A stretch of DNA of 64,000 nucleotides from Rhodococcus sp. HNM0563 (GTDB lineage: Bacteria; Actinomycetota; Actinomycetes; Mycobacteriales; Mycobacteriaceae), in NCBI RefSeq assembly GCF_012726195.1, contig NZ_JAASAF010000001.1, forward strand, positions 434,001 through 498,000, given 5' to 3'. Shown here one piece after another: positions 1 through 64,000 of this stretch. The notes beneath the pieces are model-generated. The model saw nothing but the letters and a program-made list of their open reading frames with translations, ran no database searches and had not been told where the DNA came from. Position 1 is the first letter of the stretch. Each line of letters begins with the position of its first letter. The position numbers were made by a program, and so were the translations under genes.

Positions 1-1
1 C

Positions 2-442
2 GGTCTCCAGCTCAACGCGACACAGCCCGGTCTGGTCGTTGCGCTTGCGTTCGTCACGCTGCCGTTCGTGGTGCGGTCGGTCCAACCCGTCCTGATCGAG
101 GCAGACCGAGAGGTCGAGGAGGCCGCGGCATCACTCGGTGCCGACAACTTCACGACTTTCCGGACCGTGGTGCTACCGACCTTGGCGCCCGCGATCCTCG
201 GCGGAGTCGGGCTTGCGTTCGCCCGCGCAATCGGGGAGTACGGCTCGATCGTGCTGATCGGAGGGAACATTCCCGGCCGGACTCAGGTGGCATCACAGTA
301 CATTCAGCAGCAGATCGAGATCGACCGGCCCGTCAACGCCGCGGCGGTCTCGGTGGCACTGTTGCTCATCGCGTTCGTGGCACTGTTCGTGCTGCGGCTC
401 GTCGCGAACCGCGGTCGTGTCCGTGAGGAGAGCGACGCGTGA
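2..442 (+). CDS. cysT: Sulfate ABC transporter permease CysT, 3' part
   Basis: This is the C-terminal 146 residues of an inner-membrane permease of the sulfate/thiosulfate importer; the gene begins left of the window and is open from base 2. The cytoplasmic EAA loop that docks on the ATPase is visible as [20 protein letters not shown], followed by two hydrophobic membrane segments. It is preceded by the typical [17 protein letters not shown] segment. The stop overlaps the GTG of cysW by four bases (GTGA), which implies translational coupling in a cysTWA operon. Assignment to CysT rather than molybdate ModB rests on the paired CysW-like second permease and the CysA-type ATPase that follow. The periplasmic sulfate-binding protein must lie outside the window. 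Confidence 0.9.
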
Positions 443-1248
443 AACTCTCTCCGCTCTCGCGTATCTCGCTGCGTGTGATCGCTCTGGGCTATCTGGTGGC
501 ACTGCTGGTCGTACCGATCGGCGTCATCCTCTACCGCACCTTCGAGAACGGTGTGATGGCGTTCGTCGACTCGATCTCGACGCCCGCAGCGATCTCCGCG
601 CTCAACCTGTCGTTGCTCATCGTCGCGATCGTCGTCCCCGTCAATGTCGTGTTCGGCATCGTCGTCGCGCTCGCGCTCGTGCGTGGACGATTTCCGGGAC
701 GCGGACTTCTGCAGTCCGTCGTGGATTTGCCGTTCGCGGTGTCGCCGATCGTCGTCGGTGTCGCGCTGATCATGCTGTGGGGTGCGGGCGGCTGGCTCGG
801 CGGGCTCGAATCCTTGGGATTCAGAGTAATTTTCGGACTTCCCGGCATGGTCATTGCGACGATCTTTGTCACCCTGCCGTTCGTGGTGCGCGAGGTCGAA
901 CCTGTCCTCTACGAGATCGGAGAGGAACAAGAGCAGGCCGCCGCGACGCTGGGTGCGGGCAAGTGGCAGACGTTCCGGCGAATCACCCTGCCGGCAATTC
1001 GCTGGGGGTTGACGTACGGCATCGTCCTCACCGTCGCCCGCGCGCTCGGCGAGTTCGGTGCGGTCATCATGGTTTCGTCCGGGTTTCCCGGGGTATCTCA
1101 GACCCTCACGTTGCTCGTTCATGCTCGCTACATCGACGACCACAACACCTTCGGCGCGTACAGCGCGGCCACCCTGCTCATGGCCATCGCAGTGCTGGTC
1201 CTGCTGCTGATGACATTGCTCGACCGCAAGAGGAGCACCAAAGCATGA
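439..1248 (+). CDS. cysW: Sulfate ABC transporter permease CysW
   Basis: This 269-residue permease is the second membrane subunit of the sulfate/thiosulfate importer. About six hydrophobic segments are visible, starting with [17 protein letters not shown]. The EAA cytoplasmic loop, [20 protein letters not shown], lies near residues 155-175 and is the contact to the CysA ATPase. The GTG start overlaps the cysT stop and the TGA overlaps the ATG of cysA, so all three genes are translationally coupled. Length is usual for the family. CysT and CysW are distinguished here by gene order and by general similarity, not by a diagnostic residue. Confidence 0.92.
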
Positions 1249-2249
1249 TCACCGTTACCGGGGCGTTCAAGAACTACGGCGACTTCTCCGCGCTCGACGA
1301 CGTCTCCCTCGACATCCCGCCCGGCTCGTTGACGGCCCTTCTCGGTCCGTCCGGCTCGGGTAAATCGACGCTGCTGCGATCGATCGCCGGGCTCGAATCC
1401 CTCGACGGCGGCACCGTCCACATCGCGGGCAACGACGTCACGCACGTATCGCCGCAGAAACGTGGGATCGGCTTCGTGTTCCAGCATTACGCTGCCTTCA
1501 AGCATATGACGGTTCGTGAGAACGTCGCGTTCGGTCCGAAGATCCGCAAGCTCCCGAAACAGCAGATCAGGGCGAAGGTCGACGAACTCCTCGAGGTCGT
1601 CGGCCTGGACGGATTCCAGCATCGGTACCCCGCACAGCTCTCGGGTGGGCAGCGGCAGCGTATGGCGCTCGCCCGAGCTCTGGCGGTGGACCCTCAGGTG
1701 CTACTGCTCGACGAGCCGTTCGGCGCGCTCGACGCGAAGGTACGCGCCGACCTGCGGACCTGGTTGCGCCGACTCCATGACGAGGTTCACGTGACCACTG
1801 TGCTGGTCACACACGACCAAGAGGAAGCGCTGGATGTCGCCGACCGCATCGCCGTGATGAACCGAGGACGGATCGAGCAGGTCGGGACGCCGGAGGATCT
1901 CTACGACCGCCCGGAGAACGACTTCGTGATGTCGTTTCTCGGGAACGTCTCGAAGTTCAACGGCAGGCTCGTGCGGCCGCACGACATCCGGCTCGGTCAC
2001 GAACCCGGACTCGAGGTCGCGCAGGCGTCGGGTACGGAGGAACTCGGTGTCGCCCGCGCCACCGTCGAACGGGTGGTGCATCTCGGGTTCGAGGTGCGCG
2101 TCGAGTTGACGAACGCCGCCACCGGCGAGCCGTTCATCGCGCAGATCACCCGTGGCGATGCGCGTGCACTCGGTCTGAAGGCCGGAGATACGGTGTACGC
2201 GCAGGTCACTGCCGCACCCGGTGGGCCCGTTGTGGTGAGCGCCGACTAG
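1245..2249 (+). CDS. cysA: Sulfate ABC transporter ATP-binding protein CysA
   Basis: This 334-residue ATPase powers sulfate/thiosulfate import. Walker [10 protein letters not shown] is at residues 34-42, the signature LSGGQ at 132-136, and Walker B LLLDEPF at about 153-159, followed by a D-loop and the switch histidine in [11 protein letters not shown]-terminal TOBE-like regulatory domain covers roughly residues 235-334. The ATG is chosen because it overlaps the cysW stop (ATGA); the reading frame is open far upstream, but that extension has no family similarity. The gene ends nine bases before the convergent universal stress gene, and no terminator hairpin was seen between them. Confidence 0.95.
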
Positions 2250-2258
2250 GCGGGAGCC

Positions 2259-3116
2259 TCAGCTACGGCAGATGAGGACCGGGCACATCGAGTGGTGGAT
2301 CAGATTCTGACTGGTCGAGCCGAGCAGCGCGGACGCGATGGTGCTGCGTCCGTGACTGCCGACGACCACCAGCTGTGCGTGCGCGGAATGTTCGAGAAGC
2401 ATCACATCGGGTTTGCCGCGCTCGACGCTGTACGAGATCTCGACGTCGGGATGCTTCTCGCGGTAGCCTGCCAGGCTCTCCGCGAGTTCCGCGGTCCGGT
2501 GCTCCTGGTAGGCCTCCCAGTCGGTGAATCGTGAGCCTTCGCCGTACGTGAGGGTGGACTGTTCGGTCCAGGTGTGCACCGCGGTGAGCGGCGCGCCCGC
2601 CTTGTCCGCGATCTCGAAGGCATGGGCGATGGCTTTCGCGCTCAATGCGCTGCCGTCGACCCCCAGAACGATGGGTTTGCCGTCGAGTTCGGTCGGACCG
2701 GGCTCGCCGCGCCATGACACGACCGGACAGTGCGCATGGTTCGCAGTGCGCACGACATCGGACCCCGCGAACATGGACTGCAGCTCACTCGTCGTCGTGT
2801 GGCCGAGCACGATCATGCGTGCGGCATCCGACCTCTCGACGAGGGCTTGTGCGGGCTTACCCACTTCGATGGTGCGTTCGACGACGACCTCGGGTTGCGC
2901 AGCACGCACCGCGGCCTCCGCCGCGTCGAGCGCATTATCTCCTGCCGGGCCTGCAGCGGCACCGTTGCTCGATGGTCGTTCCGGCACGACGTGTGTCAGC
3001 TGAAGAGGTTCGCCGAAGCGGAGCGCGATCGATGCGGCCCAGCGCGCCGCACCGAGCGCACTGTCGGAACCGTCGACGCCCGCCACGATTCCCCGTTTGT
3101 TCGGTGTAGTGCCCAT
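2259..3116 (-). CDS. Universal stress protein, tandem UspA domains
   Basis: This cytosolic 285-residue protein has two UspA folds, roughly residues 8-140 and 148-285. Each domain starts with a beta strand followed by GVDGS (IVAGVDGSDSALGAARWA and IVLGVDGSALSAKAIAHA). The ATP-binding pattern G-2x-G-9x-G-(S/T) appears at the end of each half, clearest in VVVGSHGRSTIASALLGSTSQNL. Such tandem proteins in mycobacteria and rhodococci bind ATP and are linked to hypoxia, stasis and redox stress; the exact output is generally unknown. The ATG has a purine-rich AAGGAGAGACC upstream. The gene lies downstream of, and on the same strand as, the PPK2 gene, with a 100-base gap that contains a short palindrome. 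Confidence 0.9.
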   Translation of the reverse strand: MGTTPNKRGIVAGVDGSDSALGAARWAASIALRFGEPLQLTHVVPERPSSNGAAAGPAGDNALDAAEAAVRAAQPEVVVERTIEVGKPAQALVERSDAARMIVLGHTTTSELQSMFAGSDVVRTANHAHCPVVSWRGEPGPTELDGKPIVLGVDGSALSAKAIAHAFEIADKAGAPLTAVHTWTEQSTLTYGEGSRFTDWEAYQEHRTAELAESLAGYREKHPDVEISYSVERGKPDVMLLEHSAHAQLVVVGSHGRSTIASALLGSTSQNLIHHSMCPVLICRS

Positions 3117-3143
3117 GGTGGTCTCTCCTTACTCTGCCACCAG

Positions 3144-3159
3144 TGTGGTACAGACCACA
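3144..3159. promoter_or_regulatory. Short palindrome upstream of universal stress gene
   Basis: TGTGGT, a 4-base spacer (ACAG), then ACCACA form a perfect inverted repeat 28 bases before the start of the universal stress gene. The position fits an operator, but no regulator is recognised, and 6-base arms can occur by chance. It does not match the DosR consensus as I know it. Confidence 0.3.
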
Positions 3160-3216
3160 TCGGGCCGCCAGGGATCGAGGATCTCGGTACCTGACGGACA
3201 CCGCCGCGCACTGTGT

Positions 3217-4152
3217 TCAGTCGCCGACCGCGTCCTTTCCGCGCTGCACGATCTTGGGGTCGGCCGCGAACACGACCTGGCTGTCCTTGTCGTCGTAGTC
3301 GAACTGGTTGAGGAAGAAGCGCATGGAATTGATGCGGGCGCGCTTCTTGTCGTTGGACTTGATGGTGGTCCACGGCGCGTGGTCGGTATCGGTACGCCGG
3401 AACATCACTTCCTTCGCAGCGGTGTACTGATCCCACTTGTCGAGGGATTCGAGGTCCATTTCCGACAGCTTCCATCGACGGACAGGATCGAGCTGGCGAA
3501 TTGCGAAGCGGGTGCGCTGCTCGTTCTGGGTCACCGAGAACCAGAACTTTGTCAGTGAGATTCCCGCGTCGATGATCAGCTGCTCGAACAACGGCACCTG
3601 TCGCAGGAACCGCTTGTACTCCTCGTCAGTGCAGAACCCCATCACGCGCTCGACGCCCGCGCGGTTGTACCAGGAGCGATCGAACATCACCAGCTCGCCT
3701 GCGGTGGGAAAATGCTCGATGTACCGCTGCATGTACCACTGTCCGGACTCGCGGTCGGACGGCTTGTTCAAAGCGACCACACGCGCATGCCGAACGTTGA
3801 TGTACTCCTGGAAGCGTTTGATCGTGCCACCTTTGCCGGCGGCGTCACGGCCTTCGAACACGATGATGTGTTTCGACCTGTTTTCCTGCGCCCACGCCTG
3901 GAACTTCAGTAGCTCGATCTGAAGGAGGTATTTCTCGACCTCGTAGGTTGCGCGGTCCATCCGCTTCTTGTAGGGGTAGTTCTCACGCCAGGTGTCGACC
4001 GCGCGTCCGTGGGTGTCGATGAGGTCGGGATCCTCGCCGTGATCGTCCCGGACCGAATAGCCTTCGGTGCGGAGACGGTCGATGTAGTGCCGTAGCTCGT
4101 TCTGCACGCGTTCTCCTCGCGGATCGGGATTCCCGGCGAACGGGTTGCCCAC
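3217..4152 (-). CDS. ppk2: Polyphosphate kinase 2 family protein
   Basis: This 311-residue PPK2-family enzyme moves phosphate between inorganic polyphosphate and nucleoside diphosphates (or monophosphates). The P-loop EGRDAAGKGGT is at residues 100-110, a lid-type segment NKPSDRE at 129-135, and the Walker B region MFDRSWYNRAGVERVMGF at about 156-173. The length and single catalytic domain match class I PPK2, which uses polyphosphate to make GTP/ATP from NDP, but class cannot be fixed by eye. The ATG gives the usual MGNPF-like N terminus with a charged alpha-helical leader. Neighbours are a universal stress gene downstream and the sulfur operon upstream; a link to energy or phosphate stress is inference. 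Confidence 0.93.
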   Translation of the reverse strand: MGNPFAGNPDPRGERVQNELRHYIDRLRTEGYSVRDDHGEDPDLIDTHGRAVDTWRENYPYKKRMDRATYEVEKYLLQIELLKFQAWAQENRSKHIIVFEGRDAAGKGGTIKRFQEYINVRHARVVALNKPSDRESGQWYMQRYIEHFPTAGELVMFDRSWYNRAGVERVMGFCTDEEYKRFLRQVPLFEQLIIDAGISLTKFWFSVTQNEQRTRFAIRQLDPVRRWKLSEMDLESLDKWDQYTAAKEVMFRRTDTDHAPWTTIKSNDKKRARINSMRFFLNQFDYDDKDSQVVFAADPKIVQRGKDAVGD

Positions 4153-4238
4153 GGACGGATATCTACCGTTCTAGCCGAAGAAGGTGAATACCGCGCGAAC
4201 ACTCGCAGTGGCGGATGCCGTGTCTCGTGTGACCTCCG

Positions 4239-4985
4239 TCAGGCGGCGACGAGCATGCGGGACGCAGCGACGGCGGCCAGGTAGCGGGCGACGATCACGT
4301 CACCGATGGCCGCATGATCGGTGAGGGTCGCCGCGATGTGCACGCCCCGAAGAGATTCGGCTGCGGCGCACGCCCGATCCCACAGCAGTCCGGGCGCCAG
4401 CATCCACGGCACGAGCACGAGTGTGCGCGCACCCGCGCGGGAGAGTTCCGTCAGTGCCGTTTCCACGGACGGCTCGGTCGCCGTCGCGAAGCATGTTCGG
4501 CCCGAACTCCACTCGGTCCCGGCCAATACGCGTGGTGTGACCATCGCGGTCGACGAATTCGCACCGGCCCGGCGCGAACCGACCGCACAGAGCGCGACTC
4601 CGACCGCCGGATCGTCCCGCGACACACCCGCGGCAACAATGTTGTCGCGCGCCGCCGACACGAGCAGTTCGTCGTCGCCCAGGATCTCGGAGGTCACGAT
4701 GTCGAGGTAGGGGTTGCGGATCGCGGATTCCGCGAGCAGCGCCGGAAGATCGATACGCGCGTGGAACGCGCTGCCGAGCAGCAACGGAACGACAACAGCC
4801 TGTCGATGCCCTGCGGCGGCCACCGTATCGAGCACCTGCGGGACCGACGGGCTGTTCAGATCGAGGAACGCGAGCCGGACATCGAGTTCGGGATGCCGGT
4901 CGCGGACCGCTGCGAGCGCGGCAGCCACGGCCCGCGCTGAGCGCGGGTCACGGCTGCCGTGCGCGACAGCGATCAGCGGGATCAT
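4239..4985 (-). CDS. Sirohydrochlorin chelatase (CbiX/SirB family)
   Basis: This 248-residue protein belongs to the CbiX/SirB family that inserts Fe2+ (or Co2+) into sirohydrochlorin. The start motif LIAVAHGSRDP carries the conserved metal-binding histidine at residue 9. A second chelatase-like half (from about residue 125) gives the two-domain length common in actinobacteria. The ATG overlaps the cysN stop (ATGA), so the gene is the last member of the assimilatory sulfate operon. That context argues for siroheme supply to the sulfite reductase encoded at the head of the operon rather than for cobalamin synthesis. The frame is open well upstream, but only this start is consistent with the family. 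Confidence 0.9.
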   Translation of the reverse strand: MIPLIAVAHGSRDPRSARAVAAALAAVRDRHPELDVRLAFLDLNSPSVPQVLDTVAAAGHRQAVVVPLLLGSAFHARIDLPALLAESAIRNPYLDIVTSEILGDDELLVSAARDNIVAAGVSRDDPAVGVALCAVGSRRAGANSSTAMVTPRVLAGTEWSSGRTCFATATEPSVETALTELSRAGARTLVLVPWMLAPGLLWDRACAAAESLRGVHIAATLTDHAAIGDVIVARYLAAVAASRMLVAA

Positions 4986-6280
4986 GCGGGAACGTGATCC
5001 CCGAGCTCGATGTCGGAGAGCCCGTTCCCGACCAGACCGGCCGCAAGGGTGTTGCCACCGGCCGGATCGATGAGGAGGAAACTTCCGGTGCGGCGGTTGA
5101 CCTTGTAGTCGTCGGCAGCGATCGGTTCGGCGACGCGCACCGAGATCCGTGCTATCTCGTTGAGTTCCAACGATTCCGGGTTGGGGACAGAGGTCAGGTT
5201 CTGCTCGTCGAAGCGCTCCTCGAGAGTGCCGACGATCGCCTGCGTTGTGCGCGTGCCGTGCTTGAGCAGCAGACGAGCACCCGGACGCAGCGGCTTCTCG
5301 GCAAGCCAGCACACGGTCGCCTCGAATTCGCCGATCGGCTCCGGTGCTCCAGGCGCTGCGATCACGTCGCCACGTGAAACGTCGACGTCGTCGGCCAGAA
5401 TCAACGTCACCGATCGACCGGCATGCGCGACGTCGAGTTCACCGTCGGCGGTGTCGATGCGCTCGACCGTCGTGCGGATACCGGACGGCAGGATCACGAC
5501 CTGGTCGCCGGGACGGACCGAACCGGCGCCGATCTGACCGGCGTAGCCGCGATAGTCGGGGAACTGAGCAGTGCGGGGCCGGATCACGTATTGGACCGCG
5601 AACCGCAGGCCGACATCGTGCCGTCCGTGCGTATCGGCGTCGACCGGGACGGACTCGAGGTGCTCGATGAGGGTCGGGCCGTCGTAATACGGGGTGTTCT
5701 GCGAGCGGGTGGCGACGTTGTCCCCGTGCAACGCCGACACGGGAATCTCCTGTACGTCCTCGGCGGCCCAGCCGAGTGAGCGCGTGAGCGAGGTGAATTC
5801 GTCCCTGATGTCGGCGAAGACCTGTGCCGGGTCTTCGACGAGGTCGATCTTGTTGACAGCGAGAACAAGTTTGGGCACGCCGAGAAGTGCGAGCACGGCT
5901 GCGTGCTTGCGGGTCTGTTCGATCACACCCTTGCGTGCGTCGACGAGCAGCACGACGAGCTGCGCGGTGGAGGCGCCGGACACAGTGTTCCGCGTGTACT
6001 GCACGTGACCGGGGGTGTCGGCGAGCACGAAACTGCGCTTCGGGGTGGCGAAGTACCGGTAGGCAACGTCGATGGTGATGCCCTGCTCCCGCTCGGCGCG
6101 CAGGCCGTCGACGAGGAGCGACAGGTCGGGTGTATCGAGGCCACGGTCGACGGATGCACGGGTCACGGCATCGATCTGGTCGGCCAGAACGGATTTTGTG
6201 TCGTACAGCAGGCGGCCCACGAGGGTGGACTTGCCGTCGTCGACACTCCCGGCGGTAGCCAGGCGAAGGAGGTCGCTCAT
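4982..6280 (-). CDS. cysN: Sulfate adenylyltransferase subunit 1 (GTPase) CysN
   Basis: This 432-residue protein is the GTPase subunit of ATP sulfurylase, which with CysD makes adenosine 5'-phosphosulfate (APS) from ATP and sulfate. EF-Tu-like GTPase motifs are present: G1 GSVDDGKST (residues 11-19), G3 DTPGH (88-92) and G4 NKID (143-146). Beta-barrel domains follow. In many mycobacteria CysN is fused to an APS kinase (CysC); here the protein stops after the barrel domains and no CysC domain is present, consistent with an APS-reducing pathway that needs no PAPS. It is separated by two bases from cysD and overlaps the chelatase gene. Confidence 0.96.
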   Translation of the reverse strand: MSDLLRLATAGSVDDGKSTLVGRLLYDTKSVLADQIDAVTRASVDRGLDTPDLSLLVDGLRAEREQGITIDVAYRYFATPKRSFVLADTPGHVQYTRNTVSGASTAQLVVLLVDARKGVIEQTRKHAAVLALLGVPKLVLAVNKIDLVEDPAQVFADIRDEFTSLTRSLGWAAEDVQEIPVSALHGDNVATRSQNTPYYDGPTLIEHLESVPVDADTHGRHDVGLRFAVQYVIRPRTAQFPDYRGYAGQIGAGSVRPGDQVVILPSGIRTTVERIDTADGELDVAHAGRSVTLILADDVDVSRGDVIAAPGAPEPIGEFEATVCWLAEKPLRPGARLLLKHGTRTTQAIVGTLEERFDEQNLTSVPNPESLELNEIARISVRVAEPIAADDYKVNRRTGSFLLIDPAGGNTLAAGLVGNGLSDIELGDHVPA

Positions 6281-6282
6281 GA

Positions 6283-7227
6283 TCAGAAGTAGCCCTCTCG
6301 CTTGCGGTCTTCCATGGCCGCTTCGGAAACTCGGTCGTCGCCACGAGTAGCGCCGCGTTCGGTCAGGCGCGATGCCGCAACCTCGGCCAGGATGGCCTCG
6401 TTGTCGGCGGCGTCGGACAGCACGGCGCCGGTAGTGGAGCCGTCACCCACCGTGCGGTAACGCACCGAGAGAGTCTGCAACTCCTCGTCGTCCTTCGGGC
6501 CGCCCCACACACCGGGCGTCATCCACATACCGTCACGCTGATAGACGGGGCGTTCGTGCGCGTAGTAGATGCTTGCGAGTTCTACGTTCTCGCGCGCGAT
6601 GTAGCGCCAGATGTCCAGCTCGGTGAAATTGCTCAGCGGGAACACACGCACCTGTTCACCGGGGGCATGCTTGCCGTTGTAGAGATTCCACAGCTCGGGG
6701 CGCTGGCGCTTGGGATCCCACTGGCCGAATGCGTTGCGCAGCGAAAAGATCCGCTCCTTTGCGCGTGCACGTTCCTCATCGCGACGGGCGCCGCCGAAGA
6801 CGGCATCGAAGCGGTTCTCCGAGATCGCGTCGAGGAGAGGCACTGTCTGCAGGGGGTTGCGGATTCCGTCGGGCCGCTCGGTGAGGCGGCCGTCGGCGAT
6901 GTACTCTTCGACGCTCGCGACATGCAGCCGCAGGTTGTACTTCTCGACGACGTGGTCGCGGAATGCGAGCACCTCGGGGAGGTTGTGGCCGGTGTCGACA
7001 TGCAGCAGCGCGAAGGGCAGTGGTGCAGGCCAGAAGGCCTTGATCGCGAGATGCAGCAGAACGGTCGAATCCTTGCCCCCCGAGAACAGGATCACGGGAC
7101 GCTCGAACTCGCCCGCAACTTCGCGGAAGATGTGGATCGCTTCGGACTCGAGGGCGTCGAGGGTGTCGAACTTGTTGCCGTCGAGCTTGATTCGTTCTTC
7201 GTTGGGCTTCGTATCGATGAGTGTCAT
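6283..7227 (-). CDS. cysD: Sulfate adenylyltransferase subunit 2 CysD
   Basis: This 314-residue catalytic subunit of ATP sulfurylase belongs to the PP-loop family and forms APS with CysN. The PP-loop SGGKDST sits at residues 49-55; HVDTGHNLPEV and FGGARRDEERARAKER are further family signatures, and the C terminus ends in the characteristic DRKREGYF. The ATG at 7227 overlaps the cysH stop (ATGA). An in-frame upstream extension is open but would run deep into cysH. The length is normal for CysD. Confidence 0.97.
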   Translation of the reverse strand: MTLIDTKPNEERIKLDGNKFDTLDALESEAIHIFREVAGEFERPVILFSGGKDSTVLLHLAIKAFWPAPLPFALLHVDTGHNLPEVLAFRDHVVEKYNLRLHVASVEEYIADGRLTERPDGIRNPLQTVPLLDAISENRFDAVFGGARRDEERARAKERIFSLRNAFGQWDPKRQRPELWNLYNGKHAPGEQVRVFPLSNFTELDIWRYIARENVELASIYYAHERPVYQRDGMWMTPGVWGGPKDDEELQTLSVRYRTVGDGSTTGAVLSDAADNEAILAEVAASRLTERGATRGDDRVSEAAMEDRKREGYF

Positions 7228-7931
7228 GAGGAGTGCAACCCGCATTCGGTCTTGGCTTGGCCGGCCCAGCGTCCGCTGCGCGGATCGGCCCCGGGAAGTG
7301 GCTTGTTCGTGCACGGGGCGCACCCGATGGACGGGTAGCCCTCGTCGACGAGGGGATTGACGAGAATCCCGTGCTCGTCGATGTAGTTCTGCATGTCCTC
7401 GTCGGACCATGCGGCGATCGGATTGATCTTCACGAGTCCGAACGCTTCGTCGAACGAGATCAACGGTGCGTTCGCTCGCGTCGGCGATTCGACTCGCCGG
7501 ATGCCGGTGACCCACGCGCGATACCCGCTCAGGGACTCCTTCAGAGGCACCACCTTGCGCAGCCGGCAGCACTCGTTGGGCTCGCGGGCGAACAGATCCT
7601 TGCCCAGCAGTGCGTCCTGCTCGGCAACGGTCTGCTTCGCTGCGGCATTGATCACGTTGACCCCGTACACCTGCTCCACGGCGTCACGGGTGCCGAGGGT
7701 CTCGGGGAAGTGGTAGCCGGTTTCCAGGAACAGGACGTCGACGCCGGGGTGGATCTGGGCGGCGAGGTGCACCAGCACCCCGTCCTGCATGTTCGACGCG
7801 ACGATGTACGAGTCACCGAACGTGTCCTCGGTCCAGCGAAGCAATTCCTGAGCCGACGCACCTGCGAGGTTTGCCGCCCCCTGCGCGGCGAGCTCTCGCA
7901 GGTCGTCGGTGGTGTGTGTCGATGTGGTCAT
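7224..7931 (-). CDS. cysH: Adenylylsulfate (APS) reductase CysH
   Basis: This 235-residue assimilatory reductase converts APS to sulfite and AMP. The iron-sulfur cluster ligands of the APS-type enzyme are all visible: the Cys pair C121-C122 (ECCRLRK) and C204-x2-C207 (GCAPC), with the catalytic cysteine in the C-terminal ECGLH at C230. These four ligands distinguish it from the cluster-free PAPS reductase and agree with the absence of an APS kinase beside it. It overlaps both neighbours by four bases, with nirA upstream and cysD downstream. Confidence 0.96.
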   Translation of the reverse strand: MTTSTHTTDDLRELAAQGAANLAGASAQELLRWTEDTFGDSYIVASNMQDGVLVHLAAQIHPGVDVLFLETGYHFPETLGTRDAVEQVYGVNVINAAAKQTVAEQDALLGKDLFAREPNECCRLRKVVPLKESLSGYRAWVTGIRRVESPTRANAPLISFDEAFGLVKINPIAAWSDEDMQNYIDEHGILVNPLVDEGYPSIGCAPCTNKPLPGADPRSGRWAGQAKTECGLHSS

Positions 7932-9649
7932 CGAAGATCCGCCTCATCTGCTCGTACGGTCCACTCGGCGAAGCGTTCGCCTGCGTTCCTGTGCTTGATG
8001 AAATTGCGTACGATGCGCTCGATGTAATCGGTCGCCTCGTGCGCGAGGATGCGGTGCTGACGCAGCTTGCGTCCGAATCCGATATCGAACCCGAGGCTGC
8101 CACCGAGGTGTACCTGGAACCCCTCGATCTGGTTTCCGTCACCATCGTCGACCAGCATTCCCTTGAACCCGATGTCGGCGATCTGAATGCGCGCGCAGGA
8201 GTTGGGGCAGCCGTTGAAGTTGAGCGTGATCGGCACGTCCAGCTGGGAATTGAGCTCGGCGAGGCGCTTCTCGAGTTCCGGCACGAGGTTCTGAGACCGG
8301 CTCCGGGTCTCGGTGAACGACAGCTTGCAGTATTCGAGGCCGGTGCAGGCGATCAGGTTGCGGCGCCACCGCGACGGACGCGAGCTCAGACCCACGCCTT
8401 CGAGAGCACTGTCGAGGCCGGCGATCTTGTCGTCCGGAACGTTGACGACGATCAGCTTCTGGTACGGGGTCAGCCGCAGCGAGTCCGTGCCCGCCTCGTC
8501 CATCGCGTCGGCGATCACGTCGAGCGTCGTGCCGGACACTCGACCCGACACGGCGGAGAATCCGACCGCGTTGAGTCCGTTGGTCTGCTTGGTGAGGCCG
8601 ACGTGGTCGATCGGATGGAGCGGTGTCTCGGGCGCCGGCCCATCGATCAGCGGCCGCTTCAGGTACTCCGTCTCGAGTACCTCGCGGAACTTCTCGATGC
8701 CCCAGTCCTTGATGAGGAACTTCAGACGTGCCTTGGAACGCAGCCGACGGTAGCCGTAATCGCGGAAGATCGCGACGACGCCTTCCCACACATCGGGGAC
8801 CTCATCCAGCGGAATCCACGCGCCGGTGCGTTCGGCGAGCATCGGATTGGTCGACAGACCGCCGCCGACCCACAAGTCGAAGCCCGGGCCGTGTTCGGGA
8901 TGAACGACGCCGACGAACGAGACGTCGTTGATCTCGTGTACGACATCGGGCTGTCCGGAGATCGCAGTCTTGAACTTGCGAGGAAGGTTCGAGTATTCGG
9001 GGTTGCCGATGTAGCGGCGCTTGATCTCGGCGAGCGCCGGGCTCGCGTCGATCACCTCGTTCGGGGACAGACCGGCGAGGGGGGAGCCGAGCATTCCGCG
9101 GGGGCAGTCGCCGCAGGCCTCGGTGGTCTCGAGTCCGACGGCCTCGAGGCGACGCCAGATCTCCGGCACGTTCTCGATCTCGATCCAATGGAACTGGATG
9201 TTCTGGCGGTCGGTGATGTCGGCGGTATCGCGCGCGAAATCCTTCGAGATGCCCGCGATCGCGCGCACCTGTGCGGTGTTGAGAACGCCGCCGTCGGTGC
9301 GGACCCGCATCATGAAATACGGGGCCTCGAGGAGATCGGCGTTGTCGTCGCCGGTCCACGTACCGTCGTATCCTTCGGCCCGTTGCGTGTACAGGCCCAT
9401 CCAGCGGAAGCGGCTGCGGAGGTCCGCCTTGTCGATGTTGTCGAATCCGACATGCTGGTAGGTGTCGATGATCCGCTGTCGAACGTTGAGCGGGTTGTCG
9501 TCCTTCTTGGTCTGCTCGTTCGGGTTGAGGGGCTCGCGGTAACCGAGCGCCCACTGGCCTTCTGCGCGGCGCTTGGTGGGCTTCGCCGAGCGGCGGCGAG
9601 CCGGGGGTGCCGTGTCGGCGGCGGGAGCGACGTCGGTGGTCGACGACAT
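7928..9649 (-). CDS. sir: Assimilatory sulfite reductase (ferredoxin)
   Basis: This 573-residue enzyme performs the six-electron reduction of sulfite to sulfide using siroheme and a 4Fe-4S cluster. The ligands are C435-x5-C441 and C481-x3-C485 (ACTGLEYC and GCPNSC), the last probably bridging to siroheme. Two ferredoxin-like half domains and two siroheme-binding halves follow the usual nitrite/sulfite reductase layout. Actinobacterial homologues are often named NirA or SirA; placement as first gene of the cysH-cysD-cysN operon points to sulfite rather than nitrite. A good ribosome site, AGGAGA, precedes the ATG. A leader peptide gene lies 109 bases upstream. Confidence 0.95.
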   Translation of the reverse strand: MSSTTDVAPAADTAPPARRRSAKPTKRRAEGQWALGYREPLNPNEQTKKDDNPLNVRQRIIDTYQHVGFDNIDKADLRSRFRWMGLYTQRAEGYDGTWTGDDNADLLEAPYFMMRVRTDGGVLNTAQVRAIAGISKDFARDTADITDRQNIQFHWIEIENVPEIWRRLEAVGLETTEACGDCPRGMLGSPLAGLSPNEVIDASPALAEIKRRYIGNPEYSNLPRKFKTAISGQPDVVHEINDVSFVGVVHPEHGPGFDLWVGGGLSTNPMLAERTGAWIPLDEVPDVWEGVVAIFRDYGYRRLRSKARLKFLIKDWGIEKFREVLETEYLKRPLIDGPAPETPLHPIDHVGLTKQTNGLNAVGFSAVSGRVSGTTLDVIADAMDEAGTDSLRLTPYQKLIVVNVPDDKIAGLDSALEGVGLSSRPSRWRRNLIACTGLEYCKLSFTETRSRSQNLVPELEKRLAELNSQLDVPITLNFNGCPNSCARIQIADIGFKGMLVDDGDGNQIEGFQVHLGGSLGFDIGFGRKLRQHRILAHEATDYIERIVRNFIKHRNAGERFAEWTVRADEADLR

Positions 9650-9758
9650 GCAGTTCTCCTGGATTCGAAGGACCGGATCGAAGGCGCGAGGGGGCTGACC
9701 TCATGCGAACACGCCTCGACCCGGCGGGATCTGGGATGTGCCGGGGATAGTGCCGAAA

Positions 9759-9854
9759 CTAGCGACAGGCGGCGCAGGGCAGACAGAAAGACGCACAGAC
9801 ACGCTTGAGGTCGACGTGGCGTCGCGCCACGAGTCGCACTCCGAGTCCGGTCAT
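9759..9854 (-). CDS. Cysteine-rich leader peptide of the sulfite reductase operon
   Basis: A 31-codon frame upstream of the sulfite reductase gene begins at ATG and ends in TAG. It contains ARRHVDLKRVC, the hallmark of actinobacterial putative leader peptides found before sulfur-assimilation genes, and its tail is rich in cysteine, with Cys at residues 20, 24, 27 and 30 of 31. In mycobacteria, cysteine-tract leader ORFs act as cysteine-responsive attenuators: ribosomes stall when charged tRNA-Cys is scarce and downstream genes are then expressed. The same role is inferred here. No Shine-Dalgarno sequence is visible, and a candidate -10 element lies seven bases before the ATG, so the mRNA may be leaderless. 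Confidence 0.85.
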   Translation of the reverse strand: MTGLGVRLVARRHVDLKRVCASFCLPCAACR

Positions 9855-9926
9855 GGCGAACATTGTGCCATGTCACGGGGCTGTTTCCGAATCCGGAAGG
9901 CATTTCCACCAAAAATCGGGGAAATG
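9855..9926 (-). promoter_or_regulatory. Predicted promoter/operator region of the sulfur operon
   Basis: Reading leftward, CACAAT (9867-9862) followed by seven bases and the leader ATG could be a -10 element for a leaderless transcript, with a weak TTCGGA-like -35 about 18 bases further back. Two inverted repeats overlap or precede it: TTCCG/CGGAA with a 4-base spacer at 9885-9898, overlapping the -35 position, and CATTTCC/GGAAATG with a 12-base spacer at 9901-9926. These are candidate sites for a sulfur-status regulator. The assignment is by eye; the same region also precedes hemW on the other strand. Confidence 0.35.
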
Positions 9927-9984
9927 TCGAGGTAGGCGCGCTGCGCCGACGGGAGCTCGCCGGGTCTCTGGAACACTGGAGGCT

Positions 9985-11256
9985 GTGAGTGAGACGAGAA
10001 CCGGCAGTGCACTAGGTGCTGAACGCACTGCGCCCGGTGCGGGACACGGGTTCGAACTGCCGGCGAGCGCACTCGACGGCGTCGGCAGCAGACCGTTCGG
10101 GGTGTACGTGCATGTGCCGTTCTGCGCGACCCGCTGTGGTTACTGCGACTTCAACACCTACACCGCGGGTGAGCTCGGGTCCGCGGCCTCGCCCGAGTCG
10201 TGGCTGGAAGGACTCCGGCGCGAACTCGACGCAGGCGCCGAAATGCTCGACCGCAGCGGCCGCGGTACCTCGGCTGCGGAGACCGTGTTCGTCGGTGGCG
10301 GGACGCCGTCCCTGCTCGGCGCCGACGGGCTTGCCGACGTGCTGAGTGCGGTCCGATCGTCGTTCGGGCTCGCACCCGGTGCCGAGGTGACCACCGAATC
10401 GAACCCCGAGTCGACGTCGCCCGAGTTCTTCGCTCGGATTCGTGACGCCGGCTACACCCGAATCTCCTTGGGTATGCAGTCGGCGGCCTCCCACGTACTC
10501 GCGGTGCTCGACCGCACGCACACTCCGGGGCGTCCCGTCGCCGCGGCGCGTGAAGCTCGCGAGGCCGGATTCGGACACGTCAATCTGGACCTGATCTACG
10601 GCACACCGGGCGAGACCGACGCCGATCTCGATGCGTCGCTCGATGCCGTGCTCGACGCCGGCGTGGATCACGTATCGGCCTATGCGCTGATCGTCGAGGA
10701 CGGAACCGCACTGGCCCGCCGGGTCCGGCGGGGTGAACTCCCTGCGCCCGACGACGACGTACTCGCGTCTCGGTACGAACGCATCGACCGCCGGCTCGCG
10801 GAAGCTGGACTCACCTGGTACGAGGTCTCCAATTGGGCTCGCGCCGAGGACCGTTCGGCAAGATGCGGTCACAATCTCGGCTATTGGGAGGGCGGGGACT
10901 GGTGGGGGGCAGGTCCGGGGGCACACAGTCACGTCGGCGGAGTGCGCTGGTGGAACGTCAAACACCCCGGGCGCTATGCGGGCGTGCTCGCCGAAGGGCA
11001 GCTACCGGTTGCCGGTAGCGAGACCTTGACCGCTGCCGACATCCACACCGAATCGGTGATGCTCACCGTGCGGCTGCGCACCGGACTTCCACTGGCAGAG
11101 CTGGACGCCGGTGAACTCGACGCGGCGCGGACGGTCGTCGACGACGGCCTCGCCGTCGTAGCCGATGATCACCTGATCCTCACCGACCGCGGCCGATTGC
11201 TCGCGGACGGGGTGGTGCGGACCATCCTGCTCGGCACCGACCCGCGAATGAGCTAG
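9985..11256 (+). CDS. hemW: Radical SAM heme chaperone HemW (HemN-like)
   Basis: This 423-residue radical-SAM protein carries the cluster motif C47-x3-C51-x2-C54 (CATRCGYCDF), then GGGTPS and the HemN-type C-terminal domain. It lacks the longer N-terminal region of true coproporphyrinogen dehydrogenase, and the motif CxxxCxxCxF without the extra cysteine of HemN fits HemW, the heme-trafficking chaperone. Members are often annotated as HemN. The GTG at 9985 is chosen because GGAGG lies three bases ahead and the upstream frame overlaps the divergent leader region. The stop overlaps the convergent 11253-11630 gene by four bases. Confidence 0.9.
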   Translation: MSETRTGSALGAERTAPGAGHGFELPASALDGVGSRPFGVYVHVPFCATRCGYCDFNTYTAGELGSAASPESWLEGLRRELDAGAEMLDRSGRGTSAAETVFVGGGTPSLLGADGLADVLSAVRSSFGLAPGAEVTTESNPESTSPEFFARIRDAGYTRISLGMQSAASHVLAVLDRTHTPGRPVAAAREAREAGFGHVNLDLIYGTPGETDADLDASLDAVLDAGVDHVSAYALIVEDGTALARRVRRGELPAPDDDVLASRYERIDRRLAEAGLTWYEVSNWARAEDRSARCGHNLGYWEGGDWWGAGPGAHSHVGGVRWWNVKHPGRYAGVLAEGQLPVAGSETLTAADIHTESVMLTVRLRTGLPLAELDAGELDAARTVVDDGLAVVADDHLILTDRGRLLADGVVRTILLGTDPRMS

Positions 11257-11630
11257 AAAAACCGGGGTTCGCCGAGGATCTCGGGACCGGCCGGATCGGT
11301 CTGCTCGGGGGAGGCCGCTCCCGAGAGCGGGGCGAGTGCGTCGTAGTCGAAGACACGAGCGTGGAGTACCGGCCTGTTCCGTAGCGCGGACTGCACGGCC
11401 CGGTGCAGCCCGTCCTCGAGGTACAGCACCCCTTTCCACTGCACAGCGTGAGGAAACAGGTCGCCGTAGAACGTCGAGTCCTCCGACAGGAGTCGATCGA
11501 GCTCGAGAACCTTCGTGGTGGTGACGATCTCGTCGAGGCGAATCTGACGTGGAGGAATCCTCGACCAGTCGCGCAGCGACAGGCCGTGATCGGGATACGG
11601 CTTTCCGTCCCGGACGCCCTTGAAGATCAT
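11253..11630 (-). CDS. Conserved actinobacterial protein (Rv2375-like)
   Basis: This is a 125-residue soluble protein with no recognised catalytic motif. It begins [18 protein letters not shown] and contains [20 protein letters not shown] and [20 protein letters not shown]. As far as I can recall, a very similar protein occupies the same slot beside hrcA in mycobacteria (Rv2375), so it is a conserved core-genome protein of unknown role. It is divergent from hrcA across a 144-base promoter region and convergent with hemW. The last 25 residues are proline/glycine-rich and probably less conserved. No function is assigned. Confidence 0.8.
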
Positions 11631-11774
11631 GCGCCCACACTACGCACGGGGTGGCGGATGGGTCTGTTCGGTTCCCGCACGATTAGACTGATCGGGTACG
11701 GCACACTGCGCCCGCGTGCATCGCGCGCGAGGTGCACGTGTTCGGGCATGCACGTGGGGAACGGAGGTGGGCAG
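11631..11774. promoter_or_regulatory. hrcA promoter region with repeated TGCACGTG
   Basis: This divergent region serves hrcA (rightward) and the 125-residue hypothetical gene (leftward). TAGACT at 11684-11689 could be a -10 for hrcA. Two direct copies of TGCACGTG lie at 11733-11740 and 11749-11756, 16 bases apart, and the first is also the right arm of an inverted GTGCA/TGCAC pair starting at 11716. No CIRCE element (TTAGCACTC-N9-GAGTGCTAA) is visible. GGAGG at 11763-11767 is the hrcA ribosome site. The repeats may be an operator, but the protein binding them is unknown. Confidence 0.4.
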
Positions 11775-12818
11775 ATGTCGAGCACCGAGGAACGGAGATT
11801 CCAGGTTCTGCGGGCGATCGTGGCGGACTATGTGTCCACCAAGGAACCGATCGGGTCGAAGACACTCGTCGATCGTCACAATCTGGGTGTGTCGAGCGCA
11901 ACGGTCCGGAACGACATGGCGGTCCTCGAAGCCGAGGGATACATCACGCAGACACACACCAGTTCGGGACGGGTACCCACCGACAAAGGCTACCGGCAGT
12001 TCGTCGACCGGATCTCCGAGGTCAAGCCACTGTCTGCGGCCGAGCGTCGCGCAATTCTGCAGTTCCTCGAATCCGGTGTCGATCTCGATGACGTGTTGCG
12101 TCGAGGGGTCAGGCTGCTGGCGCAACTGACTCGGCAGGTAGCCGTGGTGCAGTACCCGACCCTGTCGTCGTCGTCCGTGCGACATCTCGAAGTGGTCGCC
12201 TTGACCCCGGCGCGTCTGCTCCTCGTACTCATCACCGACTCCGGACGTGTCGATCAGCGGATCGTCGAACTTGGGGACGTCCTCGAAGACGACGACCTCG
12301 TGCGGCTACGCGATCTGCTCGGCAACGCGCTGAGCGGAAAGCGGCTCGCCGCTGCATCGATCGCGGTCTCCGAACTTGCGGAGGACGCACCGGAAGACCT
12401 TCGTGACGTCGTGATCCGCTGCGCCACCGTGCTGGTGGAAACTCTCGTCGAGCACCCCGAGGACCGGCTCGTGCTCGGCGGTACCGTGAACTTGACTCGC
12501 AACGCCGCCGATTTCGAAGACCTGCCCGGCATGCCGGGTTCGTTGCGGAACGTCCTCGAGGCACTCGAGGAGCAGGTGGTGGTCCTCAAACTGCTCGCTG
12601 CCAGCCAGGACGCCGGACGGGTCACCGTCCGAATCGGCGAGGAGACCCAAGTCGCCGAGATGCGCAGCACCTCCGTGGTGTCCACCGGTTACGGTGCGGC
12701 CGGGACGGTTTTCGGTGGGCTCGGTGTACTCGGCCCCACCCGGATGGATTACCCGGGAACCATCGCGTCGGTCGCAACCGTTGCGAGATATATCGGTGAG
12801 GTGCTCGGCGAGCGCTGA
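11775..12818 (+). CDS. hrcA: Heat-inducible transcription repressor HrcA
   Basis: This 347-residue repressor controls chaperone genes by binding CIRCE operators, with GroEL/ES as its cofactor. The N-terminal winged helix-turn-helix ([21 protein letters not shown], then [20 protein letters not shown]) is followed by the conserved [14 protein letters not shown] and a GAF-like dimerisation domain. The ATG at 11775 has GGAGG eight bases upstream; the frame is open earlier but overlaps the divergent gene. It is followed 44 bases later by dnaJ, the usual actinobacterial hrcA-dnaJ2 pair. Confidence 0.96.
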
Positions 12819-12862
12819 GCATGCCCAATTCTGTGTAGACGAAGTAAGGACGAGAACCAAAC

Positions 12863-14011
12863 GTGGACTACTACGGGACGCTCGGCGTGTCCAAGGATGC
12901 GACCGACCAGGAGATCAAGCGGGCGTATCGCAAGCTGGCACGCGAGCACCATCCTGACGTCAACCCGGACGAGTCGGCGCAGAAGCGATTCCAGGAGATC
13001 TCTGCCGCTTACGAAGTGCTCTCCGACCCGGAGAAGCGGCGCATCGTCGACCTCGGAGGCGACCCGCTCGCGTCGGGTGGCGGCGCGGGCGCCGGCGGAT
13101 TCGGCGGAGCAGGGTTCGGTGGCCTCGGCGACGTGTTCGAGGCGTTCTTCGGCGGTGGCGGGGGAGGCGGATCCCGCGGGCCTCGCGGCCGTGTCCAGCC
13201 GGGTGCGGACTCGTTGCTACGTACGCGGCTGACCCTGGACGAATGCGCCCGGGGGGTCACCAAGAGTGTGACGGTCGACACCGCGATTCTGTGTGACTCG
13301 TGCACGGGTTCCGGCACTCACGGCGATTCCAAGCCTGTCCGCTGTGAGACCTGTGGTGGCGCCGGTGAAGTGCAGTCCGTGCAGCGTTCGTTCCTCGGGC
13401 AGGTCATGACCTCGCGACCGTGCCCCACATGTCGCGGTGTCGGTGAGACCATCCCCGACCCCTGCCACAAGTGTGGCGGCGACGGCCGCGTGCGCGCCCG
13501 CCGCGAGATCACGGTGAAGATCCCCGCCGGGGTCGGCAACGGAATGCGCATCCGTCTCGCGGCGCAGGGAGAGGTCGGTCCGGGCGGCGGTCCGGCAGGC
13601 GACCTGTACGTCGAGGTCCAGGAACAACAGCACGACATCTTCGTCCGCGACGGCGACGACCTGCACTGCACCATTCGCGTGCCGATGGTCGACGCCGCCC
13701 TGGGAACTTCCGTGAGCCTCGACACGATCCTCGATGGAACCGTCGACATCACCGTCGACGCCGGAACCCAACCAGGCTCGGTGTCGGTCATTCGTGGGCA
13801 CGGCATGCCGAAACTGCGCTCGGGCGCGCGCGGTGACCTGCACGCACACCTCGAAGTGGTGGTGCCGACCAAGCTCGACCACAAACAGACCAAGATCCTG
13901 GGTGAGTACCGGACCGTGAGCGACCGGGACCGTGTCGAGGTCGTGTCGAAGTCGTCTCAGCATTCGTCGGGGCTGTTCTCGCGTCTCCGCGACGCGTTCA
14001 ACGTCCGCTAG
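12863..14011 (+). CDS. dnaJ: Chaperone DnaJ (class A, DnaJ2)
   Basis: This 382-residue Hsp40 co-chaperone stimulates the DnaK ATPase. The J domain has HPD at residues 30-32, and the Gly/Phe-rich linker covers about 71-107. Four zinc-binding CxxCxGxG repeats lie at about 144-151, 161-168, 187-194 and 201-208, followed by the C-terminal substrate domains. All features of a complete class A DnaJ are present. It starts with GTG and is probably co-transcribed with hrcA upstream and rsmE nine bases downstream. A separate dnaK-grpE-dnaJ1 locus is expected elsewhere. Confidence 0.96.
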
Positions 14012-14020
14012 GCGACCACG

Positions 14021-14779
14021 GTGGCTGCGACGCTGTTCTATCTGGACCCGCTGCCGGAGATCGGGGCGCTTGCAGTCCTCGACGGTAAAGAGGGCAGGCA
14101 TGCGGCGACGGTGCGTCGCATCCCCGTCGGAGAACGGCTCGTGTTCTCCGACGGAAGGGGTGGCGTCGCCGACGTCGAGGTGACGGCCGTGGCCAAGGAC
14201 CGGCTCGAAGCCACCGTCCTCCGGCGCGGCATGATCGAACCGCCGCGCCCGGTCGTGACCGTGGTCCAGGCCCTTCCGAAATCCGACAGGTCGGAACTTG
14301 CCATAGAACTCGCGACGGAGGCGGGCGCCGACGGGTTCGTGCCGTGGCAGTCGTCACGTTGCGTTGCGCGGTGGGATTCCAAGGCAGACAAGGGTTTGGC
14401 GAAGTGGAAGGCGACGGCGACGGCCGCCGCGAAGCAGTCCCGTCGGGCATATGTGCCCGAGGTGGACTCACTACACCGCACCGCCGAAGTCGTTTCCCGG
14501 GCGCGGGCGACCGTCGAACGCGGTGGTGTCGTCGCGGTGCTGCACGAATCGGCCACCGTTCCGTTCTCGTCGCTGCCCCTTGCGCAGGCCCCCGAACTCG
14601 TTCTCATCGTCGGCCCCGAAGGCGGGCTCGACGATGCGGAGGTCGAAGCGCTCGTCGGAGCAGGCGCGACAGCGGTCTCGCTCGGTCCGACGGTTCTGCG
14701 TACCTCGTCGGCCGCTGCCGTCGCGCTCGGTGCAGTGGGTGTGCTCACCGATCGGTGGGGCAGGCAGCCCCTGAGCTGA
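14021..14779 (+). CDS. rsmE: 16S rRNA m3U1498 methyltransferase RsmE
   Basis: This 252-residue SPOUT-family enzyme methylates U1498 of 16S rRNA. The N-terminal PUA-like domain includes [21 protein letters not shown]-type sequence. The SPOUT knot is seen in the C-terminal [19 protein letters not shown] and [18 protein letters not shown]. The GTG start lies nine bases after the dnaJ stop, giving the hrcA-dnaJ-rsmE order common to actinobacteria. The downstream hydrolase starts seven bases after its stop. Confidence 0.95.
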
Positions 14780-14785
14780 TCGATA

Positions 14786-15577
14786 ATGCTGGGTATGCCA
14801 CGCCTCCGCATCGACTACGGTTCCGAGCCTGCCCAGTTCGGGCACCTGTACACCCCGCCCGGGGCTGACGGCCCGGTCCCTGTCGTCATGCTGATTCACG
14901 GCGGCTATTGGAGCGCCGACTTCCACCTCAATCTGGCGACGACGTTGGGTGCGGAACTCGCTCGGCGAGGGGTGGCGGCGTGGAACGTCGAATACCGTCG
15001 GGTCGGTGCCGGTGGGGCCTGGCCGGAAACGAGCGCAGACATCGAGGCGGCGCTCGCCGCGACCCGGACGTTGCTGCCCGCAGCGTCGCCGACTCCGCTC
15101 GATACCGGCGATGTCCGGATCGTCGGGCATTCCGCAGGTGCCCAACTTGCGCTGTGGGTGGCGGGGCAGCGGGAATGCCCGGTGCGGCCGAGTCGCGTGA
15201 TCTCCCAGGCCGGGGCACTCGACCTCGCGTCCCGAGCCGCCACCCGGAGTGGGGGCGCCGCACTCGAAGCCCTCTTCGGAGCGTCTTATGCGGACGACCC
15301 GCAGGTCTATCGCGATGCGTCGCCGCTGCATCGGGTACCGAGCGGCGTGCCCACGGTCTGCATCCACGGCAGTGAGGACCTGCAGGTGCCGGTGGCTGCC
15401 AGCCGCGCCTACGCGACGGCCGCAGGCGCTGCCGGCGACCGGGTCGTGCTGTGGGAGGTACCTGGGGAAGGCCACAATGCCTTCCTCGACCGCAGCACTC
15501 GCAGCTGGGACCTCACGATGAAGGCGGTGCTCGATGAAGACCCGTGGCTCGACGAAGACCTGCCGGTGGGTTCGTGA
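14786..15577 (+). CDS. Alpha/beta hydrolase (esterase/formamidase-like)
   Basis: This 263-residue cytosolic alpha/beta hydrolase has the oxyanion motif HGGYW at about residues 38-42 and the nucleophile elbow GHSAGA at about 116-121. Late acidic and histidine residues in the CIHGSEDLQVPV and GEGHNAF segments complete the catalytic triad. The HGGYW version of the HGG motif resembles kynurenine-formamidase-like and carboxylesterase members, but the substrate cannot be inferred. An alternative ATG nine bases downstream (giving MPRLRIDYG) is possible. It probably belongs to the hrcA-dnaJ-rsmE transcript and ends 17 bases before the convergent MFS gene. Confidence 0.8.
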   Translation: MLGMPRLRIDYGSEPAQFGHLYTPPGADGPVPVVMLIHGGYWSADFHLNLATTLGAELARRGVAAWNVEYRRVGAGGAWPETSADIEAALAATRTLLPAASPTPLDTGDVRIVGHSAGAQLALWVAGQRECPVRPSRVISQAGALDLASRAATRSGGAALEALFGASYADDPQVYRDASPLHRVPSGVPTVCIHGSEDLQVPVAASRAYATAAGAAGDRVVLWEVPGEGHNAFLDRSTRSWDLTMKAVLDEDPWLDEDLPVGS

Positions 15578-15594
15578 ATCGGTCCGCTGAGCGA

Positions 15595-17211
15595 CTACTT
15601 TCTGGAGACGAGCTCGATGTGATCGTGTGGGCTTCGGTCTGCTGAGGGCAGCATCGTCGCGACCAGCAGAGTCCCGACCGCCAGTGCAATACCCCCGACA
15701 AGGCTCGCCTGCCCGATGGCGTCGGAGAACGCGGAGCCCGCAGCTTCTCGCAACGGTTCCGCGTGCTGCGAGGCAAACGGATTCGTGGCGAGTTCCTCCG
15801 CGACGATGGAGGCACCGCCCACGGAGTCGCCCGCTGCGGCAACGGCCAGTTCTGCCTGTTCGGCCATGGGACCCGTCAGCTGTCCGAACGGCAGCTCCGA
15901 GAGGAAGCCTGCGATCGACTGATGGTAGGTGGTGGCGAGAACCGAGCCGAGCAAAGCGATTCCGAGTGAACCACCGAATTCGACAGCGGTGTCGTTGAGT
16001 CCGCCGGCTGCACCGAGCTCGTTCTCGGGGAAACCGGCCATGATCAGGTCGGTGGCAGGCGGCGTGGATATGCCGATGCCGATGCCCAGGAGCAGCAGGC
16101 ACGCAAGGTAGATCCCGTACCCGGAATCGGAGTGGGACTGCGTGAGCACCAGTACCCCGGCCGTAGCCGCAGCCATCCCGGCGGTCACCGTCACCCGTGA
16201 GCCGAAGCGGGGTGCGAGGCGAGAGCTTGCGGCCGCGCCCGCGGACACCGCCCCGGCGAGCGGAAGCAGGTGCAGGCCTGTTTCGAGCGGTCCGTAGTCC
16301 AGCACGAACTGGAACTGCTGCGCAACGAAGTAGATGACCCCGAAAGTTGCGAAGAACAAGAGCAACACCGCGATACACGCTGCCCCGACCGTCCGATCGG
16401 CGACCAGCCTGAGCTCGAGGAGTGGTTGCGGGTGCCGCAATTCCCACACGACGAATGCCACCGCTGCAGCGACGGACACCGCCATGATGCCGAGAGTCGC
16501 TGTGCTCCAGCCGAAGTGGAATCCGTTGATGATCGCGTAGACGAGACCGCCGACGGTGAGGATCGACAACAACCCCCCGATCCAGTCGGTGCGGTCGACG
16601 TTGTCTGCGCGGGACGGTGGGACGAGGATCAGGGAAGCGATTGCCGCGGCCGCGGCAATCGGCACGTTGATCAGGAATGTCGAGCCCCACTCATGTGATT
16701 CGAGTAGCCATCCGGCAAGCAGGGGACCGAGCGCGATGGCGAGTCCGGAGGTTGCGGCCCATGCCGCGATCGCGCGGGTGCGCTCGTGTGCCGGGAACAT
16801 CGCCACGAGGAGCGAGAGGGTTGCGGGCATGATCACCGCAGCGCCGACCCCCATCACGATGCGGGCGGCGATCACCTCGGTGGCGCTGTCTGCCAGGCTT
16901 CCGTACACGGCTCCGGCGGCGAACACCATGAGCCCGACGAGGAGTGCGCGTCGTCGACCGAACCGATCGCCGAGAACGCCGCACAGGAGCATCAGCGCCG
17001 CGTACGGAACGGTGTATCCGTCGATGACCCACTGCATGTCGGTGCTTGTGAGCTGCAGATCGCGAAGCATGCCGGGTGCCGCGACGATCAGGGCGGTGTT
17101 CGCCATCACCACGATGAGCAAGCTCAGGCAAAGGATTGCCAGGCCGGCCCAACGCCTGGGATAGGGGTCCGGTTCGGCGGTTTTCCGAGCATCCGGGACG
17201 GTGTCGGTCAT
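15595..17211 (-). CDS. MFS multidrug exporter, DHA2 (14-TM) family
   Basis: This 538-residue integral membrane protein belongs to the DHA2/EmrB-QacA drug:proton antiporters. Motif A GDRFGRRRALLVG follows the second helix, and about 14 hydrophobic segments can be counted. The motif C-like run LAIALGPLLAGWLL is typical of exporters. The ATG at 17211 has GAGGAGAA upstream; the frame stays open further but would cross the divergent operator region. It is divergent from a TetR gene with two matching inverted repeats between them, so the exporter is probably ligand-inducible. The exported substrate is unknown. Confidence 0.92.
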   Translation of the reverse strand: MTDTVPDARKTAEPDPYPRRWAGLAILCLSLLIVVMANTALIVAAPGMLRDLQLTSTDMQWVIDGYTVPYAALMLLCGVLGDRFGRRRALLVGLMVFAAGAVYGSLADSATEVIAARIVMGVGAAVIMPATLSLLVAMFPAHERTRAIAAWAATSGLAIALGPLLAGWLLESHEWGSTFLINVPIAAAAAIASLILVPPSRADNVDRTDWIGGLLSILTVGGLVYAIINGFHFGWSTATLGIMAVSVAAAVAFVVWELRHPQPLLELRLVADRTVGAACIAVLLLFFATFGVIYFVAQQFQFVLDYGPLETGLHLLPLAGAVSAGAAASSRLAPRFGSRVTVTAGMAAATAGVLVLTQSHSDSGYGIYLACLLLLGIGIGISTPPATDLIMAGFPENELGAAGGLNDTAVEFGGSLGIALLGSVLATTYHQSIAGFLSELPFGQLTGPMAEQAELAVAAAGDSVGGASIVAEELATNPFASQHAEPLREAAGSAFSDAIGQASLVGGIALAVGTLLVATMLPSADRSPHDHIELVSRK

Positions 17212-17249
17212 GCGGTTCTCCTCGGGCGAGCCCGGACACCGGGCCGTAA

Positions 17250-17267
17250 TTGCACAGTCATGTGCAA
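17250..17267. promoter_or_regulatory. TetR operator copy 1
   Basis: A perfect inverted repeat, TTGCACA and TGTGCAA with the 4-base spacer GTCA, lies 39 bases before the MFS start. The same arms recur in the second site, with centres 27 bases apart. It is the probable binding site of the divergent TetR repressor and would cover the exporter promoter. Confidence 0.8.
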
Positions 17268-17272
17268 TGTAA

Positions 17273-17298
17273 CTAGTTGCACATGAGTGTGCAACTAG
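17273..17298. promoter_or_regulatory. TetR operator copy 2
   Basis: A perfect inverted repeat has 11-base arms, CTAGTTGCACA and TGTGCAACTAG, with the 4-base spacer TGAG. Its inner 7 bases are identical to those of the first site. It lies 35 bases before the chosen TetR start, fitting autorepression. The apparent earlier start codon of the TetR frame falls inside this operator and was rejected for that reason. Confidence 0.82.
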
Positions 17299-17333
17299 AC
17301 TGGACGGTGAATCACATCTGTGGCGAAGCGAGG

Positions 17334-17966
17334 ATGAGCAGCGTGGAGGAATCGGTCCCCAGTCCGCGGAAGCGTGCCAACGCGAACCGCTCGCGGATCC
17401 TCGACGCGGCGATGCGATGTTTTGCAGCGAACTCCGATGCGAGCATGGACGACGTCGCGAAAGCAGCAGGCGTGGTGCGACGCACCGTATACGCGCACTT
17501 CCCGAACCGCGACGCGCTCGTCGAAGGGCTCGCGGACGAGGCAGGGACGGCGCTCGCGGCGTCCGTCGAGCAGCCCGAGCCCGAGGATGCTGACGTGGCG
17601 CTTGCCGTCGGAGTGCTGCGCCTGAGTCCTGTCGGCGATCGATACCGGGTGTTGCTGTCTTTTGCCAGAAAGGAAGTCGGCGAGGAACGCATCGCCGAGC
17701 TGATCGCGCCGGTCCGCACCCACACGTGCGGTGTGGTGGAACGGGGACGCGCAGCGGGGGTGTTCTCCGCCTATCTGCCGACCGTTGTCCTCGTGGGGAT
17801 GATGGAAGGCCTGACCATGGCCACGCTCGAACAGGCCAATCACGGGGTGGTCGACGATGCGAGCCGTGCCATGGCGCTCGGCGTGCTGGTCCTCGCCGGC
17901 GTGACTCCCGATCGCGCCGCCGAAGTGGTCGCATCGGCGCAGCGGTGGCTGCACGCAAGGGCGTGA
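17334..17966 (+). CDS. TetR-family transcriptional repressor of the MFS exporter
   Basis: This 210-residue regulator has an N-terminal TetR helix-turn-helix (SRILDAAMRCFAANSDASMDDVAKAAGVVRRTVYAHFPNRDALVEGL) and a variable ligand-binding C-terminal domain with several hydrophobic helices. It is divergent from the DHA2 exporter, with two identical-core palindromes in the shared promoter. The classic arrangement is a repressor that releases both genes on binding an export substrate. The ATG at 17334 is preferred over an in-frame start at 17277 because the latter lies inside an operator; GTG at 17343 is another option. Confidence 0.92.
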   Translation: MSSVEESVPSPRKRANANRSRILDAAMRCFAANSDASMDDVAKAAGVVRRTVYAHFPNRDALVEGLADEAGTALAASVEQPEPEDADVALAVGVLRLSPVGDRYRVLLSFARKEVGEERIAELIAPVRTHTCGVVERGRAAGVFSAYLPTVVLVGMMEGLTMATLEQANHGVVDDASRAMALGVLVLAGVTPDRAAEVVASAQRWLHARA

Positions 17967-18104
17967 TTCCGGGGTCGCGATGCGGAGCCCGGGCGCCGGC
18001 CGCAGCAATGCCGTGAAGCCGCGCACCGTACGGCGCTAGACTGGGCTACGGACACGACGCCCGTCGTGTCCGTATCTGACCCGAAAGCAGGCCGTTCCGT
18101 CCAC

Positions 18105-19169
18105 GTGAGTGAACCAGACCGCACACGCGACCCCGACGACGCAGGCCGGATCCCGGTCCGATCGAGCCTGGATCTTCCGCCAGAGGCTGCAGCTCCCCTG
18201 GTCGGCACAGCCGACGAGAACCTCATCGCACTCGAAGCGGCCCTTGCCGCCGACATCCATGTGCGAGGCAACACCGTCAGCCTCAGTGGTACGCCCGCTG
18301 ACGTAGCCCTTGCCGAACGGGTGATCGGTGAACTGGTCACGCTGGTGCGCCGAGGTCAGCAACTGGGGCCCGATGCCGTGCGCCGCACCGTCGGAATGCT
18401 CACGAACGGGCTGTCCGAGTCGCCGGCGGAGGTGCTCAGCCTCGACATCCTGTCGCGACGTGGAAAGACGATCCGTCCGAAGACGCTCAATCAGAAGAGG
18501 TACGTCGACGCGATCGACGCCAACACGATCGTGTTCGGTATCGGTCCGGCGGGCACCGGCAAGACGTACCTGGCGATGGCGAAGGCAGTGCAGGCTCTGC
18601 AGGCCAAGCAGGTCACCCGCATCATCCTCACCCGCCCCGCGGTCGAAGCAGGTGAACGCCTCGGGTTCCTGCCGGGAACTCTCCACGAGAAGATCGACCC
18701 GTATCTGCGTCCGCTGCACGATGCCCTGCACGACATGATGGATCCCGAAGCGATTCCGAAGCTCATGCAGGCCGGGGTGATCGAGGTCGCGCCGCTGGCG
18801 TACATGCGTGGTCGGAGCCTCAACGACGCCTTCATCATCCTCGACGAAGCGCAGAACACCACTGCTGAGCAGATGAAGATGTTCCTCACCCGTCTGGGCT
18901 TCGGGTCGAAGATCGTCGTGACCGGCGACATCACTCAGGTGGACCTGCCCGGGGGCGCCCGGTCGGGTCTCGCCGCTGTTGCCGAAATCCTCGACAACAT
19001 CGACGACATCCACTTCGCACGGCTCGACAGCAGCGACGTGGTGCGTCACCGGCTCGTCTCCGACATCGTCGACGCCTACGGGCGCTTCGAAGCCGAGCGG
19101 GCCGGCGAAACGGGCATCGGCAACCGAGCCCAGCGTCGCGCCGCACAACACCGGATCCAGCGCCGGTGA
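18105..19169 (+). CDS. phoH: PhoH-family ATPase
   Basis: This 354-residue P-loop protein of the PhoH family has an N-terminal KH-like region, then Walker A GPAGTGKT (about residues 147-154) and Walker B IILDEAQN, with GDITQVDLP as a sensor-like motif. The family has helicase/RNase-like features and is linked to RNA metabolism. Its position immediately before ybeY is conserved, supporting a role with YbeY in rRNA maturation or quality control. The GTG at 18105 gives a length close to mycobacterial PhoH; a GTG at 18066 in the same frame is the alternative. No strong ribosome site distinguishes them. Confidence 0.93.
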
Positions 19170-19218
19170 ACATGCCGCACAACCCGAATCCGTCAGAAGT
19201 GCAGAAGGAACGACAGAC

Positions 19219-19761
19219 ATGAGCATCGAAATCTCGAACGAGTCCGGGATGGAGGTCGTCGAGGAAGAACTGCTCGACGTTGCCCGTTTCGTCATCGCCC
19301 GAATGGACGTGCATCCCGCCGCGGAGCTGTCGATGGTGCTCGTGGATTCCGACACCATGGCCGATCTGCACGTGCGTTGGATGGATCTACCCGGACCCAC
19401 CGACGTGATGTCGTTCCCGATGGACGAACTCGAGCCCGGTGGCCGACCGGACGCACCTGAGCCGGGCCCGTCCATGCTCGGCGACATCGTGTTGTGTCCG
19501 GCCTTCGCCGCAGACCAAGCGGAGAAGGCCGGTCATTCCCTGGACCACGAACTTGCTCTGCTCACGGTGCACGGAATGTTGCACCTGCTCGGCTACGACC
19601 ACGCCGAGCCGGAGGAGGAGAAGGAGATGTTCGGCCTCCAGAACCAGTTGCTCGCCGAGTGGTACGAGGAACTGCGCCTTGCCGAGCGTGACGCACGGCT
19701 TGCCGCGCGCGATCAGCAGTTGCTCGGAAAGGCCGGATTCGTCGACAATCCGGAGATCTGA
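19219..19761 (+). CDS. ybeY: Endoribonuclease YbeY
   Basis: This 180-residue zinc-dependent endoribonuclease acts in 16S rRNA 3'-end maturation and ribosome quality control. The diagnostic zinc motif HGxLHLxGYDH is present as [11 protein letters not shown] at about residues 119-129. The conserved [10 protein letters not shown] segment lies before it. GAAGGAA precedes the ATG. Gene order phoH-ybeY-CBS protein-era matches other actinobacteria and suggests a shared transcript. The C-terminal 25 residues after the zinc site are an extension of unknown meaning. Confidence 0.96.
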
Positions 19762-19826
19762 ACCGTGTGCTCGGAAGATGGGACGCGATGTGAGCTCCTC
19801 GGCATCACTACCGGAGTGAGGTCGGC

Positions 19827-21146
19827 GTGAGCACCGTGATCTCCTACGTCCTCGCGGTACTGCTCGTCGTGATCGGCGGGCTCTTTGCGGCCGTCGATTC
19901 TGCGCTCAACACGGTCTCGCCTGCGCGCGTGGACGACCTCGCGAAGGAAGGCCGCGCGGGTGCCCGCCGGCTCCGCGCAATCCTCGAAGAGCGGCCTCGA
20001 TACGTCAATCTTGCTGTGCTGCTTCGTATCCTGTGTGAGATCACGGCGACCGTCGTGCTCGCCGGGGAGCTGCTCGGTCATTTGAATCGTACGGCGGCTC
20101 TTGCGATCAGTGCCGCGGTCATGGTCGTGATCGACTATGTCGTGATCGGTGTGGGGCCGAGGACGCTCGGCCGGCAGCACGCCTACACGATCGCACTCAC
20201 CGCTGCTGCGCCGCTGCGCGTGCTGGGTGTGGTCCTCGGCCCCATCAGCAGGGTCCTGATCCTTGTGGGTAACGCCGTCACCCCCGGCCGCGGGTTCCGT
20301 AACGGTCCGTTCGCCAACGAGATCGAGCTGCGCGAGCTCGTCGACCTGGCGCAGGAACGCGGAGTGGTGGCCGATGACGAGAGGCGAATGATCCAGTCGG
20401 TCTTCGATTTCGGCGACACCACCGCGCGCGAGATCATGGTGCCCCGACCGGAGATGGTCTGGATCGAGAGCACCAAGACCGCAGGGCAGGCGACGTCTCT
20501 CGCCGTGCGCAGCGGACATTCCCGCATCCCGGTGATCGGCGAGAACGTCGACGACATCTGCGGGGTCGTCTATCTGAAGGACCTCGTACAACAGACCTAC
20601 GACGCGAGTGACGGCGGGCACAGTGTCTTGGTCGCCGAGGTGATGCGTCCGCCGGTGTTCGTGCCCGATTCGAAGCGTCTCGACGACCTCTTGTCCGATA
20701 TGCAGCGCGACCGCAATCATATGGCCGTGCTCGTCGACGAATACGGCGGCATCGCGGGTCTGGTCACGATCGAGGATCTCATCGAGGAAATCGTGGGCGA
20801 GATCGCCGACGAGTACGACGTCGGGGAAATCCCCGATATCGAGGCTCTCGGTGATGGCACCTATCGTGTCTCCGCGCGCCTCCCGGTCGAAGATCTCGGC
20901 GATCTGTTCGGCATCGAGATCGACGACGCCGAGGTCGACACCGTCGGCGGACTACTCGGCTACGAACTCGGGCGCGTTCCGCTGCCGGGGTCGCAGGTGC
21001 ACACCCACGGACTCATCCTGCGCGGCGAAGGCGGCCCGGATGTCCGCGGCCGCGTCCGCGTCAATACCGTGTTCGTCCGGCGCGTTCCGGAATCCGACGA
21101 CTCACCCACCTCACGAAAGGAGGACGGCGCGTGCTCTGCATCGTGA
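19827..21146 (+). CDS. CNNM/CBS-domain transporter (HlyC/CorC family)
   Basis: This 439-residue membrane protein has an N-terminal CNNM domain with three to four hydrophobic helices (from [22 protein letters not shown]). A pair of CBS domains begins near residue 195 ([17 protein letters not shown] and [17 protein letters not shown]). A C-terminal CorC_HlyC domain follows ([24 protein letters not shown]). Members are implicated in magnesium or cobalt efflux; the old hemolysin label is misleading. It starts at GTG and sits in the conserved slot between ybeY and era. Confidence 0.92.
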
Positions 21147-21189
21147 ACGAGGACGTAGCAGCGTCGAACACCAGATGGCAGAACACAGT

Positions 21190-22107
21190 ATGAGCGACTC
21201 CGAATTCCGTTCCGGATTCATCTGTTTCGTGGGGCGTCCCAATACCGGCAAGTCGACGCTGACGAATGCTCTGGTGGGCAGCAAGATTGCCATCACGTCG
21301 TCGCGACCGCAGACCACTCGCCATACGATTCGAGGAATCGTTCACCGTGATCACACGCAGTTGATCCTCGTGGACACGCCGGGACTGCACCGGCCCCGGA
21401 CCTTGCTCGGTCAGCGGCTCAACGACCTCGTACGCGACACATACTCCGAGGTCGACGCCATCGGCATGTGCTTTCCCGCCGATGAGAAGATCGGCCCAGG
21501 CGACCGCTGGATTCTCGAACAGGTCCGCACCGTGGCGCCGCGCACTCCGCTGATCGGCATCGTGACCAAGATCGACAAGGTGGGCAAGGAGCAGGTCGCA
21601 GCGCAGCTACTCGCTGTGTCGAAGTTGCTTGGCAGCGAGACCGACGTGGTTCCCGTATCGGCGACCTCGGGGGAGCAGGTCGAAGTCCTCGTCGACGTTG
21701 TCGCCTCGCACATGGAGCCGGGGCCTGCCTTCTACCCCGACGGTGAACTCACCGACGAACCCGAAGAAACCCTCATGGCGGAGCTGATTCGAGAGGCGGC
21801 ACTCGAGGGCCTCGGCGACGAGCTGCCACATTCGCTTGCCGTGGTGATCGAGGAGATCCGAGAGCGTGAGGGGCGCACCGAGAAACAGGGTGAGATGCTC
21901 GATGTGCACGCTTTGCTCTACGTGGAACGCCCGAGCCAGAAAGGCATCGTCATCGGTAAAGGTGGCGCGCGTCTGCGCGAGGTCGGCACGGCGGCGCGCA
22001 CTCAGATCGAGAAGCTGCTCGGGGTGAAGATCTTCCTGGATCTGCATGTCAAGGTCGCCAAGGATTGGCAGCGGGATCCCAAGCAACTCGGTCGCCTCGG
22101 ATTCTGA
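21190..22107 (+). CDS. era: GTPase Era
   Basis: This 305-residue GTPase acts in 16S rRNA processing and 30S assembly. The GTPase motifs are G1 GRPNTGKST, G3 DTPGL and G4 TKID. A C-terminal KH domain with VIGKGGARLREVGTAAR binds rRNA, and the ending DPKQLGRLGF is typical of actinobacterial Era. An alternative ATG 15 bases upstream is in frame; no clear ribosome site separates the two. A short insert (REREGRTEKQGEM) before the KH domain is longer than I recall for mycobacterial Era. Confidence 0.95.
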   Translation: MSDSEFRSGFICFVGRPNTGKSTLTNALVGSKIAITSSRPQTTRHTIRGIVHRDHTQLILVDTPGLHRPRTLLGQRLNDLVRDTYSEVDAIGMCFPADEKIGPGDRWILEQVRTVAPRTPLIGIVTKIDKVGKEQVAAQLLAVSKLLGSETDVVPVSATSGEQVEVLVDVVASHMEPGPAFYPDGELTDEPEETLMAELIREAALEGLGDELPHSLAVVIEEIREREGRTEKQGEMLDVHALLYVERPSQKGIVIGKGGARLREVGTAARTQIEKLLGVKIFLDLHVKVAKDWQRDPKQLGRLGF

Positions 22108-22183
22108 CCCCCGTCGCTGCCGCGTTCGGATGATCTTCCCGATGGAAGACGTAGATGTCGGATATGTCCGATGGAGCTAGGGT

Positions 22184-22207
22184 CTCCGCATCGTTGTCGA
22201 TGCGGAG
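22184..22207 (+). promoter_or_regulatory. 5'-UTR hairpin masking the lipoprotein ribosome site
   Basis: Perfect 10-base arms CTCCGCATCG and CGATGCGGAG enclose a TTGT loop, directly before the lipoprotein ATG at 22214. The right arm contains most of the GGAGG Shine-Dalgarno sequence (22204-22208), so the folded RNA would hide it. TAGGGT at 22178-22183 could be a -10, placing the start of transcription near the left arm. Part of it could alternatively terminate era. Confidence 0.55.
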
Positions 22208-22213
22208 GTCCGA

Positions 22214-22597
22214 ATGCGTGTATATGCCCCTCTTGCGGTTGCCGCGGCGTCGCTGCTCTTCGTCGCCGGGTGTCTCGCGGAAGACGAAGTCGCGGTGGGT
22301 CCGGTCACGTTCCCTGCGGGAGAAGAGATTCTCGTCGACCTGTCGATGAAGCCGAGCAACGTCGGTGGACGCAGCAGCCCATTCTTCTCCGGATATCGCC
22401 CACAGGTGTCCTTTGCGTCGGCGGACGCGATCACCTGCACGATCAAGGGGCCTGCGCATGGTGAGCCGTTCGCACCGGGGACGAGGTCGACCGTTCCGAT
22501 CGTATGCACAGCCGAAGTCACCGTCGATTCGGAGGACGTGGAAGTCGGTGTCCTGGAGGGCGGTAGGGAAGTGGGTAGCGGAACGGTGCAACTCTGA
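22214..22597 (+). CDS. Small secreted lipoprotein, unknown function
   Basis: This 127-residue protein has a signal peptide and lipobox (SLLFVAGC, lipidated Cys at residue 20), so it should be anchored to the outer face of the cytoplasmic membrane. The mature part, about 108 residues, is predicted beta-rich, with two cysteines (in ITCTIKG and IVCTAEV) that could form a disulfide, resembling an immunoglobulin-like fold. No enzyme motif is visible. A strong GGAGG ribosome site lies within a predicted hairpin. It sits alone between era and a convergent TetR-amidase operon. I do not recognise the family. Confidence 0.75.
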   Translation: MRVYAPLAVAAASLLFVAGCLAEDEVAVGPVTFPAGEEILVDLSMKPSNVGGRSSPFFSGYRPQVSFASADAITCTIKGPAHGEPFAPGTRSTVPIVCTAEVTVDSEDVEVGVLEGGREVGSGTVQL

Positions 22598-22622
22598 GGA
22601 AGACGTAGCGTAACGCGGTGGA

Positions 22623-23180
22623 TCAGGGTTGCGTTGCTCCCTGGAGCAGGAGGAGTGTCGCGGCGGCAAGATCCGCGCCGGACCCGGTCGACAGACGCCG
22701 CAGTTGCAGTCCGGCGATCGTCGCGACCAGGATCGGCCCGATCACCTCCGCGTTCGGGACGTCGAGGGCGCGGAGAATCGCCACGGTCAGTGCGTCGTAC
22801 GCTGACCAGCATTCGTCCGCAGTTGCACGCAGATCCGGATCCCGGCCCGCCTGGATCCACAGTTCGTACGGTGCGATCCGTTCGGCGGTGAATGCGAGAT
22901 CCTCTGCGACCCGCTCGGTGAGAGCCGCGGCTTCCATGACCGACAGTGTCTGAGAACGATACGTGTCGGCGATCGTGCGCAGTCGTTCGGTCTCTTCATC
23001 GACGAAGGTCGTGAGCGCCGCCTTCAGCAGATCGGATTGGCTGGGGAAGTGGTAGGTGATCGACCCCAGCGACACCTCGGCGCGGGACGCGATGCGCCGA
23101 TTGGTGATTCCCGCGATTCCGTCCGTTCCGACGAGATGCAGTGTTGCCTCGATGATTCGGTGCCGGGCATCGGTGGCCAC
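22623..23180 (-). CDS. TetR-family regulator of the amidase operon
   Basis: This 185-residue regulator has an N-terminal TetR helix-turn-helix (IIEATLHLVGTDGIAGITNRRIASRAEVSLGSITYHFPSQSDLLKAAL). The C-terminal domain is of the type that binds small ligands. It lies two bases after the amidase gene in the same orientation, so the two are co-transcribed, and an 18-base perfect palindrome before the amidase gene is its likely operator. The GTG at 23180 is chosen because it starts just ahead of the DNA-binding domain and has an AGGTGG-type ribosome site; the longer open frame is an artefact antisense to other coding sequence. Confidence 0.88.
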   Translation of the reverse strand: MATDARHRIIEATLHLVGTDGIAGITNRRIASRAEVSLGSITYHFPSQSDLLKAALTTFVDEETERLRTIADTYRSQTLSVMEAAALTERVAEDLAFTAERIAPYELWIQAGRDPDLRATADECWSAYDALTVAILRALDVPNAEVIGPILVATIAGLQLRRLSTGSGADLAAATLLLLQGATQP

Positions 23181-23182
23181 GA

Positions 23183-24601
23183 CTACCACCACCTGACCGG
23201 GCTCTGTTCGTCCCAGCGCAATACCGATTCGAGTTGCGCTGCGAGCGAGACGAGCATCGGCTCGGAGTCGTCGTGCCCGAGAAGTTGTGCACCTACGGGC
23301 AATCCTTCGTCGGTGAAACCGGCAGGAACGTTCACTCCGGGCCATCCGAGTACGTTCCAGGGCCACGCATACGGGCACGCTGCGGTGATCACCTTGTCGG
23401 TGGCCCAGCCACCGAGGCCGTCGATCGCACCGATCGGCGGCGGCGGTGTCGCGGTAGTAGGTGTGAGGACGACATCGACCCGGTCGAATATCCGGCCGAC
23501 ACGGCGCCGTAGCCTGGGCTCGGCGGCTCTCGCGGCGCGAAGCGGAAATCCGTGCAGGAGTTTGCCGGTGCGGGCATTGCCACGTGTGCGCGGGTCGGTC
23601 AGGGACGGGTCGGACAACGCGCTCACCCAGTCGTTGATTCCGGCCATCGACCGCGGAAGAAAATTCAGACCGAACATGATTCCGTAGTCCGGGTCGGCGA
23701 GGATCACCTCGTGTCCGAGATCGCGGAGGGTCGCGGCGAGTGCGGTGATGCGGACACGTACCCGAGGATCGAGCTGTCTCGGCGTGGCGGTGAACGGAAG
23801 CTTCAGTGACAACGCGATTCTCAGTCGTCCGGGGTCGCGTCCTACCGCGTCGGAGACGGCCATCGGCTCGCGCCGATGGAGATCGCCTGCGCGATTGCCG
23901 CTCACCACGTCGAGGAGAAGCGCAGCGTCGGCGACCGTGCGGGCGAGTGGTCCGTGCGTGGTCAGCCCATAGAACGCCTCGGGATGGGGCCACATCGAGA
24001 TCCGACCGCGCTGCGGCTTGATGCCCACCAGATTGGTCCAGGCGGCCGGGATCCGAACCGAACCGGCGCCGTCGGAGCCGAGTGCTGCGGGGACCAGTCC
24101 GGCGGCGACCGCCGCGGCGCTCCCGCCGGATGATCCGCCAGGTGTGTGCCCCCGTGACCAAGGGTTGCGTGTGTATCCGTAGGTGGAGTTCCCGGTCAGG
24201 GGCCACTGACCGACCTCGGAGGAATGGGTCTTGCCGACGATCACTGCACCGGCGTCGCGCAGACGGCGGACCACCTCGGCGTCGTCGTTGCGAACCGGGA
24301 GTTCGCCCGGGCAGCCGAACGCTGTGGTCTCACCGGTGACGTCGGTGTCGTCCTTGACTGCGATCGGGACGCCGAGCAGGGGACCGCGTTCGCCCGCGGC
24401 GCGGCGTCGATCGGCCTCGGCTGCCTCGGTCAGCGCTGCTTCCCGCCGTGCGACGCGGAAAGCGTTGAGTGTGGATCGGCTCGCGTCGATCCGGTCGAGT
24501 GCGACGCGGACGAGTTCGACCGAGGTGGCGATGCCGGCGTCGAGTGCGGCAACGGTCTCGGTCAGCCCGGCGGATCGGGTGGTTACGTCGTGCGTGGTCA
24601 T
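23183..24601 (-). CDS. Amidase (amidase signature family)
   Basis: This 472-residue hydrolase of the amidase-signature family cleaves carboxamides or related esters. The Ser-cisSer-Lys triad is visible: Lys83 in GVPIAVKDD, Ser158 in GGSSGGS and the nucleophile Ser181 in GSDGAGSVRIPA. The length is normal. It does not resemble the GatA context (no gatB or gatC nearby) and is coupled to its own TetR gene, so an inducible catabolic or detoxifying role is more likely than tRNA amidation. It begins 14 bases from a perfect palindromic operator and is divergent from recO. Confidence 0.9.
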   Translation of the reverse strand: MTTHDVTTRSAGLTETVAALDAGIATSVELVRVALDRIDASRSTLNAFRVARREAALTEAAEADRRRAAGERGPLLGVPIAVKDDTDVTGETTAFGCPGELPVRNDDAEVVRRLRDAGAVIVGKTHSSEVGQWPLTGNSTYGYTRNPWSRGHTPGGSSGGSAAAVAAGLVPAALGSDGAGSVRIPAAWTNLVGIKPQRGRISMWPHPEAFYGLTTHGPLARTVADAALLLDVVSGNRAGDLHRREPMAVSDAVGRDPGRLRIALSLKLPFTATPRQLDPRVRVRITALAATLRDLGHEVILADPDYGIMFGLNFLPRSMAGINDWVSALSDPSLTDPRTRGNARTGKLLHGFPLRAARAAEPRLRRRVGRIFDRVDVVLTPTTATPPPPIGAIDGLGGWATDKVITAACPYAWPWNVLGWPGVNVPAGFTDEGLPVGAQLLGHDDSEPMLVSLAAQLESVLRWDEQSPVRWW

Positions 24602-24614
24602 GCATCCCCCAAGT

Positions 24615-24632
24615 TGTTCGTTCGAACGAACA
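24615..24632. promoter_or_regulatory. Perfect 18-base palindromic operator before the amidase-TetR operon
   Basis: TGTTCGTTC followed directly by GAACGAACA is a perfect palindrome with no spacer, 14 bases upstream of the amidase ATG. GTTCGTTCGAACGAAC-type sequences are common TetR-family operators. It most likely binds the TetR protein encoded as the second gene of the operon, giving autoregulation. It may also affect recO on the other side. Confidence 0.8.
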
Positions 24633-24722
24633 GTAACGCGTTTCAGTATCGGTGTCGAGGTTCCCGACGCGGGGTCGCGCACCGCGAAGGCGTTGTCGTT
24701 GCGACATGACACACTCGGATGC

Positions 24723-25538
24723 GTGAAGTTGTACAGGGACAACGCTGTGGTGCTGCGCCAGCACAAGCTGGGTGAGGCCGACCGCATCGTCACCCTGCTC
24801 ACCCGCCGTCACGGGCTGGTCAGAGCCGTCGCGAAGGGGGTTCGCCGCACCCGCTCGAAGTTCGGTGCGCGCCTCGAACCTTTCGCTCACATCGATGTGC
24901 AGTTGCACCCCGGGCGCAATCTCGATGTCGTCACCCAGGTCCAGACACTCGACGCGTTCGCAATCGGCATCGTGGACGACTACGGGCGCTATACCACCGC
25001 GTGTGCGATTCTCGAGACGGCCGAACGCCTTGCCGGCGAGGAACGCGCTCCCGTTCCGCGGCTCCACGGGCTGACCGTCGGTGCCCTGCGCGCGGTGTGC
25101 GACCGCACGCGTCCTCCGGAGTTGGTGTTCGACGCCTACTTGCTGCGCGCCATGCTCTACGCAGGCTGGGCACCCGCGATCACACACTGTGCCCGTTGTG
25201 ACCGTCCGGGACCACACACGGCGTTCCATGTAGGAGCGGGCGGTGCCGTCTGTGTCGAATGCAGGCCGCCGGGAGCGGCGACGCCCGCGCCGGGAGTGCT
25301 GGAGCTGATGGATGCGCTCAATCGGGGGAACTGGGAGGTCAGCGAATCTGCATCGGCCTCGGTACTGAGTCAGACGAGCGGTCTGATCGCTGCGCATCTG
25401 CAATGGCACCTCGAGCGTCAACTACGGACACTGCCGCTCATCGAACGTGGCGGTCCGCACGCGGGCGGGAGCCCGGAAGTCGGCGTCAGGCAGGATGGAG
25501 ACCGTGATTCGACGACGCGAACCGCACCGACCGGCTGA
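24723..25538 (+). CDS. recO: DNA repair protein RecO
   Basis: This 271-residue recombination mediator works with RecR and RecF to load RecA on gapped DNA. The N-terminal OB fold ([33 protein letters not shown]) is followed by a helical domain with a zinc-binding C-x2-C pair ([18 protein letters not shown]). The start is GTG at 24723; upstream extension would cross the amidase promoter. The C-terminal 40 residues are low in conservation and overlap the start of the uppS gene by 44 bases. Confidence 0.95.
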
Positions 25539-26301
25539 CCGCACCATCCGCCCACCAGACCCGCATCCGTCGGGGGCGCGTGCCCCGATCATCCAGCCCG
25601 AGCTGATTCCGCAGCACGTCGCGTTGGTCATGGACGGAAACGGTCGCTGGGCGCAGGAGCGCGGATTGCCGCGCACCGCCGGCCACGAACGAGGCGAAGC
25701 AGTTCTCATGGACGCCGTGTGCGGCAGCATCGAGGTGGGCGTCAAGTGGTTGTCCGCGTACGCGTTCTCCACCGAGAACTGGAAGCGCAGCCCCGACGAG
25801 GTCCGGTTCCTCATGGGTTTCAACCGTGACGTGATCCGCCGCCGCCGCGACGAGATGCACGAGATGGGTGTGCGCGTCAGGTGGGCCGGGCGTCGCCCGC
25901 GCCTGTGGCGCAGCGTGATCAAGGAACTCGAGATCGCCGAGGAGCTCACCAAGGACAACGACGTGATGACTCTCGTCATGTGCGTCAACTACGGTGGCCG
26001 AGCCGAGATCGCCGATGCGGCCCGCGAGATCGCACGTCGCGTCGCGGCCGGCGAGATCGATCCCGAGAAAGTGACCGAAGCGACGGTGGCCCGCTATCTC
26101 GACGAGCCCGATATGCCCGATGTCGATCTGTTCCTTCGGCCGTCAGGGGAACAGCGGACCTCGAACTTTCTGCTGTGGCAATCGGCTTACGCCGAAATGG
26201 TATTCCAGGACAAGAACTTTCCCGACTTCGACCGACGCGACCTCTGGTCGGCCTGCGTCGAGTACGCGTCCCGCGACCGTCGGTTCGGCGGTGTGAAATG
26301 A
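25495..26301 (+). CDS. uppS: Polyprenyl (decaprenyl) diphosphate synthase
   Basis: This 268-residue cis-prenyltransferase makes the long-chain prenyl diphosphate carrier for peptidoglycan and arabinogalactan assembly. The catalytic Asp lies in [13 protein letters not shown], followed by the FSTENWKR motif and [20 protein letters not shown], which binds the diphosphate. Position next to recO is shared with mycobacteria, where the homologue makes decaprenyl diphosphate; product chain length is inferred from that. The start is uncertain: ATG at 25495 or GTG at 25504. It overlaps recO and, through ATGA, the next gene. Confidence 0.94.
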
Positions 26302-26720
26302 CGGTTTTCCGAGAGCGGATTGCCGGTCTGCTCGCCCCGTTCGTCGACCTGCGCACCTCCGGGCCGAATGGCGACGAGGCCCTCGGATTCGATTACGGCG
26401 CGGTCCCGTTCGCGGCACAGGTGGTCACCCTCACCGACGGGCTCGATGTCGTGTCGCTCACCGGGGTCCTCGGCTGGGACCTTCCCCTCGACGACGACGT
26501 GCGCGCTCGGGTGGTCACGGCTGCCGACGCCGTGCAGTTCGGTTCGGTTCATCTGATCGAACGAGACGCCGAGGCCGACGTCGTCCTGCGTTACTCGTTC
26601 CCCATCAGCGGCCTCGAAGACACCGCACTGACGACGATGCTCCTGCTGGTACTCGACGGTGCTGCGAGCGCTCGGGAGGCCGTCGGCGCAGGCGCCGGTT
26701 CTACAGACGAAACGCCATGA
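26298..26720 (+). CDS. Conserved hypothetical protein downstream of uppS
   Basis: This 140-residue soluble acidic protein has no catalytic motif that I recognise. Alternating strands ([22 protein letters not shown], then [29 protein letters not shown]) give the impression of a YbjN/type-III-chaperone-like alpha-beta fold, but this is weak. The ATG overlaps the uppS stop, so it is translationally coupled to it. It ends four bases before the convergent zur gene. Function unknown. Confidence 0.7.
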
Positions 26721-26724
26721 CCGA

Positions 26725-27153
26725 TCAGTCCTCGGCGAATGCGCAATCCTTGCACGTGCCGAAGATCTCGATGGTGTGACTGACGTCGACGAATCCGTTC
26801 GCGTCGGCCATCTCGTGTGCCCAGCGCTCGACCTCGGGTCCGTCCACCTCGACGGTGAATCCACAGCGGCGGCACACGAGATGGTGGTGATGACCCGAGG
26901 AACAGCGTCGGAACATCGACTCCCCGGTATCGGTGCGGAGCACATCGACGCTGCCCGCCTCGGCGAGCGACTGCAGTGTTCGATACACGGTGGTCAGGCC
27001 GATCGCGTCTCCGCGCTTGCGGAGTTCGTCGTGGAGGTCCTGGGCCGTCCGGAACTCTTCGGTGTCGTCGAGCAGGGCGACGATCGCGCTGCGTTGTTTG
27101 GTCGAGCGAACCCCGACGAGGGGCTTGCGGGCGGAGGTCAAGGTGGACGTCAA
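26725..27153 (-). CDS. zur: Zinc uptake regulator Zur (FurB)
   Basis: This 142-residue Fur-family repressor has a winged helix (TKQRSAIVALLDDTEEFRTAQDLHDELRKRG, TTVYRTLQSLAEAG), the histidine cluster SSGHHHHLVCRRCG and a second CKDC pair; the two C-x2-C motifs form the structural zinc site. In mycobacteria the equivalent gene (Rv2359) is Zur and represses zinc uptake when zinc is replete. Its start overlaps the ArsR stop (ATGA). The ArsR-Zur operon, divergent from glyS, is the same layout as in M. tuberculosis. Confidence 0.93.
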   Translation of the reverse strand: MTSTLTSARKPLVGVRSTKQRSAIVALLDDTEEFRTAQDLHDELRKRGDAIGLTTVYRTLQSLAEAGSVDVLRTDTGESMFRRCSSGHHHHLVCRRCGFTVEVDGPEVERWAHEMADANGFVDVSHTIEIFGTCKDCAFAED

Positions 27154-27563
27154 CCTTCCTGTTCAGGTGTTCCCAGGGCGATTGTGCCCTGGGCGGTAGG
27201 TTCCTGGGCATGGGCGACAGCGTCGACGACGATGTGGGCGAGATGTTCGTCGGAGAGTCGGTAGAGGACTTCACGTCCGGATCGGTCTCCGCGGACGACA
27301 CCGGCGGTCTTCAGGACACGTAGGTGCTGGCTGATCAGTGGTTGGGTGACGCCGAGTGCGCCGACGAGCTCGTGCACGCATCGCGCGGATTCCCGTAATT
27401 GAAGGACGATCGCGATTCTGATCGGCGCGGACAGTGCACGGAGCAATTCGCCCGCGGTGACCAAAGTGTCGGGGGGGATCGGCTGCCGGATCTCGCAGGG
27501 TTCGTGCGGTTCGGAAGTGCGAGCGCTCACCGTGCAGTCGTGTTGACCGGAGTCGAGACTCAA
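27150..27563 (-). CDS. ArsR/SmtB-family metal-sensing repressor
   Basis: This 137-residue winged-helix repressor resembles mycobacterial SmtB (Rv2358), which senses zinc and controls the zur operon. The helix-turn-helix is ALSAPIRIAIVLQLRESARCVHELVGALGVTQPLISQHLRVLK, and the C-terminal DEHLAHIVVDAVAHAQE is the alpha-5 region that binds zinc in SmtB-type proteins (Asp, His, His, His/Glu). The TTG at 27563 is preferred because GAAGGAG lies five bases ahead and the length fits the family; GTG at 27530 and ATG at 27611 are alternatives. Translationally coupled to zur. Confidence 0.9.
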   Translation of the reverse strand: MSLDSGQHDCTVSARTSEPHEPCEIRQPIPPDTLVTAGELLRALSAPIRIAIVLQLRESARCVHELVGALGVTQPLISQHLRVLKTAGVVRGDRSGREVLYRLSDEHLAHIVVDAVAHAQEPTAQGTIALGTPEQEG

Positions 27564-27613
27564 GGATGCTCCTTCGGAGGCGGACAGCGCACTATTGCAA
27601 ACCGATCTCATTT

Positions 27614-27637
27614 TGATATGCATGGATGTGCATGTCA
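27614..27637. promoter_or_regulatory. SmtB-type imperfect inverted repeat between arsR-zur and glyS
   Basis: A 24-base inverted repeat has arms that read TGATATGCAT and, from the other strand, TGACATGCAC, with a short centre; two of ten positions mismatch. It lies 50 bases before the ArsR start and about 90 before glyS. Size and symmetry fit the long inverted repeats bound by SmtB/ArsR regulators. Binding by ArsR or Zur is inference. Confidence 0.6.
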
Positions 27638-27727
27638 ACCGCCGCGTGTTCGGTGCCCGGCCACCGAACGATAGTCTTGGAGATCGACGCATGCTGCGAA
27701 CCCGCATCCGAGATGGAGAGAATCCGA

Positions 27728-29119
27728 GTGGCACCCAAATCCAAGATCGATACCGTTGCCAACCTCGCCAAGCGCCGTGGGCTGGTCTATCCCTGCGGTG
27801 AGATCTACGGCGGCACCAAGTCGGCCTGGGACTACGGCCCGCTCGGCGTGGAACTCAAGGACAACATCAAGAAGCAGTGGTGGCGCAACATGGTCACCAG
27901 CCGTGACGACGTCGTGGGCCTCGATTCGTCGGTGATCCTGCCTCGTCAGGTGTGGGTCGCCTCCGGCCACGTCGGTGTCTTCAACGACCCGCTCGTCGAG
28001 TGCCTGAGCTGTCACAAGCGCCACCGGCAGGACCACTTGCAGGAGGCGTACGCCGAGAAGAACAAGCTCGACGACCCGGACTCCGTCGCGATGACCGAGA
28101 TCGCGTGCCCCGACTGTGGCACCAAGGGGCAATGGACCGAGCCCCGCGACTTCAACATGATGCTCAAGACGTACCTAGGCCCGATCGAGAGCGAAGAGGG
28201 TCTGCATTACCTGCGGCCCGAGACCGCTCAGGGCATTTTCGTGAACTTCGCAAACGTGCTCACCACGTCGCGCAAGAAGCCGCCGTTCGGTATCGGCCAG
28301 ATCGGCAAGAGCTTCCGCAACGAGATCACCCCGGGCAACTTCATCTTCCGCACGCGTGAGTTCGAGCAGATGGAGATGGAGTTCTTCGTCAAGCCGGGTG
28401 AAGACGAACAGTGGCACCAGTACTGGATCGACTACCGGATGGACTGGTACACCGGCCTCGGCATCAACAAGGACAACCTGCGCCTGTACGAGCACCCGCA
28501 GGACAAGCTGTCGCACTATTCGAAGCGCACCGTCGACATCGAGTACCGCTTCCACTTCCAAGGCAGCGAATGGGGTGAGCTCGAGGGCGTCGCCAACCGC
28601 ACCGACTTCGATCTGTCCACCCACGCACAGCATTCGGGTGCCGACCTGAGCTTCTTCGACCAGACCACCAGCGAGCGCTACACGCCGTACGTGATCGAAC
28701 CGGCTGCAGGCCTCACCCGGTCGCTGATGGCATTCCTCGTCGATGCCTACACCGAGGACGAAGCGCCCAACGCCAAGGGCGGCGTCGACAAGCGCACCGT
28801 GCTGCGCCTCGACCGCAGGCTCGCGCCGGTCAAGGCAGCGGTGCTGCCGCTGTCCCGCAACGCGGATTTGAGCCCGAAGGCCAAGGATCTCGCCGCCCGT
28901 CTTCGCCAGAACTGGAATATCGAGTTCGACGACGCGGGCGCGATCGGTCGTCGCTACCGTCGCCAGGACGAGATCGGCACGCCGTTCTGCATCACCGTCG
29001 ACTTCGACACCCTCGACGATCAGGCCGTCACCGTCCGTGAGCGCGACACGATGGCGCAGGAGCGCGTGAGCCTCGATCAGGTCGAGGGCTACCTCGCGCA
29101 GCGTCTGATCGGGTGCTGA
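27728..29119 (+). CDS. glyS: Glycyl-tRNA synthetase (class II, dimeric)
   Basis: This 463-residue enzyme charges tRNA-Gly. It is the alpha2-type glycyl-tRNA synthetase. The family signature [24 protein letters not shown] is at the N terminus, class II motif 2 region [28 protein letters not shown] in the middle, and an anticodon-binding domain at the C terminus (about residue 360 on). GTG at 27728 has a GGAGAG ribosome site and gives the same length as the mycobacterial enzyme; ATG 15 bases upstream is an alternative. A strong palindromic terminator follows. Confidence 0.96.
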
Positions 29120-29155
29120 TAGCCGGTACCCGCGCTGGGTGATCCCAGGCACAAA

Positions 29156-29201
29156 GCAGAAGGCAGGCCCACCGCGTCGACGCGGTGGGCCTGCCTTCTG
29201 C
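29156..29201. terminator. Bidirectional terminator, perfect 46-base palindrome
   Basis: Two perfect 23-base arms (left arm starts GCAGAAGGCAGGCCC; right arm ends GGGCCTGCCTTCTGC) meet at a central TCGA. It lies 36 bases after glyS and 2 bases before the P450 stop, between convergent genes, with no run of T on either side. This is the intrinsic terminator form usual in actinobacteria. Confidence 0.9.
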
Positions 29202-29203
29202 GT

Positions 29204-30544
29204 CTACTGCGACTTTCCGGTCTGCGCTGTGATGGGCTCGGCGAGTCCTTGCTCGTCGCACTCCGTCTGAAGTCGGGCGAGCGTCTCGTCGAGACCGGCG
29301 CCCAGTCGGGGGCCGGGAGTGAAGGTTGCGGGAAGGTTCCGCATTCCCTGGATGATCCCGATGGTCTCGTAATGCACGGCCTCGGTGGGGTCGCAGTGGA
29401 AGTCCGGCATTCGGTCCAGTACCGCGACGAGCATCCGTTTGAACACTGTCCGCGCGACGTTGGATCCGATGCAGCGATGAATCCCGAGTCCGAAACTGAA
29501 GTGGCGATTTCCTTTTCGTTCGAGATCGATGTTGTGAGGATCGTCGAACAGCGCCGGATCACGGTTGGCCATCGCCCACGAGAGCCACAGTCGTTCGCCT
29601 TCTTGGAACTGTGCTCCTGCGTATTCGCAGTCGGCCGAGAAGGTACGCCCGTCTCCGGAGGCGGGTGTGAAGAATCGCAGGAATTCCTCGGTTGCGGAGT
29701 CGAGTAAGGTCTCCCGCTCGCGGCTCAGCAGTTCTCGCTGGTCCGGGTTGTGTGACAGCCATTCGAGTGAGTGCGCGGTGAGTGCGGTCGTCGTATCGAA
29801 TCCTCCGCCGATCAACAGCGACAGCATGCCGAGGACTTCCACATCGGGCGGATTCTCGCCGTCGATATCCGCATGCACCACCGCATTCACAAGTCCGGGA
29901 CGTGGATCCACGCGAGCCTGCGCGACAGCGGCGTAGAGGTCGGCTCCCATCGCGCGTTGCAGGTCTGCGACGCGGGCTCGATCGGGGGAGTCGGGCGGGG
30001 TATACACCGACGCGTGCACCGGTTCGTTGTAGATCGCCCATTTTTCGAGCGGGATGCCGAGCATTCCGAGGGTGAGCACCGCAGGCACGATATTTGCGAG
30101 ATCGTCGACGAAGTCGATCCGTCCGGTGGTGATCTTTTCGTCGAGACACGCGCGGACCACCTCGTCGATGACCGGAATCCATCGTTTGACAGCCGCCGGT
30201 GAGAGGTAGGGGTTCAGCGTCTGGCGGTAGTACCGATGCTCGGGCGGGTCCATCTCGAGCATGCCGCCGCGTGCGCCGTTCGGCAGTTCTCCGGTGGGAA
30301 TCGTGATGCCACGGTATCCGCGCCGGACGCCCTGGACGTCGTTGTCGTTGGAGATGTCTTCGGACCGGGCGAGGTGGAACACCTCGTCGGCCCCGGCCGC
30401 GACCCAATGCCCACCGTGGGTGTCGGTCCACGCAATGGGACAACCCGCGTGCATGTCCTTGGTGATCGACTCGAACTGTTCTCGATACGCAGGGGCGTGT
30501 CGATCGAAGTGGATGCGATTTCTGCCGGAATCCGTCTGCGTCAC
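29204..30544 (-). CDS. Cytochrome P450
   Basis: This 446-residue soluble P450 has I-helix GGGFDTT (246-252), the K-helix ExxR motif E287-R290 and the heme-binding loop FSFGLGIHRCIGSNVAR with Cys358. Early DPPEHRYYRQTLNPYLSP is the usual bacterial substrate-recognition segment. The GTG at 30544 has GAGGAG upstream and removes an unsupported 20-residue extension. No ferredoxin or ferredoxin reductase is adjacent, so electron transfer partners lie elsewhere. Family number and substrate cannot be assigned by eye. A short palindrome lies about 100 bases upstream. Confidence 0.92.
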   Translation of the reverse strand: MTQTDSGRNRIHFDRHAPAYREQFESITKDMHAGCPIAWTDTHGGHWVAAGADEVFHLARSEDISNDNDVQGVRRGYRGITIPTGELPNGARGGMLEMDPPEHRYYRQTLNPYLSPAAVKRWIPVIDEVVRACLDEKITTGRIDFVDDLANIVPAVLTLGMLGIPLEKWAIYNEPVHASVYTPPDSPDRARVADLQRAMGADLYAAVAQARVDPRPGLVNAVVHADIDGENPPDVEVLGMLSLLIGGGFDTTTALTAHSLEWLSHNPDQRELLSRERETLLDSATEEFLRFFTPASGDGRTFSADCEYAGAQFQEGERLWLSWAMANRDPALFDDPHNIDLERKGNRHFSFGLGIHRCIGSNVARTVFKRMLVAVLDRMPDFHCDPTEAVHYETIGIIQGMRNLPATFTPGPRLGAGLDETLARLQTECDEQGLAEPITAQTGKSQ

Positions 30545-30650
30545 GACAAGGAGCTCCTCACGTGGAATGTGGCATTCATCACCTATTCGGCGGTTGACGG
30601 GCAAGCTACCAGGGATCTCCGAAACAAGAAAGCAATTCGGTGGTGGCGAG

Positions 30651-30670
30651 AGTGATGTTCTCGCATCACT
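30651..30670. promoter_or_regulatory. Palindrome upstream of the P450
   Basis: AGTGATG and CATCACT, with a 6-base spacer (TTCTCG), form a perfect inverted repeat between the stop of the upstream TPM gene and the P450 start, both leftward. It is more AT-balanced than a typical terminator here, so an operator for the P450 is possible. Low confidence. Confidence 0.35.
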
Positions 30671-30694
30671 GATGGTGTGGGCTCGGCGTGTTCT

Positions 30695-32698
30695 CTAGAA
30701 ACGGCCCCCGCTCGACCCGCCGAAACCACCGCCGCCGAAACCGCCACCGCCGCCGAAACCGCCACCACCGCCGAAGCCACCGCCTCCGCGGCCGCTGTTC
30801 AGGACGCTGTTGATGAGGATGCCGCCGAGGATCGCGCCGGTCATGTTGCCGCCCGAGGAGCCTCCACCCGGGGGCCGCTGCTGCCGGTCCCACTTCTGCA
30901 CATCGTTCTGAGCCGACTGCAACGCCTTCGCAGCCAGGTTCGCGGCGGACTGCGCGTGCTGCATCGCGGCGGCGGAATCGGAGTGCTCCAGTTGCTGTGC
31001 TGCTTGCAGGTGACGCTCGGCCTCGGACAACCGGGTGCGGGCCTGCGCTCCGACGACACCGCGTCTCGTGCCGATGAAATCCGACGCAGCGGTGACCTGT
31101 GCTCGTGCCGCTGCAATGTCCTGTTGCAAGCGTAGCCGGGCCTGCTCCGCGGCTTCTTGCGCCTCACGGGTCCGAGCCCGCAACGCGTCGAGTCGTGCAT
31201 CGGTTTCCACCACGCGTGTGAAACTGCCCAGCGGGTCGTTGTGCTGCTCGGCCCGCGCACGATCGAGCGCGTCCTGGGCTGCCCTCCGTGCTTCGTCGAG
31301 TTCCGGTCCGCCCGCCGCTGCGAGCTGCGCAGCATCTGCGATGCCCTGTGTCGCATCCTCCATCGCGGCGGGGAGCGTTGCGATGGCTCGTCGGATGTCC
31401 TCGGCCGCATGATCGAGGGAGTCGAGCAGCGTGGTCGCATGACCCAGGCCGCCCTCGGCTTCGCGGATGGCGCGTACCGCGTCGCCCTGCTCGCCTGCGG
31501 GTCGCGCGACCGCGGTCCGGCCCTCGTCGATTGCCTTCTCGGCAAACGAGATTTCCTCCCGCGCGAGTTCGACATTGTCGGCGACCGGGGCCAGCGCACC
31601 GGCAGGGAACTCGCCGCGCAGCTGGGTGAGGACCGTCTCGGACCGGGGGAGCCGCGCCCGCAGCCCGATTGCGCGCTGAGTCAGCGCGTCGAGGCGTTTC
31701 GGGGCATCGAGAAGCAGATTGCGCATGGTGTCGAACGCCTCGACCTGCGCGTCGAGATCGTTGTTCGCCTTACCGCACGACGAGATCAACTGCACGAGCA
31801 TGTCGCGCTGCTGCTGCGGGGTATCCGGGATGTCGTCGTCGAGACGCTGCCTGATCTCGAACGCGGAAGTCAGAGCAGCTCTGGCCTGCTCGTAGGCCCG
31901 GTCGAACGGTTGCACCGCCGACGGCCCGAACTCGCCGCGCGCCAGCTCGAGAGCTTCAGAACTCGATCGCACCGCGTTGTCGGTCTCGACGAGTACCTCC
32001 TGCGCATACAGTTCGAGACCCTCGAGCGGCAGCGAACGCAGACTGCCTACGTCATTGGGGTCGAGCTGGGCCGCCTGCGCGGCACCGGCCTCCGCGCGCT
32101 TGCTCTTCGACCGCCGTGAGTACAGGTACACCCCGCCGGCACCTGCGGCGATGACACCACCGCCGACCAGCAGCGTCGTCACGGGTGCGCTCGAGGGGGT
32201 CAGGGCGTTGCCGAGGCCTTCGGCGGCGGCCACTGCGGCTCCCGCCCAGTCGCTCGTGCGCAACGCTGGCGTGACGTCGTTCGTCGCGATCCGGTCGCGT
32301 TCGGACGAGCTGATCTCGGATCCATTCGGAGTCCACAGTGCGAAGTCGCGATCGTCGGTCGCGACAGCGAGCAGGGCGGTGTCCGAGCCGAATCCGCTGG
32401 CTCGCGCAGTTGTCTGGGCCCAGGTATCGCGGTCGTACCCGTCGAACGTCGACACGTACGTGACCCACAGCTGCAGCTGATGCTCGTCGTACAAGACATT
32501 CGTCGCGGCCTGGATGCGGGCGGTGTCGTCGTCGCTCAGTACACCCGCTGTGTCGGTGATCGGTTGCGGAAGTCGCGACGGCGGCTCGGCGGAGGCCAGT
32601 GCAGGAGCCATCAACCAGGCTGCGACCGCGAGCAGGACGGGAATGAGGGCGAGTGCGGCAGGCGTGAGATGCCGTTGCGCGGCCGGTGGGTGAGCCAT
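30695..32698 (-). CDS. TPM-domain membrane protein with Gly/Phe-rich tail
   Basis: This 667-residue protein begins with a signal/anchor (ALALIPVLLAVAAWLMAPALASA), then an extracytoplasmic TPM domain (residues about 45-165, TDTAGVLSDDDTARIQAATNVLYDEHQLQLWVTYV). A transmembrane helix, TTLLVGGGVIAAGAGGVYLY, lies near residue 180. It is followed by some 400 residues of alanine/arginine/glutamate-rich coiled-coil-like cytoplasmic sequence and ends in GGFGGGGGF repeats and GGSSGGRF. The mycobacterial counterpart is Rv2345, of unknown role, next to dgt and dnaG as here. TPM domains are linked to membrane-protein maintenance or phosphatase-like activity, which is unproven for this one. Confidence 0.85.
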   Translation of the reverse strand: MAHPPAAQRHLTPAALALIPVLLAVAAWLMAPALASAEPPSRLPQPITDTAGVLSDDDTARIQAATNVLYDEHQLQLWVTYVSTFDGYDRDTWAQTTARASGFGSDTALLAVATDDRDFALWTPNGSEISSSERDRIATNDVTPALRTSDWAGAAVAAAEGLGNALTPSSAPVTTLLVGGGVIAAGAGGVYLYSRRSKSKRAEAGAAQAAQLDPNDVGSLRSLPLEGLELYAQEVLVETDNAVRSSSEALELARGEFGPSAVQPFDRAYEQARAALTSAFEIRQRLDDDIPDTPQQQRDMLVQLISSCGKANNDLDAQVEAFDTMRNLLLDAPKRLDALTQRAIGLRARLPRSETVLTQLRGEFPAGALAPVADNVELAREEISFAEKAIDEGRTAVARPAGEQGDAVRAIREAEGGLGHATTLLDSLDHAAEDIRRAIATLPAAMEDATQGIADAAQLAAAGGPELDEARRAAQDALDRARAEQHNDPLGSFTRVVETDARLDALRARTREAQEAAEQARLRLQQDIAAARAQVTAASDFIGTRRGVVGAQARTRLSEAERHLQAAQQLEHSDSAAAMQHAQSAANLAAKALQSAQNDVQKWDRQQRPPGGGSSGGNMTGAILGGILINSVLNSGRGGGGFGGGGGFGGGGGFGGGGFGGSSGGRF

Positions 32699-32786
32699 GG
32701 GACGAATCTATAGGTTTCGTGCGTCCGGATGGTTCCGTGGTGCGTGTCCGCAAGGGTGTCCGGGCGGACACTGGCAGAATCGGGGA

Positions 32787-33479
32787 GTGAGCACCGCATC
32801 CCGCCGCCCCGACATCGCCACGAGCGTCGCCGACGACCAGCGCAGTCTCGGGGCTCGACTCGCTCGGTGGTGCCGTCGACTGATTGCCGGAGTGATCCTC
32901 GCTGCGCTCCTGGTGGTGGGCGGCACGGCAGTGCGGGTGTGGCAGGTTGCGCGCATCGATGACTGGACACCGGCCGACGCCATCGTCGTCCTCGGTGCCG
33001 CTCAGTACTCGGGAACTCCGTCGCCGGTGTTCGAGGCGCGCCTCGAGCAGGCGCGCAAACTCTACGAACACGGTGTCTCCGACACGATCGTCACGGTCGG
33101 TGGCAAGCAGGAGGGCGATCTGTTCACCGAAGCGGCCGCGGGCAAGAACTACCTCATCGAGTCCGGCGTGCCCGCGGACGCCATCGTGGCGGTCGAGGAG
33201 GGGTCCGACACCCTCCTGAGCATCAAGGCGGTCAGCGAGGAGATGAGCGAGATGGGTCTGTCTTCCGCCGTCCTGGTGAGCGACCCCTGGCACGGCCTGC
33301 GCACGCGGACGATGGCACGCGATGCCGGGCTCGATGCATGGACCGCACCCACTCGGCAGGGTCCGGCAGTATTCACACGCGAGTCGCAGTTCCACGGCAT
33401 TGCCCGGGAAACCGGGGCGCTCATCTGGTACCAGATCACGCATTACTCGGCGGATTTCGAATACACGGCAGACCAGTGA
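32787..33479 (+). CDS. YdcF-like (DUF218) membrane protein
   Basis: This 230-residue protein has an N-terminal transmembrane helix ([21 protein letters not shown]) and a DUF218/YdcF domain. The conserved segments are [54 protein letters not shown] and [21 protein letters not shown]. This fold (also in SanA/ElyC) is associated with cell-envelope functions; substrate unknown. The GTG at 32787 is chosen because an earlier in-frame start overlaps the divergent TPM gene. Its TGA overlaps a possible GTG start of dgt. Confidence 0.85.
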
Positions 33480-33508
33480 GCAGAAGCGCAACGACGAAGG
33501 GCGGTGGG

Positions 33509-34780
33509 ATGCCGGGATACAGCGAACACGACCTCGCGCGGCGTGCGGAGGAAGCGCCGAAACGATCGGGACTTGCCGGTGCGGAAGCCGCTGCGGCCGA
33601 TCGCACCGCCTTCGCGCGCGACCGCGCCCGCGTCCAACACTGCGCTGCTCTACGCCGCCTCGCGGACAAAACGCAGGTGGTGGGTCCCCGCGACGGCGAC
33701 ACCCCACGCACCCGGCTCACCCACTCGATGGAGGTAGGCCAGATCGGTCGTAGCATCGCCGAAGGACTCGGGGCCGACCCCGACGTGGTCGACCTGGCAG
33801 GACTCGCCCACGACATCGGTCACCCGCCCTACGGCCACAATGGTGAACGCGCGCTCGACGAGGTCGCGGCGCCGTGCGGGGGCTTCGAAGGAAATGCCCA
33901 GAACCTGCGGATCCTCACTGCACTCGAACCGAAGATCCTCCATGCGGACGGCACGAGCGCGGGCTTGAATCTCACTCGTACCTCGTTGGACGCGACGCTC
34001 AAATATCCGTGGATCCGCCCCGCGCCGGGAGCGAAGTTCGGCGCTTACGACGACGACGCCGACGAACTGGACTGGATCCGCGACGGTGCTCCCGAGCGTC
34101 GCCGGTGCCTCGAGGCGCAGATCATGGATTGGTCCGACGACGTCGCCTACTCGGTGCACGACGTCGAAGACGGTGTGATCGACGGTCGCATCGACCTGCG
34201 GATCCTCGGCGACGCCGACTCCGTGGCCGGTCTGATCGCACTGGGCATGAAAGAGTTCTCCGGCCTCGACCCGGCCGAGCTCGAGGAGGCCGCGCAGCGC
34301 CTGTTCACTCTGCCTGTCGTGGTCGGGGTGGGAACATACGACGGCACGCTCACCAGCTCTGTCGCGCTCAAACGGCTCACCAGTGAACTCGTCGGCCGTT
34401 ATGCGACGGCCGCGATCAGCGGTACCCGTGCCGCCACCGGCGATGCGCCGATCACCCGCTACGACGCCGACCTGGTGATCCCGTCGATCGTGGCGTCCGA
34501 GGTCGCGTTGCTCAAGACCATGGCTCTGCAGTTCGTGATGTCCGACAGCGCTCATCGAACGAGGCAGGCGGGCCAGCGCGAACGAATCCATCGGGTGGCC
34601 GAATGGTTGCTGCGTACGGCGCCGGTAGGCCTCGACCCGATCTACGTCGCGGAGTGGGAGGCCGCGCCCGACGAGGCAGCCAAGGTGCGTGTCGTCGTCG
34701 ATCAGATCGCGTCCTGTACCGAATCGCGACTGGAGCGGATCGACCGCGACAGTCTCGCCGCGCAGGCCAGTTGGGGCTAG
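33509..34780 (+). CDS. dgt: dGTP triphosphohydrolase-like protein
   Basis: This 423-residue HD-domain phosphohydrolase resembles deoxyguanosinetriphosphate triphosphohydrolase (dNTP to deoxynucleoside and triphosphate). The metal ligands are visible as RLTHSMEV, then [14 protein letters not shown] (HD pair) and a later D in [13 protein letters not shown]. Immediately upstream of dnaG, as in mycobacteria, where control of dNTP pools near primase is attractive but unproven. ATG 33509 follows a GAAGG-type ribosome site; a GTG at 33476 overlapping the previous stop is the alternative. Confidence 0.93.
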
Positions 34781-34828
34781 CAGCGTCCGCTGCCGGACGT
34801 GGTGTGATCACGGCCTAGACTCGTCGTC

Positions 34829-36748
34829 GTGGCCGGCAGAATTTCAGACAGAGACATCGCGGCCATTCGCGACCGCGTTCGGATCGAAGACATAGTGGGC
34901 GACTATGTCGCCCTCAAACGTGGGGGCGCCGACTCGATGAAGGGGCTGTGCCCCTTCCACGACGAGAAGTCGCCGTCGTTCCACGTCCGACCCAACCACG
35001 GGCATTTCCACTGCTTCGGTTGCGGTGAGGGTGGCGACGTGTACTCGTTCATCCAGAAGATCGAACACGTCAGCTTCGTGGAGGCGGTCGAGCAGCTCGC
35101 CGAACGTGTCGGCTACACCCTCAGCTACGAGGGCGGCGGCCCATCCGTGCAGCGCGATCGCGGTACCCGTGCCCGTCTGGTTGCCGCGAATGCCGCTGCG
35201 CAGCAGTTCTACGCCGAACAGCTCCGCAGCCCCGACGCGCAGGCCGCGCGCGACTACCTCACCGAGCGCAGCTTCGACCAGTCTGCCGCCGAGATGTTCG
35301 GCTGCGGGTACGCGCCGGCGGGCTGGGATCAGCTCACCAAGCACCTTCTCGGCCGCGGATTCGAGTTTGCGGAACTCGAGGTGGCGGGATTGTCGCGGCA
35401 GGGGCGTCGCGGACCGATCGACCGGTTCCACCGCCGGTTGCTCTGGCCCATCCGCAATCTCGCAGGCGATGTCATCGGATTCGGTGCCCGCAGGCTCTAC
35501 GACGACGACACCATCACCGCCAAGTACATGAATACGCCGGAAACGGTGCTGTACAAGAAGTCTCAGGTGCTGTTCGGTCTCGACCTCGCGAAGCGGGAGA
35601 TCGCCAAATCGCATCAGGCGGTGATCGTCGAGGGCTATACGGATGTCATGGCCATGCACCTCGCCGGGGTGAGAACCGCTGTTGCCTCGTGCGGTACCGC
35701 GTTCGGTGATGAGCACCTCGCGATGCTGCGGCGCCTGCTCATGGACGACAGCTACTTCCGCGGCGAGGTCATCTACACCTTCGACGGTGACGCCGCCGGG
35801 CAGGCCGCGGCCATGAAAGCGTTCGAGGGCGACCAGAAGACGGCAGCGAAGACGTACGTGGCGATCGCACCGGAAGGTATGGATCCGTGCGAGCTCCGGC
35901 AGGCATCCGGCGACACCGCTGTCCGTGATCTCGTCGCGCGGCGCACCCCGATGTTCGAGTTCGTGGTGAAGTCGATCCTGCTCGAACACGATCTCGACAC
36001 GGCGGAAGGGCGCGTCGAAGCGCTCCGTCGCTGTGTACCGGTTGTTGCCCAGATCAAGGACCGCTCCCTGCGGGACAATTACGCGGTGCAACTGGCCCAC
36101 TGGGTGGGCTGGGACGACATCCCCATGGTTCGCCGCCGAGTCCAGGAAGACGCGCGTCGCGGGAGCAGCCGGGCATCAGCGCCCCGATCGCGGGCCGCCG
36201 CGGTCGACAAGAGTTCCTCGTCGCAGGAGTCGGCGATGCGCCGTCCACGGCCGGGCGACCCTGCGCTGTGGCCGCAACGAGACGGCCTCAAGGCTGCGCT
36301 GCAGTATCCGGGTATCGCGGGCACGGTGTTCGATTCCTTGCCCGCTGAGACGTTCACCGACCCCGCGTATTCTGCCGTGCGGGAGGCGATCGCTCGCGTC
36401 GGTGGCGTCGGTTCGGGAATGGGCGGTGCCGAATGGGTCGACGCGGTCGGTCGCGCCGCAACCGACCCGGTTGTGCACTCGCTGGTGACGGAACTCGCAG
36501 TCGAGCCGATCCCCGCGGAAGAGGACCGCATGCCCCGCTACATCGGGGGAGTGCTCGCGCGTCTGCAGGAAGTATGGGTAGGCGAGCAGGTCGCAGAGCT
36601 CAAATCGAAGCTGCAACGCATCTCGCCGGCCACGGAGTCGGACGAATTCCATGCGCTGCTCGGCGACCTCGTCGCATTGGAACAGTATCGGCGTAGCCTG
36701 CTCGACCAGGCCATCGGCGATTCGGGCAGCGATGGCCTGGCCGGCTGA
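34829..36748 (+). CDS. dnaG: DNA primase DnaG
   Basis: This 639-residue primase synthesises RNA primers for replication. The N-terminal CHC2 zinc finger (CPFHDEKSPSFHV, then CFGCGEGGD), the TOPRIM core (VEGYTDVMAMHLAG and TFDGDAAGQAA with the acidic metal-binding residues) and a C-terminal helicase-binding domain are all present. It starts at GTG. Position after dgt and before tRNA-Asn is conserved in relatives. The gene ends two bases from the convergent YtxH-like gene. Confidence 0.97.
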   Translation: MAGRISDRDIAAIRDRVRIEDIVGDYVALKRGGADSMKGLCPFHDEKSPSFHVRPNHGHFHCFGCGEGGDVYSFIQKIEHVSFVEAVEQLAERVGYTLSYEGGGPSVQRDRGTRARLVAANAAAQQFYAEQLRSPDAQAARDYLTERSFDQSAAEMFGCGYAPAGWDQLTKHLLGRGFEFAELEVAGLSRQGRRGPIDRFHRRLLWPIRNLAGDVIGFGARRLYDDDTITAKYMNTPETVLYKKSQVLFGLDLAKREIAKSHQAVIVEGYTDVMAMHLAGVRTAVASCGTAFGDEHLAMLRRLLMDDSYFRGEVIYTFDGDAAGQAAAMKAFEGDQKTAAKTYVAIAPEGMDPCELRQASGDTAVRDLVARRTPMFEFVVKSILLEHDLDTAEGRVEALRRCVPVVAQIKDRSLRDNYAVQLAHWVGWDDIPMVRRRVQEDARRGSSRASAPRSRAAAVDKSSSSQESAMRRPRPGDPALWPQRDGLKAALQYPGIAGTVFDSLPAETFTDPAYSAVREAIARVGGVGSGMGGAEWVDAVGRAATDPVVHSLVTELAVEPIPAEEDRMPRYIGGVLARLQEVWVGEQVAELKSKLQRISPATESDEFHALLGDLVALEQYRRSLLDQAIGDSGSDGLAG

Positions 36749-36750
36749 CG

Positions 36751-36993
36751 CTACTTCTTGAGCTGATCTCGCGGGATCATGACCGTCGTCGTCTCGTCGA
36801 TCGGCTTCATCGGTTCGAGCTTCGGCTGCGGGTTCAATGAGTCCGAGAGCTTCTGGCGTCCCACCTCGATGGCCTTTTTGGTGACCGGACTGGCGGCCAC
36901 CGCCTTGGCGGTCTTGCTGATCTGTTCGTATCGGGCTCGGCCTGCCCGGGTGCCGAGCACGTATCCCGCGGCAACCCCGACCAACAATCCCAT
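36751..36993 (-). CDS. Small YtxH-like membrane-associated protein
   Basis: This 80-residue protein begins MGLLVGVAAGYVLGTRAGRARYEQI, the hydrophobic glycine-rich N terminus of YtxH-like proteins, followed by a basic amphipathic helix and a proline/threonine-rich tail. It is likely anchored to the membrane by the short N-terminal helix. No enzymatic role is expected. The frame is open upstream through the tRNA-Asn region, but that extension is not protein coding. Convergent with dnaG. Confidence 0.75.
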   Translation of the reverse strand: MGLLVGVAAGYVLGTRAGRARYEQISKTAKAVAASPVTKKAIEVGRQKLSDSLNPQPKLEPMKPIDETTTVMIPRDQLKK

Positions 36994-37146
36994 CAATGTG
37001 TCGTCCTTCCACCCTGTGTGCGCGTCTGCTCCATCCTGCCCGATGACGCTCCGCATGCCCACATGCAGGCGATTTGGTGCTGCGGTGGGAGGGGCGCTAT
37101 GGTTTTTCACGCACCGGGGGAAACGCCCCGGAGCACCGCAGGTCAA

Positions 37147-37219
37147 TCCCCTGTAGCTCAATTGGCAGAGCATTCGACTGTTAATCGAAGGGTTGCTGGT
37201 TCGAGTCCAGCCGGGGGAG
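37147..37219 (+). tRNA. tRNA-Asn (GTT)
   Basis: Acceptor arms TCCCCTG and CGGGGGA pair (one T-G wobble), the D arm is TAGCTCAATTGGCAGAGCA, and the anticodon stem TTCGA/TCGAA surrounds loop CTGTTAA, giving anticodon GTT. The T arm is GCTGG-TTCGAGT-CCAGC. CCA is not encoded. A terminator-like hairpin follows within seven bases. Confidence 0.97.
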
Positions 37220-37225
37220 CGCACG

Positions 37226-37259
37226 AAATCCTCCCACCCCACGCGGGGTGGGAGGATTT
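37226..37259 (+). terminator. Terminator after tRNA-Asn
   Basis: Perfect 15-base arms AAATCCTCCCACCCC and GGGGTGGGAGGATTT enclose the loop ACGC, starting seven bases after the tRNA. The A-rich left end and T-rich right end fit an intrinsic terminator. Confidence 0.88.
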
Positions 37260-37283
37260 CTGGGTTGTAGGCCAGGTTCGCGA

Positions 37284-37350
37284 CTTTCCCCCACGTTCTC
37301 GGGTTTCCTCGCGTCGACAACCTGAGGAGACCCGAGTAAGCGGGGGAAGG
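37284..37350. ncRNA. Long nested hairpin between two tRNA genes
   Basis: Outer arms CTTTCCCCC and GGGGGAAGG (one G-T pair) and inner arms CTCGGGTTTCCTC and GAGGAGACCCGAG (one mismatch that is a wobble in RNA) are nested. A symmetrical 5/5 internal loop separates them and a 13-base apical loop closes the structure, 67 bases in all. The sequence is not a tRNA and has no open frame of note. It could be a structured RNA, a terminator or a processing element; the strand is undetermined. Confidence 0.4.
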
Positions 37351-37462
37351 TTTCTCAGAGGGGTCGCGACCCCCGATGCGTCGGAAGGTATCTGCTGCCG
37401 GGTACCATGCGTACGCGCTGTCCGGTACGGGAGAGTGCTCTGCGGCGACGTGTCGCTGCAGA

Positions 37463-37536
37463 GGGGCGGTAGCTCAGTCGGTTAGAGCCGTGGACTCATA
37501 ATCCATTGGTCGCGGGTTCGAGCCCCGCCCGCCCCA
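37463..37536 (+). tRNA. tRNA-Met (CAT)
   Basis: Acceptor arms GGGGCGG and CCGCCCC pair, the D arm is TAGCTCAGTCGGTTAGAGC, and the anticodon stem GTGGA/TCCAT surrounds loop CTCATAA, anticodon CAT. The first base pair is G-C, unlike the unpaired C1-A72 of initiator tRNA, so it is an elongator Met tRNA (an Ile2 tRNA with modified CAT cannot be fully excluded). CCA is not encoded. Confidence 0.93.
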
Positions 37537-37576
37537 CATCCTCTCTACATCTTTGCGTGCTTTGCTGTCGGGTGTG

Positions 37577-38536
37577 ATGGTGACGGCGTTTCGGTGGGCT
37601 GCGGCGGTCGTGGCGGGTCTCGCGACCCTCGTCGGCGCGGTCGGGGTCGGGTTGCACTACAGCACCTCGTCGGCGCGACTTCCTGTCCTCGCGGCATCCG
37701 CGGCGTCGTACCTCATGGTGGGTGCTGTGGTCGGCGCGGTGGTCTTCGCGCTGTTGCGGTATCGCGTTGCTACCGCGGTGGCGCTGCTGATCGTCGTCGC
37801 CGCAGTGTGGATCCAGGCGCCCCGATACATCGGGGAATCGGCCGGTGGCGGGGGAGAGGTGCTCACCGTGATGCAGGCCAACGTTCTCTTCGGTGAAGCC
37901 GATCCGGCAACTGTGGTCTCCGAAGTCGAGGAGCGCCGCGTCGATCTGCTGACCGTGAGTGAGCTGACACCCGAAGCGGTCGAAGCCTATGCGCGCGAAG
38001 GCCTCGATCGGATGTTGCCGTATCACTTCGTGTCGCCGGAGCCCGGTGCGGGCGGGACCGGGATCTGGAGCCGGTACCCGCTGTCCGACGAGGTCGAGTA
38101 CGACGGCTTCGTCATGAACCAGGTTTCGGCGACGGCAGCCGTGCCAGGGGGCGGCCCCGTCGCTGTCTACGCGTTCCATCCGGTGCCGCCGGTCTACGAC
38201 ACCCACGTCTGGGCAGATGAATTGTCACGCCTGCAAGGGATACTCGAATCTGCGCCACCGGCGGTCCCGGTGGTCGTAGGAGCGGACTTCAACGCGACCT
38301 ATGACCACACGCAGTACCGGGCGATGCTCAGCGGCCGCCTCCGGGACACTGCAGAACAGGTGGGCGCAGGTTTTCTGTTCACCTACCCGACCGACAAGCG
38401 GATTCCGCCGCTGGTCGGCATCGACCACATCCTTGTTGCTGGGGGACGTGCGACGTCCGTGGAGACAGTGACGCTGCCAGGGTCGGATCACCGGGCGGTG
38501 GTCGCGCAGATTCGGCTCGACCGGCCGCCGCGATGA
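37577..38536 (+). CDS. Membrane-anchored endonuclease/exonuclease/phosphatase family protein
   Basis: This 319-residue protein has three N-terminal hydrophobic helices (VVAGLATLVGAVGVGL, AASYLMVGAVVGAVVFALL, VATAVALLIVVAAVWI). An extracytoplasmic EEP domain starts near residue 95: VMQANVLFGEAD, LTVSELTPEAVEA (catalytic Glu), VVGADFNATYDH and LPGSDHRAVVAQI (catalytic Asp-His). Members include phosphodiesterases and sphingomyelinase-like enzymes; the substrate is unknown. ATG 37577 is preferred over nearby in-frame GTG/TTG codons. It ends ten bases before the convergent solute-binding gene. Confidence 0.85.
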   Translation: MVTAFRWAAAVVAGLATLVGAVGVGLHYSTSSARLPVLAASAASYLMVGAVVGAVVFALLRYRVATAVALLIVVAAVWIQAPRYIGESAGGGGEVLTVMQANVLFGEADPATVVSEVEERRVDLLTVSELTPEAVEAYAREGLDRMLPYHFVSPEPGAGGTGIWSRYPLSDEVEYDGFVMNQVSATAAVPGGGPVAVYAFHPVPPVYDTHVWADELSRLQGILESAPPAVPVVVGADFNATYDHTQYRAMLSGRLRDTAEQVGAGFLFTYPTDKRIPPLVGIDHILVAGGRATSVETVTLPGSDHRAVVAQIRLDRPPR

Positions 38537-38546
38537 CGGCGTCGGA

Positions 38547-40127
38547 TCACTCCGAGATCCACATGCCGTCGGGTAGTGGTGATCCCATGCCGTAGAGACG
38601 GACTCCGTGAATGTCGGTGCCGGAGATCGTGGCGGGAGGGGACTGGATGAACCAGACCCCGGGGACGAGTTCGGTCAGCCGCTTCTGGGCAGCGTCGTAC
38701 GCGGCCTTTCGCTCCTCTGTTGTGGTGCCGACTCGACCTGCCTCCAGGGCGGCATCGAGCTGATCGTCGTCGATACCTGTGGTGTTTCCCTGCGAACTGC
38801 TGTGGAAGGCGGACCAGAGGGGGCCATCCGGATCCTGGATGTTGGCGGACGAGATGGTCATGTCGAAGTCTCGCGAGTTGACTCGTGTTTGCGCTGCGGC
38901 GAAGTCGAGGGTTTCCACCGCGACCTCGACGTTGTCGAACGCGCGCAGCTGCGCCTGCAGTGCTTCTGCCGCCGCTCTGGATTCGACCAGGGAGTAGGTC
39001 GTGAAGGTGAAGGACAGCGGCTTGCCTTCTGCGGCGAGCTCGTCGAACAAGCGTTGTGCCTCTTCGGCATCGCTCTGCTGGAGCGAGATGTCCTCGTAAA
39101 AGGGTGATCCCTCGGGGAAGAGGGTCTGCGGGACGACGCCGGTGCCTTCGAAAGCGACAAGGTTGACGTTTTCCATGTCGGCGGCCAGGTTCACGGCTCG
39201 TCGGGCGCGTTCGTCGTCGAACGGAGCGCGGCGGGTGTTCATGGCGAAGTACTGGCCGCCACCCATCGGAACGATCTCCGTGTCGAGGCCGAGGTCGTCC
39301 GCTCTGGACAGGTTCAGCCAATTCGATTCCGACGCGAGATCCGTGCCCCCGGTGGACAGTGTGTTGAGGCGTTGATCGGCGGCAGGAACCGTGCGCAGCG
39401 TGATTCCATCCAGATAGGGTCGGGGTGCGTCCCAGTATCCGGGGTTCTCGACCAGCTGGATGACGTCCTGACGGGCCCATTCGGTGAGAGTGAACGGACC
39501 TGCGCCGACCGGATTCTTGTCGAACGCCTCCCTGCCCTGTTCGAGGGCGGTCGGCGATGCGATCCAGTTGAGGGCGGACACGAGCAGGGAATTCGGGAAG
39601 TTCGGGTTCGGCGACACCAGCGTCACGGTCAACGTCTCTGCGTCCACGGCCTGCACGTCGGCGATCTGTTCGGCCTGACGGAACGACGCCGAACCCCTGC
39701 TCGGGTCGCGTAGCCGATCCCAGTTGTACTCGACTGCGGCAGCATCGAGCGGAGTCCCGTCAGTGAACATCAGTCCAGGGCGTAGTTTCAGGGTGAACGT
39801 CTGCCCGCCATCGTCGGTCGAGAAATCGGTGGCCATCGAATACTCGATTTCCTGCGTCTCGACATTGTTGGTGATCAACGTGCCGTACAGGGCATTGCCC
39901 AGCAGCGGGGAGTGTGTCCAGACGTTGGAGATGTCCGACGGATCGAGGCTGATCGGCTCTCTGCCCTGGATCGCCTGCAGTGTGCCGCCGGCGACCGGAT
40001 CGCCCACCGGAGCATCGCTGCCACCGGAACCGTTTCCGCTCTCGGGAGCACTGCAGGAGGTGAGCGCCAACGTAGCTGAGCACAAGGCGGCGACCGCCGC
40101 GGAGATGAGACGCTTGCGTCTGATCAT
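38547..40127 (-). CDS. ABC transporter solute-binding lipoprotein (SBP family 5)
   Basis: This 526-residue extracytoplasmic binding protein of the peptide/nickel (family 5) type has a signal peptide with lipobox ALTSC (Cys25), then GGTLQAIQGREPISLDPSDISNV, typical of the family, and the FTLKLRPGLMFTDGTPLDAAAVEYNWDR signature. It is the last gene of the leftward monooxygenase-SDR operon. No permease or ATPase gene of an Opp/Dpp type is adjacent, so it must use subunits encoded elsewhere or act as a receptor only. GAGAGGTAACC precedes the ATG. It may capture the organic substrate degraded by the operon. Confidence 0.92.
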   Translation of the reverse strand: MIRRKRLISAAVAALCSATLALTSCSAPESGNGSGGSDAPVGDPVAGGTLQAIQGREPISLDPSDISNVWTHSPLLGNALYGTLITNNVETQEIEYSMATDFSTDDGGQTFTLKLRPGLMFTDGTPLDAAAVEYNWDRLRDPSRGSASFRQAEQIADVQAVDAETLTVTLVSPNPNFPNSLLVSALNWIASPTALEQGREAFDKNPVGAGPFTLTEWARQDVIQLVENPGYWDAPRPYLDGITLRTVPAADQRLNTLSTGGTDLASESNWLNLSRADDLGLDTEIVPMGGGQYFAMNTRRAPFDDERARRAVNLAADMENVNLVAFEGTGVVPQTLFPEGSPFYEDISLQQSDAEEAQRLFDELAAEGKPLSFTFTTYSLVESRAAAEALQAQLRAFDNVEVAVETLDFAAAQTRVNSRDFDMTISSANIQDPDGPLWSAFHSSSQGNTTGIDDDQLDAALEAGRVGTTTEERKAAYDAAQKRLTELVPGVWFIQSPPATISGTDIHGVRLYGMGSPLPDGMWISE

Positions 40128-40194
40128 CGGTTACCTCTCGTAGGGCGGGATGCAATGAACGTGGTGGGGGTGCGTGCTCCCTGCGATGCCCGGG

Positions 40195-40965
40195 TCACAT
40201 CGGATCCCGGTGCGGACCGGCGAGCTGGCCACCGTCGACGACGAGGGATGTGCCTGTGCAGTACGAGCTCTCGTCCGATGCGAAGAACAGGACGGCGTTC
40301 GCGATGTCCTCCGGCGTACCGAATCGGGTGATCGGTTGCTTCTGGATCGCCGATTCGAGCCGGGCTTTCACCGCCCCGGTGTGCTTGGCCGTCATCGGCG
40401 TCCGGATGAATCCCGGGTGGACCGAGTTGATGCGCACGTTGTGGGGGCCGCCTTCGAAGGCCACCGTTCTGGTCAGGCCTGTGACCGCGAACTTCGATGC
40501 GGCATACGACGTCATCCCTTCGACACCGACGAGTCCGTCGATCGACGAGATGTTGACGATGGACCCGCCACCATGCGCTCCCATGACCGGCAGTGCGGCG
40601 CGGGTACCCATCCACACCGACGAGAGATTGAGATCGAGGATCGCGCGGTGCCCCTCGTAGACTTCGTCGACGATCTTGCCGACACCGCGTCCGCCTCCTG
40701 CATTGTTGACAAGCACATCGAGTGGCGCGAAATGCGCGCTCGTCGTCGCCAGTAGATGAGTCCAATCGCCTTGGTCGGTGACGTCCGCGTGGACGAACAG
40801 CGCAGCCGAGCCCAATTCGTCGGCGACGGTCTTCCCCCGTTGATCGTCGACATCGGCGATGACGACACGCGCTCCCTCACCGATGAACCGCCGCACGGAG
40901 GCCTCGCCGATGCCGCTGGCGCCGCCCGTGACCACTGCAACCTTGCCTTGAAGTCTTCCGCTCAT
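40195..40965 (-). CDS. Short-chain dehydrogenase/reductase (SDR 1)
   Basis: This 256-residue classical SDR has the cofactor motif TGGASGIG (13-20), NNAG (87-90), a catalytic Ser at 140/141 and Tyr154-x3-Lys158 (YAASK). Asp at the end of the second strand (ADVDDQ) suggests NAD(H) rather than NADP(H). It is one of three different SDRs in a row between the Baeyer-Villiger monooxygenase and the binding protein, and probably interconverts a secondary alcohol and ketone in the same pathway. Substrate unknown. Confidence 0.92.
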   Translation of the reverse strand: MSGRLQGKVAVVTGGASGIGEASVRRFIGEGARVVIADVDDQRGKTVADELGSAALFVHADVTDQGDWTHLLATTSAHFAPLDVLVNNAGGGRGVGKIVDEVYEGHRAILDLNLSSVWMGTRAALPVMGAHGGGSIVNISSIDGLVGVEGMTSYAASKFAVTGLTRTVAFEGGPHNVRINSVHPGFIRTPMTAKHTGAVKARLESAIQKQPITRFGTPEDIANAVLFFASDESSYCTGTSLVVDGGQLAGPHRDPM

Positions 40966-41017
40966 GTGAGGCTCTCCTCGTCTGTGGGACCTACGGATAC
41001 TCGGATCTGCTCGACGC

Positions 41018-41812
41018 TCACGCCATGAACGATCCGCCGTTGATCCGCACTACCTGGCCGGTGACGAACGAGCCTGCCCCCGAAGCAAGTTGAAGAACGG
41101 TCAACGCTATGTCGCGGGTAGTGCCGACGACCCCGAGCGGCGACGCCGCGGCCATCATCTGCACATACGCAGCCCGCTTCTCGTCGTCGACAATGCCGTC
41201 GGTGTCGGTCCAGTGCTGGTTGGTCATACCCGTTTCGACCCATCCGGGTGCGATGGAGTTGACTCGGATACCTGCGGGCGCGAGTTCCAAGGCGAAGGTG
41301 CGGGTGGCTTGGACGATCGCGCCCTTGGACATCGCATACGTGATTCGTCCGGGGCTGGTGCGGTCGATGATGCTCGAGGCGAGGTTGATGATGCTCCCGC
41401 CGGAATTCATGACCCGGCCCGCAGCCTGGCATGCGTAGAAAGTGCCGCCGACATTGATCCGGAGGACGCGGTCGAGCTCATCGGGAGTCACGTCGAGCGC
41501 ATTTCGCATGACCATGATCCCCGCGGCGTTGACGAGGATGTCGAGGTGCCCGTATTCCGCGACGGTTTCGTCGACGACGCGCGCTACCGCTACGGGGTCG
41601 GACACGTCCAGGCGCTGTGTGGCGATCGGGGATTGCTGCTCTTCGCCGTGTGCGCGTGTCTCCGCGAGACCGGCCTCGTTCACGTCGGTCGCGACGACGT
41701 GCGCGCCCGCTGCCGCAAGGACGAGCGCAGCCTCCCGGCCTATGCCGCTACCGCCGCCGGTGACGAGCGCGACCTTCCCGGTGACGAGGAATGCGTCGGT
41801 GATCGAGGGCAT
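41018..41812 (-). CDS. Short-chain dehydrogenase/reductase (SDR 2)
   Basis: This 264-residue classical SDR has TGGGSGIG at 18-25, NAAG at 95-98, Ser146/147 and Tyr159-x3-Lys163 (YAMSK). The second strand ends in VATDVNE, so NAD(H) is likely. The ATG at 41812 is chosen because the 12-residue upstream extension overlaps the previous gene; seven bases separate it from SDR 3. It is clearly a different paralogue from its neighbours, so the operon encodes several successive or parallel alcohol/ketone steps. Confidence 0.92.
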   Translation of the reverse strand: MPSITDAFLVTGKVALVTGGGSGIGREAALVLAAAGAHVVATDVNEAGLAETRAHGEEQQSPIATQRLDVSDPVAVARVVDETVAEYGHLDILVNAAGIMVMRNALDVTPDELDRVLRINVGGTFYACQAAGRVMNSGGSIINLASSIIDRTSPGRITYAMSKGAIVQATRTFALELAPAGIRVNSIAPGWVETGMTNQHWTDTDGIVDDEKRAAYVQMMAAASPLGVVGTTRDIALTVLQLASGAGSFVTGQVVRINGGSFMA

Positions 41813-41819
41813 GCCGTCC

Positions 41820-42647
41820 TCAGTCCTGCGTGGCATTGGAGAAGGCAATGTTCCGGCCGATGTGTTCTTCCTTCATGCCCCACGGGCTCAATGCCAGTGC
41901 ACCTCCGTCGACGACGAGGGTTTGGCCGGTGACCTTCGCGGACAGTCGCGATGCGAGAAACAGCACGGCGTCGGCGATGTCGCGGCCCCGTGGCGGCGCG
42001 AGAGCATTGACGACATCCTCACCGAAGGCAACCTCGGGAAGATCCCAGTTTCCGCCTCCGACGTTGCCCGGTGCGACCGAGTTGACCCGCACGCCGTCCT
42101 TGCCGTACTCGTCCGCGAATGTCTTCACGAGCGACATGACGCCGGCTTTGGCGGCGCCGTATGCAGCGTGGAACCGCGACGAGCCGATCCCGTCGACCGA
42201 GGTCAGCGCTATGAGCGATCCGCCTCGTTCGTTGGCTGCGAGATGTGGGACGGCCGCTTTGAAGACGTAGAAGACCTGCGTGAGGTTGACCAGGAGCTGC
42301 GCGTTCCACTCGTCGTCGGAGAACTCGGCGGCCTTGCTCCACATGGCCTGACCGACTATGTCGACGCACACATCGAGGCCGCCCATCCGGGAGGTGGCCT
42401 CGTCGACCGCGCGACGAGCTCGATCGGAGTCGAGCACGTCGGCGACGATCGCAAATGCCTTGCCGCCTTCGTCGTTGATCTCACGGACGATCCGCTCGGC
42501 CCGTTCAGCGTTCTTGTCGACACACGCCACGGTGGCGCCGGCGCGGGCCAATTGCAGTGCCGAGCCGCGGCCGTGTCCGGCACGCATCGGCACGAACCCG
42601 GCGCCGATGACGATGGCCCGGGCGCCGTCCAAACCTAGATCGATCAT
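41820..42647 (-). CDS. Atypical short-chain dehydrogenase/reductase (SDR 3)
   Basis: This 275-residue SDR-fold protein keeps the catalytic Asn121, Ser150 and Tyr163-x3-Lys167 (YGAAK). Its glycine-rich turn is altered: instead of TGxxxGxG it reads GAGFVPMRAGHGRG (15-28), about six residues longer, and the NNAG motif is replaced by DIVG (96-99). The C-terminal end KEEHIGRNIAFSNATQD is also unusual. AAGAGAG precedes the ATG, 40 bases after the monooxygenase stop. It is probably still an oxidoreductase, but cofactor binding may differ. Confidence 0.88.
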   Translation of the reverse strand: MIDLGLDGARAIVIGAGFVPMRAGHGRGSALQLARAGATVACVDKNAERAERIVREINDEGGKAFAIVADVLDSDRARRAVDEATSRMGGLDVCVDIVGQAMWSKAAEFSDDEWNAQLLVNLTQVFYVFKAAVPHLAANERGGSLIALTSVDGIGSSRFHAAYGAAKAGVMSLVKTFADEYGKDGVRVNSVAPGNVGGGNWDLPEVAFGEDVVNALAPPRGRDIADAVLFLASRLSAKVTGQTLVVDGGALALSPWGMKEEHIGRNIAFSNATQD

Positions 42648-42687
42648 GTGGGTGCAACTCTCTTGTCGGTGGAGTGGGTGTGCCGGA

Positions 42688-44658
42688 TCAGGACACCGTG
42701 ACGAACGATGGCTGTTCTTCTTCGGTGTTCGTGCCGGAATGGATTCGGGTGAACACGAAGTCGTCACGAGAGAAGCCGAGGAAGCGTGTCGCGAGGTCGA
42801 GGCCCGGCAGGGGGGTGCTCGTGCTGAGCCTGCCGTGTTCGTTGACGTAGTAGTTCTTCTCCGGGTTCGCGGCGGGATCGAGCCAGATGAGCCTGCTCGC
42901 TTCGTCGTCGACCGCGTTGTTGTACTCCCAGAACGCGGCATCGGTCACCTCGGCGCAATGATGGCCGTCCTCGATGACCGCAATCATGACCCGGGCGATG
43001 TACCCGACCCACGACTCCATCCACGCGGGAAGGCCGCCGAGTCCTATTCCACCGCCCGTCGCCGGCTGCGCGTTGGGGCCGTAGAGCACGAACATGTTCG
43101 GGAACTCCGGGATGGCCAGCCCCTGGAAAGCGCGGGGGCCTCCGTCCAGGTTCCATCGATCCTCGATGTGTACACCGTCGCGGCCGCGGAAATCGATGGG
43201 CCAGAGCCACTTCGTGACTTCGAATCCGACGGCGGTCAGAACGAGATCGACCTCGCGGACGGTGCCGTCGGAGGTGACGATGCCGGTGTCGGTGAACTTC
43301 ACGATGCCGTCCGTCACCAGTTCGACGTTGTCGCGGGTCAGGGACCGGTACCACTTGTTGTCCACGACCGGACGACGTGCTGCCGGCGTGTAGTCGGGGA
43401 TGAGGCGCTCGACGAGATCCGATCGATCGTCGACCTGAGTTCGGATGTACTGGGTCAGGTTCGCCCGGAGTTTGTCGTTGCTCTCGCTGAACTGACCTCC
43501 GGCGGCGCGCCATTCGGGATCGGGCGTGATTGTGCCGCGGGGGTCGGCGGGCTTGAGGGCGGTGGTGCGGGCCCAGTTCCAGTAGTGCGGAATATTGTCG
43601 AGCACCCACCGCATTTCCTCGGTCACCGGTTCGCCGTAGCCTTCGCGTGGTGCGATCCACTGCGGAGTTCGCTGGAACACATAGACCTGGTCGGCGCCCT
43701 CGGCGATCCGGGCCAGTAGTTGGACGCCGGTGGAGCCGTTGCCGATGATCGCGGCGGTCTTGCCTTCGACGGTGTGCCCTTCGGTCCACTCGGTCGTGTG
43801 GAGAATCTCGCCCGTGAAGTCGTCGATACCGTCCGTGTCCAGCTTTTTCGGGGTGGAGAACAGTCCGGTGGCCGTGACGGTGAAATTGCAGGTCACGGTT
43901 TCGGTCTTGCCGGTCGCGTCGGTCACGAGTAGAGACCACGTGGCGGTCTCCTGGTCGAAGTCGGCCGACAGAACTTCATGTTCGAAGCGAATGCGGTCGT
44001 ATACGCCGTAGGTCTTTGCGACCGTCTCGATGTAGCGGCGCACTTCGGGTTGCCGCGCGTACTGCTCCGACCAGGGATAGTTCTTCACGAAGCTGTATTC
44101 GTAGGTGGTACTGGCAGTGTCGACGCGCGCATCCGGGTAGGTGTTGATTGCCCAGGTTCCTCCGACATCCGGGCGTCGCTCGTAGATCACGTACGAGATC
44201 CCGAGTTGTTCGAGTTGTACGCCCATCGCAATGCCGCAGAGTCCGGCTCCGACGATGACGGCGCTGAAGTCGTCCGCGCGTCGGGGACGCTCACGGCTCC
44301 ATTGCGAGAAGACCGGAAACTCCTCGAGGGCAGGCATCGTCCGTGCGACGAAGAACTCCTCGTCCGTGAGTTCCTGCCCGAGTGCGAGTTCCATCATCGT
44401 GCGTACCCGGTTCTCGTCCAATTGCTCGGGGACATAGTCGGCAGCTTCCGTTGCCACGAACTTCTCGGCCCGTCGGAGTAGTTCTTCGCGGTGTTCCTCC
44501 GCGATGGTCATCTCGAATGCGGCGCCGCTGCGAATCGGGACGAGTTCGAGTTTCATCGCGGCGAGGGCCGGGTCGCCGGTGGCGTGAAGCAACGCCAACC
44601 GCAAGGCGTGGAGATTAGAACCGGCCAGAGCGCGTCGAATGAATGTATTTTCTTCCAC
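42688..44658 (-). CDS. Baeyer-Villiger monooxygenase (FAD, NADPH), N-terminally extended
   Basis: This 656-residue flavoprotein inserts oxygen next to a ketone to give an ester or lactone. FAD motif GAGLCG is at 137-142, the type I Baeyer-Villiger fingerprints GGTWAINTYPDARVD (167-180) and FTGEILHTTEW (281-291) are both present, and the NADPH motif GNGSTG is at 306-311. An N-terminal extension of about 130 residues precedes the FAD domain, as in 4-hydroxyacetophenone monooxygenase-type enzymes. The GTG start has an AGAGA-type ribosome site. It is the first gene of the operon, divergent from an IclR regulator. Confidence 0.94.
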   Translation of the reverse strand: MEENTFIRRALAGSNLHALRLALLHATGDPALAAMKLELVPIRSGAAFEMTIAEEHREELLRRAEKFVATEAADYVPEQLDENRVRTMMELALGQELTDEEFFVARTMPALEEFPVFSQWSRERPRRADDFSAVIVGAGLCGIAMGVQLEQLGISYVIYERRPDVGGTWAINTYPDARVDTASTTYEYSFVKNYPWSEQYARQPEVRRYIETVAKTYGVYDRIRFEHEVLSADFDQETATWSLLVTDATGKTETVTCNFTVTATGLFSTPKKLDTDGIDDFTGEILHTTEWTEGHTVEGKTAAIIGNGSTGVQLLARIAEGADQVYVFQRTPQWIAPREGYGEPVTEEMRWVLDNIPHYWNWARTTALKPADPRGTITPDPEWRAAGGQFSESNDKLRANLTQYIRTQVDDRSDLVERLIPDYTPAARRPVVDNKWYRSLTRDNVELVTDGIVKFTDTGIVTSDGTVREVDLVLTAVGFEVTKWLWPIDFRGRDGVHIEDRWNLDGGPRAFQGLAIPEFPNMFVLYGPNAQPATGGGIGLGGLPAWMESWVGYIARVMIAVIEDGHHCAEVTDAAFWEYNNAVDDEASRLIWLDPAANPEKNYYVNEHGRLSTSTPLPGLDLATRFLGFSRDDFVFTRIHSGTNTEEEQPSFVTVS

Positions 44659-44666
44659 CGGAGTCT

Positions 44667-44686
44667 CTTTTCAGTATATCGAAAAG
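44667..44686. promoter_or_regulatory. Candidate IclR operator between monooxygenase and iclR
   Basis: CTTTTC and GAAAAG with an 8-base spacer (AGTATATC) form a perfect inverted repeat nine bases before the monooxygenase start codon and 74 before the IclR gene. The AT-rich spacer and position fit an operator that controls the catabolic operon. IclR binding is inference. Confidence 0.5.
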
Positions 44687-44759
44687 TGTTTCAGGACTTG
44701 GTGGAATACGCTAGCGTCAGCTGGTATCGACGTCAACGATCTTCGAGAAAAGGATGTGG

Positions 44760-45656
44760 ATGGCTCTCTCGGCGCGTCGCGCACTTCAAGTGCTCGACTT
44801 CCTCACCGCGAATCAGCGGGGCACGTTCACGCTGAGCGAGCTCTCCCGGGCGCTGGATGTGAGCCCCGGATCGATGTTCGCGGTGCTCAAGGTGATGAAC
44901 GATGAGGGATACGTCTCGCGGCATCCGCGTCACAAGACGTACACACTCGGTCCTGCCGCGGCGGCGGTCGGCCATGCGGCAGCCGACGCCCTCCCCGTCA
45001 TCGACCTCGCTCGTATCGAGATGGTCAACCTGGCCGAGGCCACGGGTCTCGAATGCTCCGGCACGGTCCAAGTGGGACGTGACGTGCTCTGCATTGCGGT
45101 GGAGGGAAAGCCGACAGGGCGATCGGTCGAGCTTGCGCCGGGGCAGCGCATTCCGCTTCAGCCACCGATCGGGCAGCCGTTCCTGGCGTGGATGCCGCCG
45201 GCGGAAGGGCGCGAATGGATCGCGGAACTACCCGAGGAACTGCAGGAACGCGTCGCCGAGTATCTCCGAGCATACGGTTCGGTGGTTCGGCAGCGGGGTT
45301 ATTCGATCGGACTCGACGACCTGCGTCCCGGTCGGCCCTCGGTGTCGCAGAAGCTGGCGGAGCGTCCGAACGATCGCGATCTGCGAGAATCCCTGCTGGA
45401 GCAGTTCTTCGAGCAGCTGCCCGACTACGCGGTGCTGGAGTTCGAGCCGGACGCCGTGTACAACATAGGAAACATTGCGGTTCCCGTGTTCGATCCCGAT
45501 GGGCGCGTTGCGTTCTGCCTCACGCTTCTTCACCTCGGTGAGATGGACGGCAGGTCGATTCCCGCTGCCGCGCAACCGGTGATTGCGTCGGCTCAGCTCC
45601 TGACCCGGCAGATCGGCGGCCGTGCGCCGAACCATGATTGGGGCGAGCCGCTCTGA
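44760..45656 (+). CDS. IclR-family transcriptional regulator
   Basis: This 298-residue regulator has an N-terminal winged helix (ALQVLDFLTANQRGTFTLSELSRALDVSPGSMFAVLKVMNDEGYV) and a C-terminal GAF-like effector domain. IclR proteins commonly control catabolic operons of aromatic or alicyclic compounds and bind pathway intermediates. It is divergent from the monooxygenase operon and 23 bases upstream of an esterase-type hydrolase, so it may regulate both transcripts. The ATG at 44760 is preferred because AAAAGG lies six bases ahead; an ATG six bases earlier is in frame. Confidence 0.93.
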   Translation: MALSARRALQVLDFLTANQRGTFTLSELSRALDVSPGSMFAVLKVMNDEGYVSRHPRHKTYTLGPAAAAVGHAAADALPVIDLARIEMVNLAEATGLECSGTVQVGRDVLCIAVEGKPTGRSVELAPGQRIPLQPPIGQPFLAWMPPAEGREWIAELPEELQERVAEYLRAYGSVVRQRGYSIGLDDLRPGRPSVSQKLAERPNDRDLRESLLEQFFEQLPDYAVLEFEPDAVYNIGNIAVPVFDPDGRVAFCLTLLHLGEMDGRSIPAAAQPVIASAQLLTRQIGGRAPNHDWGEPL

Positions 45657-45679
45657 CGATGTGACAAACGAGGATGGTT

Positions 45680-46495
45680 ATGACCGACACAGAACCCGCG
45701 TCGACGAGTGGGCGCCTGGGCGTCGAAATCGAGGCGCTCGATTCCGCGCCGGTGCCGATACTGCGGGTGCGGCCCGTCGACGCTCGACCGGATGCAGCGC
45801 TGCTGCATTTCCACGGCGGCGGCTATCGGAAGGGCTCGCCGCAGATCTTTGCCGACAGTATCGCCCGGATTGCGGCGCGGTGCGAGACGCAGGTGTTCGC
45901 GGTCGGGTACCGGCTCTCCGGCGAATGTGCGTTCCCAGCAGCCCTGGACGACGCGGTCACGGCGTACCGGTGGGTGGCTGGATCGGTACCGGGCGAACGT
46001 CTCGCGCTGTGGGGCGATTCTGCGGGAGGTGGGCTCGCGGCGGCGTTGTCGCTGCGTCTTCGGCAGCTCGAGATCCCACCACCTGCCTGCGCATTTCTCT
46101 ACTCGCCGTGGGCCGATCTGCGCAACACCGCGAGTAGTTTCCTGGAGAACCAGCACACTGATGAGCGGTTCTCGCTGGAGCAGGCAACGGAGGCGGCGGC
46201 CGCGTACCTGGCCGGTCATCCTGCGGTGGATCCGATGGTATCGCCGGTGCTCGGTGACTGGAAAGGTCAGCCGCGCCTCATCGTGCAGTGCAGTGATTCG
46301 GAGGTTCTGCAGGATGACACATTGTTGTTGGCGCGCACGGCGGAGGACGCCGGAGTCGATGTGCGCGTGAAGGTGCACGAGGGTGTGCCGCACATCTGGA
46401 ATCTGTCCTACCCCGCGACGACTGCGTCAGAGGCGGCGATTTCGTACATGGCGGAACAGCTCGACGAGTTGTTCGGATCGAATGCTCGGCGCTGA
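45680..46495 (+). CDS. Alpha/beta hydrolase (HSL-like esterase/lactonase)
   Basis: This 271-residue hydrolase of the hormone-sensitive-lipase type has HGGGY (oxyanion hole, about 46-50) and nucleophile elbow GDSAGG (about 114-119), with DSEVLQDD and a late GVPHIW supplying Asp and His. Its position in the iclR transcript beside a Baeyer-Villiger monooxygenase suggests that it opens the lactone or cleaves the ester made by that enzyme. The second ATG (45680) is chosen because GAGG then has proper spacing; the first, at 45674, is the alternative. Confidence 0.88.
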   Translation: MTDTEPASTSGRLGVEIEALDSAPVPILRVRPVDARPDAALLHFHGGGYRKGSPQIFADSIARIAARCETQVFAVGYRLSGECAFPAALDDAVTAYRWVAGSVPGERLALWGDSAGGGLAAALSLRLRQLEIPPPACAFLYSPWADLRNTASSFLENQHTDERFSLEQATEAAAAYLAGHPAVDPMVSPVLGDWKGQPRLIVQCSDSEVLQDDTLLLARTAEDAGVDVRVKVHEGVPHIWNLSYPATTASEAAISYMAEQLDELFGSNARR

Positions 46496-46511
46496 AGGGT
46501 TGCCCACGACC

Positions 46512-46536
46512 ACCGAGAGAATTATGTTCTCCTGGT
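46512..46536. promoter_or_regulatory. Imperfect palindrome before the cyclase gene
   Basis: ACC, GAGAA, a 5-base centre, TTCTC and GGT are arranged symmetrically over 25 bases, with an 8-of-12 pair match. It lies 41 bases before the cyclase-family start and may be an operator or part of its promoter. Weak evidence. Confidence 0.3.
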
Positions 46537-46577
46537 GCCGGATCTGAATTCTGGTGTGCGACGACGGGGAGGCCGGG

Positions 46578-47513
46578 TTGGCGACGATCGACATGGACGG
46601 GATCCGCGAGCTCGGGCGCGAGCTGAGCAACTGGGGTCGTTGGGGTACCGAAGATCAGCGCGGCACACTCAACCTGCTCACGCCGGCAAAGGTCCAGGCG
46701 GCCGCCGCGACGGTCCGGCGTGGGACGTCGTTCTCGTTGTCGATGCCCGCCGATGAGCACGGTCCTCACGACATCCGGACCAGCGGACGCTTCAATCCGA
46801 TCCACACCATGACGCGATATCGCGGTGATATGCCGAAAGGTCAAGTCCTCGAGGTGTGTTCGTCCGAGGACATGCTGATTCTCGGAACCCATTCGACGAC
46901 GCATTTCGATGCTCTGGCACACGTCTGGTACGACGATCTGCTCTACAACGGCTTCCATCACGACACCGTCACCGCATGGGGTGCAGAGCGTCTCTCCATT
47001 CAGAATCTGGTGGCAGGGGTCGTGTCCCGCGGAATCCTCGTCGACGTACCACGTCACCTCGGTGTCGACTATCTCGAGCCGGGGACCCGGGTCACGCCGG
47101 AGACCCTCGACGCCGTACTGGACGACGCACGAATCACCGTGTCCGAGGGCGACATCCTGTTGTTGCGTACCGGCACGTATCCGCAGCATCGGCGCGGAGC
47201 CGACGTCGGACTCAGCGGATCGCCGGGCCTCACGTGGGAATGCGCCCGGTGGGTTCGTGACCGTGGCATTGCGGCCGTGTGTGCGGACAACCTCGCAGTG
47301 GAGGCGCTCGGCGTGAACTCGGGTGGGCCGATGATTCCGTTCCACATGGTCGCGCTCCGCGACATGGGCCTGCTCTTGGGTGAGATGTTCGACTTCGAAG
47401 CCCTTGCCGAGGACTGTGCCGCCGACGGCGTGTACGAGTGCATGTTCGTTGCCTGCCCGCTCAACATCCCGGGCGGTGTCGGCTCCCCGCTCAACCCCAT
47501 CGCAGTCAAGTAG
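46578..47513 (+). CDS. Cyclase-family hydrolase (kynurenine-formamidase fold)
   Basis: This 311-residue metal-dependent hydrolase of the cyclase family (PF04199) has the metal-binding motif GTHSTTHFDALAH, with His105, His109, Asp111 and His115. The fold occurs in bacterial kynurenine formamidase, polyketide-like cyclases and enzymes that hydrolyse ring-opened intermediates. Next to a monooxygenase and an esterase it may act on a cyclic ester or diketone, but this is inference. The TTG at 46578 has GGGGAGG five bases ahead and is preferred over the GTG 24 bases upstream. A strong terminator follows. Confidence 0.88.
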   Translation: MATIDMDGIRELGRELSNWGRWGTEDQRGTLNLLTPAKVQAAAATVRRGTSFSLSMPADEHGPHDIRTSGRFNPIHTMTRYRGDMPKGQVLEVCSSEDMLILGTHSTTHFDALAHVWYDDLLYNGFHHDTVTAWGAERLSIQNLVAGVVSRGILVDVPRHLGVDYLEPGTRVTPETLDAVLDDARITVSEGDILLLRTGTYPQHRRGADVGLSGSPGLTWECARWVRDRGIAAVCADNLAVEALGVNSGGPMIPFHMVALRDMGLLLGEMFDFEALAEDCAADGVYECMFVACPLNIPGGVGSPLNPIAVK

Positions 47514-47578
47514 CGGCGCGCTGCTCACGGCCGGGCCCGCTGTGACGTGCCCTATCGGCCGACTCCGAAACGAGCTGG

Positions 47579-47621
47579 GCGGGAGGGCCGCCCACGGAAC
47601 ACTCGTGGGTGGCCCTCCCGC
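47579..47621. terminator. Bidirectional terminator between cyclase and thiolase genes
   Basis: Arms of 18 bases (left begins GCGGGAGGGCC, right ends GGCCCTCCCGC) pair with one G-T position around a 7-base loop. It lies between two convergent genes and closes the divergent catabolic unit to its left. Confidence 0.85.
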
Positions 47622-47640
47622 TACCGGTCGGTGCTGGTGT

Positions 47641-48789
47641 TCAGAGCGACAGGATCGACGCGGCCGCGGTACCGGGCGCGCCGTAGACCTGTGCGAGTCC
47701 GACGCGCGGGTTGCCGGGAACCTGACGTTCGCCTGCGGTGCCGCGGAGCTGGTGGACGAGCTCATGTACCTGGCGAATGCCCGAGGCGCCGATGGGCTCG
47801 CCGTTGGCGATGAGACCGCCATCGGTATTCACAGGCAGCGATCCACCGATCTCGGTGGCGCCCTCGGCAATGAGCTTCTCCTGGTCGCCATCGGCGCACA
47901 GACCCGTCTCGGCCATGTGGATGACCTCGGCACCCGCGTCGGTGTCCTGCAGCTGTGCGACATCGACGTCCTCGGGACCGATTCCCGCGGCCTCGTACGC
48001 TGCCTTCGCTGCGTACACGGTGGGGGAGACATCCTCTTCGGTGGCGGCCCACGTCGCGTGTACTTCGTAGGCCCCGTATGTGCGGGTGCGGATCGCCGTC
48101 GACCGCAGGTATACGGGCTTGTTCGACGAGAACTTCGCCGCGAGATCCCCGCGGCACATGATGACTGCGGCAGCGCCCTCGTCGGGGGCGCAGAACATCT
48201 TGGCGGTCAGCGGGTAGTTCAGCATCGGCGACGAGAGGATCTCGTCGAGGCTGAACTCGGTGCGGCGGAACGCCTTCGGGTTCTTGCCCCCGTTGCGGTA
48301 GTTCTTCGCGGCGACTCGGGCCAAGGTCTCGTGCGAGATGTTGTGGTCGATGACGTACCGGTTGGCCTTCATGCCGAAGAACTTGGTGGTGACGAACTGG
48401 CCGTTCTCGGCGTACCAGGCCGGAAGGCCGAGCATCGCGGGATCGGCGGTGAAGGCGCCGCGGGGATGCTTGTCGGTGCCGACGGCGATACCGATGTCGT
48501 ACTTGCCGGAGCGGATGCCGTCGGCGGTCTGCTCGATGGCGCTGGCCGATGTGGCGCACGCGTTGAACACGTTGGTGAAGGGGATTCCGGTCAGGCCCAC
48601 CAGGCGGGTGACGGCATCGGTGTTGTCGACTTCGTAGCTGCCGCCGATGCCGAACTGGATGTCTCTCCACGCCACGCCCGAATCTTCGAGCGCGAGCTGG
48701 ATCGCGTCAGCGGCCATCTCGATGGCCGACTTGGCGCCGAATCTGCCGAACGGGTGAAGGCCCACACCGATGATGGCAACGTCGTTCAT
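47641..48789 (-). CDS. Thiolase-like lipid-transfer protein (Ltp/SCP-x type)
   Basis: This 382-residue protein of the nonspecific lipid-transfer/SCP-x thiolase branch has its active-site cysteine at Cys78 (NVFNACATS). Late motifs QLQDTDAGAEVIHMAE, LPVNTDGGLIANGEPIGASGIRQV and AQVYGAPGTAA are characteristic. Similar proteins pair with a DUF35 partner in steroid side-chain degradation, where they act as thiolases or retro-aldolases; the closest I recall are the Ltp3/Ltp4-type proteins of mycobacteria. The DUF35 gene is directly upstream in the same operon. Which of the two reactions it performs is not decided by sequence. Confidence 0.9.
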   Translation of the reverse strand: MNDVAIIGVGLHPFGRFGAKSAIEMAADAIQLALEDSGVAWRDIQFGIGGSYEVDNTDAVTRLVGLTGIPFTNVFNACATSASAIEQTADGIRSGKYDIGIAVGTDKHPRGAFTADPAMLGLPAWYAENGQFVTTKFFGMKANRYVIDHNISHETLARVAAKNYRNGGKNPKAFRRTEFSLDEILSSPMLNYPLTAKMFCAPDEGAAAVIMCRGDLAAKFSSNKPVYLRSTAIRTRTYGAYEVHATWAATEEDVSPTVYAAKAAYEAAGIGPEDVDVAQLQDTDAGAEVIHMAETGLCADGDQEKLIAEGATEIGGSLPVNTDGGLIANGEPIGASGIRQVHELVHQLRGTAGERQVPGNPRVGLAQVYGAPGTAAASILSL

Positions 48790-48823
48790 AGTTCTTTGGA
48801 CTCCTCGATCGGGTGTAGGTAGA

Positions 48824-49243
48824 TCAGATCGGCGCGAACGCCCAAGTGACGATGTCGGTTCCCTCGGCGTCCGTGTAGAAGGGCACGAAGGTGAGTTCGA
48901 GTTCCATGCCGGGCTTCAGCTTCGCCGGATCGTTCTCGGTGAGACGTGCCTCGACGCGGACCACGTCGCCGAGCTCGATGAGACCGAACGCGAACGGTTC
49001 GAAATTCTCAGCAGTCTCACTGCCGGCATAGGGCTGCTTGGGGACGAATCCCTGAGTGGTCCATGCCACGAGAGTTCCGCGGCGTGGGAGCAGCAGCTCG
49101 GAGATGTTGGCGCCGCTGCAGCGGGCACACCGGGGCTGTGCCGGCCACATCGTCGCTGCGCAGTCGTCGCAGCGACTGCCGATCAGCTGCGGGTCTGCCG
49201 CCGGCCATGTGGATACGTCGGGCGCGAGCGCCTTCGTCGTCAT
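48824..49243 (-). CDS. DUF35 OB-fold/zinc-ribbon partner protein
   Basis: This 139-residue protein has a zinc ribbon (Cys25-x2-Cys28, Cys39-x2-Cys42) and a C-terminal OB fold (RGTLVAWTTQGFVPK through VRVEARL). Such proteins form complexes with thiolase-like lipid-transfer proteins or acyl-CoA hydratase-type partners and are needed for their activity or substrate binding. The thiolase-like gene starts 34 bases downstream. GGAGG lies before the ATG, and a short palindrome lies about 80 bases upstream. Confidence 0.9.
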   Translation of the reverse strand: MTTKALAPDVSTWPAADPQLIGSRCDDCAATMWPAQPRCARCSGANISELLLPRRGTLVAWTTQGFVPKQPYAGSETAENFEPFAFGLIELGDVVRVEARLTENDPAKLKPGMELELTFVPFYTDAEGTDIVTWAFAPI

Positions 49244-49322
49244 ATGTCGTCCTCCGTTGTCCGATGCCGTCGCGTCGCTTCTTGCCGCATACCGGCATGA
49301 TGTTCACGTTAGACGGAAATGC

Positions 49323-49342
49323 CATTCTCTACAATGAGAGTG
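49323..49342. promoter_or_regulatory. Imperfect palindrome between DUF35 and DinB-like genes
   Basis: CATTCTC and GAGAGTG with a 6-base spacer (TACAAT) form an inverted repeat with one mismatch, in the divergent region of the DUF35-thiolase operon and the DinB-like gene. It could be an operator for either. TACAAT may alternatively be a -10 element. Confidence 0.35.
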
Positions 49343-49373
49343 TGCTGTTCCTATCGGTCTCTACGATCGGAGC

Positions 49374-49889
49374 ATGGTGATCCGACCGGACGGCAAGGAC
49401 TGGACCTGGGTGGTCGAGCGCGCGTGCGCCGACTGTGGGTTCGACCCGGGTGCGATGCCCTACGACCACATCCCCGGCCTTGTGCGCAGCAGTTCTGAGC
49501 GGTGGCCTGCAGTCTTGTCGCGTGACGATGCCGCACTGCGGCCGAATGACGCCTCGTGGTCGGCGCTCGAGTATGCAGCGCACTTGCGTGATGTTGCCCG
49601 GGTGTGTCAGGCCCGACTCGAATCGATGCTTGCCCAGGACGATCCGCCGTTCGAGGACTGGGATCAGGATGCCGCCGCGGTCGACGACGCGTACGGAGAT
49701 CAGGACCCCGCGACCGTCGCTCGCGAGTTGACGGAAGTGAGCGGCCGAGCGGCGCAGGCCTTCGCGGGGGTGCCGGTGGCACTACGTTCGCGGAGCGGAC
49801 GACGAGGTGACGGGGCGAGGTTCACCGTCGGCACTCTGGCGCTGTATTTCGCCCACGAGCACGTCCATCATCTGTGGGATGTGCGGTAA
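49374..49889 (+). CDS. DinB-superfamily protein (maleylpyruvate-isomerase-like)
   Basis: This 171-residue four-helix-bundle protein belongs to the DinB/YfiT-like superfamily. The metal-binding histidines appear as AAHLRDV and AHEHVHHLWD. Relatives are mycothiol-dependent isomerases or thiol transferases; this one has no clear substrate. It is followed, 90 bases later, by the alcohol dehydrogenase. The start has no strong ribosome site apart from GGAG close to the ATG; GTG three bases later is possible. Confidence 0.78.
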   Translation: MVIRPDGKDWTWVVERACADCGFDPGAMPYDHIPGLVRSSSERWPAVLSRDDAALRPNDASWSALEYAAHLRDVARVCQARLESMLAQDDPPFEDWDQDAAAVDDAYGDQDPATVARELTEVSGRAAQAFAGVPVALRSRSGRRGDGARFTVGTLALYFAHEHVHHLWDVR

Positions 49890-49902
49890 GAAAGAATTCC
49901 GG

Positions 49903-49916
49903 TAGAACCTGTTCCA
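49903..49916. promoter_or_regulatory. KstR-like box before the alcohol dehydrogenase
   Basis: TAGAACCTGTTCCA matches the published KstR consensus form TnnAACnnGTTnnA at every specified position, with 5 of 6 arm bases symmetrical. It lies 63 bases before the alcohol dehydrogenase ATG. KstR is the TetR-type repressor of the upper steroid degradation regulon in rhodococci and mycobacteria. Eight fixed bases are expected about once by chance in 64 kb, so position is the main support. Confidence 0.5.
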
Positions 49917-49979
49917 ATTCTGGCGTTTTGTGGTTAGTGTCACGTGCACAAGCTGCAATGTGATGGAGGGCGTAGCCAG

Positions 49980-51107
49980 ATGAAGACCAAGGGTGCACTG
50001 CTGTGGGGGCTCAACGAGCCGTGGTCGGTCGAGGAGATCGAGCTCGGTGATCCGGTTGCGGGGGAAGTGCAGATCCGCATGGAAGCCGCAGGCATGTGCC
50101 ACTCGGATCACCACATCGTCACCGGCGCGACTCCGATGCCGTCCTATCCGGTGATGGGTGGTCATGAGGGGTCCGGTGTCATCACCAAGGTCGGTGACGG
50201 CGTCGTCGGGCTCGAGGTGGGAGACCATGTCGTCCTGTCGTTCATCCCGGCGTGCGGACAGTGTCCGTCGTGTGCCATCGGGCAATCGAACCTCTGCGAT
50301 CTGGGAGCGGGACTCCTCAGCGGCCAGGCGATCTCCGACGGCAGCTACCGCATGCAGGCGCGCGGCGAGAACGTCATCCCGATGTGCCTCCTCGGCACAT
50401 TCTCGCCGTATATGACGGTCAATCAGACCCAGGTCGTGAAGATCGGCGAGGACATCCCCTTCGAACTTGCCGCACTCGTGGGTTGCGGCGTTCCCACCGG
50501 CTGGGGCTCGGCGACGCACATCGCCGACGTGAAGGCGGGAGACTCCGTCGCAGTGATCGGCATCGGCGGTGTGGGTATGAGCGCCCTGCAGGGGGCCGTG
50601 GCTTCCGGTGCGCGCCACGTGTTCGCGATCGATCCGGTGCCGTGGAAGCGCGAACAGGCTCTGAAGTTCGGCGCTACTCACGCATACGCATCCATCGAAG
50701 AGGCGATCGTGCCGATCATGGAGATCACGTGGGGCCGGATGTGCCAGAAGACGATCATCACCGTCGGTGAGATGACCGGCGATCTCGTTGATCCCTCGCT
50801 GACCCTTACGGCGAAAGGCGGCAAGTGTGTCGTCACCGCGATGGGCTACATGGCGGACATGGACGTCAAGTTGAACTCGTTCTTGTTCTCGATGCTGCAG
50901 AAGGACCTCAAGGGCAACATTTTCGGTGGCTGCAACGCACGGGTCGACATCCCGAATCTTTTGGATCTGTATCGCTCCGGTCAGCTCAACCTGGCCGACA
51001 TGGTCACACGTACGTACAGCCTCGAGCAGATCAACGAAGGCTACAAGGACATGCTCGACGGCAAGAACATCCGCGGCGTCATCCGGTACACCGAAGCCGA
51101 CTGGTGA
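49980..51107 (+). CDS. NDMA-dependent zinc alcohol dehydrogenase
   Basis: This 375-residue medium-chain dehydrogenase has catalytic zinc ligands Cys40 and His62-Glu63, structural zinc cysteines C92, C95, C98 and C106, and nucleotide motif GIGGVG. The overall sequence, including MKTKGALLWGLNEPWSVEEIEL and the long GNIFGGCNARVDIP segment, fits the NDMA-dependent (Rxyl_3153-type) group that keeps its nicotinamide bound and is often linked to the mycofactocin redox system. The ATG at 49980 follows GGAGGG. A KstR-like box lies upstream. Likely substrate: an alcohol of the same catabolic unit. Confidence 0.9.
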   Translation: MKTKGALLWGLNEPWSVEEIELGDPVAGEVQIRMEAAGMCHSDHHIVTGATPMPSYPVMGGHEGSGVITKVGDGVVGLEVGDHVVLSFIPACGQCPSCAIGQSNLCDLGAGLLSGQAISDGSYRMQARGENVIPMCLLGTFSPYMTVNQTQVVKIGEDIPFELAALVGCGVPTGWGSATHIADVKAGDSVAVIGIGGVGMSALQGAVASGARHVFAIDPVPWKREQALKFGATHAYASIEEAIVPIMEITWGRMCQKTIITVGEMTGDLVDPSLTLTAKGGKCVVTAMGYMADMDVKLNSFLFSMLQKDLKGNIFGGCNARVDIPNLLDLYRSGQLNLADMVTRTYSLEQINEGYKDMLDGKNIRGVIRYTEADW

Positions 51108-51161
51108 CGAGGCATACGGGTGATCTCGCAGGTTGATCGGGTGCCCCCGTAGTCTGTTCTG

Positions 51162-51992
51162 GTGCGCAGCCTCTCTCTGATCCCCGACTGGCCCGTCGAT
51201 CACGCCGCCGGCGCGGTTCTCACCCGCGACGGCGGCGTTGTCGGGTCCGTGGGTGATCCGGCCGAGGTGTACGCCCTCGCGTCGGTGACCAAGCCGCTGG
51301 TCGCGTACGCACTTCTCGTGGCCGTCGAAGAGGGCGCGATCGAGCTTGATCAGCCCGCAGGCCCGCCGGGGTCCACGGTGCGGCACCTGCTCTCGCATGC
51401 CTCGGGGCTCGCCTTCGGTGACCGGACCGTCCAGGCCGAGCCGGAACGTAAACGCATCTACTCGAGTGCCGGATTCGAGGTCCTCGCGGATCTCGTCGAG
51501 AGTGAGACCGAGATCGGGTTCGCCGACTATCTTCACCAGGCCGTGTTCGAGCCACTCGGCATGCGGTCGTCGACGTTGTCGGGGTCGGCGGGGCATGGTG
51601 CCAGTTCGTCGGTGGATGACCTGGTTCGATTCGCCGCGGAGCTGTTGAATCCTGTTCTCGTGTCCCCCCGGACCCTCGGCGAGGCGACTCGGGTGCAGTT
51701 TCCCGGACTGAACGGAATCGTGCCGGGATACGGGATGTTCAAGCCGAACGACTGGGGTCTCGGTTTCGAACTGCGAGGGGAGAAGACTCCGCATTGGACC
51801 GGCACTGCGCATTCGCCGCGCACTTTCGGTCATTTCGGTCAGTCGGGAACGTTTCTCTGGGTTGACCCCGAAATCGACACAGCGTGCGTAATACTCACAA
51901 ACCGGGCGTTCGGTGAGTGGGCGAAGCCGCTGTGGGCCGAGTTCAACGACGCCGTACTGGGCGAGATCACAAAAACCTCTGCCGTTCGCTAG
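51162..51992 (+). CDS. Class C beta-lactamase-family serine hydrolase
   Basis: This 276-residue member of the beta-lactamase/esterase family has Ser41-x2-Lys44 (SVTK), Tyr100-x-Ser102 (YSS) and the late HFGQSGT motif in place of KTG. It lacks a signal peptide, so it should be cytosolic and is more likely an esterase or amidase than a resistance enzyme. It starts at GTG, 54 bases after the dehydrogenase. It may cleave an ester within the nearby catabolic pathway, but nothing proves this. Confidence 0.82.
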   Translation: MRSLSLIPDWPVDHAAGAVLTRDGGVVGSVGDPAEVYALASVTKPLVAYALLVAVEEGAIELDQPAGPPGSTVRHLLSHASGLAFGDRTVQAEPERKRIYSSAGFEVLADLVESETEIGFADYLHQAVFEPLGMRSSTLSGSAGHGASSSVDDLVRFAAELLNPVLVSPRTLGEATRVQFPGLNGIVPGYGMFKPNDWGLGFELRGEKTPHWTGTAHSPRTFGHFGQSGTFLWVDPEIDTACVILTNRAFGEWAKPLWAEFNDAVLGEITKTSAVR

Positions 51993-52093
51993 CGAAACAG
52001 GCGCAACACCGGCACACTGTCGATAGCTGCATTGCATCGCCTTCAGGAAGAGGTCGTTGGGGAAGACGTCCTCGTCTGATCGGAGGTGAATGT

Positions 52094-52600
52094 ATGCGCG
52101 CATCGAACCAGTTCGCGGATGCGACGACCGGGGTGGTCTATGTCCATTCGTCGCCTGCTGCGGTGTGTCCACACATCGAATGGGCATTGGCGTCCACGTT
52201 GGACAGCCGCCCCGATTTGACGTGGACAGGCCAGCCCGCGGGGGAGGGGCTGCTGCGCACTTCAGTGGATTGGACCGGGCCGGTCGGCACTGCAGCCAGG
52301 TTGGTCGAAGCGTTGAGGGTATGGCCCATGCTCAGGTTCGAGATCACCGAGAACCCGAGCGAGGGAGTCGACGGTGAGCGGTACAGCCACGTACCGCATC
52401 TGGGACTGTGGCGCGGCAATACCAGTGCGAACGGCGATGTCGTGATCGGCGAGATGCGCCTGCGGGCGATCCTGGCCTCCTCGGACGTCGAGGGCGAGAT
52501 CCACCGTTGCCTGGGCACCGCATGGGACGATGAACTCGAACCCTTCCGAAGCGGCGACGACGGCGCCGAAGTCACGTGGCTTCGCCGCGACGTCGGCTGA
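52094..52600 (+). CDS. DUF3145 family protein
   Basis: This 168-residue actinobacterial protein of the DUF3145 family begins MRASNQFADATTGVVYVHSSPAAVCPHIEWAL. It has no recognised catalytic motif, but tryptophan-rich conserved patches (LTWTGQPA, SVDWTGPVGTAARL) are visible. GGAGG lies before the ATG. In many actinobacteria it lies beside the FAS-II/accD genes as here, convergent with accD6 across a strong terminator, which hints at a lipid-related but unknown role. Confidence 0.85.
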   Translation: MRASNQFADATTGVVYVHSSPAAVCPHIEWALASTLDSRPDLTWTGQPAGEGLLRTSVDWTGPVGTAARLVEALRVWPMLRFEITENPSEGVDGERYSHVPHLGLWRGNTSANGDVVIGEMRLRAILASSDVEGEIHRCLGTAWDDELEPFRSGDDGAEVTWLRRDVG

Positions 52601-52620
52601 TCGAGATCCACCAGCGACAC

Positions 52621-52672
52621 GCGTATGAGTCGGGGCCTGTCATCCACAGATGACAGGCCCCGACTCATACGC
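52621..52672. terminator. Bidirectional terminator, 24-base perfect arms
   Basis: The left arm begins GCGTATGAGTCGGGGCC and the right arm ends GGCCCCGACTCATACGC; 24 bases pair perfectly around a CACA loop. It separates the convergent DUF3145 and accD6 genes and lies 4 bases from the accD6 stop. Confidence 0.9.
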
Positions 52673-52676
52673 GGAG

Positions 52677-54110
52677 CTACAGCGGAATGTTCTTGTGCCT
52701 GCCGCGGCGTGCCGGTGCTGCGGCGAGCGCTGCCGCAAGTGTGCTGCGGGTCTTCGACGGCTCGATCATCTCGTCGACCACCCCGATCGACATCGCCCGG
52801 CCGACCCCACCTGCCAGCGCCTCGTGCTCGGCTGCGAGACGGTCGTGCAATGCCTCGCGCTCGTCGTCGGGTGCTGCGGCGAGCGCCTTCTTGTGCAGAA
52901 TTCCTACCGCAGCCTTCGCTCCCATGACGGCGACCTCCGACTCCGGCCATGCGAACACTGCAGTTGCGCCGAGCGCACGCGAGTTCATGGCGATGTAGGC
53001 ACCGCCGTAGATCTTGCGGGTCACGAGCGTCACGCGCGGCACGGTGGCTTCAGCGAAGGCATGTAGAAGCTTGGCTCCGCGCCGCACGACGCCCTCCCAT
53101 TCCTGGCTCACGCCGGGCAGGTAGCCGGGAACATCGACCACGACGACGAGGGGCACGCCGAAGGCATTGCACATACGGACGAATCGGGCAGATTTCTCGG
53201 CACTCTCGGAATTGAGGCAGCCACCGAGACGCAAGGGGTTGTTCGCGATGACTCCGACGGTACGACCGCCGAGACGCCCGAACCCTGTGACGATGCTGCG
53301 TGCCCAATTGCCCTGAAGCTCTTCGAAGCTCGATTCTCCATCGACGTTGTCGAGCAGTTCGTGGACGATCGGCCGCACGTCGTATGCGCGACGCGCGGAC
53401 TCGGGCATCAAGGCACGGAGATCGGTGTCGCCGCGTTCGGCGGCTGCAACATCGAATCGACCTTGCTCTGCGAGCATCGACACGAGGCGGCGGGCGCGAT
53501 GAAGCGCGTCCTCCTGGTCGTGGGCCGCGATGTGGGCCACGCCGGATTTCTTGGTGTGGGTGTCGGGGCCGCCGAGGGCCTCCATGTCGACCTGCTCCCC
53601 GGTGACGCTCTTCACCACGTCGGGGCCGGTGACGAAGACACGGCCCTCGGGCGCCATGATGACGATGTCGGTGAGGGCCGGACCGTAGGCAGCGCCGCCC
53701 GCGGCGAAGCCGAGAACGACCGAAATCTGGGGGACGTGGCCCGAGGCGCGGACCATTGCTTCGAAGACGAGGCCGACCGCGTGGAGGGCCTCGACGCCCT
53801 CGGCGAGACGGGCACCGCCGGAATGGAACAGTCCGACGACGGGATGTTCGTTGTCGATCGCAGTGTCGATCGCGTGGACGATGTGCCGGCATCCTTCGAC
53901 GCCCATCGCACCGCCCATCACGGTCGCGTCCGAACAGTAGGCGACGGTGCGCACACCGTCGATGCGACCGATCGCAGCGAGGACGCCGGAGTTGTCGCGC
54001 GGGTGGAGCAGTTCCACCGATCCCGGATCGAACAGCTTCTCGAGGCGGGCCAGCGGATCGCGGGGGTCCACTGCGCTGTCGCGCTGGTTGACTGGATCCA
54101 GAATTGTCAT
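52677..54110 (-). CDS. accD6: Acyl-CoA carboxylase carboxyltransferase subunit AccD6-like
   Basis: This 477-residue carboxyltransferase beta subunit transfers CO2 from biotin to acetyl- (or propionyl-) CoA, giving malonyl-CoA for fatty and mycolic acid elongation. Crotonase-like N and C halves are both present, with oxyanion-type glycine pairs in LGFAAGGAAYGPAL and TRKIYGGAYIAMNSRALGA. As the last gene of fabD-acpM-kasA-accD6, it corresponds to AccD6 of mycobacteria; the biotinylated AccA3-type partner lies elsewhere. GAGGAG precedes the ATG. A hairpin separates it from kasA. Confidence 0.93.
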   Translation of the reverse strand: MTILDPVNQRDSAVDPRDPLARLEKLFDPGSVELLHPRDNSGVLAAIGRIDGVRTVAYCSDATVMGGAMGVEGCRHIVHAIDTAIDNEHPVVGLFHSGGARLAEGVEALHAVGLVFEAMVRASGHVPQISVVLGFAAGGAAYGPALTDIVIMAPEGRVFVTGPDVVKSVTGEQVDMEALGGPDTHTKKSGVAHIAAHDQEDALHRARRLVSMLAEQGRFDVAAAERGDTDLRALMPESARRAYDVRPIVHELLDNVDGESSFEELQGNWARSIVTGFGRLGGRTVGVIANNPLRLGGCLNSESAEKSARFVRMCNAFGVPLVVVVDVPGYLPGVSQEWEGVVRRGAKLLHAFAEATVPRVTLVTRKIYGGAYIAMNSRALGATAVFAWPESEVAVMGAKAAVGILHKKALAAAPDDEREALHDRLAAEHEALAGGVGRAMSIGVVDEMIEPSKTRSTLAAALAAAPARRGRHKNIPL

Positions 54111-54147
54111 CGGGTGCTCCTCGGGCGAAACGCGGTGAGGGGTGGGT

Positions 54148-54180
54148 GCGGTGGAGGCTCCGAAACGGAACCTCCACCGC
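54148..54180 (-). terminator. Intra-operon hairpin between kasA and accD6
   Basis: GCGGTGGAGG and CCTCCACCGC (10-base arms) continue, after a single C-A mismatch, into TCCG and CGGA around an AAA loop. It lies in the 94-base gap between kasA and accD6. It may be a weak terminator, an RNA-stability element or a processing site that sets relative expression. Confidence 0.6.
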
Positions 54181-54204
54181 ATGTGCGGCGTTGTGCCGGT
54201 CGGG

Positions 54205-55458
54205 TCAGGCCCGACCGAACGCGATAGCGACGTTGTGCCCACCGAAACCGAACGAGTTGTTCAGCGCGAAATCGATCTGTCCGTAGCGCGGTTCACCGTG
54301 CACTACGTCCAGGTCGATATCTGGATCCTGGTTTTCGAGATTGAGCGTGGGAGGAATGACTCCGTCACGCAGAGCCAGGACCGTGAGTACTGCCTCGAGT
54401 GCACCGACAGCGCCGATCGAGTGACCGAGTGCGGACTTCGGTGCGTAGATTGCGGCTTGATTTCCCACCGCAGCGCCGATGGCCTTGGCCTCGGCGATGT
54501 CTCCGATCGGGGTGGACGTCGCATGAGCGTTGACGTGCCCGATGTCGGACTTGGACAACCCGGCGGTCTCGATTGCACGGGTCATCGCACGGGCTGCGCC
54601 CGTACCTTCCGGATCGGGTGCCACGATGTGGAACCCGTCCGACGTGATTCCGGAGCCGAGGACGCGAGCGTGAATGGTCGCGCCACGTGCCTTGGCGTGC
54701 TCCTCCGACTCGAGGACCATCAGTGCGCCGGCTTCGCCGAAGACGAATCCGTCGCGGTCCTTGTCGAAGGGCCGCGAGGCGCCCTGGGGGTCGTCGTTGC
54801 GGGTGCTCAGCGCGCGCATCATGGCGAAGCTGGCGGTGGCTACCGCATCGAGTCGTCCCTCGACACCGCCGGTGACGACGATATCGGCGTCGCCCATGGC
54901 GATCATCCGGTGGGCGTTCGCGATGGCCTCGGATCCCGAGGAGCATGCCGAGACGGGGGTAAGGACTCCCGCACGCGCACCGAGTTCGAGGCCCACGGTG
55001 GCCGACGGGCCATTGGGCATGACCATCTGCACCACGAACGGGGACACCTTGCGGTATCCGCCGTCGCGGAGCTTGTCGACGGCGTCGATGAGTGCGTCGC
55101 CGCCACCGAGGCCGGTGCCGATGACGACACCGAGACGGTCCTGGTCGACCTCCGGGCTACCGGCGTTCGACCAGACCGTGCGGGACAGAGTCAGCGCGAG
55201 CCGTTCGACGAAACTCATCCGCCGGATCTCGACCCGCGACAGTGAATCGTCGGGGTCGACCTTCAGCGTGCCGCCGATGCGGACGGGAAGGTCGAAGTCG
55301 TCGACGAACCCGCTGAGCGTGCCGATCCCGCTCTCGCCGGCGAGGAGGCCCTTCCATGTGGCATCCACATCACCTGCGATCGACGTCGTGGTCGCGAGAG
55401 CCGTGACGACGACGTTTCGTAGCGTCCGAGGAGAAGGGGAGGTCACGGCTGTGCTCAT
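54205..55458 (-). CDS. kasA: Beta-ketoacyl-ACP synthase KasA (FAS-II)
   Basis: This 417-residue condensing enzyme elongates meromycolate-type chains on AcpM. The Cys-His-His triad is at Cys172 (SACSSGSEA), His312 (NAHATSTP) and His346 (LGHSIGA). The glycine-rich ending [15 protein letters not shown] is typical. The ATG overlaps the acpM stop (ATGA). Mycobacteria have kasA followed by kasB; here accD6 follows directly and there is no second synthase, so only one Kas protein is encoded in the operon. Confidence 0.95.
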
Positions 55459-55733
55459 TCGCCGTCGTTGGTGGCCTGAACGCCCTCGGCCTCGAGCTTC
55501 TGGATGTACGAGACAGCGTCACCGACGGTGCGCAGGCTTGCGAGGTCCTCGTCGGGGATCTTCACGCCGTACTTGTCCTCGGTCTGGACGGCGATCTCGA
55601 CCATGGAGAGCGAATCGATGTCGAGATCGTCGACGAAGGACTTCTCGATGGTCACCTCGGAGGGCTCAATACCGGTGACCTCTTCGATGATCTCCGCGAG
55701 ACCGGTGATGATTTCTTCCTGGGTGGCGGCCAC
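55455..55733 (-). CDS. acpM: Meromycolate extension acyl carrier protein AcpM
   Basis: This 92-residue acyl carrier protein carries the phosphopantetheine attachment serine at Ser41 in [12 protein letters not shown] short acidic C-terminal tail ([13 protein letters not shown]) is present, shorter than the tail of mycobacterial AcpM. The GTG at 55733 has AAGAAGGGAG upstream; the long upstream frame crosses into fabD and is not coding. The stop overlaps kasA by four bases. Confidence 0.95.
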
Positions 55734-55844
55734 TTCGTGGCTCCCTTCTTGGGTTTGTCGACTGTGTCGTGTGAAACCGGGGGGACGGCGTCCGCCCGGT
55801 GCCCGGGTTGTACCGGGAGTCTTCGAGTGCTGGTACTGCGGTGT

Positions 55845-55880
55845 TGCGCGCGCTGCCTTGTTGCGTGCACAGCGCGCGCA
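55845..55880 (-). terminator. Hairpin between fabD and acpM
   Basis: TGCGCGCGCTG and CAGCGCGCGCA form perfect 11-base arms around a 14-base loop, starting six bases after the fabD stop (reading leftward). It is not followed by a T run. Partial termination or protection of mRNA ends is possible, which could raise or lower acpM relative to fabD. Confidence 0.55.
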
Positions 55881-55885
55881 GCAAC

Positions 55886-56803
55886 CTAACCGAGAACCAG
55901 CGTTTCGGCCAACGTGTCGATGTCGGCGGGGGTCTTCAGTGCGGTGTTGGGAGTGCCACGCATCTCGCGTTTGGCGATGCCCACCAACGTCCCGGCCGGC
56001 GGCAATTCCACCACCGCGGAGACCTGAGCGGACTTCAAGTACGCGGTGCACAGATCCCAGCGGACCGGGCGGGTGACCTGCGCGGCAATTCGCTCGAGGG
56101 CATCGGATCCCGAGGTGGCGAGAGCTCCGTCGAAGTTCGACAACAGCGGACGTACCGGATCGCTCGGTGTGATCTTCGCTGCTGCCGCGGTGACTGCATC
56201 CTGCGCGGGAGCCATGAAACGGGTGTGGAAGGCACCGGCCACGGGGAGTGACCGAATACGCGCCTTCGCGGGCGGGTTCGCTGCGAGTTCCTCGAGCGCG
56301 TCGAGGCGTCCTGCAGCGACGATCTGTCCTGCCGCATTCATGTTGGCGGGTGTCAGGTCGAGTTCTTCGAGTCGGGCGAGCACTTCGTCCTCGGCGCCGC
56401 CGAGGACTGCAGACATCCCCGTCGGCTCGAGCGCGCATGCCTTGGCCATTTCCGCGCCGCGGATCGCGGCGAGGGAGACGGCTTCGTCGGCGGTGATGAC
56501 GCCTGCGACGGCAGCTGCTGCGAGCTCACCGACCGAGTGGCCGGCAGAGATGGTGTCTGCGGCGATCGCGCCGCGTGCCTCCAAGGCCTCGAACGCGAGC
56601 AGTGCTGTCGCGACGACCAGTGGCTGGGTGACGGCGGTGTCTGTGATCTCCTCGGCGGTAGCGGTGGTGCCGAGACGCTCGAGGTCGAGCCCCGATGCCT
56701 TGGACCAGAGCTCGATTCGATCGCGAGCACCGGCCTGCTCCAACCACGGAGCAAGCATTCCTGGTGTCTGAGACCCCTGACCGGGGGAAAGCAGCGAAAT
56801 CAC
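55886..56803 (-). CDS. fabD: Malonyl-CoA:ACP transacylase FabD
   Basis: This 305-residue transacylase loads malonate onto AcpM for FAS-II. The active-site serine is Ser90 in AGHSVGE, and the catalytic His lies in VAGAFHTRFM. The start LLSPGQGSQTPGML is family-typical. GTG at 56803 is chosen from similarity with mycobacterial FabD; the longer frame would run through the inverted repeat in the promoter. First gene of the FAS-II operon. Confidence 0.95.
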   Translation of the reverse strand: MISLLSPGQGSQTPGMLAPWLEQAGARDRIELWSKASGLDLERLGTTATAEEITDTAVTQPLVVATALLAFEALEARGAIAADTISAGHSVGELAAAAVAGVITADEAVSLAAIRGAEMAKACALEPTGMSAVLGGAEDEVLARLEELDLTPANMNAAGQIVAAGRLDALEELAANPPAKARIRSLPVAGAFHTRFMAPAQDAVTAAAAKITPSDPVRPLLSNFDGALATSGSDALERIAAQVTRPVRWDLCTAYLKSAQVSAVVELPPAGTLVGIAKREMRGTPNTALKTPADIDTLAETLVLG

Positions 56804-56869
56804 GATGATCAGAGAACACCCTGAAGGCGCTCTTCCGAGATGTCGGTGGGAATGAAAGGTGGAAGCAGG

Positions 56870-56890
56870 ATTTGTAGGGTTCCTACAAAT
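56870..56890. promoter_or_regulatory. Inverted repeat in the fabD promoter, candidate MabR operator
   Basis: ATTTGTAGG and CCTACAAAT form perfect 9-base arms around GTT, between the regulator gene and fabD. The position is about 67 bases before fabD and 40 bases after the regulator stop. In mycobacteria the Rv2242-type regulator (MabR) acts on this promoter; binding here is inferred. Confidence 0.7.
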
Positions 56891-56931
56891 TCCCACGTCG
56901 GCGTTCTCCATCGGTAGCTTGCCCGTAACCG

Positions 56932-58245
56932 TTACGTGTCCTGTTCGCGAATTGTGAATCGAGTGACTGGTGGTGTGGGGGATCGGAGTTCGTTATGGCT
57001 TTGTGCCAGACGACCAACGGTTGCCGCGATTCGGAGCACGTATGCATCACGCGGATTTGTCGGGTCCCGACCCGTTACTTCGGTGATTCGCCTCAACCTG
57101 TACCGGACGGTATTTGGATGAACAAACAGCTTTCGGGAGCAGGACTCGACAGCACCGCCGCTGTCGAGGTATGCGTCCAAGGTGTCGGAGAGGGCCGAAC
57201 CGGCGGCCGCGAGCGGTGCGACGACTTCGTCTTCGAGCGCCGTGATTGCTCCCGGGTCGCCCAGGAGCGCGCGTTCGGGTAGCAACTCGGTTGCGTGCAC
57301 CGGACGCGGAGCACCAGGCCAGCCGACGACCGCCTCCATCCCCGCCATCGCCTCGACCGCCGACGCGTGCGCCGACGCGAGCGACGGTGTTGTCGGGCCG
57401 ATGACGACGGGATCGCCGGAGAAGCTGTACATGAGCTCGTCCCGGAATGCGACGGCCTCGGGGCTGCCGTGTAGCTCCCCGCTGACCACCATCACCAGAT
57501 GTTCGCCCTGGACTACTGCCAATGCCGCGCGGCCGTGTGCGCGCGCGATCGTGTGCACCGTGGTTACAGCGGACACCCCCTCTTCGGGCGGGGGTGAACC
57601 GATGAGCACGGTCGCGGGCGCGGTTGCGTCCCAGTTGAGCGTGGCGGCACGGGACTGCATGTCGGATCCCGTGTCGCCACGAACGACTGCGTCCACCACG
57701 AGCGCCTCGAGGCGGGTGTCCCAGGCTCCCCGCGACTCGGCAGCGCTCGCGTACACCGACGCGGCCGCGAATCCGAGTTCACGGCCGTATCGGAGGATCG
57801 CCTCGGTCAACGCGATCAGCTGTTCTTCGTTCCGGGCCAAGGCGGGCAGCCACTGCTCGAAGAACTCCATCGCCGCGCGAACCATGTCGACGGTCTGACG
57901 GAAGGTGAGCCTGCGCGCCAGATCCTGCGGAATTGCCTGGAATGCGTCGAGACTGAACGAGATGTCGCTCTCGGGGTCGCGCACCCATTCGAGGAAATCC
58001 ACGACCGATGTCTGGATGATCAGCTGAACGTTCGAACGTTGCGAAGCATCGAGGTCCGCGAAGAACGGCAACTGTTCCTGCATGACGTGCACGGCCTCGG
58101 TGGACATCCGCCCCGAAAACTGCTTGACGCGCCGCAACAGAGCATCGGGCAGCGGAGCGCGCTCGGGGCGCTCCGGCGGCATCGGGCGTCCCGCGGGGAC
58201 ACCCGATGCGCGCATCGTTCGGCGCGGTTCCGGCTCGTCGACCAT
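56932..58245 (-). CDS. mabR: PucR-family regulator of FAS-II (MabR/FasR-type)
   Basis: This 437-residue regulator has an N-terminal domain, a central GGDEF-like/CdaR region and a C-terminal PucR helix-turn-helix (GGAVESCSRKLFVHPNTVRYRLRRITEVTG). The mycobacterial orthologue at this place, Rv2242 (MabR), controls the FAS-II operon, and the Streptomyces counterpart FasR activates fabD-fabH-acpP-fabF. It lies between aceE and fabD, all leftward, 70 bases from aceE. Whether it activates or represses here is unknown. Start is ATG at 58245. Confidence 0.92.
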   Translation of the reverse strand: MVDEPEPRRTMRASGVPAGRPMPPERPERAPLPDALLRRVKQFSGRMSTEAVHVMQEQLPFFADLDASQRSNVQLIIQTSVVDFLEWVRDPESDISFSLDAFQAIPQDLARRLTFRQTVDMVRAAMEFFEQWLPALARNEEQLIALTEAILRYGRELGFAAASVYASAAESRGAWDTRLEALVVDAVVRGDTGSDMQSRAATLNWDATAPATVLIGSPPPEEGVSAVTTVHTIARAHGRAALAVVQGEHLVMVVSGELHGSPEAVAFRDELMYSFSGDPVVIGPTTPSLASAHASAVEAMAGMEAVVGWPGAPRPVHATELLPERALLGDPGAITALEDEVVAPLAAAGSALSDTLDAYLDSGGAVESCSRKLFVHPNTVRYRLRRITEVTGRDPTNPRDAYVLRIAATVGRLAQSHNELRSPTPPVTRFTIREQDT

Positions 58246-58315
58246 GCGAAGAACCTACCCGGACGGGGCCCGGGCAGGTTCACCGATGCGCGAGACTAGC
58301 GCAACCGCGTGAGCG

Positions 58316-61183
58316 TCAGGCGACGCCCGGATCCGACGTCGGGGTGGGAGCGGCTGCGACATCGTCGATCCCGTACTTTGCCGCTGCCTCGACCGCCCGA
58401 GCCGGATCGATTGCACCCTCGCGGCCGAGCGCTGCGAGTACCGCGACGACCGTCGACTCCGCGTCGATGTTGAACACTCGGCGCGCTGCCGGGCGGGTAT
58501 CGGAGAAGCCGAACCCGTCGGCCCCGAGCACGGTGTAGTCGCCCGGTACCCACTGACGGATCTGGTCCGGGACTGCACGCATCCAGTCGGACACCGCCAC
58601 GAACGGGCCTGCCGCGTCGTTGAGGACCCGCTGCACGTACGGGACGGCAGGATCCTTACCGGGTTCGAGCAGGGCCTGACGGTCGCACTCGATACCTTCG
58701 CGGCGAAGCTCGCCCCACGACGTCACCGACCACACGTCGGCCGAGACGCCCCACTCCTCGGCGAGCATCTGCTGGGCGCGCAGCGCCTCGGGCATGATCA
58801 CGCCGGAGGTCAGGATCTGCGCCTTCGGACCCGACGCTGCACCACGCTGGTACAGGTAGATGCCTTTGAGCAGGCCCTCGACGTCGAGGTTCTCGGGCTC
58901 TGCCGGCTGTGTGTACGGCTCGTTGTAGATGGTGATGTAGTAGAAGATGTTCTCGCCGCCGAAGCCCGGCTCGAGCGTTCCGTCCGCGGCCTTCGTGCCG
59001 CCGTACATGCGACGCAGACCATCGCGCACGATGTGGGCGATCTCGTAGGAGAACGCCGGGTCGTACGTGACAGCCGCCGGATTGGTGGAGGCGAGCAGCA
59101 GAGAGTGCCCGTCTGCGTGCTGGAGGCCTTCACCGGTCAAGGTGGTGCGTCCTGCGGTGGCACCGAGCACGAAACCGCGTGCCATCTGGTCGGCTGCTGC
59201 CCACAGGCCGTCGCCGGTGCGCTGGAAGCCGAACATCGAATAGAAGATGTACACGGGGATCATCGGCTCGCCGTGCGTTGCGTACGAAGTACCGACCGCG
59301 GTGAACGACGCCGTCGAACCGGCCTCGTTGATGCCCTCATGAAGGATCTGACCGACCTCGCTCTCCTTGTAGGCGAGCATCAGTTCCGCGTCGACCGAGG
59401 TGTACAGCTGGCCGTTGCGGTTGTAGATCTTCAGCGAGGGGAACCACGAGTCCATGCCGAACGTGCGGGCCTCGTCCGGGATGATCGGCACGATGCGCTT
59501 GCCGATCTCCTTGTCGCGGAGCAGCTCCTTGAGCACGCGCACGACCGCCATGGTGGTGGCGACCTCTTGCTTGCCCGAGCCCTTCCGGACCACGTCGTAC
59601 GTCTTCTCCTCGGGCAGCTTCAGCGGCGCTGCCTTCGTGCGGCGCTCGGGAAGGAAGCCGCCGAGATTCCGGCGACGCTCGAGCATGTACTGGATCTCGG
59701 GTGCGTCGAAACCGGGGTGGTAGTACGGCGGCGCCTTCGGATCCTTCTCGAGCTCCGCGTCGGAGATCGGAATCCGCTGGACGTCGCGGAAGTACTTGAG
59801 GTCTTCGAGAGTGAGCTTCTTCATCTGGTGGGTCGCATTACGACCCTCGAAGTGCTTACCGAGCGTGTACCCCTTGATCGTGTGGGCAAGGATGACCGTC
59901 GGCTGGCCCTTGTGCTCCATCGCGGCCTTGTACGCAGCGTGGATCTTGCGGTAATCGTGCCCGCCGCGCTTGAGGTTCCAGATCTGCTGGTCGGTGAGAT
60001 GCTTGACCAGTTCCTTGGTGCGAGGGTCGCGTCCGAAGAAGTGCTCGCGGACGAACGCGCCGTCGTTGGCCTTGTAGGTCTGGTAGTCGCCGTCCGGGGT
60101 GACGTTCATCAGATTGACGAGCGCGCCGTCCTTGTCGGCGTGCAGCAACGCGTCCCACTCGCGACCCCACACCACCTTGATGACATTCCAGCCGGCGCCG
60201 CGGAAGAACGATTCCAGTTCCTGGATGATCTTGCCGTTGCCGCGGACCGGACCGTCGAGACGCTGCAGGTTGCAGTTGATGACGAAGGTCAGGTTGTCGA
60301 GGCCCTCGGTGGCGGCGACATGTGCGAGGCCGCGCGATTCGGGTTCGTCCATCTCGCCGTCGCCGAGGAACGCCCACACGTGTTGCTGCGAGGTGTCCTT
60401 GATGCCGCGATCTTCCAGGTAATGGTTGAAACGTGCCTGGTAGATGGCGTTCATCGGGCCGAGGCCCATCGACACCGTCGGGAACTCCCAGAAGTCGGGG
60501 AGAAGTCGCGGGTGCGGATACGACGGCAGTGCGCCGCCCTTGGCCAGGTGGCTGTGTTCCTGACGGAATCCGTCCATCTGCTCCGCGGGTATGCGACCCT
60601 CGAGGAAGGCGCGAGCGTAGATGCCGGGTGAGGCGTGGCCCTGGATGAAGATCTGGTCGCCACCACCGGGGTGATCCTTACCGCGGAAGAAGTGGTTGAA
60701 CCCGACCTCGTACAGGGCAGCGGACGAGGCGTAGGTGGAGATATGGCCACCGACCCCGATCCCGGGCCGCTGCGCGCGGGTCACCATGATCGCGGCGTTC
60801 CAGCGGATGTAGGCGCGGAATCGGCGCTCGACCTCTTCGTCACCGGGGAACCACGGTTCGCTCTCGGTGGGAATGGTGTTGACATAGTCGGTCGAGGTCA
60901 ACGCCGGAATCGACACGTGGCGCTCACCGGCGCGCTCGAGCATGCGCAACATCAGGTAGCGGGCTCGGGAGGGCCCGGCCGCTTCGAGCATGCCGTCGAA
61001 CGACTCGAGCCACTCGGCGGTTTCCGCCGGATCGATATCCGGCAGGTAGGAAGCCACGCCCTCGCGGATGACCCGAACCCGGTTGCCCGTGGTGGGGGCT
61101 GGGGTGTCGGTCGAGGGGCCCGTACCCGAAACGTCTGGTGTGGCGTTCGCACGGGAATCGGGTCCGTGGATCAGGTCTGTCAA
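58316..61183 (-). CDS. aceE: Pyruvate dehydrogenase E1 component AceE (homodimeric)
   Basis: This 955-residue thiamine-diphosphate enzyme decarboxylates pyruvate in the PDH complex. The TPP motif [12 protein letters not shown]...[10 protein letters not shown] and the family segments [22 protein letters not shown] and ILVGTA-like C-terminal regions are present, and the length is normal. A TTG at 61183 with GAGGA seven bases ahead is preferred; the 105-residue upstream extension lies in hairpin-rich non-coding sequence. It neighbours the FAS-II operon as in mycobacteria, linking acetyl-CoA production with fatty acid synthesis. Confidence 0.95.
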
Positions 61184-61518
61184 CGTCAGCTCCTCATCGT
61201 GGTGGGGCGCGCAGGTGTAGCGCCCACTCCGTAGGCCGGCCCTTGTGGGGGCCGACTCATCGACATCTGAACATGATGCACCCCTCATCTTCCCCCATCG
61301 TGCCGGGTCGGGCACGATGCGGCCCGGCAGATCGGGCCAGGATTGCGGCTGGATGTATGCATTCGGAAGAGTGCGCGTAGCGTCGTTCTCGAAGATTCTC
61401 TCGAAAATCGCAGCGTTTCGGGTTGCGTTCAGGCGCCCGACCATGTTCGCTTTGATCAATCGCACGTCACATCGGTCTGCGGAAACCTCCGCGACCACAA
61501 CCTTGAGGAGGAACCACC
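61184..61518. promoter_or_regulatory. Divergent aceE/DUF3052 intergenic region with tandem hairpins
   Basis: This 335-base gap has no supported gene. CATCGTGCC and GGCACGATG (9-base perfect arms, 6-base spacer) lie at 61296-61319, directly followed by GGCCCG and CGGGCC (6-base spacer) at 61321-61338; these would be in the aceE 5' region. TTCTCGAA near 61390 is partly repeated as TCTCGAA ten bases later. GAGGAGGAA at about 61505 is the ribosome site of the DUF3052 gene. Promoters were not pinpointed. Confidence 0.5.
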
Positions 61519-61941
61519 GTGGTCGCCGCGGCGGATGCCAAGAACTACGTTTCGAAGCTCGGTATCAAGCACGACCACGTGGTGCAAGAACTTGGCTGGG
61601 ACGAGGATACCGACGACGAGTTGCGTGCAGCGATCGAAGAGGTCACCGGCACGGAGCTGCTCGACGAGGACTCCGACGAGGTCGTCGACACCGTGCTGTT
61701 GTGGTGGCGGGAAAGCGACGGTGATCTCGTGGACGCTCTCATGGACGTCGTGAGCCCTCTCGCCGAGGACGGTGTCGTGTGGGTTCTGACCCCGAAGACG
61801 GGTCGTCCCGATCATGTCGAGCCCAGTGAGATCGCCGAGTCGGCGACTACCGCAGGCCTGACTCAGACCTCGGCGACCAATCTCGGCGATTGGATCGGTA
61901 GTCGGCTGGTGCAGCCGAAGACCGGCCGTCCGCGCCGCTGA
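61519..61941 (+). CDS. DUF3052 family protein
   Basis: This 140-residue acidic soluble protein of the actinobacterial DUF3052 family contains [37 protein letters not shown] and the conserved [19 protein letters not shown]. No catalytic residues are evident. GTG start with a strong GAGGAGGAA ribosome site. The order aceE-DUF3052-ahpE is conserved with mycobacteria. Function unknown. Confidence 0.88.
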
Positions 61942-61976
61942 GCCGCCACTACCTCCGAATGAAGGACACCATCCCC

Positions 61977-62441
61977 ATGGCGATCGCCGTGGGCGCCGAG
62001 GCGCCCGATTTCACACTCAAGGACCAGAACAACCAGGAAGTGACGCTGTCGAGCTTCCGGGGCGTCAAGAACGTACTGCTGGTGTTCTACCCGCTCGCGT
62101 TCACCGGCGTGTGCCAGGGCGAACTGTGCGCGGTGCGCGACGACCTGCCGACGTTCGAGAACGACGACACCGCGATCCTCGCTGTGTCGGTGGGTGCGTC
62201 TCCGACCCACAAGATCTGGTCGGCGGAGCAGGGTTACACCTTCCCGCTGCTGTCGGATTTCTGGCCGCACGGTGAGGTGGCCCAGGCGTACGGCGTGTTC
62301 AACGACAAGCTCGGCTTCGCGAACCGTGGAACGTTCGTGATCGACAAGGCCGGAATCGTGCAATTCGCGGAGGAGAACGGCCCCGGAGAGCCCCGTGACC
62401 AGCAGGCTTGGGTCCGGGCGCTCGCCGCGCTAAAGTCCTGA
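61977..62441 (+). CDS. ahpE: Peroxiredoxin AhpE
   Basis: This 154-residue peroxiredoxin reduces peroxides through a peroxidatic cysteine, Cys46 in PLAFTGVCQGEL; the PxxxTxxC pattern and a late Arg are present. A second cysteine, Cys51, gives a C-x4-C spacing like PrxQ/BCP enzymes, whereas mycobacterial AhpE has Asp there and is a one-cysteine enzyme. ATG 61977 gives the usual length and follows GAAGGAC; an in-frame ATG 18 bases upstream is less likely. A tRNA-Val gene follows. Confidence 0.93.
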   Translation: MAIAVGAEAPDFTLKDQNNQEVTLSSFRGVKNVLLVFYPLAFTGVCQGELCAVRDDLPTFENDDTAILAVSVGASPTHKIWSAEQGYTFPLLSDFWPHGEVAQAYGVFNDKLGFANRGTFVIDKAGIVQFAEENGPGEPRDQQAWVRALAALKS

Positions 62442-62474
62442 TGTGAAATCGGCAGCCTCCGGTTGCCGATTTTC

Positions 62475-62549
62475 GGGCGTGTAGCTCAGTGGTAGAGCTC
62501 TGGTTTTACACACCAGCGGTCGGGGGTTCGAAACCCTCCGCGCCCACCA
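62475..62549 (+). tRNA. tRNA-Val (TAC), CCA encoded
   Basis: Acceptor arms GGGCGTG and CGCGCCC pair (one T-G), the D arm is TAGCTCAGTGGTAGAGC, anticodon stem CTGGT/ACCAG surrounds TTTACAC (anticodon TAC), and the T arm is GGGGG-TTCGAAA-CCCTC with one wobble. Discriminator A is followed by an encoded CCA, unlike the other two tRNAs in the window. Confidence 0.97.
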
Positions 62550-62605
62550 GTCAGTGCGGGGGAGGGGCGCTTCCGGGAAACCGTGAGGCACCCTTTTTCG
62601 GTGAT

Positions 62606-63466
62606 CTACCTGCTCAGTGCCTTGAACTGGCGGACCGCCAACGGCCCGAAGATCAACATGATCACCACAGGCCAGATGAAGGCCGCAGGCAGAGCGTGGC
62701 CGTCGATCCAGTAAGCCGGGTCCAGGTAGTCGATCCCCGGGGTCTGGAACAGTTCACGGATTGCCGTCGCCGTCGACGACACGGGATTCCACGCCGCGAT
62801 CGCGCCCAGCCAGCCGGGCATCATTTCCGGAGGCGTGAAGACCGACGAGATGAATCCCAAGGGAAACGCCACTGCGAAGAGCATTCCAGCGGTTTCGGTA
62901 TTGGTGATGCATAGCCCCAGGTAGATGCCCACGAGTATCAATGCCAGTCTCAACCAGAGCAGCAGCACGAAGGCCAGCAGCGTTGCCCCGAGACTGCCGC
63001 CCGATCGCCAGCCGATCAGCAAAGCCACCCCGGCGATGATCACCAGGTCCAGGGCCGCTCGGATGACATCGGACACTGCACGCCCGGTCACCGGCGCGGA
63101 AGGGGACATCGGCATCGACCGGAATCGATCCATGAAGCCCTTCTCCTTGTTGTGGGTCACCGCATACGCGGTGTCCATGAACCCCAGAGCCATCGTCATG
63201 GCAAACATTCCGGGCATGGCGAAATCCACATAGCCTTCACCGGCGCCCTCGCCGGTGACGTCCATCGCCGACCCGAAAACGTAGACGAACATCAGCACCA
63301 TCACCACCGGGAAGCCGATTTGCCAGGCAAACGTGCTGGGCTGACGGATCAGGTGCGTGAATTCTTGGAGCACAATGGTCCAGCAGTCGCGTGCGGCCCA
63401 GATCAGCCGTGAACCGATGGTCTCCGCAGCTGAGGTTTCGGCGAGCGAGTGTGTCGTTGTGGTCAT
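62606..63466 (-). CDS. ABC-2 type transporter permease (DrrB-like)
   Basis: This 286-residue membrane protein has about six hydrophobic helices of the ABC-2 family, with DFAMPGMFAMTMALGFMDTAYAVTHNKEKGFMDRFRSMPMS as the daunorubicin-resistance-like signature. It pairs with the ATPase gene whose stop overlaps its start (ATGA). It probably exports a drug or lipid. Substrate unknown. It is convergent with the tRNA-Val gene. Confidence 0.9.
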   Translation of the reverse strand: MTTTTHSLAETSAAETIGSRLIWAARDCWTIVLQEFTHLIRQPSTFAWQIGFPVVMVLMFVYVFGSAMDVTGEGAGEGYVDFAMPGMFAMTMALGFMDTAYAVTHNKEKGFMDRFRSMPMSPSAPVTGRAVSDVIRAALDLVIIAGVALLIGWRSGGSLGATLLAFVLLLWLRLALILVGIYLGLCITNTETAGMLFAVAFPLGFISSVFTPPEMMPGWLGAIAAWNPVSSTATAIRELFQTPGIDYLDPAYWIDGHALPAAFIWPVVIMLIFGPLAVRQFKALSR

Positions 63467-64000
63467 CGCGTCTCCTCGAGAGTGTTCTTCGCGGCGGAGG
63501 TCAGGTACAGGAATGCCTCGTCGAGAGTCGGGCGGCGCAGTCCGATGTCGGCGATGTCGATGTCTTCGGCTCGGATGGCGGCAGCCACTGATGTCAGCGC
63601 TGCCACGCCGTCCGGCACGGGGATGCTCAGGCGCGCCTCGGCCTCTTCCACGTCCGGCTCGGCGTCGAGGACGCGGACGACGACCGTGGCGGCTCTGGCC
63701 AGTTCGATGGGGTCGTGGGCGACCAGTTCCAGCCTTTCGTCCCCGATCTGCCGTTTCAGCCCGGCGGGGGTGTCCTCGATGAAGTTTCGACCCCGGTCGA
63801 TCACACTGATCCGGTCGCACAGCTTGTCGGCCTCATCCAGATAGTGGGTGGTCAGCAGCACGGTCGTGCCCGCGTCCGCCAGGTTCCGCACTGCCTCCCA
63901 CACCTCCCGGCGTCCCGCGGGGTCGAGGCCGGTGGTCGGTTCGTCGAGGAACAGGACCTGGGGGGCCAGGATCATCGAGGCTGCGAGGTCGAGTCGGCGG
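63463..64000 (-). CDS. ABC transporter ATP-binding protein (DrrA-like), 3' part
   Basis: This is the C-terminal part (about 179 residues) of an exporter ATPase; the gene continues beyond the right edge, where Walker A must lie. Walker B and D-loop are seen as VLFLDEPTTGLDP and the switch His in TTHYLDEADKLCDR. The RRLDLAAS segment at the edge is the end of the signature region. C-terminal sequence resembles DrrA. Forms a two-gene exporter with the downstream permease. Confidence 0.93.
   Translation of the reverse strand, partial: RRLDLAASMILAPQVLFLDEPTTGLDPAGRREVWEAVRNLADAGTTVLLTTHYLDEADKLCDRISVIDRGRNFIEDTPAGLKRQIGDERLELVAHDPIELARAATVVVRVLDAEPDVEEAEARLSIPVPDGVAALTSVAAAIRAEDIDIADIGLRRPTLDEAFLYLTSAAKNTLEETR

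Follow-up and report, generated by a model that had tools for sequence, protein, structure and literature searches.

Known cysteine leaders and the sirA locus

Leader peptides with cysteine runs were predicted in 2005 for the cys operons of Mycobacterium, and the accessible portion of that report describes them as without conserved hairpins capable of termination (PMC1262725). A leaderless, cysteine-rich upstream ORF preceding nirA/Msmeg_4527 was reported in 2015 (Shell; PMC4633059, available in part), and the leaders of M. smegmatis are cited as cysteine-responsive translational attenuators in the available parts of two further papers (PMC9031893, PMC13236596). In the literature searched we found neither such a leader described for Rhodococcus nor the two hairpins presented here. 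The work of Canestrari et al. 2020, in which leaders of this kind were reportedly tested in M. smegmatis, could cover the mycobacterial part.

The leader that we describe lies in the window (the whole 64-kb stretch of Rhodococcus DNA that was analysed), in front of an assimilatory operon that includes sulfite reductase. Sulfite reduction sets the supply of cysteine and thiols in these bacteria. The genes and signals of the locus are as follows.

9862 to 9870, minus strand: TGGCACAAT, readable as the extended -10 of the leader/sirA transcript, 7 nt before ATG 9854
9759 to 9854, minus strand: cysteine-rich leader ORF, predicted leaderless, 31 codons plus stop, MTGLGVRLVARRHVDLKRVCASFCLPCAACR, from ORF reading and conservation
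9765 to 9797, minus strand: Cys-codon stretch (TGT 9797-9795, TGT 9785-9783, TGC 9776-9774, TGT 9767-9765)
9656 to 9661, minus strand: Shine-Dalgarno sequence CAGGAG of sirA, invariant in 18 Rhodococcus and 26 Nocardia rows, with variants elsewhere
7928 to 9649, minus strand: sirA (NirA-type), assimilatory sulfite reductase (Pfam NIR_SIR, NIR_SIR_ferr)
7224 to 7931, minus strand: cysH, (P)APS reductase
6283 to 7227, minus strand: cysD, sulfate adenylyltransferase small subunit (TIGR02039, 476.7 bits on 6283-7206)
4982 to 6280, minus strand: cysN, sulfate adenylyltransferase large subunit (TIGR02034, 528.9 bits)
4239 to 4982, minus strand: CbiX-like sirohydrochlorin chelatase (NF033198, 72.3 bits, under the cut-off of 120)
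9985 to 11256 (as scanned), plus strand: HemW/HemN-like radical SAM gene, divergent from the leader and sirA

The original prediction described a 31-codon frame with the string ARRHVDLKRVC and four cysteines among its last 12 residues, directly upstream of the operon and possibly on a leaderless mRNA. The frame can be read directly on the minus strand, which the prediction had left unstated; it runs from ATG 9854 to a TAG stop at 9761-9759, encodes 31 residues and has its cysteines at positions 20, 24, 27 and 30. The position holds as well. A 109-nt spacer separates the leader stop from the sirA start (9649), and the operon behind it, in the order sirA-cysH-cysD-cysN-CbiX-like chelatase with all genes on the minus strand, spans about 5.4 kb. 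The closest named relative of the sirA protein among the matches listed is from Rhodococcus sp. SMB37 (94%). Elsewhere in the window (68-2249, plus strand), visual inspection suggests sulfate ABC transporter permeases and an ATPase among the ORFs.

A leaderless transcript is what the promoter predicts. The motif TGGCA[CG][ACT]AT stands 6-8 nt before the start of 79/79 leaders (the window and 78 relatives), at 7 nt in 68, 6 nt in 10 and 8 nt in one; because it was sought at 5-9 nt in this form, its fixed letters are by construction, but the match in all 79 is not. The TGG preceding the hexamer reads as an extended -10, and the first base of the hexamer is C instead of the usual T. The distance from a -10 element to the transcription start is usually 6-7 nt, which would put the first transcribed base at or adjoining the start codon (ATG in 47 leaders, GTG in 32). 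The mechanical ORF list opened the same frame three codons earlier, at ATG 9863 (34 aa). We prefer the 31-codon start because ATG 9863 overlaps the -10-like element, and also because the spacing from the -10 to the start predicts a leaderless mRNA. The pattern TGGCACAATN{6,8}RTG has one match in the window (0.01 expected) and four in the 5.5-Mb genome, against one for the reversed pattern. A generic sigma-70 scan, which requires a -35 match too, gave no site at the leader promoter. Farther upstream, two blocks are conserved, one resembling GGGGAAAT at roughly 42-49 nt and one resembling TCGGAA at roughly 24-29 nt from the -10 end (window 9885-9910, minus strand; same region in 79 loci). They might serve as a regulator site or a -35-like element, or belong to the promoter of the divergent hemW-like gene.

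Conservation of the leader and its relation to Ms4527A

The leader was sought with the pattern R[RLH][HA][VIL]D[LFWYM].R in the 900 nt upstream of sirA, at the best 80 of at least 579 related loci, all from named genomes. It was present at 78/80 of these Mycobacteriales loci, and the genera among the sirA loci listed include Rhodococcus, Nocardia, Gordonia, Tsukamurella, Williamsia and Mycobacterium. One exception (L083) is a contig that starts 51 nt before sirA; at the other (L118, a Mycobacterium MAG) the pattern was not found within 900 nt upstream of sirA. Five motif residues (Arg(0), Arg(1), His(2), Asp(4), Arg(7)) do not vary among the 79 leaders, with up to five codons per position; the search pattern itself demanded Arg(0), Asp(4) and Arg(7), while it allowed other residues in place of Arg(1) and His(2). 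Conservation extends outside the pattern to Leu(-3) (79/79), Val(8) (78/79) and Cys(9) (75/79). The cysteine-rich tail differs between clades, with lengths of 24-37 and 1-7 cysteines across the 79 leaders, and several Rhodococcus relatives carry a CLPCAACxCADC tail. Three Gordonia leaders (L101, L104, L122; 3/79) read RRHIDLKRV but have a single cysteine (RVNSAFC, RVASASC). The spaced cysteines of the window and these single-cysteine leaders are not explained by a sensor that is purely a run of codons.

Kinship to the mycobacterial cysteine leaders, the second claim of the original prediction, is borne out by a match of the window leader to NCBIfam NF042936 (leader_Ms4527A) at E 1.7e-10, though its 40.2 bits lie under the cut-off of 45. 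Because of this score the window leader is no formal member of the family, only a variant at the equivalent place. Among five other leaders compared with the same profile, the four from other clades score 46.1-57.9 and so pass, while a Rhodococcus leader, at 44.4, does not. The prediction had also called for comparison across Rhodococcus genomes, and that check, now run, found the leader in every one: the profile matches 18/18 genomes of the genus at E <=1e-4, once each, and none of 14 control genomes at that threshold. The cut-off is reached in 0/18, so annotation with NF042936 would miss the leader. In a wider sample, at a loose E <=1, 58/61 genomes match, as do 5/14 controls, and 3/61 are above the cut-off. 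At most 150 first-look candidates were scored per genome in these searches and in those with NF042934.

The window leader resembles the Ms4527A leader of M. smegmatis in its place before sulfite reductase, its RRH[VI]D..RVC core, cysteines near the stop and a leaderless start, which is predicted for the window. It differs in that its cysteines are spaced and form no run, whereas many relatives have CC or CCC, and in carrying a full coding-region hairpin (H0, below) that mycobacterial leaders without Arg(-4) and Val(3) do not have. The core motif also matches NF042934 (cis_reg_atten, putative leader peptide) at 24.2 bits (E 1.8e-5, cut-off 27). Set beside the leaderless cysteine-codon attenuators of Mycobacteriales, the window has their promoter placement and their position before a sulfur operon, and lacks their polycysteine run. 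The earlier interpretation had both the object and its kind right, as far as comparison of sequences supports it. The leader is a variant of the mycobacterial cysteine leader with a sub-cut-off score, spaced cysteines and conserved RNA hairpins for which we found no description. Cysteine attenuation, on which others have done experiments in mycobacteria, would thereby reach Rhodococcus and the remaining Mycobacteriales in the sample.

Hairpins and codon choice

The leader is under two layers of selection, on its peptide and on its RNA, where a hairpin is kept beyond coding needs.

9812 to 9836, minus strand: hairpin H0, CGAC(UC)GUGGC-GCGAC-GCCACGUCG, leader codons 7-15, 9 bp

The general form of H0 is CGAC(UC)GUGGC-NNNNN-GCCACGUCG; 14 nt separate its end from the first Cys codon, and folded alone the window copy has -12.2 kcal/mol (z -1.65). 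Arg(-4) and Val(3) occur together in 48 leaders, and 47 of these form all nine pairs. When their codons were replaced by synonyms according to the sirA codon usage of each locus, the H0 pairs averaged 2.0 and numbered at most 7 in 1000 trials, a test that takes the sirA codons of the same loci as its control and ignores relatedness among the 48 leaders. The full nine pairs occur in 0/31 leaders without Arg(-4) and Val(3), mycobacterial ones included, and there the native codons fold more stably than recoded ones (-8.2 vs -6.4 kcal/mol). The third base of Arg(1) permits pairing in 48/48 leaders of the first set and 11/31 of the second.

Single codons tell the same story as the pairs. Arg(-4) is CGA in 47/48 leaders, a codon used for 6% of arginines in the sirA genes of these loci, and none of 50 conserved sirA Arg columns is as uniform. 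Val(3) is GTC in 57/57 leaders and Val(-2) is GTG in 63/67; for each of the two, 0/41 sirA Val columns are as uniform. It is these nearly fixed codons that make up the arms of H0. Leaders of trp operons have a hairpin for pausing or synchronising, and by analogy H0 is best read as a putative hairpin of this type. The cysteine codons are also biased, TGT accounting for 161/264 in the leaders and 18/547 in sirA, with a greater TGT fraction in the leader than in sirA at 79/79 loci. GAT makes up 52/104 in the leaders vs 15% in sirA, so the TGT bias is partly general. His, Phe and Tyr do not follow it, with 18/93 in the leaders for His (15% in sirA), 0/45 for Phe and 0/18 for Tyr.

Three further helices concern the spacer between the leader stop and sirA.

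9684 to 9706, minus strand: CAGCCC-loop hairpin, stem UGAGG/CCUCG plus GC/GC, loop UCAGCCC at 9698-9692
9720 to 9745, minus strand: helix H1, CCCGGC (9745-9740) with GCCGGG (9725-9720)
9673 to 9724, minus strand: helix H3, CCGGGUCGA (9724-9716) with UCGAUCCGG (9681-9673)

CAGCCC is present in 66/79 spacers (shuffled mean 14.0, max 22), and at most loci a hairpin some 50 nt upstream of the sirA ATG carries it in its loop. The loop is held by stems that differ by clade: GGCGUGAG/CUCACGCC in Nocardia, GAGGA/UCCUC in R. jostii and R. koreensis, GCGCCA/UGGCGC in Tsukamurella, CGCCGG/CCGGUG in several mycobacteria and UGAGG/CCUCG in the window. In an alignment (A4) of 26 rows, hand-picked for their flush 7-nt loop out of 52 distinct segments, 83.2% of cells pair (57.7 when shuffled), 52 cells are changed on both sides (17.8 when shuffled) and the covariation score is 0.711 (0.255 when shuffled), each value being reached by 0/500 shuffles; slid controls score at most 0.237. 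Two of the five measures on A4 are less extreme, with 8 pairs showing two-sided change vs 6.6 (85/500) and 23 pair types vs 18.3 (7/500). Tests on unselected material agree. A stem of at least 4 surrounds CAGC in 51/79 spacers (shuffled mean 10.0, max 17); in the 52 unselected segments the mean stem is 4.75, where swapped controls average 3.17 and reach 3.87 (1000 trials), and a stem of at least 4 occurs in 35/52 (control mean 17.0, max 25). CAGCC at 35-72 nt (111 in L092) was not found in 14/79 loci, which include the R. fascians-type L095, L097 and L099 and several Mycobacterium.

Folded alone, the window copy of the CAGCCC hairpin has -8.2 kcal/mol (z -1.50). In the full leader its predicted probability without a ribosome is 0.06, because other helices compete; with a ribosome it is 0.33 at the first Cys and 0.02 at the last Cys and at the stop. 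Over 25 loci the mean probability is 0.63 free, 0.70 with a ribosome at the first Cys, 0.66 at the last Cys and 0.75 at the stop, and without a ribosome it is at least 0.5 in 16/25. A ribosome at the first Cys raises it in L110 (0.14 to 0.87), L113 (0.04 to 0.53) and L116 (0.03 to 0.86), and lowers it in L048, L078 and L106. We set aside the hairpin as a switch, as on average these 25 loci show no clear dependence on the ribosome.

Several other roles for the CAGCCC hairpin were tried and rejected. As a regulon-wide motif it does not stand out: its best match in its own genome is the window itself (26.1 bits, E 0.155), which ranks top by construction as a row of the model, and the next has 20.2 bits, with 150 of 2481 first-look candidates scored. 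The covariance model did find L055, which is outside its rows, at the expected place (24.6 bits). Depletion of GGGCT was considered as a sign of a free CAGCCC loop; in the control, TGGGC and CTGGG are at least equally depleted. An anti-Shine-Dalgarno role for the 3' arm suits some clades (L050, L052), and not the window or Nocardia (by eye).

For H1, 97.2% of cells pair in 18 Rhodococcus sequences, and for H3, 95.7%; slid controls reach at most 58.2% and 58.8%. Covariation support for both is weak, since the shuffle control matches them in 63/500 and 150/500 trials, respectively. The two helices are mutually exclusive because they share one arm. Folding of the whole leader was uninformative (z -0.31). 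A scan for covarying helices between leader and spacer gave short candidates among many column pairs tested, which we set aside. One proposed pairing joins two copies of GUCGAC, the first in the Val-Asp codons and the second in sirA codons 3-5; it is not general, and the mycobacterial sirA starts examined lack it. No Rfam family was found for the leader or its hairpins, a scan of 9300-10300 giving a single match far under the gathering score (10163-10203, plus strand).

Possible routes from a stalled ribosome to sirA

We put at about 85% the probability that this leaderless, cysteine-codon leader ORF is a cis-acting attenuator of sirA-cysH-cysD-cysN. Control by cysteine is inferred from homology to the mycobacterial leaders. 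With plentiful Cys-tRNA the ribosome would reach the stop and depart, and the operon would be poorly expressed; with scarce Cys-tRNA it would stall at codons 20-30 and the operon would be expressed. TGT codons may be a means of sharpening this cysteine sensor. For the final step we favour translational control of sirA as the most probable route because it is reported for the M. smegmatis relatives, and the main alternative for that step would be Rho-dependent termination. The two conserved RNA hairpins and the codon bias make the step from stalled ribosome to sirA directly testable.

The simplest form of translational control, in which the stalled ribosome unmasks the sirA start, fared poorly. 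In a coarse model over 79 loci, a ribosome mask at motif-frame codons 9-12 shifts the opening energy of the sirA start by a mean of 0.00 to -0.19 kcal/mol, an effect no larger than elsewhere in the leader. In the window the opening energy is 5.64 free and 5.13 and 5.02 with the mask at codons 9 and 10 (the first Cys codon and its neighbour, a drop of about 0.5-0.6 kcal/mol), and is unchanged from 11 on. We count the lack of a clear position-dependent opening of the sirA start against simple unmasking.

The mechanism might also be a composite one instead of plain attenuation by a run of codons, in which the leader coding sequence doubles as a pausing hairpin and the CAGCCC-loop element, whose stem covaries freely around an almost constant loop, is read in trans; we offer this riboregulator tentatively and consider it rather doubtful. 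In it the hairpin would time the ribosome relative to RNA polymerase, and a protein or RNA reader would add a second input to cysteine availability. The weak folding of the window's own CAGCCC hairpin lowers the odds of the composite mechanism.

If the sensor is the same, its output might instead be Rho-dependent termination in the spacer, with a finished leader uncovering the Rho site. We regard this as a possible outcome, though not the one we favour. Comparison with trpL-type attenuators bears on it: the window resembles these in having a leader ORF with codons for the end product (e.g. ilvB1 of M. tuberculosis, in the accessible part of PMC13236596), and its H1 and H3 would be mutually exclusive, but it lacks a terminator hairpin and U tract, with 0 intrinsic terminator-like sites in 9550-10050. 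Rho is kept in consideration because the spacer is C-rich and G-poor, its C/G ratio having a mean of 1.56 (1.52 in the window; >1.3 in 67/79) vs 1.08 in the first 1.5 kb of sirA; C-richness is, however, a weak predictor. Termination by Rho was raised as a possibility for the mycobacterial cys leaders by Seliverstov et al. 2005, whose prediction is called weak in the available portion of that paper (PMC1262725), whereas the M. smegmatis relatives are described as translationally attenuated in the accessible part of PMC13236596. A change in the sensor itself, rather than in its output, seems unlikely. Here the nascent peptide RRHVDxKRVC would itself cause arrest, stalling in the exit tunnel at low Cys-tRNA or cysteine, and few Cys codons would be needed. 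The constancy of its five invariant residues despite several synonymous codons would suit such a peptide, as would the persistence of single-cysteine leaders in Gordonia, but that conservation is partly at the RNA level, and the Cys codons are the reported sensor in those parts of the mycobacterial work that are accessible.

More distant from cis-acting attenuation is a small protein working in trans, such as a Zn- or redox-binding CxxCxxC peptide whose place before sirA is incidental. Its amino acids are conserved and the CLPCAACxCADC tails of several Rhodococcus relatives would fit, yet the cysteine-rich tail varies by clade, and the codon-level hairpin and TGT bias indicate roles in cis for RNA and ribosome. 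The leader moreover adjoins sirA at all but two of the 80 best-matching loci, the search having been confined to that place, and we consider a trans-acting peptide highly improbable. That the frame is open by chance, in intergenic DNA rich in GC, deserves mention since small ORFs are common here: 13 of at least 20 aa overlap 9600-10000, and a bare ORF there would mean little. The leader ORF is significant because it is conserved, not because it is open. Its conservation across genera at a fixed distance from the promoter refutes chance, to which we give practically no weight.

The cis-acting cysteine leader reading also fits what was seen elsewhere in the same genome, where four more NF042934-type cysteine leader candidates were noted (L044-L047, at C33:20422, C12:560509, C12:119979 and C33:357524), two above the cut-off and two below (E 2.7e-6 to 0.0016). 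In mycobacteria, separately placed operons are jointly read by cysteine, and the four candidates fit that picture. One precedes an ORF with a weak luciferase-monooxygenase match; another precedes a SCO4226-like protein, an ORF like acyl-CoA dehydrogenase (by eye; no Pfam match) and an ABC transporter; a third precedes a pyridine-nucleotide oxidoreductase resembling FprA (by eye), and a fourth a short ORF followed by a rhodanese-type sulfurtransferase. These genes are sulfur-linked or possibly so, and we count them in favour of the cysteine-leader reading. By eye, a TANNNT hexamer stands 6-7 nt upstream of a start codon in three of the candidates, and TAGGAA takes that place, 6 nt away, in the FprA-linked one.
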